Assembly: GCA_950295325.1 (NCBI GenBank)
Contig: OX485804.1
Location: 45,508,001-45,572,000, forward strand
Source: Polytrichum commune
Lineage: Eukaryota > Streptophyta > Polytrichopsida > Polytrichales > Polytrichaceae
Direction of reading: 5' to 3'
Length of the DNA: 64,000 bases
Positions within the stretch are counted from its first letter, which is position 1, and every line of letters begins with the position of its first letter. Position numbers and translations under genes: made by a program. Of this stretch, positions 1-64,000 are shown one piece after another. The notes beneath the pieces are model-generated. The model ran no database searches. It saw only the letters and a list, made by a program, of their open reading frames with translations, and had not been told where the DNA came from.

Positions 1-431
1 ACCCAATCAAAACTTCATTCAATATCAAGTTTACAAATCACAGGTGAAGTATGAATCAATGGTTCTTTGGTGAGATTCATCTGCATGCACAAATTCCCTG
101 CATCCCTGTACTGTACATGCTTGCAAATTCAACCTTTGGGAATCAATTCTCTGCCGCTCTGCTGCCACCCCACCCTCGCTGCCATGTGCCTCGCCCTAAC
201 GCATGGTGAGAGAGAGAGGAATGTAATTGGATGTGTAGTTTTTATCATCCATATTATGGTTGTATTTCATTCGTTAACATTTATAGAGTCAAATTTACAA
301 AGAAGGGAGTAGTACCATTTTGTTAACAGTTAACACGTTTAACATTTATAGTGTGCAATATGTGGGGAGTAGAAGAAAGTTAACATTTAGAGAGGGTTAA
401 CACTTAAAGGTGTAACATTTATAGAGGGTAT
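1..431. mobile_element. pogo-type non-autonomous DNA transposon, copy A, cut by the window edge
   Basis: The sequence matches the elements at 18252-18889 (inverted) and 60927-61524 (same orientation). It holds several copies of the words GTTAACATTTATAG and TTAACACTT, and its right end reads TAACATTTATAGAGGGTA, which is the family's terminal inverted repeat with its last bases altered. The left end lies outside the window. Its first 95 bases are the reverse complement of the 3' end of a pogo-type transposase gene. About bases 95-230 differ from the copy at 60.9 kb, so this stretch is a replacement or a part the other copy lost. No intact reading frame remains. Confidence 0.75.
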
Positions 432-954
432 GGCCAAAAGCATATGTGGAGTTGGAATTGTCCGCTATAGACCCACATGCCTTGTGAATTGTATAGTGAC
501 ACAAATGTGGCGCCAACCCTAAAACTAGGACAAATTGGTACATACAATCTCTGTAAAGTCCCTAGGTCAAACTTTGGGTGAGTTTGGGAGCTTATGCATA
601 ACATGATCCAAGTCTAAATGGGGTGCTCAAGTTAGTGTGATAAAAAGTGGGGCCATGTTTATAACTACATGGCTTTCTATGTTGTCATACTAGGGTAAGT
701 GGGCCAAATGAGACTTGAATAGGTTGAGTTCGGATGTAGGGTGGCCCATATGTTTGATATGTTTTAGATATTAGAGTTGACTCAAAGTTGTATGGACTAA
801 AAGAGGAAATCCAAGGAGTTTCTCAATGAGCTTTTCATAGAAAACCCCTTCCAAAAAAAACACCAATTACCCTCCTTGGTCCATCTATGAGAGACTTTGT
901 AGATAACTCCAATGTATGAGCTCACTCTTTTTAATAGGACACCTAAGTTTGAGT
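432..954. other. intergenic sequence, nothing recognised
   Basis: I see no coding frame supported by a family motif and no clear terminal repeats here. Confidence 0.5.
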
Positions 955-1625
955 GGTATATGGCAAGGTATAGTTAAGTGCATGTTTACAACAAAGGCAT
1001 TAGGGCATGGTTCTTAAAGGCCCAATTTTTGGATGAGACCATAGAGAGGTTCATGGACTATTAGCACAAAGTCTTTTGGAGGGCACAACCTCTAATGTAA
1101 ACCCCAAATTCCTGCCGAAAATTCCGTCAAACGCCTACCTTCAAGAGCCATCCCAAAAAAAGTTCCCTACAATCCCAGCCAACGTTCTCATGTGGAATTC
1201 CATGTAGATTTTTAATACACTAAAGATATTATGGGTTGTGCTCCAAAACTACCCTCATGTAACCTACAAGGAGGGGCCCGTGACACTCTCAACCAATGGG
1301 AATTCAAGGACTCTTAAGAGCCATGGCCTAATGGCTTTCATGTGGACATGCCCTAAGAATCGTCACCAAAGGGACACATGTCACAATGAAGGTTCGATAG
1401 TTAACACAATTGGGAGGGCTCATGTGACCATATGAACAAAAGGGAATCATAGGTCTGACCTCTTATAAAAAAAAAAAAAATCATCCCAACTATGAATTTG
1501 TCACCTAAAATGATAATTTTCGTGATTTGCAATGGCTAACTAGATAACACAATTCCTGGTTCGATCCAATGATCAAAATTATTTGTGGAGTTAGAAGTGC
1601 TTACAATGAGGCCACATACCTTTAG
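955..1625. repeat. dispersed repeat, AAGGTATGTGGG family member
   Basis: Bases 955-1355 align with 34555-34945. Shared words include TTTTTGGATGAGACCATAGA, AAAACTACCCTCATGTAA and GACATGCCCTAA. The part from about 1370 to 1622 resembles 34060-34310 and 58430-58870 and ends in GAGGCCACATACCTTTAG, the inverted form of the AAGGTATGTGGG terminus seen at 34297, 44965 and 58886. This is probably one old, degenerate non-autonomous DNA element. No target-site duplication could be fixed. Confidence 0.5.
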
Positions 1626-3632
1626 TATATTTGGAACATGTCCCAAAGACTTCATATTGGATCTGGAATCATTTTGAACGATTAGAATATTCTTGCCTTT
1701 TCAATTGAGTTCAATAGAGATGGGAGATTCCTTAAAGTGCTTGAAGTTGGTGGGTTTGCTAATTGATTTTTGCTTGGGTATAAAGTTATGACTAGGTCCC
1801 TCTAGGGATGCACCTTCCATTAAATTCAAGATTCACATGCATTCACAACATATTTAAAAAAAATCCCTATATACAAGTTTTTCCTTTTCATACAATTAAG
1901 AAATAAATGTATACTTTCAATGATGAAAATACCAGTGAAAATATGCATACATAAAAATAAATAAATAGCATAATCTACAACCATTATTATTAGAATACAA
2001 ACTTTTTTGCATAACAATCAACCCTTAATATGTGTATAATGTAAAATCCTAGCATTCATTAACAAAGTTGTTGAAGACTTTTCAATCTTCCGGGTGTAAC
2101 GCATCACTGCTTAGGTCTACAATATATGTCATAGAATCAAATGCAATTGTTAATTCTAATTTTACCATCAAATGGTCCGTAAGATTGTATGTCCACGTGT
2201 TGTTGGTTCCTTTTTAATACCAATACAAGTCAATATATAAAAAAATTTATAAAGTCTATTGACATTATCATATAAGTACAAGCATAGTATATTTTCTAAA
2301 GGTCCTTCATACATGTACATATATATGATTCATAAATTGTGTAGAAAAGTATACGTACTATGGCAAAGTTCAAATCAATAACCCTTTTTGTGCACTCACA
2401 TATAGTTGTACATGATCAATACATGCGCCCCCCCCCCCCGAGCTAGGTCACTCACCAGCTAAGATAGATGGATGGCAAACTAAGGGAGTGGTGCATCATT
2501 CATCATCTCTGACTTGGTTAAATGATTGATAAGATTAAATGACATTAGCATGTTAGCCTTTCATCCAACCAGAGCGTTGTTTGGGAGTTGGTTGTTTTGC
2601 ACACAATACTTTCCACGTTTGGTAAGTTTTGGGTGCATGCTTGGAGTCGGGTGTGGAGGTTCGAATGAAACACTTTCTATATTGGTTCATTGAGGGTCAA
2701 AGTAGATGACTTCAATGGATATAAACCATAATTTCATTGTTTCTAAAGGCTGAAGAGTTGGGACTTGCTGACATGAGTGGGACTTGGTACTTCAGACCCG
2801 ATGTGAACCGGCCCTTAATGAAATGAAATTGATTTCATAGTCTAGGAAGCCAAAAGGCTAATGGGACTAAAAGTACATCAAGATAGTGGCATAGTGTGGT
2901 AGCCTGTGTGAGATAGAAGCTAATGTCAAGTTTGATGGTCCAATGAAAAGAAAGACTTGAGGCTCCCTAATACTACATTCTCAAATAATGATGGAAACTT
3001 ATCTCTAATCTGGGACATTCCAACAATAAGTATACCTTATTTTCAACCGCATTATTTCAACTGCATTATAAGAACAAAATTGGCATAATCTATCATCTCT
3101 AAAAATAGGGATTGTCGGCTGTCATCCAATTTCAATGTCAAGTCTATGATTCTAGGTGCGATAAGCAACAATGATCTTGCGTTGTGGTGATGTCCATTGT
3201 CAGGGGTTGCTTCAAGTGTTAATGCACATTAGTTGTGGAATTGGAGGCCCGGTTTATCATCAGATTAGAATGCAATGTACACGTCACAAGTTAGTTACCG
3301 GAGCTTCTAGCCCGTACACATTTAGCTGTACTTGGAGCCGTACAATTGTTGATCTGATAACCTGGCTCTCTCATATATTTATTTTGACAGCGGGAACTCA
3401 AACCAAGGCACTAATTCATGTGTGGGTCTTCTCCATGGTCATATGGAAAGAGCTGATGCTTCAATGTAACTCTTAAACGGTCTTAAACAGTTACTTTTTT
3501 CTCCTTCTGAAGAGCCCACTTTGCCTAAGGTTTGAAACACATGATTAGTACGAGAGAAGTAGCAAATCCAAATCAAGGCCGTAGACACTTTCCTCACAAT
3601 CTTTGGAGCTCAAATAAATAGCTTATGCATTA
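1626..3632. other. intergenic sequence, nothing recognised
   Basis: AT-rich sequence with a short poly-C run near 2428. A 101-codon open frame at 3171-3476 has no recognisable motif and I do not count it as a gene. Confidence 0.5.
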
Positions 3633-4133
3633 CAGTAACCTCCCGCTTAAGTACGCAACTTGAACCTATGCAGTTTGTGCGTACTTAGCTAGTAGGTGCG
3701 TACTTTAGCAAAACAAATGCTCCGAGTAAAAGGGTGCTAGCCCAAGAGTGAAGATTGTTGAAATGGTGATGCATGATGATGGCGATGTTAACACTTAGGA
3801 ATTGAATATCGGTTTAGAAAACGGAGTTATATTCCAGGGTTTTGACTCTCTTTACAAGTAGGTTCTCGACATCGAGGATTAGCTACTCTGCCCTGAAGTT
3901 CAAACAGAAGCAAAGGAAACATTCAATGACCTTAAGAAATTGTTTGAATCATTTCAAAGCAAGATCTGAGCAGTCGGCCTCAAAACCAAACGCAAAAAAC
4001 TTCAAAGCCAAATGACGATTCACGACGTGTTCAACTAATAAATCTTGAACCCTAAATTTTTTGCCAAAAAATGCGTACTTAACCGGGATGCGTACTTAAA
4101 CGGGTGCGTGCGTACTTAAGCGGGAGGTTACTG
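3633..4133. mobile_element. pogo-type element, second family, with full TIRs and TA duplication
   Basis: The element starts CAGTAACCTCCCGCTTAAGT and ends in the exact reverse complement, giving a perfect inverted repeat of about 24 bp. A TA dinucleotide flanks each side (3631-3632 and 4134-4135). CAGT termini with TA duplication are typical of the pogo/Tigger branch of Tc1/mariner. The word GCGTACTTA is repeated at both ends, six times in all. Inside, on the plus strand near 3897-4038, two short frames separated by a stop end in TIHDVF, which resembles the TTIxDFF tail of pogo/Tigger transposases. The element is therefore probably an internal-deletion derivative of an autonomous copy. Confidence 0.8.
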
Positions 4134-4401
4134 TACCAAAGTGAAGATCCTCATGCTCATTAAATGGACATATAGGTTTTCCCCAACTTATATCGATTAT
4201 TGAGTTTAGAATGATTATCATATTCTTAACAATCTCTTTTAAACAATCGTCTTTTTGGTATTTGTTATTGGATCTACCACTTAAATATAGGTGCCCAATT
4301 AAGATAAGCAACCAAATGAGGCACGTCTACCTTAGCTAAAAACATTTCATAGGGTCGAAAGGCATTGCGACACCTGCCAACAACAAGCGTGTCTTCATAA
4401 G

Positions 4402-4412
4402 TACCTCCATTG
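4402..4412. repeat. target-site duplication, 5' copy, of the LINE
   Basis: TACCTCCATTG occurs here and again at 7311-7321, exactly flanking the LINE. An 11-bp duplication fits target-primed reverse transcription. Confidence 0.75.
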
Positions 4413-6744
4413 CACCTCATTACCATCCCAACTACAAGATTAAAATGGCTCTGGCAACAATACAATAAAGATAAATACAATACACACGGCTTAGTACCTC
4501 CCCCACAATCATTTGAAACAGAAGTAGTATGGCTCTACCAAAGATATAGCTCTAAAAAACGAAAAAAAGACCCACTAAAAATATCACAACACACTCTCCC
4601 AGAAAATCTCCTTGACTCCATCACCAAAATATTCAACATCACACACTCATACTTCTCCTCACCAGTAACATGTTCTACACATATCACTAAATTCTACTCT
4701 CCATTTGCAAGAGACAAAGTCTTTGGATCACTAGGTACCGCCTTCCAATATAAATGGAACGGAATTGGGTACGTATGCACACCCACATAATGAAGAAACA
4801 ACCCAACAAGTAATACACTGGGCAAGACTAGCAGCTAAAACCGACTCAAAGAACATCATAATATTAGTTACACCAGACAGTAACTGGTACCAAAATTACT
4901 CACCACTCACCGGACCATACCCGGACACACACTTGTTAGCCCATTTCAATGCAGACACCATTACATACGATGAACCTACAATCCCACAAAGCATAAGCAA
5001 ACCTCAAATAGAACCGTTAGCAATACACATCTTCTGTATCCACCACCAAAACATCAATATTGGCATAACCGACCAAATAAACACAATTAAAATAGTAATC
5101 GAAAACCTACAAATAGTACAATACCACATCCAAAAGGCCCCACCCACACCTTGTAATATTCTAGTAAACAAAAACGCTAAATGGAATAAAGTACTCTACC
5201 CACCCCATATCAACCCACCAACCACAAACATACCACCGTTACCAAACTTCGAAAAAAACACGATATTAAAATTCCCGCCACAATACAGCTACTACACAGA
5301 CGGATCGTTTATCCCACCCACACAAGCAAACGACAGACATTGGAAGAAACAAAAAGCTGGCTATGGAATTTACAACCCAACAAAAGCAGAAATACGTATA
5401 TTAAAAAGACTGCCTGGCCTACAAACCAGCTTTAGGGCTGAGCTAATGGTCATTCACAAAACACTTAGATTAATTACTACCAAATACACAAATGAACCAG
5501 CACACATATTCACAGACTGCCTCAACTGTCTATATGTACTTAACACTCAAATAAAACATCCTACCCACCATAACAACCATGCTGACAAAACCATATTAAC
5601 ATCTATGGTATAAATGCTAAAAACCCGAACACAATCCACTACGATATATAAAGTAAAAGCACACACGAACATTGATGGAAATGAGCAAGCAGATCAATTA
5701 GCAAAACTAGGCGCCAAAAAGAGATACAGATTCGCTGCCAAATCATACGAATTTGTACATACCACACCATACTACTTCTAAAAAGACACCTGGCCGGGAC
5801 CAAACAAATGACCGGACAAAGGCCCTGTCAGATGCCTCGAAACATATATAACTAAACACGACCAAGTTAACAACCTAAATACCATGTCAGAACAATTCCC
5901 TAACATTAGCAAATGGACAACGAACCCTAACATAGACAATGAAATATCTAATAATTTTTGGTATAACCCTATTATATCAGACTCACAAAAGACATACATA
6001 CTAAAATTCCGAACTGGACAATACATGGGCAATGCCAGAAAACAACTATTTTTTGGCATAGAAAGATTCTCATCCATTACATGTCCAATATGTAACTCCT
6101 CTGATGCAGATACATGGCTACATGTACTATTAAAATGTAATCAACACCATATACATGCCCTAAGAACCAAAAGGCATAACAAAGCAATATGGGAACTAAG
6201 AAAACTAATCCTATCATCACAAAAATCAAGATGCTACATCCTTATGAATGCAGGGACATTCGACAACAATCCACAAGAGAATACAGTCCCCACATGGCTC
6301 CTACCATGTACATGTGTACAACAAAGATGCCACTGCAACGCACGATTTAAACCCAACCTCCTATGCATCAAAGAACTCCCACACCAAAGCACCCCACCAC
6401 CAAACCCAACATACAACCTCACGGTACAATTTATTGAATTCACATACACAAATGACAGATTCCCACAAGATACAATAGACAACAAAATTCAAAAATACCA
6501 ACCACTAATTAATGACATCACCCAACAAGGCTGGAAAGTAGACCCATTTATAGTCATTGCGGCTGGAGCTAGAGGAACCACACACACCCCGTCAATGAAA
6601 CAACTAGAACAAACATTCAAACTACCTCAAAATTCTATAAACCATACATTCAAAGAAATAAACACCATTGCCATACAACATGCCAGTTCAATCCTTCTAC
6701 ATAAAAGATGTATTGAAAATAACCAAGCAATACCAGCAGAATAA
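4413..6744 (+). pseudogene. LINE ORF2 C-terminal part: PCIF1-like domain, RNase H, zinc knuckle (broken)
   Basis: Two frames joined by a frameshift near 4765-4790 encode a contiguous polyprotein segment. First comes a region with YFSSPVTC, FGSLGTAF and, after the shift, AHPHNEET followed by IIILVTPDSNW. This order resembles the PCIF1-type N6-adenine methyltransferase fold, with HPHN where PCIF1 has NPPF. Next is RNase H with all four acidic positions: Asp in YYTDGS (5299-5301), Glu in RAEL (5440-5442), Asp in FTDC (5515-5517) and Asp in EQADQLA (5692-5694). A C-x2-C-x9-H-x4-C knuckle lies at 6082-6138. In-frame stops at 5611-5613, 5779-5781 and 5809-5811 show that the copy is dead. The last frame ends at 6744. 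The family assignment to a LINE is firm; the methyltransferase resemblance is an inference from motif order. Confidence 0.8.
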
Positions 6745-6956
6745 TGAATAAATAAACAAACAAATAAAACAAAAATATAAGAAGGGAAAATATATATATA
6801 TATACATAACTAAATTTAATTTAATTAAAAAAATCAAATCAAATCAAATCAAACAAGATAATCCTTTATTGAACAATATTAACACCAATAGCTCAGGAAG
6901 ACGGGTAGGAGCCGGCTGGTTGGTACAAATTTCCTGCCGTTAAAATCACTAGCAAC

Positions 6957-7072
6957 ACCAAGTCATGTATAACACACTAAACGCTCAGACGAACTCAACG
7001 GGAGTCGAACCCGGACCGCCTACATGTAGTTAAACATCCTCCCTCAACCAACCAAGGAAACATGACTTGGCG
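6957..7072 (-). repeat. tRNA-like sequence within an inverted repeat in the LINE 3' UTR
   Basis: Read on the minus strand, the segment has a perfect tRNA B-box (GGTTCGACTCC) inside a CGGG/CCCG stem and an A-box-like TTGGTTGGTTGAGG about 50 bases before it. The outer ends, CCAAGTCATGT and ACATGACTTGG, form a perfect 11-bp inverted repeat. It lacks a clean acceptor stem and anticodon arm, so it is not called as a tRNA gene. It could be a small SINE-like insertion or a tRNA-derived structure. The second LINE copy lacks it. Confidence 0.5.
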
Positions 7073-7310
7073 ACCACCAAACACAACAAATTACAACTTA
7101 TACTACAACACTGCAGCAACTACGTGCTAAACAACTAAGGAGGGTTACCTTTAGTGTTGTTTTCCGGTTACTATAGTGTCCATCCCCGGAAGGGGAGAGT
7201 AGTACTGTCCAAATTTCCCCTTGTCTGGTAGGCATTGGGTCTTTTGACAATACGAACGGACACTCTATTCACGCCGGCCCTTTAAATAGGGACCGGAGTT
7301 TCTATCTATC

Positions 7311-7321
7311 TACCTCCATTG
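7311..7321. repeat. target-site duplication, 3' copy, of the LINE
   Basis: TACCTCCATTG, identical to 4402-4412. Confidence 0.75.
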
Positions 7322-8500
7322 AGCATGAAGATTGGTTGCCATGTGTTATCTTGCTTCAGGAATTTAGGGTTCCGATTCCAATGACCAAAATATGCAAATA
7401 GGGGCGTTGAAGGTGACTTGGGACATGTTTTCGAGCTTGAGCATAGAAGCAGGTGTAAATGCATGCAGTGATTCATTCTGAAGAAGATGTTTCCTACTGG
7501 ACTGTGTGTGGGACTCAGGTTCCAGATCTGCTCTTGTAACTAGAATACCAATTGGTAGCAGAAGCGAGTTGAATTGGCTGTTCATCTGTCCGTGAAGAAG
7601 ATGGGAATCGAGTTGCAGGAAAACAACGTGCTGCTCAGAAAACACATTCATCGTAAGCCCCATGCTTGTGCCTTCATGGCTCGGGGCAATTTCTCGGGAC
7701 ACATTCCTCATTCTATACTTGTCATGCATCGTTCATGGTAAACTTGATCGTTGTGCAGGTGACATCCACCTTCCTCTCTTGATTGGAATCAACAGAACTC
7801 CAGGCCATGAACTTGCCTGCATTGATGTTTTAATCCAGTGTATAAGGGTTGTGTACCTGTAAACATCAGAAACCTGTAACTCAATTCCATACACAACAGT
7901 GATGCAGGGATGCAGGATTGGAATCGATAAGAGTGCACATACCGTGACTCATTCAAGTGTGAAGTTTTGGATGGAGTTATACTCCTGGCACTACTATTCA
8001 CATGCGACATTGTTCATCCTAGCATTATTCACTGAGAATATTATTCGTAGTAGCACTATCACTGATAACACCAATATTATTCTTATCATTCATACCAACA
8101 CTGTTCATTCTTCGTATCAGCGTCAGTTTCTTCCCATGAAAGTAAGATAGTGGAGGCCCATGTCAGATTCCAAATACAAAATGGAACACAACCATGCATG
8201 CAGCTGAATATGTTATGGAGAAACCATGTCTTCACGCAAACATAGTATCAAGTGCACAGCAAGTAAGCTTAGGGCTTACTAATCAAATGGGGAATAAACA
8301 TACCAAGTGCTGCATGCGAAGAGTTTTCAATTACACAACACATCGTTTTTCTTTCGTCAAGCGTCTGGTGAAGTAGGCTTGTGTTGGCCACCCAAGTGAC
8401 CTGAGCTTGGTTTTCAGGCCACGCTAATGCCGCCGTTTGGAGTCCACCAAACTCTTGCTGGTGGTTTCTGGCTAAACCAGAGTTCAGGAAGTTTTTGAAG
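7322..8500. other. intergenic sequence of moderate GC, no gene assigned
   Basis: The composition differs from the AT-rich repeats around it, and several 60-120 codon open frames occur on both strands (for example 7364-7729 minus and 7662-7862 plus). None has a recognisable motif. An unspliced or non-coding transcript is possible, but the sequence gives no positive support. Confidence 0.3.
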
Positions 8501-9130
8501 CCTTAGTGGCTAATTGCCGGTAGTTGCTATGAAGGGTCGGATTTTTTCCAATTTACATCGGCAAGAGCCGGTCTTTTGTAAAATCAATCGGCCAATTGCC
8601 TATATTTTCATATTTTCATTGGCCAATATCCGATTAAATGGAATTCATATCAGCACTGATTGTTTAAAAAATGTATGAAAAGTTATTAGAAATCATTTCT
8701 TAGTACAAAATCTTGAATAAGTGAAAAGAAAGGCATGTTCAAAACTTTAAATTTGAAGAGTTAATATCCTTGGCAAGAATTGAACCTAGCAATGCCTTCA
8801 AAACGCTTGAAGGCCAAGGGTCCCCCAATTCTTCATAGAAGCAATTGGATTTGGTCATGGAAAGGTTGCATAATTCAAAAAGTTTAAGGTTTAGGGTACT
8901 TCCTCAACTGCATCATCAGATGCCTCAGACAAATAGCGCTCTGGATGCTTCCGGCTGAAATCCAGTAACTCACAAGAAGAATCGGCTACATTTCCGGGAC
9001 ATTTTCTGGTCCATCGGCTAATTGCTGGAGGATTGAAATTACAGTCGGATTGCCATCCGATGGTTGGAAATTTGGACCGGCCATGAGGGGAAATCCATCG
9101 GCTGATAATGAACTAGCCGTCAGTTTTCCC
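8501..9130. other. intergenic stretch with many ATCGGC/GCCGAT words
   Basis: The words CGGC and ATCGGC recur at irregular spacing (for example around 8560, 8590, 9012 and 9095). This suggests a decayed repeat. No coding signal was found. Confidence 0.3.
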
Positions 9131-9761
9131 CAAACATAGGGCTAAACTAAACACACAATTTAGTCAACGATCAGTATACTCCTAAATTTGAACTCCCTTC
9201 GTAACGCTTGCATTTGGGAGGTGATGGTGGTGTCTCACCTCTCTAAGAAGTTAATGGGAGGAAATGCATGTCTCCTTCGTTATGTCTACATGTCTGCAGG
9301 GAACAAACACTAATGCCTCATGCCGACATGAAGGATTGGACTTCGTTACTGAGGAGAGATGGAACTTTGTGTGGTCACATTGTTGGTGATACATTCACTT
9401 TTGCAGTTCCTAGTTAGTATATATTCCCAAACTACACTAAATACTGTATTGAGTGTCACCAATACTAAATGTAGACCTGACATTACTTATCGTTCCTTGT
9501 TTTTTTCTCAAAAAGTTGGGCATTATAGATTTCCAATGTTGTAAAAACTGTCACTTACTAAGTGATTTTTATCCAAATTTCAATCATCCATGATTATATT
9601 GTATTACATTACAGAAATGGAAGGATACAGAATATACCAAAGCACGTTTCAAAAATTGGCATTTGGATGAACTAAAAGTATGTCTAGATGATAGTGTTTG
9701 TAAACTTTACTCATAAGAAGTGTCACTAGAAAATTTACCACAGTGACGTAAAATGCCATAT

Positions 9762-9786
9762 GACACTAAATATAATATTTAGTGTC
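9762..9786. repeat. perfect 25-base palindrome, GACACTAAATAT arms
   Basis: GACACTAAATAT, one A, then the exact reverse complement. Nearby copies of AGTGTCAC and CACTAAAT at 9440-9730, and similar words at 53080-53140 and 53996-54065, suggest a small inverted-repeat element family with unclear ends. Confidence 0.5.
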
Positions 9787-12300
9787 GCATAGAATTCAAT
9801 CAATGTCATGCAATGATGGCCAACCATATGAGAAGGGTGGCTAAGTGCATTTGTGGCGGTAAAGAGGTGCTAAGGGGCCACACTAAGCCTCATGAAGGTT
9901 AAGTGTGGACAGTGTCTCTTAGGGACATCAACCCTCTTAGAATCACCTAAATCGAGACCTTATATGATCTTGGTGATTAAAGTACGGTTGCTTTCCAACA
10001 TTGTAAAGAACGCCCCGAACGGATAATAAACGCGGCATGTAGAGCCCATCAAGGTTTGTTGGGGCAGTTCAGCTCCAAAACCAATGGTTGGCCTCACTTC
10101 GGGGCGGACATTCCATATTTTGGCAATGAGGTGGGGGGGGGGGGCATGTAAGAAGGACCAGACACTACTATGAGTGGGGAAGGGTAGCGAAATCATGGGG
10201 TGGTGTCCTGGTACTTCCCACTCCCAAGACTTAGTGGGGCTAGTCCCAATGGAGACATTTGGCCTCCTTAGCAACCTGCATTGATAAGGGCAAGTCCCAC
10301 ATTTCCAATTAATGGTCCCAAGGCTAGTGAGTGGTAATAGTATCATCATTGGAACACAATGGGTTGCCTTCAAATTAAGGTTCGGTTTGACATAATTAGT
10401 GAAGCATGACACTTATCAAAGGAGCATTAAGTCAAGCACACTACATTGGTTACATTTAATGTACAAGTAGTGTTGGTAAGACCCATGCCATAGTTTCATA
10501 CGTTCATTCTTACACCCCTAATAGGTTATAGTTTTAGGGGGGAGGGGGGGTGGCCTCTATAGATTGGTATGTAGAAAATGTAGCTTGGTATGATAGAATT
10601 ATGCAATCTAGATTAGAAATCTAACGGTTATCAATAAGAAACCGTTAGCTTGATAAATTTTATCATTAAAAAAAATCAATGTCAATTGACATAGTGTGGA
10701 TGAGCTACATGCGTATGGCCCATTTTTTGGAACAAGAAAGGACTTGCAATTTGTAAGGAGTTGTTTTGGGAGGTGTGGCATTAGGAAATTTTGGAGTTGA
10801 CGAGCAAGAATTGAATTTACTATGTCTGAACTATAATCTTACACATCTGACATTCCGCAACAATTACAAAAGCATAGAGTGAGGGTCCAAACTTTAGAAC
10901 ATCCTTCTCCACAGCTAGCTTGGACGGCACCCATAAGTGGTAATAATGAATGTATAGAAACATAAACTTCATTCAATGTAGTTTAGTGGAGTCACTAGAA
11001 ACAATCAAGGAAGTTTAACATGCACAACACGTATGCAACTTTGGTTCAAGGCAACTCCTTCCAATTTCAAACAGTCCAATGATTAAATATGGTTACCTAA
11101 AGCAATATATCAAACCTTGTGTGCACTAAATGCAATTACGGCAATTGACTAAGAAGTGTGGGGTATGGAATAGTAAAAAGGCCATGGCAACAAGACAACT
11201 TACATAGCACATGAAGACTATTATAACCTACTGTACTCTCAGTCTTGTTCTCATGAAGACCAATTTAGCACATGGTAGTCTTGGTCTCATGCACATCGAC
11301 GTTATTTAAGCCCATTATAGTCTCAGTCTCCACCCTTTGTTTTTGGAGTTACAAAGAGAGTCCCATCTATCTTGAATAAAATAACATGGATATATTGTGT
11401 TCACGTCGATAGATGGGAACCTGGGAACCAAAAATGATGTGGAAAGAGAGCATCATTTGATTAGTGAGCGAAATTTACTTCAAACTATTATAGGATTCTT
11501 GCAAAACATTCAAAAAGCCACCAAATTCATGTCGAGCTACTGCAAGAGAGGTAGAAACAGGGATGGCTTGTGAATGCCAAGAGCATTGGTGAGCAGATAT
11601 CCCTTGACATGGTCCGTAACCAATGGACACTCATGCTTGCAAACATCATCAAGATTGTGGAAACTTGTCACAGATAGGTTGCAGAGAAGGCAATCTGTTC
11701 AAGTTGAAAAAGTAATGAAAATTTCGTGGAAGAATTTAAACTTGAATCAGTCTAGAAGAGTGGAGGAGAAGATACATGGCACAAGAAATGAAAGCTTCAA
11801 ACTACAACCATGATGACAGCGTTCTTAAGTAGCACTATTGAGTTAGAATCCTGCAGTTTATCTACACAATGCATCATGTTGCCCTAGAAAGTGCCATTGT
11901 GCAAAACATTAAAAATATGCCCAATTCTGGAAGGTTTTAATTCTGACCAATCTGCAGTGGTCTTTTCTTTTCACAACACTTTGATTCCCATGTTCCCATC
12001 TAGCCACATGAATACAAAGAGAAACACACATCCATGTTTTCTTCGTTCAAGATAGATGAGAGTCTATCACTTACTCCAAGACATGGATGGAGACCGAGAC
12101 TGCAGTGAGCTAAATAATCTTCATGAGTGAACAAGACACCCGAGAGGGAATTGTCGAAAATGTTATGAGAGGTCAAAGTGAAGATTCTCTTTTTCCTTAA
12201 ATGATAATACAGGCCCTCCAAATTGTGTTCACTGCTAAACCTAGAAACGTTAAACTTTAACATATTTTGAGGATAATAGTCCAATCTTTCATAACCCAAG
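9787..12300. other. intergenic sequence, mostly unrecognised
   Basis: It contains a 150-codon minus-strand open frame at 9960-10412 without a known motif, and GC-runs at 10134 and 10540. The part near 12190-12300 resembles other dispersed copies (45165-45240, 54540-54620) through words such as GGCCCTCCAAATTGTGTTCACTG. Confidence 0.4.
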
Positions 12301-12930
12301 TCTTCTTGCTGTTTATTCTTAACTACAAGCCTTGCAATATATCACTCAAATATAAGTGTCCAGTTAAGAAGGGCGGCCACATAAGGCCCACATACCTTAA
12401 TGCACACTTCCCTGCTAAGCCTCTTAAATCTTCAAGCAATGCACCTTCTGCACAACTCTCCATATGATTTTGTTTAATTAGAAAAGAGAAGTTTTCACCT
12501 TGTTCATCATTCAATTCATATGCAGGTATCACGTTCCTCAAGAATGGTTCTACCACTCACACCTTGTTAGTTCTTTTTGGGGAGAAGAGCGGTACCCACA
12601 GGCTATCTTGTTTCCATCCAAACACCTCAGCAATTCTGCTCACATTTCCAGAGTCACATCCATTCCCCTTTTCTATATCCTCCTGGACTAGGAAAGGAAG
12701 AAAAAGCTTAGTCCCACCACAGGCCCCAATGTCCCTCGAATATGCTGTTGGGAAAAAGCATATCTATAACACCTTTCGTGAGTTACAGCACCCCATCTGG
12801 TGCATGTAGCACATTCCAGAAGAGCTCTTGCAATGCTGTAACATCTTTGGATGTCCTCAAACTTTGCACATTTCTAGCAATTCAAAGCACCGTAACTTGC
12901 AATGAAGTGTCATGCCTCAAGCCACTATAG
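12301..12930. other. gene-like fragments on the minus strand, not assignable
   Basis: On the minus strand, frames around 12400-12640 read through short stretches that look coding in composition (for example SRIAEVFGWKQDSLW and SCAEGALLEDLRGLAGK), but stops interrupt them and the downstream end merges into repeat sequence. I recognise no family. It could be a broken gene or distal untranslated sequence of the gene upstream. Confidence 0.2.
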
Positions 12931-13744
12931 TGTCATTCACCACAACTCAGCCAATCTCTCTTTAAAGAGAATGTACAAAAGTGCAATAAATTTGTACATT
13001 GTCTATTTGAAGCTGAAACCCTACATGTCTGAGCCTTCTTATATCATGTCTGCAGGCCTGTTGTGGGACGGCAGAAGTGCTTGGTACCCATCGTCAGAAG
13101 TATTTGTGGGGAGAACCCATGTCCAGGCCAACCACAGAACCTGGCAGTAGAAGCTTAATGTTCTACCGCCAAGCAATAGTTGTTGCAAAAATAAGGTGAT
13201 GATTGATGAATGGTTGCCAAAATCAGTGAGACTCCAACTGCCAACAACCTTAGCCCTCTCTGCTTTCAAGACTGAGTACCCTTTCAGGGCTTATCTACCG
13301 AGAATCTGATGTAGTTTTGATAGCTGCATTTAGAATGTATCTATTCTGCTTTCTACTCAAATAGATGTTTCTACCATCCAAATCGAGTTGGAGAGAGCTT
13401 TACATTGGCCACGCAACAAGCAGGCCTTCAGAAAGTAACCAAGTTCTTTCTGAACACTGTCAGCATAAAAAATTGTGGCACAGTTCTGCCAGTGAGGGTA
13501 TCAAGTTTACATACCCAAATTCCACTGTTTAAATTTGGTATCACTGTTCAACTGTCTGGTATCCAGTTGATGCTCTTATGAGCTTCCACATAACTTAATT
13601 CCCGCCTTGCTCTATTGAGACTAGTTGTATCTGCAAATTGCTTGACACAGATTTGTGGCTTGGCAACCTGTTGGAGCTATTGTGTGAGGCCAGATCATTC
13701 CGAACACCAGAGATGTTCTCCCATTAGTGATGCATCACTGCGCG
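12931..13744 (-). other. probable 3' untranslated region of OGG1 and flank
   Basis: The sequence directly after the OGG1 stop codon is unique-looking, repeat-poor and non-coding, as expected for a 3' UTR. No single polyadenylation site could be chosen, so the lower limit is arbitrary. Confidence 0.35.
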
Positions 13745-15704
13745 CTAGCTGCTGGACGACTTTTGTACAGATTGTTTTGGCACTTTCGGAGCTTTCGGCA
13801 CTTTCTGAACTCTTAAATGCTTTGGAAGGAGATTCTGCTGTGAAGATAGCTCTGAAATGAAGAGCACCGTGTGTGCCCAGCCTGCATAACTGCCAAATCT
13901 TTCAACAAAAGCATCGGCAACCTCCCGGTGCAACTTTACAGTGAGCTTCTGTCCTTCCAGTTTAGGTAAGAGATAGCGCACTGCAATCTGCACACTTCCA
14001 TCACATGTCAATGCACCATCTCACAAACATAGGAAGACTCCACAAATTATGCCCAGTATTGGCTTAGTCAGTGACAAGAAGCATTTTCATCTGATGCAGA
14101 ATTAAAACCACGGTAAAAAGTTGTTGATGATCGAGAAATGCACCTGCCACACATGAGTGTCAACTGGGATAGCATGATGTTGGTCCAAGGAGAACAATGC
14201 GATACATGCTGCCACCTTAGGGCCGATGCCTGGCAATGTGCACAACGCAAGGACTGCATCCTCCAGCGACTGCTTCCGCAATGACAACAACCACTGCTCC
14301 CCCCCTTCCACTTTCTGCCTCAGCAATTCTGTCGTCCCTACAATATACTTCGCCCTGAAAACAAGCAAACACACAAGAAATGACCACCAATTCAAGAGCC
14401 AGGATCTCAAAAAGACTCGCACATGTTGTAACGTTGGTATTGTGGTCGTTCACACCTAAAAATCCCCAGAAGACACACTGTCAAGTTAAAGGGTTACATT
14501 TGAAAGTGGGGTATTTAAAAGGGGGGTATTACTTTGCTGTTACTGAAATTTTTGGACCTTGTGACTTCGTCAAGACGCATGATACTGGCAGGTAAAGTAG
14601 GGCGATCATAAACAGCTGCGGGATGAGGATGAGTCCAAATGCAATGGTGAGAAATCTCAAGAATCAAGGAAATTTGACAGTGCAAGCTTACCGGTATCCA
14701 AATCCATTTTCTCGGAGCTGCGACTCGGTGACAGGGGCCAGCTGTTCCAAGGAAGGAAACACATGAAACCGAATCCCACTCACAGAACCCAAGAAAGTCC
14801 CTTGACGAGCGAGATACTCCACCATGGATGCGATCCGTTGTATGTGGTTGTTTGAAGAGCAAATGAACTGAAATACACATTCTAGCGGCGGTTGCCGCAG
14901 CAATCGAGCCCCCGCAATGAAGGGCGCCACCTCTGCGAATCGAGCATCCGCGGCGGAGAACTGCGCATACAGATCTACCAGGCTCGTGTGCAGGTTCAAA
15001 TACTCCCGTAGATCCTTCTCCACTTCAGATAACGAGCCAGCCGTTTCCTGTGACGAAGCATGGTGTAGGAACTCAACCTCATCTTCAACCTGACGAAGAG
15101 TGATCAAATGTGGACCTACCACCCCTGTATACTGCGATTGCCCTGTCACCTTCCACCTGAAACTCTGCCCTACAGGAAGAGTCACATCCAAACAAAGCTC
15201 CGCGCGGCCGACCCCGAGACCGCACCATTCACCAAATCCTAATTTCGCCCAGCAGTCGAGCTCCACCTCATTCTTCACATCCTGGCCAACTTCTGCCACA
15301 TCCTCAAGTTTCGGGAACTGAGGCAAAACATTCCTGGAGACACGTTTGACATCCTCCACCACTTCACTCTTGATGACTTCCTTCTTCACATCCTGGCCTT
15401 GTTCTGCCAAACCTTTGCGTTGCGGTAACCCAGGCAAAACCTTCCTGGAGACATGTTTGATGACCTCCAAAACTTCATTTTTGACTTCCTTCTTAACAGC
15501 AATCACGTGCTTGATGTCAGTGGTTTTTCGCAACTCTTTGACATCCAGAGAGGATTTGAAGAGCTTCTTGGAGACACGGGACCTGACGCCTGACTCCTCC
15601 TCGTGAGCTTCCAGCACTCTTTTCCTTTGGCTCCGGCGAGGCACCAGCACCGGGGTCAAATTCCCTCCCACCGCAGCAGCAGTGGAAGACGCCATTCGCA
15701 TCAT
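13745..15704 (-). CDS. OGG1: 8-oxoguanine DNA glycosylase/AP lyase, 3 exons, about 488 aa
   Basis: OGG1 removes 8-oxoguanine from nuclear or organellar DNA and nicks the abasic site, starting base-excision repair. Exons on the minus strand are 15704-14692, 14354-14144 and 13987-13745, with GT-AG introns and phases that join exactly. Residues 170-310 form the OGG_N fold (PVGQSFRW near 177-184, CSSNN at 282-286). The HhH-GPD core follows: GFGYRAKY across the first junction, hairpin LPGIGPKVA with catalytic Lys384, and PVDTHVW with Asp403. The C-terminal helix FGSYAGWAHTVLF is present. The enzyme body matches plant and animal OGG1 of 345-365 aa; the extra length is an N-terminal extension of about 140 residues. 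That extension has a basic cluster PRRSQRKR (22-29), likely a nuclear localisation signal, and two tandem 36-37 residue repeats (70-105 and 106-142). The start at 15704 was chosen because further upstream the frame runs into tandem repeat DNA; Met4 (15695) or an upstream in-frame ATG at 15833 are alternatives. Confidence 0.93.
15302..15510 (-). repeat. internal coding tandem repeat in OGG1 N-terminus
   Basis: Two copies of a roughly 110-base unit encode VKKEV...HVSRKVLPGLPQ and VKKEV...RVSRNVLPQFPK, each ending in GQD, and are followed by a third partial start VKNEVE. The charged, Val-Lys-Glu-rich units look helical or disordered. They are not part of the known OGG1 fold. Confidence 0.8.
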
Positions 15705-15778
15705 CTTCAGATTTGACAACGACCAAGAAAACTTAAACCCTAGTAACGGCCGCCTAGCCTTGGCACAACATGACAAGC

Positions 15779-16423
15779 ACTTATATGCACAGCTCCATTG
15801 AGTACCGGGCCATGCCAAAACTGCACTTCTCATTCTTCATTTGATGATGCCAATATCCTCATCCTCCGTACCTGAGGCTGCTCTCAAATTCCAATTACGC
15901 AACCCAAGCCCTCACAACGGCTGCCTGCTAGCTAAGCACCACTACAGATACACGAAGCTCCGCTGAGTGCGGGGCCATGCCAAAACAAAAATTCTCATTC
16001 TACATTAAGTGCTGCTAATATGCTCATTTTCCTTGCCTGATGATCTGCTCCTGCATTCCATTTCTTCAACTCAAACCCTACACACCGGCTGCCTACGAGC
16101 TAAGGATCCATACACACGAAGCTCCACCGATTGCCGGGCCATGCCAAAAACGTACTCCTCATTTTTCAATTGATGCTGCTCATATCCCCATTCTCCTTAC
16201 CTGATGATCTGCTCCAAATTCCAATTCCTCAAACCCTCACAGCCGCTGCTACAAGCTGATAAGGATCCATACACGCACAGGAAGCTCCACTGAGTGCCGG
16301 GCCATGCCAAAAATGCACTCCACATCCTTCAATTGATGCTGCGTTCAAACATCTCCATTCTCCTTGACGAGCTCCTTTTGAATTTCAATTCTTCCACCCG
16401 AATCCTGCTGCACCGCAACTTGG
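15779..16423. repeat. four tandem ~155-bp repeats upstream of OGG1
   Basis: Copies are at about 15779-15936, 15937-16106, 16107-16264 and 16265-16423. Each has the core GGGCCATGCCAAAA preceded by AGCTCC and followed by TTCTCATT or a variant, then CTGATGATCTGCTCC or similar. The copy nearest OGG1 contains the in-frame ATG at 15833. The copies are 70-85 percent alike by eye, so the array is not recent. It probably lies in the promoter or the 5' leader. Confidence 0.85.
15942..16325 (-). promoter_or_regulatory. three candidate upstream ORFs in the OGG1 leader repeats
   Basis: On the minus strand three repeat copies each open with ATG and encode related peptides: 15998-15942 (18 aa), 16162-16100 (20 aa) and 16325-16197 (42 aa). 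They share M-x-x-x-x-LAWP-x-x-x-x-S. The fourth copy's equivalent ATG, at 15833, is in frame with OGG1. If the leader is transcribed, these could act as uORFs that lower OGG1 translation. No transcript evidence is available. Confidence 0.35.
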
Positions 16424-16930
16424 AAGCTGCGACCCAATTCCATTGCGTCTCCGTGACCGGTTTCTGTGCGGGCGGGCAGCCCCCGCTGCTATTTTCCGGG
16501 CAGGTGCCCGCGGGCAGAGAAGAAATATTTCAAACTCTCGACGACGGCACCAGCGGACGACAACGACGACGACGTAACAAACTCGGAATCGTCACAAACC
16601 TGGTACGTCGTTCTCATTGTGACCCCCACCCGGAGTTTCTTAGGGTGAACCTCACATCCAAGCACATCCACTTCACTAAGATAATTTCATATGGTCAAAG
16701 AGATTGTCTGCAAAGTTCTACACAAGTATGTGCAAATTTGTGTGTGTTATTCAGGATTTTATCAATTAATGGCAGCTTAGGTGAAAACTACATGAAAAGG
16801 ACATCCCCAAAAAAGGCACATCAGTTGGTAGTACCAACCAAGTCATTTTTATTGAAAACCCAAAAAAAAAAAACATCGGGAGCCTCTAAAAGGCTTCCTC
16901 TACCTAGCTAACGCAACCCTATGACAAGGA
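16424..16930. other. GC-rich upstream region of OGG1
   Basis: Bases 16440-16650 are rich in GC and CG dinucleotides, unlike the flanks, which fits a promoter or first-exon region of the minus-strand OGG1 gene. A 205-codon plus-strand frame (16294-16911) runs through repeats, CGACGA runs and an A-tract and has no motif. The stretch from 16700 on is AT-rich and unrecognised. Confidence 0.35.
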
Positions 16931-17299
16931 CATAAAATAAGACATGCCCGCTACCAAAACTATTGTCCGACAATGTCACTATTGCGTGTGGTTTAGGGGG
17001 TTGATTAGTTGTTGGAGTAACAACACCATGAACAACATGACCATCATCAAGAGGAAGAGCATAAGCTATAGAAGGAGTGTGACCAAAGCAGCCACTAAGC
17101 GCCTCTACAACACCTTCGTGACAACATGCACTTCTTCATGTAAAGCCTCATTTATTTCTTGCTCATTTGTACGATGGTCATGTGCAATTTGTTGAGAGAT
17201 AAATTATCTCATGTGTTGAGTTACCCGTGATTTCATCAAAAAAAAAAGCACTTGAGATGTCTTGTATATCAATATCATGCAGATTCATCATGATCTTTC
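16931..17299. other. possible distal part of the HUH-like element
   Basis: On the minus strand several partly open frames continue from the HUH-like remnant, but stops and frameshifts are too many to follow a protein. The limit of the element is unknown. Confidence 0.2.
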
Positions 17300-17885
17300 A
17301 TATGGAGGCCACATGCTTGACATCCATCCTCACAGACCTCAACAGAATCACTCGCGTGGGGTTTGGGTAAAATAGCCCACTCTTGCATGTGTGGTACAAA
17401 GTGCATGCAAGAGTAACACCCAAATGCTTCCTCATACAGAGACGCGCCCATTGCTATGAGAGAGACTCACTCGATTGTTTAAACCCATCTTTCCAAACTT
17501 CACGTACTCCGTTTTGTTGTCATTCATGTCCTCCAGCAATACATTGTGATGAACAAACTCATAATGCTCCTCCCCATTGTCCTTCATATAATATCCAAAC
17601 GTCCCCTTCAAGGTATGCAAACCCTCATCCCCCAACTCCTTGCATGAGACAACATGACCCATCGATGGACTCGCATACCACTTCAAGCAAACCTTAATTT
17701 TCTTGTTCAATACCTGTAGACTAGTGAAATTCCCCTAGACCACCATTTGGAAATGTTTGTGGGTCAACGCCCAGCCCTATCCATGGAGCACAACTTGGCA
17801 AAACAATGGTCCTCTATAAACCTCCTCGGATTTACAAGACGACCAACATCCACATCCACCCCTCCCACAGCAATCGTTACCAACG
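17300..17885 (-). pseudogene. decayed HUH-endonuclease-like (Rep/Replitron-type) protein remnant
   Basis: Three minus-strand frames join into one protein-like series. A first part ending at MDRAG contains NPRRFIEDHCFAKL. After a frameshift comes THKHFQMVV, at 17761-17744 for the HKHFQM core, then an in-frame TAG at 17735-17737, and about 60 residues later FGYYMKDNGEEHY (GYYMKD at 17596-17579). After another frameshift, MRKHLGVTL and KSGLFYPNPT follow near 17440-17360. A histidine pair flanking a hydrophobic residue, followed by Y-x-x-K, is the arrangement of motifs II and III in HUH replication endonucleases. Helitrons and the Replitrons of green algae and plants are eukaryotic transposons that use such enzymes. 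Motif I was not found and no termini could be fixed. The copy is dead. An unrelated transposon protein remains possible. Confidence 0.45.
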
Positions 17886-18249
17886 CCTTGACTTATTTTA
17901 AACAAACATGGGTTCTCTCTTGACCTTGAGAACGAGCAAGGGTTTGCATCCTTGAGGCCATTAAAAAAAATCAAGAACACAAGAAAATATAAAACCCTCT
18001 TTGTGTAGTTGTTTGTGCTCATTCACAACGTCCTTAGCGTTGGTGTGGAGAGACAACTCCATCCACTGCAACCCACATGCAATTCTAACTACGATTACCC
18101 ATGCAAACCACTTCGAACTACTAGTTAATGTTAACCTACACCAACTGGGCTACAAGTTCCTAACCCCTAGCTTATATGCTAAGCATTCCCCCGCCACCCT
18201 AAGCCTCTGACACAACAGTCACCTAGATCTCCCGAAAAAACATACCACC
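17886..18249. other. intergenic sequence between the HUH-like remnant and a pogo element
   Basis: Nothing is recognised. It may include the 5' part of the HUH-like element. Confidence 0.3.
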
Positions 18250-18251
18250 TA

Positions 18252-18889
18252 CAGTCCACCCTCTATAAATGTTACACCTGTAAGTGTTAACCCTCTCTAA
18301 ATGTTAACTTTCTTCTACTCCCCACATATTGCACACTATAAATGTTAAACGTGTTAACTGTTAACAAAATGGTACTCCCTTCTTTGTAAATTTGACTCTA
18401 TAAATGTTAATGAATGAAATACAACCATAATATGGATGATAAAAACTACACATCCAGTTACAATGTATTGGTGGGACTTCTAATGTCTCAGATGATGATT
18501 GTGAGGGAGAGGAGTGTGAGGTGGAACCCATTCCATCTTATAGTGACTTGCAATCTAGTTTTGGTACCATTAGAAGGTACATGGAATCACGTTCATGTGA
18601 TGTGTCCAAGTATGTGGGTTTGTTGGTGCAGATTGAATCTCACCAAAGAACCATTGATTCATACTTCACCCGTGATTTGTAAACTTGATATTGAATAAAG
18701 TTTTGATTGGGTTTGCAATTTTATGAATGGTATTCTCTCACAAGGACTCTTCACAATTGCTTATATTTATAAATGTTAAGATTTGTATATTGCTCAAAAA
18801 AGTAATTTTATAATTGTTAATTGTTAACACCTCTATAAATGTTAACTTTGGTCCACTCCCGAGGGTTAACATTTATAGATGGTAGACTG
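18252..18889. mobile_element. pogo-type element, copy B, complete termini
   Basis: The left end is CAGTCCACCCTCTATAAATG and the right end is its near-exact inverse (CATTTATAGATGGTAGACTG), with TA on both sides (18250-18251 and 18890-18891). The CAGT...CCTCTATAAAT termini are close to those of plant pogo-like Emigrant/Lemi1 elements. The plus strand carries the 3' end of a transposase gene. Subterminal repeats of TAAATGTTAA are abundant at both ends. Confidence 0.85.
18440..18682 (+). pseudogene. C-terminal fragment of a pogo/Tigger-type transposase
   Basis: The frame ending with TAA at 18680-18682 encodes an acidic stretch (SDDDCEGEECEVE), then IPSYSDLQSSFGTIRRYMES, CDVSKYVGLLVQIE and RTIDSYF before the stop. 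An acidic linker, a two-helix segment and a short TTIxDFF-like tail are usual at the C-terminus of pogo/Tigger/jerky-type transposases. Compared with the copy at 61134-61325 it lacks 11 codons between the last helix and the tail. The DNA-binding and DDE domains are absent. Confidence 0.65.
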
Positions 18890-18891
18890 TA

Positions 18892-21373
18892 CCCCCAAAG
18901 CCAACCCCATGTTGGACCCTATAAATTTATCCAATTTTCATCCCCCACCCAGTGCGCCTAATGAGGGCCCATATATTAGGTCGATCTACGCTATTTATCA
19001 ACATTATATATTGTTTATAATATGTAGAACCACAATAATAAAATACAATGAATGTAATGTTACATGATTGTTATGATTTCTATACGGATGAATAAACAAA
19101 GTTATAAGTTTTTTGTGATTTGATCTTGTCCCGGGTGATTTGCAAAGGTAAACAGTCAATCTATTTGCAAAGTCAACCTAATTATGCATGTTAGTGTAGA
19201 TGATGTGCATGTAATCCATTTTTAATGAAAATTATAGGAGATCAAGTGGACCCAATGCAAGCCAAGTTCACCCAAGGGCCATTATCTAGTACATGACACC
19301 AATTATTATGCATGTTGTTGGCAACAATACAAGCTAAATCTTAAAATTGTATCATCATGTAGTAGGGTAGGCATTGGTTCAATGTTTTAGTATGATGTGA
19401 TGGAGTCACCAATGTGAAATTAGTGTTGATATAAGAAACTTTAGTTCTATGATAAGTCATGGGTACTTCACCGTTCAAAGTTAATACTTACAATTGAGGA
19501 ACCAACACCTCGGTGACACAAAAGGGAATATATAAGGTATGCGGACCAAATTCGATTATTCATCTTAAATGAGCATCTAGGGTTGCATGGTGTGTGGTTA
19601 GGTGTGGGTTTAGGAATCTTCACTTTGATAATGAATCAGACATACAAATGAGCTCTAAAAATCATGAAGAAATGTCTACATGCATAATTTGGATGCTAAT
19701 CATCTTGCATTATTTTCCATTTCATGTCTTCCAATGAGTGGGTGCAAAGCTAGCATGAACTTGATGATTGTGTCTATATAGCCGCAACAATGCAAGACAT
19801 AACCAATATGGTTTGTTGGCCTTATGTGGTCACTCTCCTTAATCATACATTCATATTTGAGCAATACATGGCAAGGCTTATTCTTAAGAACACACTTAAG
19901 AGATACATGTCATGATGAGATTGGACTATGTGCTTAATACATAGACACCATTCCAAGTTCAATTGTTAACATGATTGACAAGGTCTATGAGATAGCTTAA
20001 AGATTATTTTTTTCCCTTGGACTTCCTATACATTTTGCATCTCAACTCCAATCTTAAACTTGAATTGACAATCCTCATAATTCCCAATAAGTAACCAAAC
20101 GAGATTATTCCAATTGATGGAACAACTAACATTGTTTGTGAAGTTGGAAGTGCCCACAATAAAGTTATCCTTAAAAGGTTGGGATAGGGGGTGAAACACA
20201 CCAAAAACAAATTAAAATTAAAAAAATTAAAAAAAACCAGGTTAAATAGAATGTATGTTTTTTCAAAGCTTTCCTCTCCCTTGTTAGGGCCTATAAATGA
20301 ATGCAAGGTCAATAGTCTTTCCTCCTATTCTAGGCCTCACCAAAGTTTAGTTCCATATTTGATCGTTTTCGCTTGGGAACATTTATATTGAGCTTGAGAA
20401 CTTCTTGGAAGCCATGAGGGACCATGAGGTTAGTGAGTCTAGCATGTCTATATTCAAAGTATTCATTGAAACTTGAGGGTTTCCATCCAACATACCAAAT
20501 CCAAGATGCACTTGACTGACATATAAGTATATTTGGACAAATCACTTGTCCATAAATAATAAGGCTTGTGCACTTGTGAGCACAAAAACATCAAACGACA
20601 ACAACAAAAGCAACAACACAACAACCGCAACTTTGAATGTTTGTCCTCCATGTTCACCAACCACCATAATGGTGTGATTTTGTGATCTTATGTACGTCAT
20701 ATTGGCGGTTGGAATTGTTCAAAATCCACGCATAACTCCAAATATACTTCAATCGTAGCTACCTCCAAATATTGGATGGTTGGATAACTTACTAGGCCAC
20801 AAGTAGCTTAGAGCATCCACACATTCTACATCAGACGTAAAGGGGTGTAAAATAAGCTAACTTTAGTTTGGAGGAGAGGAGTCCCTCTACATGTTTCATA
20901 TGGTCACCTCCAGCTACATGTCCCATTATGAAAATAATATCTAACAATAAGGCTCTACATAGGAAGAATTGAAACTAAAATTTATTTGGCCAAAAATTGT
21001 GGAACGATATTGATAGTCAATTGATACCATTTAGGTTAAGGTAGGTGTGCCTAAATCCAACATAGCAATAATTTGGAAACCTGTATTTGAGTGGTATGTG
21101 ATTAGGTGTGGATCTAAAATGGACACCAAAAAAACACGTATTTGAAAGAGATTGAATTTCGTGCTCAAAATATGTTAGCCATTCTAGGTTCAATAGTCAA
21201 TATGGTAGGGGAGACCTATATGACCACTTAATGAGCACATGAATCTTTGCTTTGACAATGATTATATATTCATATGATCTTAAACAATTATGAGGCGAAT
21301 GGCTATATGCACAACTTGGCTTTGCTAAGCATCTTGCATTGTTCCATATCCTATGAGTGGATGCAGAGTGCAA
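18892..21373. other. intergenic sequence with old dispersed repeats
   Basis: Bases 19780-20170 are a diverged copy of 58330-58830, without the small element found there at 58445. Shared words include GAGATTGGACTA and AAGTGCCCACAAT. The rest shows no coding or terminal-repeat signal. Confidence 0.45.
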
Positions 21374-22122
21374 AGCTATGTCCGGGAAGAACTGGCGGAT
21401 AGTTACAGATGAACTGGTTGAGTTTGAGAAATAACCGGTTGAAGTTGGAGACTTCAAAAGAATTACCGATCATTTAAGAAGGAATCTATACAAGAATATA
21501 CCTCAAATGAATAAAGCAAAACTGGAAGATGTCAACATGTAAGCGGCTGGATTTAGAATCACTAGGATCTTGACCAACTATATATGCCCAAACACTTCCC
21601 GGACACTGGTGCAAAGTATCCAAACAACACACATCTACCTTACACAATGACAGAGAGGAGTAGCTCTTGATTCCGTGAGGAGGGTGGGCTGGTCATCTAA
21701 GAATGGACTTGCAGATTATCATAATTTACTTGCATGGAATGGGTCAACACCAATTTGAACCAATGTGGCCTATAAATATGTGTGTGTGTGTGTGTAATGG
21801 CACGGATGCCCGTGCATGAGAAAGCCGAGTTTCAGAAATTTCAGTTAATTTGACAAGGGAGGGCCAAGCAATCCAATTGACTGGTGTTGACAATGTCCCA
21901 ATGAATGGGGAGAACCAACCGCTAGTTTCAGATGAATCAGTTGCATTTGAGAAATAACTGGTTGAAGTCCACGACTTCAGGGAAATTACTGATCCTTTTA
22001 GAGGATTCTATGGAAGATATTCCAAATTATGTAAAGAAGACCCGAAAGATTGCAACATGTAACCAGTTGGACTTGAAAACACTAGGATCTTAACCAATTA
22101 TGCACAAAAACCTCCCCAGACA
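21374..22122. repeat. direct repeat pair, units ~230 bp, 529 bp apart
   Basis: 21374-21607 and 21903-22122 share TTTGAGAAATAACYGGTTGAAG, CTAGGATCTT and GACAC endings at about 75 percent identity by eye. Between them, 21742-21870, including a (TG)n run at 21779, is the reverse complement of 35105-35275. Confidence 0.6.
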
Positions 22123-22480
22123 CTAAACTCTATTTGATATCATATTCTTCACCGCAGCATATGTTTAGGCTTAGGACTTGCAACCCCAATTGCCTCAACA
22201 ACTAAGGTAGATATGCCTATTTCGATGCCTCATATTAAATAGACACCTATATTTGAGTGGTCAATGGTCGAATGCGGATAGTTTGTGTTGAAGACTACAA
22301 ACAAGTGCACTTGTTCAAATTTTACTAACCATTCTAATCACAATAGTCAACACAATTTGAGGAAATTGTATGATTGTTCAATAATATTTACTTTGATCAA
22401 GAATTACAGATACATATAAATAAATATACAATCTCCAATACTAATGAGAAAAGTGGCTACGGGCTCTGTTTGGATATGCT
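22123..22480. other. intergenic sequence, nothing recognised
   Basis: No coding frame or repeat boundary is supported. Confidence 0.4.
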
Positions 22481-23386
22481 AATGATAACGCATTAGCTGC
22501 CTACTATGAGAAGTGGGTGTAGAAAAGAAAGTGTCCATGTTAGATTTTCGAGACATGCAAACATGCAAACAGAACATATTCGAGGATGCAGTGACACTGA
22601 AACTATAAGAATTCTGATTCAGAGCGAAATTCAACGCAACACCAATTCCAAGGTCTAAGTTAGATCTTCAAACTTGAGAATGACATGATGGCACAGACAA
22701 ATCAAAAAGAACATCAAGGTGAAACTGCCACAAAGTGTACAAATGACTGGAATAAGTGGTGGAATACATTGAGTACAATATGTAAGGAATACAAGAGATT
22801 CGGTGTTGAACAACAAGAGGTGAACATGCAAATTGTGTGACTGAGGTCAAGCATTCCAGGACAAGAACATTCTCATAAGAGGGTTTGAGGATGATTATTG
22901 CGCTTGACAATCGAGCCCCAGCTCAATGTCACCATGCACCCCCCATTGCATCTTCATCTCTCAACAAAAAGGATATTACAAGGTTTCGATGTTCACTGTC
23001 CGAATGGAACATATCAAGGAATGGAAAATCCAGTGTGCTATAGTCTTGTCTCTCATTGTCATGCTTCCTGCATACTAAGATTGGTGATAATGAGATATGA
23101 GCAGAGAGAAATCAGCCAAGGGGTCAGCTAGGGACCAATCTGCCAATCTCAAAATCCATTTGTTGTTTTTTTCGTGTATGGCACTGAGGAAGAGGCTACG
23201 GCAGATAAATAGTCTGGGTTTGGGCAGTGGGTGTGAGGCACACATTTTCAGCTCAATTTTTGAGTGCATGAAAGAGTTTGTACAAAGAGCTTGGGTGACT
23301 CACAACTCAAAAAATCGGACATTCTTGGCCCTCTTTAATCCAACCGCATGGCAGGTTCGAAAAGCGAAAGAAGCTCATTTGCTGGA
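22481..23386 (-). other. probable 3' untranslated region and downstream flank of the CPP gene
   Basis: This lies immediately after the CPP stop codon on the minus strand. The sequence is non-repetitive and non-coding. The polyadenylation point was not determined. Confidence 0.35.
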
Positions 23387-26300
23387 TCAGCCATTACTGA
23401 ACGGGGGAGTGACAGGGGGCAGGGAGGGGAGAGCTTGCAATATAAACTTCCTGCTGTTCCGGAGCCCTGGAGAGTGGGAGTTCCCACAGCCAATTCGAGA
23501 CGAGCCTTGCTCTCGGTTGCCCCCATACCGTGGTGGTGTCACACGTTTCTGCTTCGGGGAGCCTGAATTTGTAACTGTAGTCCGGGTTGGGGAACCCATT
23601 TCATCACCATACTTGATGAAATCAGGTGTATCATCATCATCTGCACCAGCTTTCACTGATTCGAGCTCGCTCTCAAGGTTCTTTCCTGCAAGAGGAGACG
23701 ACTGCAGGGACGGCGTAAGTTGGTTCGGATCGTTATTCGACTGCTGAGATTGGCGAGGTGTGTCATATCGAAGAGGGGAACGTGGCGCTGGCTGCCGGAA
23801 CCTCCTTGGCGAGGAGCCTCTGCATGGAGACATGACACAGGCAGACATCAGATCTTTGAACCTGGGGGAAAGAAAAGGTACTACACAAGAAATAATATGT
23901 CACTGGAGTTTTCCTTTGAGACTTCCATTGGGAGTTGGTGCCCTATGATTTTTCCAATGATTATCTTGCATACAATGCCAATAACTACTTCCTGCTTCTG
24001 GTGCATGCACAGAGGTAGTGTTTAAATTTGAATGAAAAGCAACCTCTCTCAATTCATTCAGGTCCAGACTCATTTTAGCACTTCTTGTCATGCCCAAATC
24101 ACTTTGACCCTTACAAGCTTGCACCACATAAGTTTGTGCTTTGTTCACACATACAAGCATGCACCACAAACTTATGGGGCATGGAAGGTCTTATATGCCA
24201 AAGAGCCACCTCGTGACCAAAAATCATGTTGAATTAGAGGATCACTGTATTGTTTCCATGTAGAATACAGGAGAGCTTCTATAATTTTAACCCTCTAGCC
24301 AAGAGAATACAAGTTTTCCGGCATGTTTGACTTCTTGTTCCTCCTATAGTACAACTGAATACTATGAAAAAGACTACCAAGTGGAAAAGGGATTAAACTT
24401 TTACCTTGTGGACATATGGTGATGTCCGCTTGCTGAAGAGGCTCCATGATATCCAGATTCTGTAAGCCTGCCTGGCCGCTCCAGTGTTCCCATGGCGGAA
24501 CCAGGTGTTGGCCTCAGTGGTGCGAGTGGCAAGGGAGTAAGAGTGCAAATATCCTGCAGGCCGTCCCAGCGTGGAGAGTGATGACCAATCCTAGCAAAGG
24601 TCGGGGTTGTCATAGGTGAGTCTCCACCTCCACTTATGGAGAAGTCTGTCTCATTATGAGGATAAGAAACGGGATGGAAAGCATCTAATGTATGAGAGAA
24701 CCGGGTTGGGGATTTGGAAGGCCTTGAGCCACGTTGTTGAGGCAAGGGAGAGGCACAATGCTCATCTGAAGCAGCACGCTTCCTTCCTGTGGATCTCAGC
24801 CTTAGCATTGATCGCCCAAGCCTGCCAGACACAACAAAATAATTCATCTTCGTAAGGATAGGCTATGGATTGCAAATAGACAAGGATTGGACCCTAAGAG
24901 ATATAAAAAGCAAGACACACCAGAGGAAAAAGGATTTACAAAATTGAGTTTCCTCCTTTCAATCAAATGTCATACCCATCATAATCAAATGTTGGTGTGA
25001 TTGGTGAGAGATTTTGTTTTGCACTGTCACGGAGACGATCAGACTTGCCACTCATTCTATTCAGCAGTTCAATTGGATCTTCAGTCTGAGTCTCCTCCCT
25101 GGCAGAGTTGGCTTGTTCTCCTTCCTTCTCCTCACCTTCTTCAGGTCCTGGAGTTTCAACATATACAAGAAAATTCTATAAGTTTGCTAGAACTATCAAC
25201 ACATGTTCCTAGGCAGAATCTAGTCAGAATGGCTGGAACAAAGAATCTTTCAATGAGAACATCCTTGATATCCAATTTAGTATTGAGAATTCCTGATGGC
25301 TTCAGTAACCTTCAGACAACAACTCAGGTGCAAAGTTGACAGGGGACCAGCACAACATGGAGTACAGACCTTCCTTCCTGCCAAACATGTTCTTGCATCC
25401 TTCACATCGACAACCTTCTGAGCATCCAACACCAGCCTGTTCAACAAAATAGACAGATCTTGGGGATTAATCTCCTTACTTGGCATGCAGAAGCAGTATA
25501 TGCTTTGGAGAACTAGACTTCAGACAAATTGCAAATTTTTGGTTCAACTTGCAGATCCTAATGTCCATAGGAACTACATGCCTGTCAACCTCATCAAGTA
25601 TAGAAAAATCATAACAAGATTCTTAGTGCCCAATTTCTTCAGCATAATTAGTTGCCATCACAAGTGTAATACTCACTCAAGAAGGAATTCCAAATATCTG
25701 TATATAAGAAAAACTACCTGGTAACATTCACAATATTTTTTCAGACAAAGGGATTTCTTGCAGTTGCAACCCCGTTTATGCCTTGCTGAGGCAGGAGTGT
25801 CCAAAGCCTCATCCTACAGAACCCAAAGAAACAAAGTCAGTTGCAGAGAATTTTTTATATGGCCAGGTGAGAGCTAAGAACATGGTCAAATTCAAAGTGA
25901 ATGTATGGCATTTCAGCCAGAAGATACATAGCATTAGGATTTGTGTCACTTACCCCAAGGATGGGAGAGGACTCAGCACCCTGCACAATCTTGGGAGCAA
26001 AAGCAAGTGGATTTCGTGACTCAATCTGCTGTCGAGTGTTTAGGACAGTCTCTTCATATTCAGGTTTGTTAAAGCAATCTTTACATGCACAGGATCCCAC
26101 ACAGTACACACCCGCAGCAAAGCACTCACAGTACCTGTCAAGGAACAGTTACATGGACACATCAGAACCACCACAGATATCGCATTTCTGTGAGAGGATT
26201 TCACCCTCAGAATCTGCATATACCAGAAAATACCAAAAAACAGGAAAGAGCACAGATGTCAACCAAATAAAGACAAGTATTACAATACTGCAGATCTCTG

Positions 26301-29300
26301 GAGAATAAGGAGGCAACAAATAAAGTGAACTCACAATTTCAGGCACTTGGATTTTTTGCAGTTACAGCGTTTGCAGCCTTCTGCTGACTTGTCACCTGAA
26401 GGTGGAATTGATTTCCGTCTGCACAGCCTAAAAGAAGTATCAGGTCAACTGCCATTTAAAACTTCACAGCTCACCTTGTAACAATGCTATAAGTGCTAAT
26501 TGGGTTCTGGAACTCCAAGAAGAGATTATCTGAAGTGTACTTGACACTAGTCCTACTATCAAAATTTCTTAAATAAAGTTCCCAAAAGCAAATAGCAAGT
26601 ACTCTGAATTAGAAATATTCATGCATTGCATCTCACCGTCTTCTCTTTAAACTTTGAGGGCTCTCCAGGAGATCATCAGCAGGTTCCCCCTCTGGTTGCC
26701 GCACTAGCTCTTGGTGGGATCGTTTGTGCCCAATAGGACTTTCACATTTTAACATCCCAGTTCCCCTTGCAGTCACTGGCAGTGACTCTTCCAGTGGTGG
26801 TAAATTTTCTACATGGAGAGTCCTAAAATCAGCAGTCGGAATTTTCACTCTCTTGCTACTGATAGAACCAGTTTCAGCTGTATCTTTCTCCATGTGGTTC
26901 CTTCTCTCTAACAAAGATGCCATATTTGGACTGAAGTTCTGATTCAGCATTGCTGAGAGGCCACTGCTACCTAATCCTATTTTCTCATATCCCTCACCAG
27001 CAGGGTCTTCCTTGGGATTAGCAATAGCCAAAGGTTGAATTCCCAACACTGTGGCCAGTACCCCTTTGGAGCTTTCTAATCCAGCGGACTGGAATTCCCT
27101 CTTGAAGGACATACTGCTCGTGGTGAGGCTGTTAAGGTGAAGTCCAATGCCACTTGGCCTCATGGGAGGACTGCGACCTCGCTTTTCTGATGGGTTGAAC
27201 ATCTGTGCTCCCCCCTGGTTATTATTGGAGTCCTGTGTTCTCCGAACTGGTGCTTCTCCTCCCCTCATAGGGAGACACTCCATATTTTTCGTCACAGTGA
27301 GTTGCATTGTGGCCATGGCCCCAGCATTACCATCACATGAAGAGCCACCTAATGGTCACAACAAAACAACATGTGACTCAAGTACTCATTTCACCTACAG
27401 ATTCTTCAAACACAGAACAGCTTCACCTCCTCTAACAGGTCCTAAACTAAGAGAATCAGAACACTCCTAATGATGCCTCTCAATGGTCAGTAAGCATGCA
27501 AATCGGGGTCTCTTTTGACAAGAGTTATATACCAAACATCCATCTGTCAAGTCTATCAATATCCTTCATACAGAACTATCTCATTCTGAGATACAAATTA
27601 AACACTTCAGACCCAGGTTGACCCCAAGGATGGTTCACTGGTACATACCCCTCACAGATGCTGACATGGATTCCGCCCGCAATGACTCATTAGTATTAAC
27701 ATTTGAAAGATCATGTGCAGGAACTTGCATGCCACTTGAAGATGCAGTCCCCATGTCAGTGAGAACTGACTGTGGGCCGTCTGCAATTGTGGAGCTTCCA
27801 CCACTATCTTTAAGCCTACTCCCCAAGGATTTCCTATTGCCCATACTCCCAAGGCTTTTTCTCCTTGCTCCAGAGGCATCAAAGTCAAGACATCGCCTTC
27901 GGAAACCACGTTGTCCAACAGTGTCAACCTGCACATATGAAAGCCATAGTTGAACACTTTCAGAACCATTCTCACAGTCCCAAACTGGGTAATGCCAACA
28001 TACTACAAATTACTTATGGTGAATACATTCAGATGAATGAATATGTGCATGAAGGTGATAATAGTGCATGTCTTACATTAGCAGGAACAAAGTACACCAG
28101 AACTGAAATCACTGGATTCAGGAGAGCAACTAGATATAGAGATATTCTACTTCAGGGCATCCTTTGCAGTGAACATGACTCATATTGCAAAAAGTGCAAC
28201 CACGTTTACTAGCCCCAGTAGACAATCTGCTGAATTAACAATCAGATCCATGGGTTTCAAAGTGGGTCACCATACCCTGTAAGTGAGTCGGCTCACATCA
28301 TCAGTTGTGAGCACTGCCGCTACATCTTCTCTGTCTTCTGAAGAGGAGTCGAGTCCCGATTGAGAAGTGATCACAGTATTCTCCTGTTTGATATTCTCTT
28401 CCACAACCCTGTCAGACTGGTTCTCTGAATATACAGATGAGCACCGCAAAGGCAACCTTGAAACCACTACTTCACCTGAATCCTCGGACCAATTGTCCTC
28501 TCCATTGTCCTGTCCCAAGTCTGCTTCTCCAGCCAGGAAGTATGCCATAGCCGTTGTGTCCTGGTCAAGTTCAGCCTCACCTTCACATTTAATATTGAAG
28601 TTCAAGCCATGGTCTTCATTATGAGAGCTGGATGCCATAGAAAGGCTCCTATGATGTTCATGGTCTCGACATTTGGACTCTTGGCTAAGGTTACCTGCTA
28701 GCACAGAATCCACCACCTGTGGCATCAAAGTTGATAAGGATTGCCTCTGATCAGCTGCATCTGCCTGTCCATCCTTTCCTACACCTGATTTTTCCTGGGC
28801 CGAGTTCATGCATCTCACAGATTCCGTGGGCTCAGCTGCAGACAAAACTGGGTCTAGTTGCTGGAAGTCTGTATACTGGGTTTGGAAGCTGCCAGTAGAT
28901 GCTGCTGTTCTATCCATCTCACATGATGGTTTCTCAGGAACTAGATGTGTAGAGCTGACAGCAAACATCCCCTGACCGGCCAAGTTTTCAGTCAAGTATA
29001 CATCATTACCAAGAGACTCATTCTTGACATCATTGGAAGGTTGAACAGGGAGATCCTCTGCATGTGCTCCTGAGCAAGAGGCTACACCTCGATGAACTTG
29101 ATCAGGGTGATTATTCGGTGGTGATGGTATGACATCTGAAGTTAGGCTACAAGTAGAGCTTACAGATGTTCGGTGCCATCCTAGGGGCTCACGACCTTCA
29201 GCTTGGGCTTGGGCTGTTACACGCTCTGCCATCAAGACCCTGTTTGGAGAAGATAAACCACCATTGTTACTTTGTCAGCCAAGGCACGATTCTACAAAGA

Positions 29301-30198
29301 CGGCAGGCAGATGAAGACACTTCAAAGATGAAACAAACGAGGAGTAATAAACCATTCATTTTCACATAGTGCTGAATATGAAATGCCATGTGTGATTAGA
29401 TATGAGAAAATTTGAATCCTCCCTTATCCCTACCAACCCTCACCTCTTCAATGAGCTTGCAGATGTCCTCCGTGCACTGCGAGGAGAGGCAAAAATTCTT
29501 GGCTCAGGGGGAAATGTCATCTCATTGTAAGTCTGGGCATGGTGTACAGACTTCGCTGGCTTGATTGGCGACAAATTGCACAAGTACTTGAAGAGGGGAG
29601 AGTCCTGTACATCAAACCTTATCAGTATCACATTCCAAAAATTAAACTTGACTGGGAAGTGTGTAAAAAGGCTACGAAAGGACATACCAATATGCAAGCA
29701 AAACTGGTGCTATGTAACCCAAATAACTTGCCACCAGAGGTTACAAGCAGCATTGGGACAATCGCAGCAAGACCCCGTAGCACGTGGGAAGTAGATACGT
29801 CTAAAGATATAGATTACAATGTCGATGGATATTGGACTCGAGAGCCAGCGTTGATTTGACCATCCACTTGACCATGAACATAGCCTACTCACATTACCAA
29901 TGAGCGGTCAAATGGATGCACATTGAGCAGTGTCATAATTCAAACGATAGATAGCTATGCATGCCTCGCAGGATTGCTCCATAGATCATACCACCTGCAT
30001 TGTTTAGGAGATCTTGCTCTCATGCCCCCTCTAACCAATGTATTGACCATAAGGCTGAGGGAATGGAAATTAGGGGTTAACCTGATTATCATCTGGGGAT
30101 GGAATGGACTCGCGCCTGTCAGGGGACCCCATGTCCAAACCACTCTCAATTTCCCTCCCGCACTTCTCAGCCGCCACTTTGCCGCCTCTGGTAATCAT
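23387..30198 (-). CDS. CPP-family (TSO1/LIN54-like) CXC transcription regulator, 12 exons, 1244 aa
   Basis: CPP proteins bind TTYRAA-type DNA through two cysteine-rich CXC domains; LIN54/TSO1-type members belong to the DREAM/MuvB cell-cycle complex. Exons (minus strand): 30198-30082, 29604-29444, 29239-28276, 27928-27649, 27348-26637, 26427-26335, 26134-25954, 25813-25718, 25436-25370, 25147-24976, 24821-24405 and 23861-23387. All introns are GT-AG and all phases close, giving 3735 coding bases. Motifs in order: [16 protein letters not shown] (from residue 40), [10 protein letters not shown] (421-430), CXC-1 beginning [19 protein letters not shown] at 763, the linker [12 protein letters not shown]-2 beginning [18 protein letters not shown] at 851, [12 protein letters not shown] (about 935-947), and a C-terminal [14 protein letters not shown]. 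Both CXC domains keep their cysteines. The protein is longer than TSO1 (about 700 aa) and LIN54 (about 750 aa), mainly through a large acidic, Ser-rich exon 3. Exon 1 is the least certain, because its donor is GTTAAC. Confidence 0.93.
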
Positions 30199-30500
30199 GG
30201 TGCTCACAATGAGGATGATTAATCGCCCCCTCACCACGAAAGGGCTATAGGAGATACAATGTGATGATGCGTTTCCTCTTCCAATTCCCTATAGGAGCAC
30301 TGACCACCACCACTGCCACACTTGCTAAAGTTTTGGGCAAGTGCTCTGCCGCTGTGTCCTCCTGTACATGCCTCAGTGTTGATGATAATGGTGCTCGCAT
30401 CAGAACAGGCGCTGTTGTGATGATGATTGTTCCAACCTATCAACCCTTTTCTTCTTCTTCTTCTTCTTCTCCTCCTCCTCCTCCTCTTTCTTCCACGTAT
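30199..30500 (-). promoter_or_regulatory. probable 5' leader of the CPP gene with a GAA/GGA repeat
   Basis: On the minus strand a purine tract (GGA)n(GAA)n lies at about 30449-30490, some 250 bases before the chosen ATG. Purine-rich tracts are common in plant 5' leaders. The transcription start is unknown, and a leader intron is possible. Confidence 0.4.
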
Positions 30501-31200
30501 TGCGGCAGATAAGTAACAGAAATACCGGCCCTTACCCTGATGCCAAGAATCACAAGAAGCTTCGCAACTCTCTGATAATAGTCACGAGATCATTACACGC
30601 AATGCCGCCAATCCACGCCCCACAGCCCTAGATGGTGATGCTTGCACTACTAATACTGTTACCACTGATGATGATGCTTTCACACTACACACAGTCAGAC
30701 AGACGCAACCCAAGAAGGAGGAGGAGGTACGAACAAGACACACAAGATACAGAGACACAACCAAACTCTGAAGCTTCTCTCCTACAAACCTATGCAAATC
30801 GAGCCCTCACAAACTACTGCAGAGCCAAATATGGATTGACCCCGTCCATCACCACACTCAACCAAAAGTGTACCTCCTCCCTCACCCACCACATAACCCA
30901 TGCCCCCCACACTCATCCCTCCCTCCGACAAGCCTAACCCCCACAGATCACTCCCTATTCCAATACACGTACAACACCACACATACACAGACACAGACCT
31001 ATCACCAACACCCAAACAATCCTCTCACTCACCAAAAGCAATGTCACGAAACCAACCTAAACATCAACAACACATCCTAAGTTAAGTTACACCGATGCAA
31101 GTAAGTTACCGCCCATCCCATCATCCCATCGCCCTGATTGCTCCAAGAGAAGAGAAGCAGGGTGAGGCAGCCCTGCAAAGAGAGACAGGAAACCATGTGA

Positions 31201-31649
31201 GCGGGAAAAGGCCACCATGGCCAGGTTCCCCCTCGAGGACAGCCACAACAAACAACAACCAACAACAACAACCCCACCCCTGCTGCAGTGACCTGGTACA
31301 AATGCTTCTTCAGTCCATTCTCTCTCTCTCTCTCTCTCTCCCTCTCCCTCTCTCCCCACAGAAGGCTCTGTTACTCTCCTGAATGCTCATCAGAGAGAGA
31401 AGAGAGAGCCATGCCCCATCATTCACCTCCCCATTCTTCCATTTGCGTTGATCTGCTGTTTGTTTTTCATCTTCCCATCACTACTGTGCATCCGAGCATC
31501 ACAGCTGCTCCATGTCCATGATCATGGCGTGGAGGAAGGGATGATGGCATGGCCTCCGTGAGCGGGAAACCTGCGAGCTGCTCCGGCATGCCTGTCAGTC
31601 CCTTTGCATTTTGGTGCAGGCAGGTTTGGAACTCCCCCCGGGCGGGAAA
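31201..31649 (-). promoter_or_regulatory. three identical E2F-type sites upstream of the CPP gene
   Basis: GCGGGAAA, the reverse complement of TTTCCCGC, occurs at 31201-31208, 31562-31569 and 31642-31649. This matches the E2F/DP consensus TTTSSCGC. The sites lie 1.0 to 1.45 kb upstream of the predicted start codon. Between them is a (CT)n run at 31319-31348, which reads (GA)n on the gene strand and resembles GAGA-type plant promoter elements. Confidence 0.45.
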
Positions 31650-31905
31650 CCTCCGGGCACCCCTTTTTTCTCCCACCCTGCCCGGCTCCGGGCTGCCCGA
31701 GAGAGTGCGGGCTGCCCGGATTTAGGCGCACTTACGGGCACCTTATCCCGCTGGCCCCCGTTCCTTTCTCTGCCCGCGCTGCCCGGTAGCCAGGGCCCTG
31801 CGCTCCCTCCCTCGCCTTTCGCCCCCTGCTGCTGGCTTACCGACGGGTACGTGGGAACGCGCGTTCCCTTCGGGTTCCCCGTCGTTCCCACCCATTAGGG
31901 GCCAC
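31550..31905. promoter_or_regulatory. GC-rich island upstream of the CPP gene
   Basis: A sharply bounded GC-rich block with repeated GCCCGG/CCGGGC words. At 31853-31868 it has the perfect 16-bp palindrome GGGAACGCGCGTTCCC. GTGGGAACG at 31851-31859 also pairs with CGTTCCCAC at 31883-31891. The overlapping open frames on both strands here are a by-product of low stop density. A promoter island is the most likely reading; a separate small gene is not excluded. Confidence 0.4.
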
Positions 31906-32335
31906 ATATTCTGTGTGTTGGTTTTGTACACATGTCGCGGGTTGACAACTCGCTTTTAGTGAGTTAAAATAACATATGTAGAGCGCTCATCCCGGGTCAT
32001 AAAGCCGGGTATCCAAAGAAACGGGCAAGCATCCGGCAATTTACTTGGCTCCCAAATTCAACTCCCCCACAAACAAATAGGTAAACCATGCATCATCCGC
32101 CTCATGTCCCGAGTTCCCCCCAAAAAGAACCCCCACCTCGAAATGCCACAACACCCGTTTTAGTGAGGAGTCGAAGCTCCCCTAACAGTGCCAAGTGGGA
32201 AGCACATGGTCTTATTGGATCTAAATCCGGCATGACATCCCCCTATCGTGCCAAACTTCAAAGTGCCAACGATGCAGGTGACACCTACCGAGCTTGTGCG
32301 ATGGGTGTCATGAAGCCTGGGTTTTACTACACTAA
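31906..32335. other. intergenic sequence with a dispersed-repeat segment
   Basis: Around 32200-32290, words such as AAATCCGGCATGACATCC recur in altered form at 33230-33280 (AAATCCGGCACGCCATCTTCC). The Harbinger-like element that follows may have inserted between these two related segments. Confidence 0.4.
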
Positions 32336-32912
32336 GGGCCACTTCACACACAAGGATGAAGGCCCTTGACCATGGCAATGTAAGAGCTCTCGTTGGTCGA
32401 AAAGGCGGAGACCGTCCAAGTTCACTTCACACTAGGAGGTGAAGGCCTAAAGGCCCAAAGAAAAGTTCGTGGATGAAAAGTCTACATGGAGTCCTAATGG
32501 TTGGTTGTGGATAAGGGTGCATGGTCTACCGGAATTTGCGTCAGATCCACCTCCAAGAGGTGGGCTTGACGCAAATTCTGGGAGACCATGACTTTTTTAA
32601 TATTTTTTCCAACATGACAGATATCAGGACATACTGCATGGAAAATTCCACGACAGACAGACACCACCAAGTAATTATCTTAAATTGATAAACTTGGAGA
32701 AATATTGTATTAATCCAAATCCTCCCCTCTTTTTCCACCAACAAAATATGCAATGGTCCCACAACATGGTTCATTCTCACTTCATACTATGCTTGAGGAC
32801 CCAAGACTACATAAAATGGCTTTCCCAACACCCATGGTACGGCCTTTGGATGAGAGTCAAGGGTCCTCACCATTACAAGGTCATGGCTCTTGGCTCATGT
32901 GTGAAGTGGCCC
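32336..32912. mobile_element. PIF/Harbinger-like MITE with TAA duplication, copy 1
   Basis: Termini GGGCCACTTCACACACAAG and CATGTGTGAAGTGGCCC are inverted repeats. The 3-bp flank TAA occurs on both sides (32333-32335 and 32913-32915). TWA duplications are the mark of PIF/Harbinger insertion. An internal inverted segment around CCTCCAAGAGGTGGGC is shared with the other copies. There is no transposase sequence. Confidence 0.8.
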
Positions 32913-32915
32913 TAA

Positions 32916-34296
32916 GGGTCCAACACCATGGACATCACAAATTTGAATCTAAGGAGTTTACATTAGGGTTTGGGTTCAAGGTATTACACAAAAAAACGAG
33001 GTGGCATTTCATGCGGCATCACTTTCCCATCAACTCTCAGCAACCCTCACTTACAAAATACTCCTTATGGATTAAGAAACCAATCTCTCAAGTCCAAAAG
33101 GTAAGGTCTAGGAATGGGCGTTTTGGACCCCCCCCCCCCACCCAACAAGTTTATGGGACCCATACGCTAATGTGAACCCACCTTAAGTTAAGTGAAGGCT
33201 TGAGGATCCAATAGTAGGATCGCATGGCCTTAATGGTTCCAAATCCGGCACGCCATCTTCCTAACATGGCACTTGTAAAACATTGACTATGCATGTAGTT
33301 ATTTGCCTACGTGCTACGGGGTTCTCAAAACATGACAACGTGATGATTTTTTGGAGGAAGAAATTTGCCACATGTTGTATCCACATTGATCAAGAGCATG
33401 GTCAATCCAACATGGACATTAGCATTTGGCACTCAAAGTGTTGAACCAAACAACACACCCTACATCAGTTGTTGGGAACAAAGTTTGTGCAATGTTGTTG
33501 TTATAATAAAAGTTTGCGTGGGTTACCCATCCTTCTTCATTTTTTTGACATCAACCGATTTCTCGCACGCACAGGATACCTTTATAATATTATGTTTGTC
33601 CTAGGCTCACAATTCTTATGTTTAGGGTGTATGATATTATTGTTCTTCAAGTAGCACACTATGGGTCACACTAAGGTTGGCACCATTGGCAACTACGTGT
33701 CATCATGTGGCGGTTGAAGAAAATTTCATAGTCATGAGCATTTAGAGAGAGAGAGGCAAAAAAATTCAACACATTATTTTGAGGTATTTGAACATGTAAA
33801 GCCCTACTACATTCTATACCGTAGTGTGTTGTTAAGTTCAACACTTTGAGCGCCATAAGCTAATTTCCACATTGGATTGACCTGGTCTTCACCAACGTGG
33901 ATACGACACGTGGAAATACCATTTTCAAAACAACATGTTTCGTCAAATGAGACAACATCCTACGGTAGTAGGTTTAAGGTAAGTGGGTTCTAAATGGACA
34001 CCTTTTAATTATACACCCACTTATTGTAGGATAATTAGTGCAAGACGATTAGCAATTCCAAATCGTGCCCGTAGTCACTTTATGCATGTTTTCAACACAC
34101 AACAATTGCCTAAGAGCAGTGTATTCACATTGACCTCTTATAACTTTTGCATCTTGACTCCGATCTTTAAAATTTGTGAATGGTAATTTTCATTGTTTGC
34201 ATTTGATAACCACGTGAGACATCTCCAATCTGATGCACGCGCCCAAAGTGTTTGTGGAGTTGGAAGCGCATGCAATATAGGCCCTCGTTATCACCT
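32916..34296. other. intergenic sequence with degenerate repeats
   Basis: 34060-34296 resembles 1370-1620 and 58650-58860 and ends in the family's terminal word. Short homopolymer C run near 33131. No gene is supported. Confidence 0.4.
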
Positions 34297-35038
34297 AAGG
34301 TATGCGGGTGTTATTTGGTTCAATTCTCATGGTCTCCAATTTTTACTAATTATATTTACACAATGGAGTTTTTCTTGCATTAGGTAATTTACAACGAAGG
34401 ATAAGCAAACCTTGATTGAAAAGCATACCTCCCTTGATTTACTCACGATTGTCACAAATGCACATTTGTTGATCTCTTAATCAAATGCATAGGTCATCCA
34501 ATTATGTCCACTATCGAGTGGGGAGTAGCAGCTAATAAAATATGAAAATTCAATCCAACTTATTTCAAGGGCACGTTTACACCAAAGGCCATGCCTCTTA
34601 AATGACCATGGCAACCCACTTTTTGGATGAGACCATAGAAAAGTCCATGGATTATTAGCCCATAGTCTTTTAGAGGGCAGAAGATCGTAGCGTAACCCAA
34701 ATTTATGCTGCAAATTCCGTCTTCAAAAGTTGCCCCAAATAAATTCACTTCAATCCTAGCCAGCATTATCCCTACTTCCGTGTATACTTGTTTATCCACT
34801 AACAATGTAACGAGACGTGGTTCAAAACTACCCTCATGTAAACCTAAAATAGAAGCATGTGACACACTCAACAATTGAGAATCAAGGAATCTCAAGACCC
34901 ATGGGCTCCTGGCTTTTGTATAAACATGCCCTAAACATGTGTCTCTACAGGTGTTTGTTCTTAGATCCTCATCTCACCACACACCAATCAAATATAAGGG
35001 TCGGGTTAAGAAAAGTAACCCAATAACACCCGTATGCC
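34297..35038. mobile_element. AAGGTATGYGGGTGTTATTTGG inverted-repeat element
   Basis: It starts AAGGTATGCGGGTGTTATTTGG and ends in the inverted CCAATAACACCCGTATGCC. The same termini bound the shorter element at 58886-59202, and the left terminus occurs alone at 44965. The interior includes the segment shared with 955-1355. The superfamily is not determined, because no clean duplication of the flank was seen. Confidence 0.6.
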
Positions 35039-35374
35039 CTCCTCCAATACTAACGATACCAAATGGGACATATACTCTATGAAGATGACCTCATCGGGCA
35101 ATTGGATCGCATGGCCTTCCTTTTGTCAAACAAACAGAAATTTCTGAAACTCGGCTGCCTCATTCACGGACATCCGTGTCACTACCGTCACACACACACA
35201 GACATATATATAAACATATTTATATTTATATATAGGCCACATTGGTTCAAATTGGCCTTGACCAGTTCCACGCATGTGAGCTATGGCAAATCCAGAAGTC
35301 CATTTTCGGACAACTGACTCAATATCCTCTGGAACAAATTCCTATGTTCGACCTCTCCGGAACTGTGTATGTAA

Positions 35375-35873
35375 GGGCCACTTCACACACGAGCCAAGAG
35401 CCGTGACCATGAGTTTGTGAGAGCCCAAGGAAAGTGTCCAAAGGCTGTCCCAAGACACCTACAAAATCATGTAGTGTGGTCATGGACCCTCAAGTGTAGT
35501 GTGAAGTCATATGTGACTGGGCCCTCTACCAAATGCTATTTCAATGAATTTCTATTCATGTGGGTCCTCACACATGATAAAAATAGAATAAATCAACGGT
35601 TGTGAGCGTTCGGAGTGCCACGGTCTCCCGGTTTTGTGTTAGACCTACCTCCAAGAGGTGGTTTTTGAATATAGTCCAAGTGACCGTGCAACATGATCCA
35701 TTCGATGCCATGTAGGAGTCCATGTAGACTTTACATCCATCTTGCATTCACATGCTCCGTTGGTCCCTCAAGCGTGGTGTGAAGCGAACTTGGACCGGCT
35801 CCACCTTATCCACCAATGAGAGTGCTTGAAGTGTAATAGTCACGGGCTCTCGGTCTTGTGTGTGAAGTGGCCC
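35375..35873. mobile_element. PIF/Harbinger-like MITE with TAA duplication, copy 2
   Basis: Starts GGGCCACTTCACACACGAG and ends TTGTGTGTGAAGTGGCCC, with TAA on both sides (35372-35374 and 35874-35876). The inverted repeat extends about 38 bases with mismatches (CAAGAGCCGTGACCAT versus the right-end equivalent). This is the best preserved copy of the family and serves as reference for the amplified copy at 51.6-52.6 kb. Confidence 0.85.
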
Positions 35874-36023
35874 TAAGTTAAAAAGCCACGAGCATCGTTA
35901 GGTCACAATGGCTTTGTTGTTCACTCCACATTCTAGGTTTGGGTTTAGGTACAGCCGTGGCATTTCGAACTCCACATGTCATTTCAACCGTTGATATAGA
36001 TTGGAAATTGTCTCATTCGGTTA

Positions 36024-36401
36024 GAGCATCTCCACCCTTGGGCAGAAAGGTAGGCTCTCAAAATGCGCTTTGAAGGGCTCCAAGCATGCACTAAATTTTT
36101 TTAGGGTGGCACTCCCCCACCGTTACTTGCATACTGGCTCTTCAAGCCGGAAAATTGTCAGGAATATTCCCTGTAATGATCCTAATTCCCAAAAGTGGCA
36201 CGAAATCGCAAGTGGATGAGGCCCCGGAATGTGGGCGCAGCTAGAGCAACGTTCACCCGCGAGGATAGTGAGTGGAGCCGGAAGTTTGAAGAGCCCTGGC
36301 AATCAAGGCCTCGGTGTTGGGGAGGGGTGGGGCAAGTTTTTCTCCAAGGCCGCGTTAAAGGGCTTGCCAAGTCCCTTTAACGCGGCAGGGTGGAGATGCT
36401 C
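36024..36401. mobile_element. PIF/Harbinger-like MITE with GAGCATCTCCACCC termini
   Basis: Starts GAGCATCTCCACCCTT and ends GGGTGGAGATGCTC, with TTA on both sides (36021-36023 and 36402-36404). Length 378 bp. A solitary left terminus of the same type (GAGCATCTCCACCGCC) stands near 57286 with no matching right end found. Confidence 0.8.
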
Positions 36402-36404
36402 TTA

Positions 36405-37576
36405 GCGAAGGTGGATTGTGGAGACTGTCATTTCAAAGTTCAAAAATGGATTTGATATGTAAAAGTTGTAGGTCCCTCCCAAATGTCTCTCTCTTGTACA
36501 ACAACAAATGACATGGATGAGTGATAGTCTAGCATCTAAAATCGATCCATTTATTAAATTGCATGTTTCCAATCTGAACGTACATACATACATACATACA
36601 TACATGACCTTGGATGCCATGGGGATCCCAAGCTCAAGCCACCTAAGGCCGTTAAAGTATTTGGATAGGTGACTTGAATACCACTTGCACCCTACCACTA
36701 TGATTCGCTTGTATCGTATAATAAGTATCCGGGCCATGTGACTTGGGTATTTTCAATCCATTATATGGGAACCTAGGGGCTCGCCCTAGGGAGGATTAGG
36801 TGCAAATGGCTTGTCTTCGGCCATTCTAGGTGTTCACCTATGAAAGGACCCAATGTTCTATGACGTCTTCTAACTCTTGTGACATCCATTCCAAAATTAC
36901 ACGTGGAGATAGACTAACTTGAAGCAACATGATGATTTAGGTCGATGACAACATCATAGTCTTTGATGTTCTATGCTTGTGAAGGTGATATTGGGACATT
37001 TGAATGTGTATGAACAACCTTTATTCAAACATTGTTGGTACACATGATAGTGTTTTCACTTCCTATTTGAAGTAGGTTTTGTCGTGAATATAGTTTTATA
37101 TCCGATAGAGCAAGTAAGATGTGATTTCGATGCTTGTCGGAGACTTGTACAAATCATAGAATGTATACCATTGCATTTAAACCCTGAAAGGTGCAAAGGT
37201 GGTTGGTAGGTTATCCCAATAGCGAAACTTGATAGCAAACTCTATGCACCTCTAACATTCCTAATAGCATATAATGATTTCCACCCTAGACCCCATGTTT
37301 AACAAACTAGGGTAACATGCCAACCATCCCACTAAACACTGAGGTGAGAACCCCCCCCTGCCAATTTGCTCAATGTCCACCATCCTACCATAACCACCCC
37401 ACTAATGGATATAGGCAACCACACATACCAACATGTGGACCTCTAGACTATCACCGTTCTCTAATGCCACAAAAATATAACCTCCACCAATATGCAATAA
37501 GCCTTGCCCCCTTCCTTGCGAAATGCAAGTCTACCCCATATATTCATTTGAGTTTGTGGCATTGATCAACATAATA
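36405..37576. other. intergenic sequence with a (CATA)n microsatellite
   Basis: A CATA tetranucleotide run lies at about 36583-36604. No coding signal. Confidence 0.5.
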
Positions 37577-37981
37577 CTCCATCCGTTTTAAAATAAAAGT
37601 TACGTTTGGACATAAACTACGTTACGAAATAAAAATTACATTTGGTGAGATTTCTCTCAAACTTCGTCAAATGAACTGGAATGTTGCCATAAACAATGTA
37701 AATGTTGTTGTTGATGAACTACCAAGTCAAATAACAATTTACACTTGTTTAAAAATTGATATTTGGACTCGACGGCGTCAACACACATCGACGCGGTTTT
37801 ATGTGTGAGATCAATTGGTGTCAATCGCCAATGGCGATGAACGGGTGTTACTATGGACACCCCTAGCTCGCCGGAAAACGCTTACTGAGAGCTATGCAAC
37901 GCACGCGGTTTCGTGCTAAAAGTGCAAAAAATGAAGCCCACGGATTTTCTAAAACGTAATTTTTATTTTGAATGGAGGGAG
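37577..37981. mobile_element. Stowaway-like MITE (Tc1/mariner) with TA duplication
   Basis: Left end CTCCATCCGTTTTAAAATAA and right end its inverse (ending GAATGGAGGGAG), flanked by TA (37575-37576 and 37982-37983). CTCCCTCCGT followed by an AAAATAAAAG tract is the classic Stowaway terminus. The inner word ATAAAARTTACGTTT is repeated at both ends. 405 bp. Confidence 0.85.
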
Positions 37982-37983
37982 TA

Positions 37984-39771
37984 GTATGCAGCATGTGAGT
38001 TGGGTGGACCATGAAATCATGGATGGACATCGTTGCTAGATCTTACATACAACCAACATCTAAAATGTCAGGCTGATGATATCACTAAAAGTGTCCAAGA
38101 CTGGTCAGTAATCTTATAAAAAGCAAAACATCTCTCGTTTACGCCAACATGTGGATGATGACATATGTCTCTCTCCCCACGGTGCCACTAAGGATTGATT
38201 CAAGCTCCGTCAAGTGCCACCAAACTTCTCGTAAGTTAATGTTGCCTCTTTTGCTCAAGTAGTAGCCGTGTGCTTGCCAATGTTATTATGTAGGCTTGCT
38301 TTAGACCCGATGGGTTGTCATCGGCCGTGCTAATTGTGGGTGCCCCCCCCTTCCTCGCCCAATAGAGAGAGTACCCGGCCACTTTATACGGGGCTCCTCG
38401 GGCTTGGAGGATGCCCTAAGCTTATAGGGGGCCTTTGTTTTCTACTCAAAAGTTACCGGCCTATGCTTCGGAAACGCTTCAAGTTGCAGCGTTGCCCACA
38501 ACGTTATATTGGGAGTATATTGAGAGGCTTTGATCGACGTGTGACGTCACCACATAAATTGCCATACTACCAAATGACGACTCCTCCATAATTACAACAA
38601 ATGAAACTATGGTAGAATGAATGGGAATCTAGCTAAAGGCATCTAATATTTTGATGTCAACGGAGCAAACGGGGATGATTTGAAGATACAATAAAATTGT
38701 GCGTGCATGAAAGTGTTGTTTGTACATGATCAGGTATGTCAAATATGTAGTGTAGGCCACAATGTTTTGACCTTGTCGAGGACTGCACAGTTTGATTGAG
38801 ATTGAGGTAAGCAATACGACAAAACCGTTGAAAAATACAATGACAACATGGGCCACCCTAACCATCTGATTTAGATTTAGTGTGGCCATTACAACTGGTG
38901 TACGTCGTGTTTTGTATACTGCTATTTGTAAAAAAAATCATGCATTGATAAGTGTCATATGTCACCCTCTCTATTAGTAGTCATTCGACTGTGGTTGTAA
39001 GACGATTAATGTGGGTTGATGATAAGTGTGGACCATATCATAATCAAATAGTTAGTAGAGATAGTTATATGGGAGAGGAATGTGTCAAGTATCATGCAAT
39101 GATAACGGAGTGGATGAATGCATGTCTAAGATGAGTGGACTTAAAACGACCACTTATAGCTTAGCACCCACTTATTTTAACATAATAGTGTGTGACTACT
39201 CTAAGATGATTAGCGAATCCAAAATGTGGCCATACCCCATTTTCCTTTGAATTTGTTGGACAATTCTCAACATTCAGTTGCAATGCTTATGACTTGAATC
39301 TAGAGGAAGGTTAGTTCAACAATCAGTTTTAATCCTTCTTGCCTCTACATCATGCCACTTGTCCGAAACATACTATGGTTGCAAGGCATGTCAAATATTA
39401 TTTGGAATTAGGACCTTGACTATGGCTTGAGCAATGTTATGAACACTATATAATTGCATTTAGCATTGCTCAACTCTTATGTTGACCTCCCATTATGTAT
39501 AAGCATGTAATTTATATAGTGAATGGGGCCTAGGTTGACATGATGTGAGGCATGAGATATGTTGAGAGCCTCCTTCTGACACTAGGTCACCAAAGTCTAC
39601 TTATGCAAACAACCACATTAAAACTAAGCCAACCATACATGCAAGCCAATCCCATCGTAGCCTCCTTTTTAAGATGTCTTGTCAAAAATACGTTAACACA
39701 TGTGTTAGTGATTGGAGTTGGTGCATCTAGAAAACCAACTTGGGTATAAGTGTCAATTCTAGAAATTGCTC

Positions 39772-39802
<31 letters not shown>

Positions 39803-40247
39803 TGTTGGGAATGAAGAGGAACTCATAAAGAGCAGAGGCAAATGTATGATTGATTCTCGGCCCCACATAGCATTGGGACACACTTGAATAATGTTATGCC
39901 AAAAATACACGAAACAATCAATTAGAAGTAAATGCTTATGTTTGTGAAGTGAACCGATTCGAGTAGATAAAGTAGATGTGTCTAATCCCAACTACGTATC
40001 ATAATCAAACACACGTATTTGGTTGATATGTGATCAAGTGTGGCCTCGAAAACGTACACCAAAAGACCATGCATTTAAAAGATATTGCACCACATGCTCA
40101 ATGACATGATAACCATTATGCACTCAACAGTCAACATAATTAGAAGGACCATTCAACGAGCACGAGAAGCTTTACCTTGATAAAGAATAAGATGTTCATA
40201 CGAACTCCGAACCTTACGAGGAGAGTGGCGATGACCTCGATTAGGAG
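37984..40247. other. intergenic sequence, nothing recognised
   Basis: Contains a (CT)n run at 39773-39802. Open frames of 60-86 codons lack motifs. Confidence 0.5.
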
Positions 40248-40258
40248 TGGCTAACCAT

Positions 40259-40628
40259 TTAGGCACCACGGGCCTTGGCTTGGTGGTTAGGGCTCATGAC
40301 CCCCAATGAGGAGGTTGTGGGTTCTATTCCTCATGCTAGCGTGGTGCTCACCACCTTAGTCCACCCAACTATGGTGGGGGGTCGTTGGACCTTGTTGTAT
40401 GGGTACCTCAAAGCCCTTTGGGGGGATACCATGTCCAGTATCTTCAAGGCAGTAGTGGCTAGCTAGGAACTTGTATAGTGTGTCACTATAGTGTCCATCC
40501 TCGAAAGGGGAGAGTAGTATTTGTCCCAATGTCCCCTTGTCCAGTGGGCATCGGATCATTGGCATTACGAACAGACACTTTATTCACGCCGGCCCCTTGC
40601 TTGAAAGGGGTTGGAGTTTCTATCTATC
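40259..40628 (+). mobile_element. tRNA-derived SINE sharing its tail with the LINE family
   Basis: The 5' head has RNA polymerase III promoter-like boxes: TGGCTTGGTGG (A box, about 40272) and GGTTCTATTCC (B box, about 40321). From 40482 the sequence follows the LINE 3' end at 7170-7310 closely (CTATAGTGTCCATC, GGGGAGAGTAGTA, CCCCTTGTC, CACGCCGGCCC, TTTCTATCTATC). The element is flanked by TGGCTAACCAT at 40248-40258 and 40629-40639. A tRNA-like head plus LINE-like tail is the standard SINE arrangement. Confidence 0.85.
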
Positions 40629-41090
40629 TGGCTAACCATCTCGTACCAAGTTAACCATGTGTGTGTGTGTGTCATATCCCACAAAGGAGTGGGTGAGTCG
40701 AAATAGAAGTAACCATTGAAAGGCCGCCTACCCTTAGGGTTGGGTGGGTACCTCAAAGCCCTTTGGGGGGATACCATGTCCGGTATCTTCAAGGCAGTAG
40801 TGGTTAGCTAGGAACTAGTATAGTGTGTCACTATAGTGTCCATCCTCGAAAGGGGAGAGTAGTATTTGTCCCAATGTCCCCTTGTCCAGTGGGCATCAGG
40901 TCATTGGCATTACGAACGGACACTTCATTCATGCCGGCCCCTTGCTTGAAAGGGGTTGGAGTTTCTATCTATCTGGCTAACCATCTCGTACCAAGTTAAC
41001 CGTGTGTGTGTGTGTGTCATATCCCACAAAGGAGTGGGTGAGTCGGAATAGAAGTAACCATTGAAGGGCCGCCTACCCTTTAGGGTTGGG
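40401..41090. repeat. 345-bp tandem duplication including the SINE 3' part
   Basis: 40401-40745 and 40746-41090 are about 97 percent identical by eye, both starting GGGTACCTCAAAGCCC. The unit joins the 3' two thirds of the SINE to about 115 bases of flank that includes a (GT)n run. This is a recent unequal-exchange type duplication, so the second SINE tail is not an independent insertion. Confidence 0.9.
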
Positions 41091-43574
41091 TGGGTGGGTA
41101 GGGTAGAACGCAAGAGAGGGCAGTCCACATGTGTGGCCATACAACAACAAGGACGCCTACTGTGGGCCTTGGCAGGGTTTCCCACAGTCTGTTTTTTCCC
41201 ACCCAAACCAACAACTTATATATGCTGCTGCTGCTGCTGCTGCCACTGGGGTCGGTTACTTTCTTTCCGAGTAACTTGAGCGTGACTGCTGGCCCGTGCC
41301 TTAGATCTTTGGGAGGACTTGGCGGCCCAGGTGTGGATGAATCCCAAGGCACCCTCCCTAGCTCACTATCTTATGCGATGGTCAACGTGCACGAGCGAGA
41401 ATCACTTGGGAAGAGGTGAATGGGGAAGAATATATACTACCTTCCCTTGGATTGGGGGAAGAATTATAAGCACGCATTCGAAATCGCATGCTCTCTCTCT
41501 TAAATACCCCGCTCTTAAAGGTCGTAGCTAGGTTAGCATCTAGACGGTGCTCGAATCAACACCCTATCCAACATTAAACGCACTGTGAAATGTTGCGCGA
41601 TGAGTACATGTTGGCATGGGGTATGAGCATGTTCGCCGGCTTAGCATCGAGTTCTCACATGTTTGGTTTCGGGTCATCATCTACTGATATGACCTTGCAT
41701 TCTTTTTTATAATATATGCACTTGGATTTCAAAATAAGAGCATGTTTTGGAGCATTGGAATCACCGTGGTTATGAACAAGGTGAAGCATCTCTCGTTCAC
41801 GCTGACCCAACGGTGCTCTCCATCTCTCTCGCACGATCTACCTTGCATTTTGATGTCGAGGCGGTCCCTACCCTTAAATGAATGAAGTTTGTGCGGACTA
41901 CATTTGGTATTTTCTTCCCTACACAATGAAATTTGTTGAGGGGAGGAGGTAACATGCTTCTCCAATCTTGGAACATCGCCTCAAACGCCGAATGGTTGTG
42001 GGGATGCTCAATATGTACATTCATTTGCCTTTCCTTTGTGACATGAAAGAGACCTAAGCAAAGCCTCCTTGGACTAGCTACCCCCCCCCCCAAATGATTG
42101 GAGCTTCTCCTCTAGACCCTCTAATCGTGAAGATTTACAACACGGGAGGGCAAGGATAGTGTTGTGGGGAAAGTCATCCTCTTCTTCAATCCTTGTACAC
42201 CACCTTGTGAATCAAATGGTTACAAAGATGCTCAAAAGAAACCTTCATTTGCCCCTTCCCCTGCCCCCCCCCCAAATAAAAATAAAAGATGAATGAATGG
42301 GTTGTAAAGTTGTCACATCCTTGTACAAAGTTTGAAGGTATGGTGAAACGTAGGAGGGTAGTTTTGGTATAAATGGAATTGAAGGTGGGTTGCTTTTCAA
42401 AGTTCTAGATGGATTAATTTGCAACACATTATTAATGTTCATGTCAAATATAGGTGATTATCACCAAACTTCATATCTTACCTCTTTAGTATTTCATGAC
42501 ACATTGTTAAAAGTCATGCTATGTGTATCACGAGTTTGGGTATTAAAGCTTTGTGTTTGATGACGTTGTCTACATCAATAATGAATTCTCTCATTGGTGT
42601 CCTATTAGGGTTTTCAATGTGCCCATCTACACATGTTGAGGTGTTGCCACATCAATGCAGCCCGGACATCGCATGGAATAACATGGGTTCTACATAACGG
42701 AAAGCTAAAGGTCTCAACTATGAGATTCTCTGAGAGATACTACCTACTCGGAGATGGTGGTACCAAGGTGACACCGATGTTTGTGTTATATTACTCAACA
42801 TAAACACGCCCTAGTAGGGGTGCAAAAATTTCTTTAATCAACAAGTGTTGTCATCTTTCTAAATGTTGCAAGTTGGTGGAGCCGAGTGAATTGCATCTGA
42901 TACATGGTGGTTGAGTTCAGTGAGCTATTTTCGATTCAAATTTAACGCAGTGACCCATCCTCAAACCTAAACATGAGCTTGAATGTGAATATATACAATT
43001 TTATATTGGAACAATTATTGAAATAGTTTATGACCACATAACATGTCCCTTAGGGTGAGTAATTGTTGTGTACTATAGCTAAACTTGTAATTATGTATAT
43101 GAAGGTTGGCTATCAACAAACCCTCCCGTCAATATTCATTTCAAGGTACATGGGCCTTATGGGGTCACTTTTATAAGTTGGACACATGAATTCAACCTAG
43201 GGGTTTGCCTTGGGGGAGATAGGTGCATGTCAACATGTCTATGCCCGTTCAAGGTGTTTGCTTTGAAAGGAAGTAGTAGTCAAACTTAAAGATGAAGCAA
43301 TATGAATGTCATTTGTTTTTACGAGAACAAACACCAAACATACAATCGTTAAGACAACATTCGACTATGTCAACTAGGCCAGGGATTTGCACCACTCAAA
43401 TTAGTTGAAGGTGACAAAGGTTGGGAACCCCTCACGACTCGGAGATCGATCTCTTCATAAGTTCAACATGTAATATTCATCAATGATCCCGATCAATCTA
43501 CATCAATTATTGTATTCAATGTCACTTGCTACTTATAATTACGCAATGTTATAACTCTTTGGTACGTAGTAGAG
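41091..43574. other. intergenic sequence, nothing recognised
   Basis: Contains a (CTG)n run at about 41224-41242 and C-runs at 42079 and 42264. No gene is supported. Confidence 0.5.
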
Positions 43575-43925
43575 GTTCTTATTCCCGATCATGATCCCGT
43601 CGACAATCTATAGTGTATCATAATTTCGATAAGGTTGGGTTCGAGATTCGATAAGACCGTAACCAATAGTGACATGACACATGTCCTAGTTTTAAATGCT
43701 AAAGCGAGGAGGAACGAGTGGTTATGGCATACTCTAGACATCAATAACATGTTTGGGCCAACTGTTGGCTTCAAATAAAGAATAAAATTACCAACAAAAT
43801 TGTAGTCCTCCTAATATCTATCTTCCTACTTGGAAATAGAAAACATGCCACCTTACACTTCACCAAATATTGTACATAATCTCTTAAGTGATCAGTTGTG
43901 GGTACTTCTACTCTAGATACATCTA
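43575..43925. repeat. dispersed repeat, partner of 57930-58325
   Basis: Shared words include ATCTATAG, GACATGACACATGTCCTAGT, AGGAACGAGTGGTT, ATCTATCTTCCTAC and AATCTCTTAAGTGATC in the same order. Origin unknown. Confidence 0.6.
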
Positions 43926-44502
43926 GCTTTCTACCAACAAAGGTAACATCGATCTAAAGTTTATACACTCTAGAACATAAACACCTTTACTCGATGCATA
44001 AAAAACAACACTCTAAGTATAAAAAAGAACTTATAGTGAGGGCCACACACGTTTATTATCACACCTCATCCAAAGCGCAACCAGCTCGGACCACAGCCAC
44101 TCTCCAATTATAGCCAAGTAAAAAGTTATTAAAGCTCCAACCCGAAAGGGAAGGGGCAGCCTTCATATACTATTCCCCCACAAAAGTTTGCCGGATCAAC
44201 AACAACCCTTACTAACTTAACTTAACTTTAACTAACTCCGGAGGAGCGTTGGAAACACCTCACATTTGGCGGGGGAAAATAAGTAAGCACTTCCCCTAAC
44301 TTTGGAGGCTCACCTAAATGGAGCACATGTGAAGATATCGCACTTAGGAGTGAGGAATGCTGGGAGTACATTTGGTACATGCAGAGGTGTCACTCATTGC
44401 CACAGAGGCTCACACACACACACACATATATATATACAAGAGAGACGCGCATGCAAGACTTTACAAAAGGGTACATCTCTAAAATAGGTACATGAGGAGG
44501 GA
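43926..44502. other. intergenic sequence
   Basis: Contains a (CA)n(TA)n run at 44411-44434. Nothing else is recognised. Confidence 0.4.
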
Positions 44503-44622
44503 GTGATGTAATGTGATGTTATGTTATGATATGATATGTTATGATATGTATGATATGTATGATATGTATGTTATGTGATGTTATGTGATGTTATGTGATG
44601 TTATGTGATGTGATGTATGCAT
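44503..44622. repeat. minisatellite of TATGTGATGT/TATGATATG units
   Basis: About 120 bases of short degenerate units: ATGATATGT in the first half, then several near-perfect TTATGTGATG units. This is a typical slippage array. Confidence 0.85.
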
Positions 44623-44964
44623 GCTTGAGGTTAAAGCAACACAAGCCATGGATGCCATGTGCCTGCTAGCTAGGGAAGCGGCCAGTGATATAATAATGAG
44701 ATATACTTAACATAGAAATATTAGTAAACAAGTGGAAGCCTCGTAGTAGCAGCTAGCCACTAATTACCTAATGGGCCAAAAGCTGGGTCTAACGTCTCTC
44801 TCATCTAGGGATCCCAAGGCTAGGTGGGAGTGAAGAGTTAGTGGTAGCCCATGGGTTTTAATATATTAATTGAGCCTTATTAGCCTTCAATGACTGAGGG
44901 CCCTACTTAATCCTCCCTTTTGCATTCATGAGTGAATCTCAGGCCCCAGGCTCCTCCTCTATGT

Positions 44965-45315
44965 AAGGTATGTGGGTGTTATTTGGCTTGTTTTCGTTGG
45001 TCTCCCACTTCTACCGACTTATATTAGAGTTATACAACAAAACCGCGTGTTGCATTACCACATTTACAATGAAACATTTGCATAAAAATTATAAAAAAAA
45101 TAAAATTGGACCTCCTCTGATATCGGAAGTGCATGCTTGTTGATTTCTTAACTGGATACACGAGGTCCTCCCAATTGTGTTCATTGTTGGGTGTAGAGTA
45201 GTTATTCGTATTTGAAGACGTAGCCCAATCTTATCTTTATTTCTTTAACGTAAACACGTGTCTTTATGATACTTGCTCTTTGATCCTTGCCAAACCACAT
45301 AGAAAAGGAGTGACA
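44965..45315. repeat. fragment of the AAGGTATGTGGG element family
   Basis: Begins AAGGTATGTGGGTGTTATTTGG. The part 45110-45300 resembles 54480-54710 (GTCGGAAGTGCATG, TCCTCCCAATTGTGTTCA, GATCCTTGC). No right terminus was found. Confidence 0.5.
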
Positions 45316-45840
45316 TAAGACATCGACCTCTCATTCATCCAACAATTAAAACCTTGAAATAGTGTGGAACCCAAAGGTTCCATTTTTAGGGTGAATTGAC
45401 ACCGAATTTAGTTATGAAGATCCTGGAATTAGGATCACTTCACACACAAGACCAAAGGCCCATGGCCATTGCATTCTAAGACCTCTCATTGGTCAAAAAG
45501 ACCGAGACCGTCCAAGTTCACTTTACACTAGAGGGTGAAGGCCCAAAGACCCACACAAATTATCACATATGAAAAGGTCTAAATAAATTCCTATGTGACG
45601 ATTTGTGGATAACGTTTCATGATCTACCAAAACTTGCGCCATGCCCACCTCCAAGAGGTAGACCTTACGCAACTTCTGGCAACATTTGTAAATTAACGAC
45701 CTTTGGATGAGAACCAAGAGCCCTCACAACCTCATGGTCACGGCCCTTGGCTCATATGTGGAGTGGCCCTTAGTGTACTCAACGTCATTTGAAATGAAAA
45801 CCTCTATAGGGGGTCGATTCCTATGTTGGATGGATGATTT
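45316..45840. mobile_element. CATCCAAC-type MITE interrupted by a nested Harbinger-like MITE
   Basis: The left part reads CGACCTCTCATTCATCCAAC and the right part ATGTTGGATGGATGATTT. This matches the inverted ends of the elements at 46988, 49485 and 49885. Between the two halves sits the complete element 45432-45769. A (CT)n run follows the right end directly. Confidence 0.65.
45432..45769. mobile_element. PIF/Harbinger-like MITE with TTA duplication, copy 3 (nested)
   Basis: Starts GGATCACTTCACACACAAG and ends ATGTGGAGTGGCCC, flanked by TTA (45429-45431 and 45770-45772). The interior matches copy 1 (GAGACCGTCCAAGTTCACTT, CCACCTCCAAGAGGT). 338 bp. Confidence 0.8.
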
Positions 45841-46325
45841 CTCTCTCTCTCTTTCTCTCTCTATCTCTCTCAAAGTCGGAAGATAGGCCTTTGTCAATTT
45901 GGAGTATGTTTTCTCCTGTGTGGACAAAACCCATTAATGTGGATTGACCAAGAGGCATGCGGCTACCGAGTTAGGGCTAATCGCACCCTCTACATTTCGC
46001 ATGAAATCCAAAACTCCTCATGCGGCACCCCCTATCTCATATACATATCCCACGCGAATGGCCTCTCCCCCCCACCCCCAAATTTAGCGGAGCGGGGGGC
46101 CGGGTCAATCGTCGGGGGCGGCATGGGGTCCCTTCCAAAAGCCTTTTCCAGCTTCTTTAATTTCCTACAGTCCGTGGCCTTTGGAAAGAGGCTGTAAAGT
46201 GGCCTTCGAGTGGTCTCTAGACTAACTAATTTTATTTCGGCCTTTCGACTTTATAGCCTGACTATGAAGCGGTTTAATTAAAAACAACAACAACAACAAC
46301 GAAGAATCTCGTAACTTCAACGCGG
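45841..46325. other. intergenic sequence with (CT)n and a short GC-rich patch
   Basis: CT-rich run at 45841-45873 and a GC-rich patch near 46060-46130. No gene is supported. Confidence 0.4.
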
Positions 46326-46591
46326 CCTTTTGCGATCAATTAATGGACAAGTTGGTTTTGTTAGTTAATGTTTTGTGTTCTGTTTTGTTTTGGTTTCAGA
46401 AACGGGGAGTGGTCATGGACTCATGGTGATGTGGCAGAGGGACCTATGACCGTGTGAACCTTTTGCGATCAATTAATGGACAAGTTGGTTTTGTTAGTTA
46501 ATGTTTTGTGTTCTGTTTTGTTTTGGTTTCAGAAACGGGGAGTGGTCATGGACTCATGGTGATGTGACAGAGGGACCTATGACCGTGTGAA
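46326..46591. repeat. 133-bp perfect tandem duplication
   Basis: 46326-46458 and 46459-46591 differ at one base only (GGCAGA versus GACAGA). The unit starts CCTTTTGCGATCAATTAATG and ends GACCGTGTGAA. Such identity means a very recent event, or a collapsed or expanded assembly join. Confidence 0.95.
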
Positions 46592-46987
46592 ATATCCAGG
46601 GAGTAGGAGGGTATTGGGATGTGTTTCTACTTTAGCTTTGGCTCCATCATGCATTATTCATTCAAAGGTGGTGGTAAATCTAGTAGTTTAGATTGGGAGG
46701 TCCTGCTGCTAAGGCTACTGTGGGCACAGATCTCCAGACTCTCGAATTCTTGGATACTGAGCTTCGGAGAGTTGAAGTTGATAGGTGAGTAGCTAGGGTG
46801 TGGCTCCCTTATCTAATATAGCGGGGCCTCCATCTCCTTGTATTGTGCATCGCCGCATGTGGCAACCCCCCTCATTGTTGACGAGATATATAGTAGTTAC
46901 TCCAGCTTAACAGGTGGACCACATTTTAATAAGCCCACCTCAATGGGATGAAAAAGAGAGAGAGCGAGAGAGAGAGAGAGCGGTAAT
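46592..46987. other. intergenic sequence with (GA)n
   Basis: (GA)n run at 46953-46980, abutting the next element. Nothing else is recognised. Confidence 0.4.
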
Positions 46988-47209
46988 TATTGTGTACGAG
47001 TGTACCTTTCATCCATCCGTCCAACGTAAAAGCTTCACCCCCTAGAGTTTTGTTGCCGATTCGTCTCAAATGGTCTTGGGTAGACTCGTTTGGGTCTTCA
47101 AAGCTAATTCCAGTATCAAATCACCTTTAAAAACAAGTAATCTCTAGGTTGTATGTTAATTTCAGGCATTATATGTTGGATGAAAGGGAGGTACGCTCGT
47201 ATACAATAG
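46988..47209. mobile_element. CATCCAAC-type MITE, copy 2
   Basis: The left end ATTGTGTACGAGTGTACC leads to CATCCGTCCAACGTAAAA. The right end TATGTTGGATGAAAGGGAGG leads to TACGCTCGTATACAAT and is its inverse with a few mismatches. (GA)n abuts the left and CTCTCTCT the right. Superfamily unknown. Confidence 0.7.
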
Positions 47210-49484
47210 ACCCTCTCTCTTGGACCTCGATGGCTAGAGCTTCGTCACAGTGTCTACGTAACCTTATCCATTGGGAAGGTGAAAATGTAGCGAAATGTGT
47301 TTTCCAACGTGGAAACTTTTCTCTAGACATTTTGGATTTGGAAATGATGGCGAAAGAGATTCATCGTTCAATATAGAGAAGTTGGATTGGAAACGAACCA
47401 ACCAGCTTTAGTGTGTAGGGGGGGTTTGTGTTTTACTTCAGCTCCTTCATCCATGAAGGACGGGTGAGTGTAGATACACATTACAAAGCCTGACCTACCA
47501 TGAATAATTGCACACTCCATGAAGCTATGGTTGTGTGGGTAACGATTCTTTCATACACTAGTGGGCAAGTGTATATAAACAAAGTTTAGATGTATAATTG
47601 ATACACGACATGCCATGGTATCAAAATATTTGTAAATTGTTGAAGGTTGTAAATATGGGTATTGTGGAATATTGCAAGGGTTTATGTACTATAGATATCT
47701 CTGTTGATATTTATGTTGGTGTCGAAGGGTTTAAGATTTGTGACAACCGTGCTATTAACATGACAAACCTAACATCTATAATATATGCTTGATTCATATT
47801 AACTGAAATTTCATCAAACCAATTTGGGTCTCTAGTGTTTATTCCAAGGTCAAGTCAATCTTAGTTGTTTCAAAATTTGATTTGTAAGAGATTCCCAACA
47901 TTTTCTCCTTCAACCAACACAAGTACCCAAGAAACCGTAGTTGTGTTCAAGAATACAATACCAATGGGATCGGTGATTATACATGTTTATTTACCCTTAT
48001 TGATACCCAGATTGGCCTAGTACCGGCCCAACATTGCTCCAATCTTCCTTAAGAAAAATAGTCTCTTAAACACACATCATCGTCATCATCAAATGGTGGG
48101 TGTTTGTAAACATCACTTTCATGTCAATTGTGCATTAAAATGTGCATTAGCTCTATCATGTGTTGATGGACCATTTTGTGTTTATCTTTCACACTCAACC
48201 AAGGGCGTGGGCTTTGTGGTGTCTAGGTAAAGTCACCCTACTAAATGAAGGAGTCTTAGTTTTTTTAAAAAAATTTGAAAACAAGCTCTATCAATATTAG
48301 GTTGAGAGCCTAATTATTTCAATTGGACCTCATTATACTAATTGTGAGTCTTTGATGTCATTTTGGAGTTAAATGATTATAAAACAAAAGTATTCAAGAT
48401 ATAGTCTAGTTATTATATATATTTCTTTTCTCTAGTGGATAAATTTACACAACCACCACAAAGCTTCGACCCCAACAACCAATGAACTACATACATCAAC
48501 ATATGTGTAACTTACCCTCAATCAAAATGCAGATGTAAATCACTAGAACATGATTGAATTTCTATGGTATTTGTGTAAACTTGTTCATCGGGAAGATGAA
48601 AACGCAATGAATAATCATGTAACCCTAAAACGTTCCTCAATACCTTATGTGCCGATTTATTCCATGGACAGTTGATTGGATTCATGAATGCCCAACTCTC
48701 TATGTGCCACATGTAACGTCGTCTTTGGTTGAGGGTGATCTTAAATCCTACATATCACCTTGAATTTTAAAAGTGGTGTCACATGGGGCGCTCCGGTGCT
48801 TGATTATGACCCATAATGTACATTAGTTTGACTATATATGTGATATCATGGATCCAGAAGTAGCTTAACAAGCATGGTCCGATTGAAATGAATCAGCCCT
48901 CAACCTACAAGGGTATATATATATATATATGTATGTATGTATATACACACAAAATGAACAAAAGGATGTATGTATGTATGTATGTCATGAAATACACATT
49001 GAACATAACCAAAGTGTTGTTTTTATGTAATGGATAAATAAGACCATATCTTTGTTGTTTATGTTAAACAAAGACTTAATGCAAATATCAATTGATTTTA
49101 AAAATCGGTGAGGGAAAGTAGTTGAAGGATTTGATGTATGAGCTCAAACATGTTTACACCACAATAACATACACGCACAAGTGAAGTCCATGCGAGGGTG
49201 CAACAATGACTATGTATACTTTTTTTCGTGTTATCATTGGCTTTTGAGGGTTTTGAAGGTATGCCATCATGCTCGACCCTTCATTTCACAACCAAAATGA
49301 CTCATTGTACATTGAAGAAAGCCTCTGATTAATTCATTTGAACCTAAAGGTGGTTTCTTTCCAATGAATATAAGAAGGAAAGAAGGAAAGAAAGAAAGAG
49401 AGGTGAGTAGTTGATGATTGTTGTTGTGCATTGGTGACTAAGATGGGATTGTCCACTTTGTGCCACATAGGGGGGAGAGATGGA
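47210..49484. other. intergenic sequence with (TA)n/(TATG)n microsatellites
   Basis: Microsatellites at about 48915-48945 and 48966-48984. No gene is supported. Confidence 0.5.
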
Positions 49485-49705
49485 ATTACCTTATATATGA
49501 TCGTACCTCTCATTCATCCAACATAAAAATTCATGAAATGAAATGCAGCTCGGAAGTTATGACTTTTAGCTATTTCACATCAAAAATAGCTTCAAAGACC
49601 ACGGGTTAGGTTAGTCCAAGTCACTTGGACATGGATTGGCCACAAACTTATAAGGGTCCAATGTTTATGTCGGATGTATGAGAGACATGTTCATGTGCGT
49701 TAATA
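49485..49705. mobile_element. CATCCAAC-type MITE, copy 3
   Basis: The left end includes CGTACCTCTCATTCATCCAA and CATAAAAATT. The right end includes GTTTATGTCGGATGTATGAG. TTCTCTCTCTCTCTC follows directly. The internal AGCTATTTCACATCAAAAATAGCT can fold on itself. Confidence 0.65.
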
Positions 49706-49884
49706 TTCTCTCTCTCTCTCCCCCACATTGGGACATGTTCTCCAATTGCTTTATTTTTAACCTCCAATTTCCATATCATTTAGTGTATTTTGTCTTGGAC
49801 GCATGACATGTATGCTTGCAAGTGATACTTCCATCTCTCCCACTAAAACTTAACCCCAAGCCATTTCCTCTGGATAGAAGGAGG

Positions 49885-50111
49885 ATTATCGTATATGAGT
49901 GTAACTCTTGTTCATCCAACATAAAAAAAAACCTCTAAAATAATACGCGGCCCGAAAGATTCATTTAAAAATTTAATTTCACACCGGAATGGGCTTTAAA
50001 GACCCCGAATCAGTTGACTCGAGGTCATTCAAGATGAATCGGCAACAAACCTATAACGGAGGTCAACTTTTTGATGTTGGATGGATGAGAGGTACGCTCG
50101 TATACAACAAA
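49885..50111. mobile_element. CATCCAAC-type MITE, copy 4
   Basis: Left end ATTATCGTATATGAGTGTAA then TTCATCCAACATAAAA. Right end GATGTTGGATGGATGAGAGG then TACGCTCGTATACAAC. CCTCTCTCTCTCC follows within 12 bases. The interior parallels copy 3 (GGCTTTAAAGACCCCG versus AGCTTCAAAGACCACGG). Confidence 0.75.
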
Positions 50112-51600
50112 CCCCCCCTGCCTCTCTCTCTCCAAAACTTGAGATTCGTGGCACCTATGCAAACTCACCCATCGTGGATGAAGGGACTACAACAACAACA
50201 ACAATAACAAGAAAACGGTAGAACCATGAGGCTCTGTCCTTTGCTATGAAAGACTACAATTGTAGCTTATTACTTTGCTCATGCCAATCCATGGCTATTC
50301 ACTATACCAAACATTTATTGGATTTGGTGCACCTTCTTCTTAAATACGGGTCAAGGATTGAAGCTACTCATTTATCACCCGAAAATTTTAAAATAAATAA
50401 TCAAGAACTGCCAAAATAACTATAGTTAACTAGATTTCTTTCAATGCATTTTAGGGAGCACTTATATGTATATATATAAACTATAGTTAACATCCACATT
50501 ACATAAAGTGGACCAAAAATAACAAGAACAAGTAACGTCCAAGTGTGAACACAAAGTGGTTAGGAAATTTGCTCTTGAAACGAAGAAGTTGATGCATAGT
50601 CTCTGTCCTCCAGACAGAGCCAATAAAACACCTACAAATTGAGGACCAATTCAATCCGATTCGACACCACTAGACTAATTTGAACCCTATGCCTATGTTT
50701 CCAAGATAAACTAATCCAACCAGAAACACTTGCCAGTTCTATTATAATCCGTTACGTTTTCACCTTCGCGATGGATGAGCCACGAATCCCTAGCCTCTCC
50801 CTCCATTTCCTCTCGCCGGAGCGCATTCATTCATTCATCCGTTCATCCGTTCGTTCGTTCATATGGAGAGAGAGAAAGAGAGAGAGAGAGAGCCCATGAA
50901 GCGACTGTTGGGGAAAGCACCAAATCGCAAGCTCTGGGATTGGACAACGGCCATGGGACGGGGTGGCCATTACCCAACACCTGACCCCCTTCATTAATTG
51001 CAATTAGTGAGTCCGAAAACAAATTTGGATTAAAGTACACTTAGGGGGCGGCGAATGGGGGGTCGCCACGTATGCACGCGGGAGGGAATTAAGGGTTTCG
51101 GGCAGGCACGAGGGAGGGATTTCCGGTCATAGGGTGTTTTTGACCACACACAAGACAAGGGGAAGAAGGGAAGGGGAAGAAGAGGAGGGGGGGGGGTGTT
51201 GGTGGCGTTAGTAGTTATTATGTATGTAAGGCCAGGCGCGAATTGAAGGGAGGTGGGGAGGGGGGAGGGGGATGGGTGATTGAGCTTGACCAGTACCTGG
51301 GGAGTAATGGGGATGGAGGGCGACAATTGACCCGGATTAATGAGGGGGCGCTATATTAAGGCCGCAAAAGGCCACAGGTGGTCCTTGCCAATGTGGCCAT
51401 AGTGGCAAATAAAGGTGGGCGGCCGACGCTCGGGCGCACATCTGTGCTTTCAGAATTATATATATAGGCCCCCCGAATTAACTTAGCCCCTCCTGGATGA
51501 TATATGCCTGCCTTCCTTGCCACCCCCCCCCCAATTTAGCCTTCACGCATTGCATTCCCGTCCCTCGCCTAGCTTTTTGCTACTGCTGCTCCGACCCAAG
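50112..51600. other. intergenic sequence with a GC-rich, promoter-like block
   Basis: 50750-51350 is richer in GC than its surroundings, with ATTCATTCATCCGTTCATCC runs, (GA)n at 50861-50892 and G-runs. A TATATATAGG box lies at about 51460. Proline-rich open frames (for example 51030-51326 minus) are compositional. A promoter with no attached gene in view is possible. Confidence 0.3.
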
Positions 51601-52558
51601 ATGCATGAGGGTTTAAAGGCCGGCCGTCCCAACACGGCTCCAAAGTCATGTAGTGTGGTCACGGACTCTCGAGTGTGGTGTGAAGTCGTATGTGACGGGA
51701 CCCTCAACCAAATGGCTACTAGTGAGGCCGTGACCGTGGAAATTGTGAGAGCCCACAAGAAGAGGGTTTAAAGGCCGGCCGTCCGTCCCCAACACGTCTC
51801 CAAAGTCATGTAGTGTGGTCGCGGATGCTCAAGTGTGGTGTGAAGTCGTATGTGACGGGGCCCTCAACCAAATGGCTACCAATGAGGCCGTGACCATGGA
51901 AATTGTGAGAGCCCACAAGAAGAGGGTGTAAAGGCCGGCCATCTGTCCCAACACGTCTCCAAAGTCATGTAGTGTGGTCACGGACCCTCAAGTGTGGTGT
52001 GAAGTCGTATGTGACCGGGCCCTCAACCAAATGGCTACTTTAATGGATTTTCTATTCATGCGGGTACCAACGAGGCCTTGACCGTGGAAATTGTGAGAGC
52101 CCACAAAGAGAGTGAGTCCAAAGGCCGTCCCAACACGTCTCCAAAGTCATGTAGTGTGGTCACGGACCCTCAAGTGTGGTGTGAAGTTGTATGTGGCCGG
52201 GCCCCCAACCAAAAATGCTATTTCAATGGATTTTCTATTCATGCGGGTACCTCACACGTGAGAGAATAGAATTGAATCAACGGTTGTGAGCGTTCGGAGT
52301 GCCGTGGTCTCTTGGTTTTGTGTTTGGCCTACCTCCAAGAGGTGGTTTTTGGAAATAGTCCAAGTGACCATGAAACATGATCCGTTCAATGCCGTGTAGG
52401 AATCCGTGTAGACTTTACATCCATCTTGCATTCACATACTCCGTTGGTCCATGAAGCGTAGTGGGAAACGAACTTGGACTGGCTCCGCCCTTTTCCACCA
52501 ATGAGAGTGCTTGACGTGTAATGGTCACAGGCTCTCAGTCTTGTGTATGATGTGGCCC
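51601..52558. mobile_element. PIF/Harbinger-like MITE, copy 4, internally amplified and missing its left end
   Basis: The right end GTATGATGTGGCCC with flanking TAA (52559-52561) and the right half (CCTCCAAGAGGTGGTTTTTG, AACGGTTGTGAGCGTTCGGA) match copy 2. The left half is replaced by four tandem units whose CCAAAGTCATGTAGTGTGG word starts at 51640, 51800, 51959 and 52141. Unit length is 159-182 bp. The longer last unit keeps a TTTTCTATTCATGCGGGTAC segment that the first two lack. Confidence 0.8.
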
Positions 52559-52561
52559 TAA

Positions 52562-53166
52562 GTTGTAGCTCATGACAGGTCAAACTTATAGATGTGGGCA
52601 ACCAACCAAAGGCTCCTTACCAACATGGACCGCTTTTAGCTCCAGTTTGGCCAACGATAGCCACTAGATGTAACCATGTGTCGGTAGGAACTGTTCACTA
52701 GTGGCCCGCATCAATAAGTATGGGTGGGTTATTAACCCAACCTCGATTTACTACAACGAGTATCCCCCAGAAAGTTAGTAGGTGTTACTATTCGGAGTTA
52801 CACAATGTTGTAATTGTTTCATGGGAATGTAACATTCTAATAATCAAAAGTCATTTATGTTCTATAATGTCTAAACAACCTACCGAACTTTCATTAATAA
52901 AAATTGAACTCGAGTAAGATGTTGTTGCACGACGTACCTCCAAATAGTAACACACACTAATTGGGATAATCAATGTAACTCTTCACAATGCGGGTACATT
53001 TGTTCTTCCACTAATTGCGATGTGAGCATGTGGGTGGGCGAATCACGAGGAGTCACGAGTGTGGAGTATGATGTAAGATAGTACACTAAATGTTGCATCT
53101 AGTGTCATGTGGTATTGTTTATGTCACTATGGTAAACTTTTATAGATGATGCTTCCTATGAATAAG
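52562..53166. other. intergenic sequence, nothing recognised
   Basis: Ends in sequence resembling the GACACTAAAT palindrome family near 9780. Confidence 0.4.
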
Positions 53167-53179
53167 TTTACAAATGTTG
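53167..53179. repeat. target-site duplication, 5' copy, of LINE fragment
   Basis: TTTACAAATGTTG, repeated at 53773-53785. Confidence 0.8.
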
Positions 53180-53772
53180 GCAAATACAGACCATTAATCG
53201 CTAGTATTGTTGCTAGAGGATGGAAAGTTGATCCCCTTATTATCATAACTGCAGGCGCTAGAGCCACTACACACATTCCATCAATGAAATCACTCGAAAA
53301 TAATTTCAAAATACCTATGCCTACCATTAAAAACACCTTTAAAAACATCAATACTATCGCTATAAAATATGCCATGTCTATCCTCCTCCACAAAAGAAGA
53401 ATAGAAAATCACCAACCGCTACCCCAAACACTAGACCCCCATAGTTAAAGCTAAAAAAAAAAAATTTAAAAAAATTTAAAAAAAAAATCTTTAATAACTA
53501 AAGCTACTCCATTCAATCAACCAATAATGAGCTAGGGACTCGGTGACCAAACTCATATTAATAAAACCTAAAAACTAACCATTATGGTCCTTGCTACTGG
53601 TTACTTGTGACTATAGTGTCTACTCTCGAAAGGGGGGAGTAGATCCTTACTTCCATACCTTTGTCCTGTGGGCATCGGATCGGGGGTGGATCGAACATAC
53701 ACTTAATTCACGTCAGTCTCCTCCGGAGACCGAAGTTTGTTTTTTTTTTCTTCGTCTTTTTTTTTTTTCTTC
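53180..53772 (+). mobile_element. short 5'-truncated LINE copy
   Basis: It is flanked by a 13-bp duplication. The first codons after the duplication read KYRPLI and align with KYQPLI of the LINE at 4.4 kb, then RGWKVDPLIIITAGARATTH and HTFK/NTFK, INTIAI and SILLHKRRIEN, ending at a stop at 53446-53448. The tail (CTATAGTGTCTACTC, GGGGGGAGTAGA, TTGTCCTGTGGGCATCGG) matches the LINE and SINE tails. It ends in T-rich sequence rather than (TATC)n. Confidence 0.88.
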
Positions 53773-53785
53773 TTTACAAATGTTG
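53773..53785. repeat. target-site duplication, 3' copy, of LINE fragment
   Basis: TTTACAAATGTTG, identical to 53167-53179. Confidence 0.8.
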
Positions 53786-56700
53786 TCATTCCAACATACT
53801 TTTCGTTTGTCCACTTTTAGTGTGGTGTATCCAACATCCAAACATTTATGTAATGAAATAATGTCGTGGATGATTGAAATTTGCATGAAAAATCACCTAA
53901 TAAATAACAGTAACTACAACATTGTGAATCTATAATACCCAATATCTTTTTACAAGGAATGATAAAGAATGTTATGTTTGTATTCAGTCCTGGTGACACT
54001 ACATGGCCAATTTGTAAGACAAATGAAATTGGTGACATTAAATTCAATATATTTAGTGTAGTAATCATAACATTACTCATCTGATGAGTTGTGTTCAACT
54101 GTCTCTAGTTTAGATTCAATTCGAAGCATTGAAATGTTGACATCCAGAGGCTTTATTCTCAAATCTACTACAGGGCCCATGAAACATAACCCATGAGATA
54201 ATTAATGTTATGATAAGTTGAGGAATTCACTCCTTGAGGTGCTTATCAAACCAGGAACAAACTAAATACATATCAAGTGTGTGAAGAATCCTGCTCGTTT
54301 TGGAGGTGATGGAAGAGAGGTTTTGGGATACATGGGCGTTGAAGGAGGCAAAGCCTTTTTTCCTTCGCGTGGGGTATTTCCGTAAATTTTTCACATTCTC
54401 CAATTTCGAGCAATTAGATTTAAACAACAAAACTTGTGTTACATTGAAGCATTGCAACTAGTTGATTGATAATCATATGTCCCCTTCTTCTCATCATAGA
54501 TGTCGGAAGTGCATGTTTTGTTGAATCCTTAATTGATACATAGGCCCTCCTAATTATCTTCACTGTTTGATTGCGGAGTAGTTCATAAAATTTGAAGACA
54601 TAGTGTGATTTCTTTTAAACATATGTCTTACTACTGTTTGTTCTTTGATCCTCGCTAAATATCAAAAAAATCAAATATGGGTGTCCAACTGTCACGTTCC
54701 TCTTTATTCACAACAACGATACACTATAGAATGCACATAAAACACTACATTTTGAACTTCCAAACCAAAATCTTTACGACTCAACCATGAGGTTGTGATT
54801 GCCGATGAGCTCAAACCACCCGACCATAGGACATAGACAAAAGATTCTCTCTCCTCTCTTGAGACGTTTTTTTAATGCCAAAACACTACATTCACTCTCT
54901 CTCATATAGTAAAAAAAATCTATTCATAGCTCTATATTTGGTTCTACTATGAATCTTCTATCTTTTGGCTCAAACACAATCCACAACCTCTTTCAAACAC
55001 GTCATGTTGTTACGGTGGATGTTCTTGGATCCACAACTAACCACATACCACTCAAATGTAGGTTTTGAATGAAAATAAATAACTTAATCGGACCCGCTTC
55101 CCTTACCTTGTGGTAATTGGGTGCTTGTGAGGTGTATAGGACAGACATGTTTCTCATATTGTACCCGTCCACTTTGTGATGTTTTCTTCATTTTTCCTTT
55201 TGTTAGGTGGAATATAAAAATTTCTTGTCTTCCTTGGTATCACTTCTTCCTAGGTCAAGGCTAGACATCCACCTCTTTAAGGTGGGCCCTTGCCAATATC
55301 ACCGAAGATGGATATGCAACCAATTAATTTATAGCACATATATTTATTTTTGAAGGTGATTTGAAGTTGGAATCAACACCAGAGACCCAAGTCAATTTTC
55401 AAGGACTCACTTCATACAACGTAACCACAAATTCATGGAAATTAGGTTACTAATAGACCCTCCTTTACCTTGGTAATGTTGGTGGGGACCCAATTCAAAG
55501 AGGCGGGTGTCTCGCCTTGGCCTCCTTATGGTTGGTTGTTTTGTGGAGCTCCACAAATTTTTAGCAAGAACCCACCATGTGATAAGAATAACCCTCCTAG
55601 TTTATAAGAATAGCTACTGTCGAGATCCGTTCACCTACATTAAACCATGCACTTGGCTATACTCCCAAAATTAACTAGCTTGTCAAAATACCTAGGCTTA
55701 GGATTCATGACTACCATGTTTGGAGATCTGGTAAAAAACTACCCCCTACAAGGTTATGACAAGTCATCCCAATTGAATATCATAATAGACTAATTCAAGG
55801 TCTTTGATATTGATTCCATGGTCCAAGGGTGTTTTAAGCATAATGAACAACTTCCGAGCTACCTATAATGGGTTTCTAATGGTTTCACCCGTTCACCTAC
55901 ATCACTTGCCACAACTCCTTGGCCAAATTGCAAGAGCTTGCACTTCATCAAAGTCATCCTATGAAGGGGTGTGAGTCATGAGCCAAGATGTGAACATGGC
56001 AACTAGCCTAAAAACCACATTGAATATTTTCAACACTATAAAAAACCATTCACACAATACCAAACATCCTAGGCTTTTTGACACAAGTGCAAATTGGTTA
56101 ACAATGTTCATTTCTTCTTTGTTTATGCCCAATGCTCGTACGAAACAAGCTCGGATGCGTGGAGGCCAAGGCACTTCTATGTGCCAGCACCTAGCCAAGT
56201 CAACGGAAATCACTATATATGACACAAATTTGACCCCTTTCCGTACGAAAGTGTGCGTAATTTTTTTCTCAAAGGCCAACACAATTGTAGTGAGAGATTG
56301 AAGCTCAAGGAGGGAGAGTTGACCGCCATGTAGTCCAGGATTGGAAACTCATTTGCAATTTGATTTACAAGATCATGTTGGTGTGCACATGAGATTGTCA
56401 TATTTCACATTAAAAAAAAGGGTCTAGGATGATATATTCTCATTATTCAAACCTTGCCCGAGGTTTTCATATTTTTTGAATGTGTCTTTGATCAACCCAC
56501 ACATGCAACAATCAAATCGAGTTGATGTTATGACAACCACATTCAAAGAACCTATGCCACTCCTTGCCATTTCTGGAAATGCTTGGTTGATCCCATCCAA
56601 AGCTTTGCATTATTCTCTTGTCCTATAATGGTTGGCATGTGGAAATATGCTCTAAGAAATGAACAACTTCAATGAATCTTCAATATTATAATGAACAGAT

Positions 56701-57929
56701 TCTTAATGACTTGGCCATGGAGTCAAGTCATCACTTTTGGACAACCCAATTGCAAAGCAAAATCCCAATTTCTTGACAACATATTTTTGTTACTGCATAA
56801 GATGTTGAGACTTAAGAATCATGACCTAGTGGGAAAACCATTTCCATGTGGGACTTTGCTATCCACCAATGATTATTGCCTCAAGAAATGGGTCTTAGAA
56901 ATCGGGAGACAATGTAAAGCACCCATATATATATATATTTGATGTCGTTTCATGAGTTGTGGTTGTAATAACTAACAACATGAACTGGTAAATAAGTTGC
57001 TTTCGATATAGATGAAAAAAATTAAGCATGTATGAACTTATATCTAGGGTTGGAACCTCATGGCGTCGGTGTAAATTGGCTATAAGCAATATTATGCGTT
57101 ACCGTCATTTTTGATACCATGTGTGTCTTTATAATTGAAATATGTGTGTTTCTTTTGAAACCATTCGGGTATGGGCATTCATAATAAAATTGATATTAGT
57201 CGAGTGTATGGACCATGCAAAGACCTCAATGCTTAGCCAACTTACCTTGATGTGACCCTAAATACTTGTACAACCCTAGTTGTAAGAGCATCTCCACCGC
57301 CACCACTTTTCCCTCTACATTGGTCAACATAGAGTTAAAGGGATCAAAGTGAAGGTGACAATCCATTTCGATGCAACAACATAGAGGGTCACTTATCCCG
57401 GTCAAACCTCTTTCAATGAGGAAGAATATCCATGTATTAATGAGGGTAGTTGTGGCAAGCTAATGAGGCCGGGCAAGGTCGTGTGCATCGTGAACCGTCG
57501 ATGTTGGGGTTGAGGTCATTCGGGAAAGGTGTTTAGTGGTCATCTTGGATAACTGACCTTGATAAGTATAACATTTAGGGTCCCTGTCAACACAATTGAC
57601 ACGTGATGGGTGCTATTTGGATTAGATTTAAGACCTAGCTCATAGTTGATTCCACTATATATATATTTGAGTAATGTATTAATAATATGATGAATTCACA
57701 TCCTAATAAAACAAAAGAATCCAAGTTGTAATGCAACGAGCCACAATGTTAGTGGTGGCATTTGTGGAGATAGAGTCACATGAAGTCGCATGTATCATGA
57801 GAAGGTTGTAAAATGTAAGGGATGAGGCCACAATTGTTCCTTATGATTGGTTTGATGTCGTCCAATAGGGCAATTGCACATACCATTGTGACATACTTTG
57901 TTGAGACCCTAAGCTACAGTAGGCATGCA
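53786..57929. other. intergenic sequence with dispersed-repeat fragments
   Basis: 54480-54710 is related to 45110-45300. A solitary GAGCATCTCCACCGCC terminus stands near 57286. Open frames up to 107 codons at 55959-56301 on both strands lack motifs. Confidence 0.45.
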
Positions 57930-58325
57930 TATCCCTCATCTAGACCTCATCGATAATCTATAGGGTATCAAATTTTCAATAAGGTTGGGATTGACTTTCG
58001 ATTTGGCTAGGATTGAAGTTCAGTCATGTTGGAACCGATAGTGTCATGACACATGTCCTAGTTACGAGTGATAAAGTGAAGAGGAACGAGTGGTTTAAAT
58101 GAGTGGTTATAGCAAACTCTAAACATTGGTAATATGGTTGAACCAAATTTTGGCTTCAAAAATTCACAGTTTTTTCAATTTGAGGAGAAAAATTATTGAA
58201 AAATTATGCAATCCTCCTTATTTCTATCTTCCTACGCGGGAAAAAATTGCACCACCTTATACTTCTCCAAAATTTGGTGCAAAATCTCTTAAGTGATCCG
58301 TTATAGGCGTCTCTACTCTACATAC
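57930..58325. repeat. dispersed repeat, partner of 43575-43925
   Basis: Same word order as its partner. It contains a short insertion near 58160-58200 absent from the other copy. Confidence 0.6.
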
Positions 58326-58329
58326 GATA

Positions 58330-58870
58330 TGTGGGCCTTATGTGTTCACAATGGTAAATTGAGAACCTTTATTGAGTATTATAAAGCAAGGTACATTGTC
58401 AAAAAGGACAACAAAAGATGAGTGTCATAATGAGATTGGACTACCACTACTAGAAATGTGGTAGTTTCATGACACGACAATTCGACACAAAGTGTCCAGG
58501 ATGACACGAGCCCGTGTCATTTTGGTCACTTCGTGTCAAATTGTCGTGTCATGAAACTACCGCATTTCTAGTAGTGTATGTGCTCATGATACATACACCA
58601 TTCTAGTTCAACTGTTAACACAATTGGGAGGACACTTGTGATCACTTGAAAGGAAAAGATCATCTACTCTTTCACCTCTCATAGTTTTTGTGTCTCGATT
58701 TCGATTACGAATATCGAAATGACAATCTTCGTGATTCACAAATTGCTAACACGATGAGAAAGACCCCCCCAATGTGTTAGAATGGTTGCAATTGTTTGGG
58801 GCTTGGAAGTGCCCACAATACGGCCACAAGTTCCTTACCCTCATAGTAGCTAAGTCAAAGCGACCATACA
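58330..58870. repeat. dispersed repeat, partner of 19780-20170
   Basis: The flanks of the small CACTA-like element align with 19780-20170, which lacks that element. The terminal part GGAAGTGCCCACAATACGGCC is shared with several other members. Confidence 0.55.
58445..58576. mobile_element. CACTA-like MITE, long hairpin
   Basis: It begins CACTACTAGAAATGTGGTAG and ends in its inverse. Arms of about 50 bases pair with few mismatches and enclose about 32 bases. CACTA termini and a 3-bp duplication (TAC left, TAT right, original TAT judged from 19.9 kb) fit a CACTA/En-Spm-derived MITE. 132 bp, no coding capacity. Confidence 0.85.
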
Positions 58871-58885
58871 CCAAGAAGGTCATAC

Positions 58886-59202
58886 AAGGTATGTGGGTGT
58901 TGTTTGCTTACTTTTCGTGGTCGCACCCCTATATTTGATTGGTGTATGGTAAGGTGAGGATCAAAGAACAAACATCGTAAAAACACATGCTTCGAAGACT
59001 GATTTTCCATGTCTTCAAATTTATGAACCACTCCACACTCGACATGGAACATAATTGAACAGACATGTCAATGCAGTCAAAGACACGACAAACTGCAACC
59101 TTATAACCATAACTAAATCAGGGGAAGTCCGATTCTTGATCCGGCTTTTGCTAACGCAACACAAAGTATCGTTGTTCAAACCAAATAACACCCACATACC
59201 TT
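58886..59202. mobile_element. short AAGGTATGTGGG inverted-repeat element
   Basis: Starts AAGGTATGTGGGTGTTGTTTG and ends CAAATAACACCCACATACCTT. 317 bp. The superfamily is not resolved. Confidence 0.7.
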
Positions 59203-60924
59203 AATGTTATAAAAGGCCTGTGGCCACAATTGTTACCGTAATGAGCGGTCTGAGGTCATTAAAGTACGGCCGTTTATCAATTGTGACTACCTTTTATATC
59301 AATTCTGCCTTGACAACTAGCACAGCCAGTGCAACTGCAATTGATGTAAAAGCATTTCTTACTTACACACCGTCATTCTTGGTGAAGAGAGAGCTCAGGA
59401 ACGGTGGGTGTAATAAGGCTTAATTATTCGCCATATAATGGCACACTACTTGCTTTACTAACTAGCCACATGCTTGACCATAAACCAACAAGCTGTTGGA
59501 GAGCTACGTACTCCCCCAAACCCATTATGTATTAGCTGGCTTAATTAGGGTTTTTGGCAACCAAGTTCACAAGGCGGGCTAGTAAAAGCTTATCCTCGAC
59601 ACGTTTATATCAATGTTGGACCGGTGTATAGGTGACCACATGGTATCAATACGCAACGTCAATAATGGTATCAAAGAATCTACCCAGGGGGTAACGAAAT
59701 GTGTAATACCAACCACTGTGGACGTTTGGTGGGTATCCCAAGGCGAGAGGGTTTGGTATACCTGAGTTAGTCTTTGGGTTGATGTCATTCTATGTTATGT
59801 GTATACAGAGGTGGTTTTACTAGGTATGGGTGTTTTTGCCTGGTGTATGGTACCTAAAACAAAACAAAAATATTCTAAAATCCTCACACCATATTGGTAT
59901 CAGAAACAAAAATGTGAGATCCTCGTTATAGATTTTCACTTGGTATTGAAAAATGATGATGCCAGTCCAACACTAGTATATACATAATCCATCCCAACCT
60001 GATCTCAATAGACTATATTTAAGGGTTTTTATGCTAATTCCAAGCCTCGTTTTTGTTTTGATGAAAATAAACCTCGATGTTTTGATCTTCAACTTGCATG
60101 AATGCTACAAATGCCAAATTCATGTAATATGACCTCAAGGATGATTGTCACTACCTATTGTCTTGGTAGTCATACATACATACATACACATATATATATA
60201 TATATATATGAGCATTTATAAGCAATCACCTTCACAAGTAATCACCATCATCTATAGTAGGCAACTTGGAGGAGCTCACAAAGACTTTTATGAGTCAAAC
60301 CTACCATAATTGAACAAAACATCATAGAGAACATGATGAACCTTTAGAACGTGCCACTTCTCTTGGTTAAACACCCATAGGGGATGAACCCAAATGTATG
60401 GAGTTCATGGCGCGTGAGTACATACTTTTACCCCTCCTTCCCAAATAATGTTGTCAGAATAACGCCAATTTTTTTGAAACTATGTATACTTTGACTGAAA
60501 TCTAAAATTTTGGCTATAAAAATTCAAAATCATATCATGTGTAGATATGTTTTTACATTGCTTTGAAAGTCCCCAACATGTGATTTTAGTTCAAACTTCC
60601 ATCAATTTCACAAACAACGTGTCTCACCTGCTTCTTTATATTAATGTATCATATGAAAGATCTACAACTTATATTTTACTCCTTCCCTAAAAATATTAAA
60701 GTACTAGTTTAAACCCGTACACAAAAGGGGGAGGGATGTTGCTATCAAAACGAACACACGTGCTTTAAAATCCATACATTGAATTTACTTGAGGTATACA
60801 TCACCTCATTCCTTTTTGTTCTCCAAACTATACAAAACCATATGCATTTTCTTGCTCGAAAGGGTATTTCTAGCCCAAAGGTTGGGTGGGGTGGGGTGGG
60901 GTGGGGGGGAGGTTTGTGTGTAAC
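59203..60924. other. intergenic sequence with (CATA)n(TA)n
   Basis: Microsatellite at about 60173-60210 and a (GGGGT)n run near 60885-60905. No gene is supported. Confidence 0.5.
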
Positions 60925-60926
60925 TA

Positions 60927-61524
60927 CAGTCTACCCTCTATAAATGTTAACCCTTGGGAGTGGATCAAAGTTAACATTTATAGAGGTGTTAATAGTTAAC
61001 AATTATAAAATTACTTTTTTGAGCAATATACAAATCTTAACATTTATAAATACAAGCAATTGTGAAGAGTCCTTGTGAGAGAATACCATTCATAAAATTA
61101 CAAACCCAATCAAAATTTTATTCAATATCAAGTTTACAAATCACGGGTGAAGTATGAATCAATGGTTCTTTGGTGAAATTCATCTGCATGCACAACTTGC
61201 AAATATTTCTCAATCTGCACCAACAAACCCACATACTTGGACACATCACATGAACGTGATTCCATGTACCTTCTAATGGTACCAAAACTAGATTGCAAGT
61301 CACTATAAGATGGAATGGGTTCCACCTCACACTCCTCTCCCCATGGAATGGTTGTATTTCATTCGTTAACATTTATAGAGTCAAATTTACAAAGAAGGGA
61401 GTACCATTTTGTTAACATTTAACACGTTTAACATTTATAGTGTGCAATATGTGGGGAGTAGAAGAAAGTTAACATTTAGAGAGGGTTAACACTTATAGGT
61501 GTAACATTTATAGAGGGTGGATTG
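60927..61524. mobile_element. pogo-type element, copy C, complete termini
   Basis: Left CAGTCTACCCTCTATAAATG and right CATTTATAGAGGGTGGATTG are inverted repeats, with TA at 60925-60926 and 61525-61526. Same family and inner order as copies A and B. Confidence 0.85.
61134..61325 (-). pseudogene. C-terminal fragment of a pogo/Tigger-type transposase
   Basis: The frame reads IPSYSDLQSSFGTIRRYMES, SCDVSKYVGLLVQIEKYL, then RTIDSYFTRDL and stop. It corresponds to 18440-18682 but keeps the 11 codons missing there. It shows which part of the parent transposase gene the deletion derivatives retain. Confidence 0.65.
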
Positions 61525-61526
61525 TA

Positions 61527-64000
61527 TGAACACCAAGCTATCCTATCCACACCCTTCATGCAACCTTTTTCATTTGTCATGATGGATCCAAACTTACTCA
61601 CACACCCTCTTGCAAATGGCTTGGTGGTAAAATCCAAGTGATGGGGCCTAAGTGGCTCCTTGTAAAGATGGCATCCCGGGGGGCACGTGAGGGAATGCCT
61701 ACAACTACAATGGTGATAGGAGAGGGCCGGACCGACTACATGATGGAATTGGGCGCGACATAATGAGCTTGGTCCTATAAGTTATGGTGGGTAGGTGTGC
61801 TTTTCCACCCTTTAGACCTACCTTCAATCATTTCCACTAAGGTAGATGGGTCTTACATGGTTACTTTTTTCCGACTAGCCCACTTCTTATAGGACATGAA
61901 GCACGCAATTAAGATAGTACAAGATGGTTAGAAAAAACAAAATCGAGGTTGTAGCCACTTTTCTCATAATTTTCAGAGCTCGTATTATGAATATCTTAAT
62001 CAGTATCAGTTCTCATGTTTGTTGAAAGATTTTATACGTTTCCTCCAAATAATGTTGACTATTGAGTTAGGACGGTTATCATATTTTGAGCACATGGTTC
62101 AATCGCTTTTCAACACGTGTCTTTTTGGTGTCCATTTTTGGAGCCGCACCTAATCACATACCACTTGTATATAGATAGATGGCTGATGAGGACGAGTAAC
62201 CAAATTACACGGGTCCACCTGAGCACGTTTATTGGAGGTGTGTTCACCAAAGGAGTTTGTTCTAACAATGTCGGTGTATTGAGGTTCAAGGTGGATGTTA
62301 AATGATGGTGTATGTAGAGGTTTGAATTAGAACTTCGTTGTGTGTATATAATCTCATCCGTTGGGATTGCATTGACCACTTTCATAAGTTCTCGATGATC
62401 CAACTGAAGACAAATTGACTATGAAACGATCTCAAAGGCCTTTAGTAACTTTAGTAAGATGTAGTTGGAATGAAATGGCCCTCAACCCGATGGAAGGCTT
62501 GTTTTTATTGGAGCCCCTTTCATTTACTATGGATGAGTTTACATAGACACCACGAAGCTTTGGTGGTGTCAATGTAGACTCACCCGCTAGGAAGGTGTAA
62601 AATTGCATCGAACAAATTTACAACCTATTATTCTTAATTGTAGCAAAAACGACTTCGAAAATGACATCAAAGGCTCCAAATTAGTCCAGTGGGAATTGAA
62701 TTGGAATGAATCGGCTTTCCACATGTAGGATGCTTGTTTCTACTAGGGCCTCTCCATCCATGATGGACAAGTTTCCGTAAACACCACAAAGCTCTAACCA
62801 AATTTCCCGACCCAAATGGTACCCCATCTTTCATTTCAATAAGGATATGGTACTTGCACATGTATCATTGCAAATTTTCACGGTATCATCTATATACCCC
62901 TTGGACATTCTATAAGTGTTTTTGATACCGTGACTAAGTATCGAGTGTATCACTTATTGATATTAAGGTGTTTATTCCCCGGATGCATGGAGGTAGTTTG
63001 GTTATATGTGGAATATTTCCATGAGAGGGTATTTCAAGCTTAAAGGACGAAGCTCATTTATAAGGGATTGTTAAATCGACCATATGTTGGTCAAAATGAC
63101 CACAATCAATATGTAAGGTGTCAACTAGGTTGTGACTTGTTGGCCAAGTTTATTAATTCTAACATATAGCTGATACCTTGCTCCTCTTCATATGTACGAT
63201 GACTAATCAAATTTTGACAGATCATGTGATTGTGTGACATGTCTTTGTGGTTGTTTTAACAAACTACATGGTTGATTTCATAATTCCCTATTTATAACAT
63301 CTACTTATACTTATTATCTTTGGCTTCTCACAATGTACCATGCTTAGCAATATTCCATAGATTATTAATGAAAGAAAATTATGTAGAGGTGCAACATCAT
63401 TGGAAAGATGACTTCATGTGGTATGAGAGAAACAAATGAAATTATGAGAAGGGGTGGGAGATGTAGCAAGGACATTCTTATTTCAAAATGGGAACCATGT
63501 GTGTGTGGGATACCTTATCAAAACCCCTGAAGTACAACATTTTCATGACCAGAAAAAAAGATTATATATATACAAATCATAAACTAAATAATAATCTTTA
63601 TGTATGTGCACAATAATCTCGAACTCCTAGAATGAATTGCCTCAATTATATATATGGGCTTCATTTACTGAATGATGGGGAATGACAATGACATCATGGG
63701 GGTATATGATATTTTTGAATGAATTAACTCCTTGAGTGATAAGGGGGCCTTAGAGTACAGTTGTCTCTTAAAGACTAGGCATATCCATACTCATTCCATG
63801 TGTATGTTTTGCAACCCAACTCTCATACCCTTTTTGTATATTGACATGGTACAAGACAATTAAAGTTGAAAGCTTTAGTCTCCCCTCTCCCCTCCCCCAA
63901 CCCATTAGCAAGCATAATCTACATTCCCTCCCTCCCTCTGTTGAGTTTTCCCTTGTCCTCTTATACCTTCTGTTGCAGTAAACTCTAATAAGTTCCAAGG
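61527..64000. other. intergenic sequence, nothing recognised
   Basis: A few words of the dispersed families occur (for example GTAACCAAATTACACGGGTCC near 62198), but no boundaries and no gene are supported. Confidence 0.45.

Follow-up and report, generated by a model that had tools for sequence, protein, structure and literature searches.

A LINE family of Polytrichum commune with a PCIF1/CAPAM-like domain that lacks the NPPF loop and is probably catalytically inactive

PCIF1 (CAPAM) is the enzyme that modifies the first nucleotide of capped mRNA. Retrotransposons with nucleic-acid modification enzymes have been described: DNA methyltransferases (DNMTs) are carried by elements of dinoflagellates and charophytes (PMC5890265), and an m6A demethylase by Gypsy elements of orchids (PMC9289625). 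Where such enzymes are active, their presence is read as a sign that the element fights or exploits host marks. In Dualen/RandI elements, a C-terminus resembling that of R2 joins an AP endonuclease, reverse transcriptase and RNase H (PMC4640811). Peptides of the 2A type, with the motif D[V/I]ExNPGP, are known in LINEs of trypanosomes and sea urchins (PMC4981915), and almost none have been reported for plant viruses (PMC12846837). We describe a plant LINE family in which a Dualen/RandI-like make-up and a 2A-like peptide accompany a predicted PCIF1-like fold, starting from one damaged copy in a 64-kb stretch of the Polytrichum commune genome (the window).

The copy in the window is a broken, 5'-truncated insertion on the forward strand with an 11-bp target-site duplication on either side (Table 1). 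A sequence-only reading of the window had let the feature begin at 4413; this is really the truncation point of the insertion, adjoining TACCTCCATTG, and the element reaches 7310. When 13 loci (L numbers) were chosen for comparison, 12 gave alignment rows, and the match to the window begins at 4413 in 11 of them and at 4414 in L016. By the reverse transcriptase of its long relatives L011 and L016 and by its own 5' truncation and 11-bp duplication, the element is a LINE, or non-LTR retrotransposon. Truncation removed the N-terminal edge of the PCIF1-like domain, and a frameshift near 4774, located from the pieces of the BLAST match, divides the remainder. The sequence-only reading had listed four motifs in order ahead of an RNase H with intact motifs. 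The order stands, with YFSSPVTC and FGSLGTAF in frame 4401-4790 and AHPHNEET and IIILVTPDSNW in frame 4735-5613, the spread over two frames being due to the frameshift. The RNase H, however, is not intact: its last catalytic H and D lie, as judged by eye, beyond the stop codon at 5611-5613, and its Pfam match covers positions 4-86 of 141 at 23.7 bits, under the cut-off of 25.8. The PCIF1-like segment itself was borne out, since frame 4401-4790 matches Pfam PCIF1_WW at 44.5 bits (cut-off 31.1, E 1.7e-11). We set the end of the domain at 5130 by eye, following the extent of the L011 model described below. At the other end of the element, homology of the 3' UTR with L016 and L011 extends to 7315.

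Table 1. Features of the LINE family in the window.
Feature	Coordinates	Strand	Basis or remark
Left copy of target-site duplication, TACCTCCATTG	4402..4412	+	Same 11-mer again at 7311-7321
LINE copy, 5'-truncated	4413..7310	+	94.9% identity to L002 over 1855 bases
PCIF1/CAPAM-like domain, predicted methyltransferase fold	4413..5130	+	PF12237, E 1.7e-11; model of homologous L011 segment matches PCIF1 structures
HPHN at position of NPPF catalytic loop of PCIF1	4780..4791	+	L011-6irv alignment; sequence reading
RNase H, stop codon inside at 5611-5613	5284..5710	+	Pfam RNase_H 4-86/141; sequence; end by eye
Zinc knuckle (CPIC..H....C) and restriction-like-endonuclease-like C-terminus	6082..6741	+	Alignments A4, A5
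3' UTR, short TCTA repeat at end	6745..7310	+	Homologous 3' tail in L016, L011
Right copy of target-site duplication	7311..7321	+	Matches left 11-mer
Second, far shorter remnant of LINE family	53179..53439	+	C-terminal piece only; 82% to L011

Some further observations concern the window. Within 6860-7310 the LINE 3' UTR has a minus-strand stretch, gggagtcgaacccgg, which we take to resemble a tRNA B box; ARAGORN predicted no tRNA in 4000-8000, and Rfam gave no match anywhere in the 64-kb window at gathering scores. A two-copy tandem with a 345-bp unit lies at 40400-41095, and part of it is approximately 80% identical to the terminal 144 bases of the LINE 3' UTR; the unit may be a SINE with a tail taken from the LINE. 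On the minus strand, 14688-15836 holds a 382-aa ORF with an internal repeat of approximately 111 bp; by its motif, it resembles the start of an OGG1-type 8-oxoguanine DNA glycosylase.

The genome that we searched comprises 408 Mb in 64 contigs, seven of them of 42-78 Mb. A 121-aa piece from the window matched 150 scored places among 1593 candidates, and all 150 places scored with PCIF1_WW (697 candidates) passed its cut-off. A second group was reached via a 2A-bearing locus; it shares 36-42% identity with L011 over the domain region and gave 150 scored matches among 2257 candidates, the overlap with the first list being uncounted. L011 and L012, on different chromosomes, each lie in a 2625-aa open frame, and the 802 residues compared between them are 99% alike. 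This near-identity suggests recent movement. Stops are present in many copies. Two scans of IMG/VR confirmed no relatives. In the same genome, the RuBisCO small subunit gave 19 matches on contigs C7, C2, C6 and C1, many of them clustered, and rbcL lies on contig C8, followed by another ORF that we assume to be accD.

The long ORF of L011 reads, in order, reverse transcriptase (RVT_1, 2.2e-29), PCIF1_WW (2.9e-10, 40.4 bits) and RNase H (4.2e-13, positions 5-140 of 141). L016, from another subfamily, has Exo_endo_phos_2 (9.9e-8), reverse transcriptase (3.3e-27), PCIF1_WW (2e-12, 47.5 bits) and RNase H (3.3e-15, positions 4-140 of 141) in a single ORF. All four L016 domains exceed their Pfam cut-offs, Exo_endo_phos_2 with 32.3-33.1 bits against 27.4; the corresponding L011 piece is under that cut-off. 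The placement of the segment in one polyprotein thus held in both loci, as read from single intact copies rather than from a whole-element consensus. Against the PDB, a profile of the AP endonuclease (A3) reached exodeoxyribonuclease III at a weak E of 0.08.

In long intact copies, the block of AP endonuclease, reverse transcriptase, PCIF1-like domain and RNase H has a 2A-like peptide upstream and a putative R2-like C-terminus downstream. The latter has a zinc knuckle and, in both groups, the conserved columns PD...E.T...K..KY. A C-terminal profile (A5) matched two PDB sequences, 8gh6 and 8ibw, both named 'reverse transcriptase-like protein', at a weak E of 0.12 over a zinc-knuckle-like stretch; we take both to be R2. 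The putative restriction-like endonuclease at the C-terminus gave no Pfam match, and its profile (A4) no PDB match. For the upstream ORF1-like proteins, Pfam gave no match in L015:2-1669 and weak, chance-like matches alone in L013:1717-3957 (best 0.049).

The 2A-like motif GDIE[x]NPGP sits before the endonuclease in L013 and L015. Its coding pattern occurs at 255 places in the genome, and the reversed control gave 0. Of 54 such places on contig C1, 37 have a same-strand PCIF1-like match 3.9-13.9 kb downstream, compared with a mean of 0.3 for random places; in 28 of those 37 the distance is 4.4-5.1 kb. Six of the remaining 17 were examined, and five are LINE sequence through the PCIF1-like region; the sixth, L090, matches an earlier part only. 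L091, of the second group, was likewise found through a GDIExNPGP site. Judged by the motif D[V/I]ExNPGP, this would be a natural 2A/StopGo-like peptide in a plant LINE family.

All 30 members of alignment A2, which represents both groups, matched PCIF1_WW at E<=1e-6 (best 1.2e-13), a level that no other family reached; at E<=10, the other Pfam families were few and weak (best 0.046). Second-group members scanned singly were above the PCIF1_WW cut-off of 31.1 in 8 of 10 cases, with the other two at 29.9 and 30.3. The aligned part of most of these matches stops before or near the catalytic loop (e.g., 9-106 of 176), and the loop position was assigned by pairwise alignment of L011 to 6irv, which places HPHN on NPPF. 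Comparison of a single sequence with the PDB put PCIF1 at the top but weakly (E 0.1), with LAMTOR5 behind it at 1.4-1.6. Profile A1 found PCIF1 at E 0.012 and no other protein at E<=10, and profile A2, run against 177,635 PDB sequences at the same threshold, gave two matches, both PCIF1, at E 0.0011.

Structure prediction depended on the alignment supplied. AlphaFold2 with A1 (13 similar sequences from one group) gave a poor model, with a pLDDT of 46.5, and with A2 (30 rows from both groups, core of 253 aa) it modeled the L011 segment at a pLDDT of 80.7 and a pTM of 0.78. Foldseek with the A2 model ranked six CAPAM entries first to sixth, at E 4.1e-11 to 6e-8, and the seventh rank fell to 2.8e-3. 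VIA-align scored the CAPAM entries at Z 15.4-16.2 over 208-221 residues at 4.0-4.3 A, and the next entry at Z 8.2; its best alignment (Z 16.2) pairs 221 residues with human PCIF1 residues 424-668. Identity of the segment to PCIF1 is approximately 17% (Foldseek). Among viral structures, the six best matches included five giant-virus PCIF1_WW proteins, the fifth rank being unnamed. A search for WW domains at E<=1 found none in 2179 aa of the L011 ORF, in 2112 aa of the L016 ORF or in the upstream pieces of L013 (579 aa) and L015 (806 aa). Profile and structure searches alike put the segment in PCIF1/CAPAM, well ahead of all else, rather than in an unrelated fold, and we are highly confident that it is homologous to PCIF1/CAPAM and shares its methyltransferase fold.

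The replacement of NPPF by HPHN, which the sequence-only reading had picked out, turned out to be part of a family-wide loss: NPPF was found in 0 of 103 copies read, and the second-position proline is the one residue that never varies. The 82 loops of group 1 read HPHN (40, one of them preceded by T instead of A), HPHT (28), HPNN (5), HPPN (4), HPHS (2), HPHK (1), HPYN (1) and HPHP (1). The 21 loops of group 2 read FPTD (12), YPTD (4), HPKD (2), HPTD (2) and FPKD (1). The stretches FSSP[VL]TC and FGS.G are nearly invariant in both groups. The tally covers 103 of 104 loci, L066 being unreadable there, and excludes the repeats L018, L063 and L064 and the domain-less L013, L014, L015, L060, L061 and L090. 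These loci are a non-random sample of the search matches, some chosen because their frames are long and others because they are divergent, and the 103 places stand against 1593 and 2257 first-look candidates.

Mutants of PCIF1 with APPA or SPPG serve as inactive controls (PMC10544176). In Drosophila Pcif1, the F of the NPPF motif is an H, which 'could explain' the missing m6Am; honey bees lack m6Am though their motif is changed just from F to Y (PMC9479742). The honey bee case implies that more than the loop is involved. The suggestion that the domain may be inactive is nonetheless well supported by the 103 loops, and we consider it probable that the PCIF1-like domain, with other conserved residues in place of the NPPF loop, performs no adenine methylation. 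The motif alone is no proof of lost catalysis, and the His, Tyr and Asp of the replacement loops could serve other chemistry.

Selection on the domain was estimated from 14 non-overlapping pairs, hand-picked within groups and comprising 28 of the 30 rows (L002 and L035 were left out). In the domain core, dN/dS was 0.057-0.209 in 14 of 14 pairs and 0.077-0.209 in the seven pairs with dS <=1; dS exceeded 1 in the other seven, where the ratio is rough. Without correction, non-synonymous change per site was 0.195 of synonymous change. Pooled pairs with dS of 0.05-1, in which L016 and L018 are one place counted twice, gave 0.085-0.118 for the domain, 0.060-0.113 for RNase H and 0.26 for the linker; constraint on the domain is thus close to that on RNase H and tighter than that on the linker. 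Among very young pairs (dS<0.05), the linker reached 2.2, and the ratios were 0.40 in the domain, 0.42 in RNase H and 0.24 in the C-terminus; such higher values are as expected for recent copies that have yet to be purged, and are themselves no evidence of selection. The loop codons vary synonymously (CAC/CAT, CCA/CCC/CCT) while group 1 keeps HP, and the replacement loop is therefore selected, not decayed. From the loops and these substitution patterns, the domain is a selected and most likely catalytically dead methyltransferase fold, not junk, and the strong purifying selection implies that it does something the element needs.

Several other explanations were weighed against this one. The least probable is chance or convergent similarity of an unrelated fold, to which the poor first AlphaFold2 model, the low identity to PCIF1 and the weak single-sequence PDB match with LAMTOR5 behind it would lend themselves; this fails to account for PCIF1_WW as the one family matched strongly in every A2 member, for profiles that find PCIF1 alone in the PDB, and for a structure match far above the next, which in our view refute it. 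Very improbable, too, is that the loss of NPPF is recent decay of dead copies while active masters retain the motif. Many copies do carry stops, but NPPF is also missing from long open frames of 2625 and 2919 aa, and of 2123-2422 aa in group 2, and the replaced loop is preserved through synonymous change. An active methyltransferase with an altered loop, working on the element's RNA or cDNA or on a different atom or substrate, is improbable to a lesser degree. The near invariance of FSSP[VL]TC and FGS.G across groups and the conservation of the replacement loop within each group speak for activity. However, none of the 103 copies read retains the Asn or the aromatic residue of NPPF at its position, the new residues differ between groups (HPHN/T versus F/Y/H-P-T/K-D), and double changes of such residues are the standard dead PCIF1 mutants (PMC10544176).

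Our preferred reading, to which we give a probability of roughly 0.55 as a whole, is that a dead PCIF1-type fold is kept for binding an RNA feature of the element's transcript. Intact LINE relatives encode a PCIF1/CAPAM homologue between reverse transcriptase and RNase H; as a pseudoenzyme, this domain would bind that feature and so hold the reverse transcriptase to element RNA that is full-length and capped. PCIF1 recognizes both the m7G cap and the first adenosine, and LINE proteins need to locate their own template. Because of these two facts, we tentatively favor RNA or cap recognition by the domain, at a little under even odds. The most specific form of the proposal is unlikely: the domain would be a cap or first-adenosine reader derived from a dead writer; attached to the reverse transcriptase, it would detect the modified or capped 5' end of the element's mRNA and would couple target-primed reverse transcription to a full-length capped template. 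We know of no cap-sensing cis-preference device in any other LINE. The domain is not net basic (net charge -6 to +7 over 30 members), which counts against plain RNA binding, and PCIF1-style cap binding may be impossible given that no WW domain was found and that the alignment begins only at human residue 424. A structural or protein-contact module, either a folded spacer that sets the position of RNase H and of the C-terminal nuclease or a docking site for a host factor, is less likely than not, and nearly as likely as RNA recognition. Strong selection without the catalytic motif, near-neutral charge and a position between two enzymatic domains all suit it; it leaves unexplained the high conservation of the stretches that correspond to active-site-adjacent loops of PCIF1. 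The PCIF1 loops that match the most conserved columns form the active-site pocket.

Nothing points to competition with a host enzyme, since we saw no host PCIF1 gene: a 94-residue segment of human PCIF1 gave 120 matches in the genome at E<=10 (best 3.7e-4), and all six of the matches examined are LINE copies, five of them clear and one (L066) old and decayed. Introns or short exons could conceal such a gene. As the sequence-only reading had proposed, the retrotransposon family likely captured a PCIF1-type domain; a donor was not found.

Captured cytosine methyltransferases and an m6A demethylase in retrotransposons are already known. For a PCIF1-like domain, our literature search, which judged the best-ranked matches largely on titles and the beginnings of abstracts, found no report of a retrotransposon that carries one. 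A survey of eukaryotic adenine methylases by Iyer, Zhang and Aravind may mention one. A very numerous plant LINE family seems to retain a writer's fold and not the writer's catalytic loop, and, if confirmed, this would be a retrotransposon pseudoenzyme derived from epitranscriptomic machinery. It makes testable what the PCIF1 fold does without catalysis, a question that Drosophila Pcif1 also asks.

The DNMT- and demethylase-carrying retrotransposons resemble this family in having taken in a nucleic-acid modification domain, whereas they belong to other element classes and carry other enzymes, whose activity was shown (PMC5890265, PMC9289625). Dualen/RandI elements share the combination of AP endonuclease, reverse transcriptase and RNase H, to which the family adds a C-terminus that may be R2-like as theirs is, a likeness of domain make-up and not of reverse transcriptase clade; the part of the account consulted mentions no PCIF1-like domain for them (PMC4640811). 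The giant-virus PCIF1_WW proteins of pithoviruses, Hokovirus and Tetraselmis virus 1 have the same predicted fold (E 1.3e-9 to 2.6e-6) but are viral and stand outside retrotransposons. Drosophila Pcif1, a catalytically dead orthologue, is alike in its altered NPPF loop (PMC9479742) and differs in being a host gene where the LINE domain sits in a mobile element. With PCIF1/CAPAM itself (PF12237; PDB 6irv-6is0), the domain shares the modeled fold over 221 residues and the succession of [FY][AS]SP[LV][NT]C and FGS.G. Unlike PCIF1, it has no NPPF, no WW domain was found with it, it corresponds to the human protein from residue 424 onward, and it lies inside a retrotransposon polyprotein.
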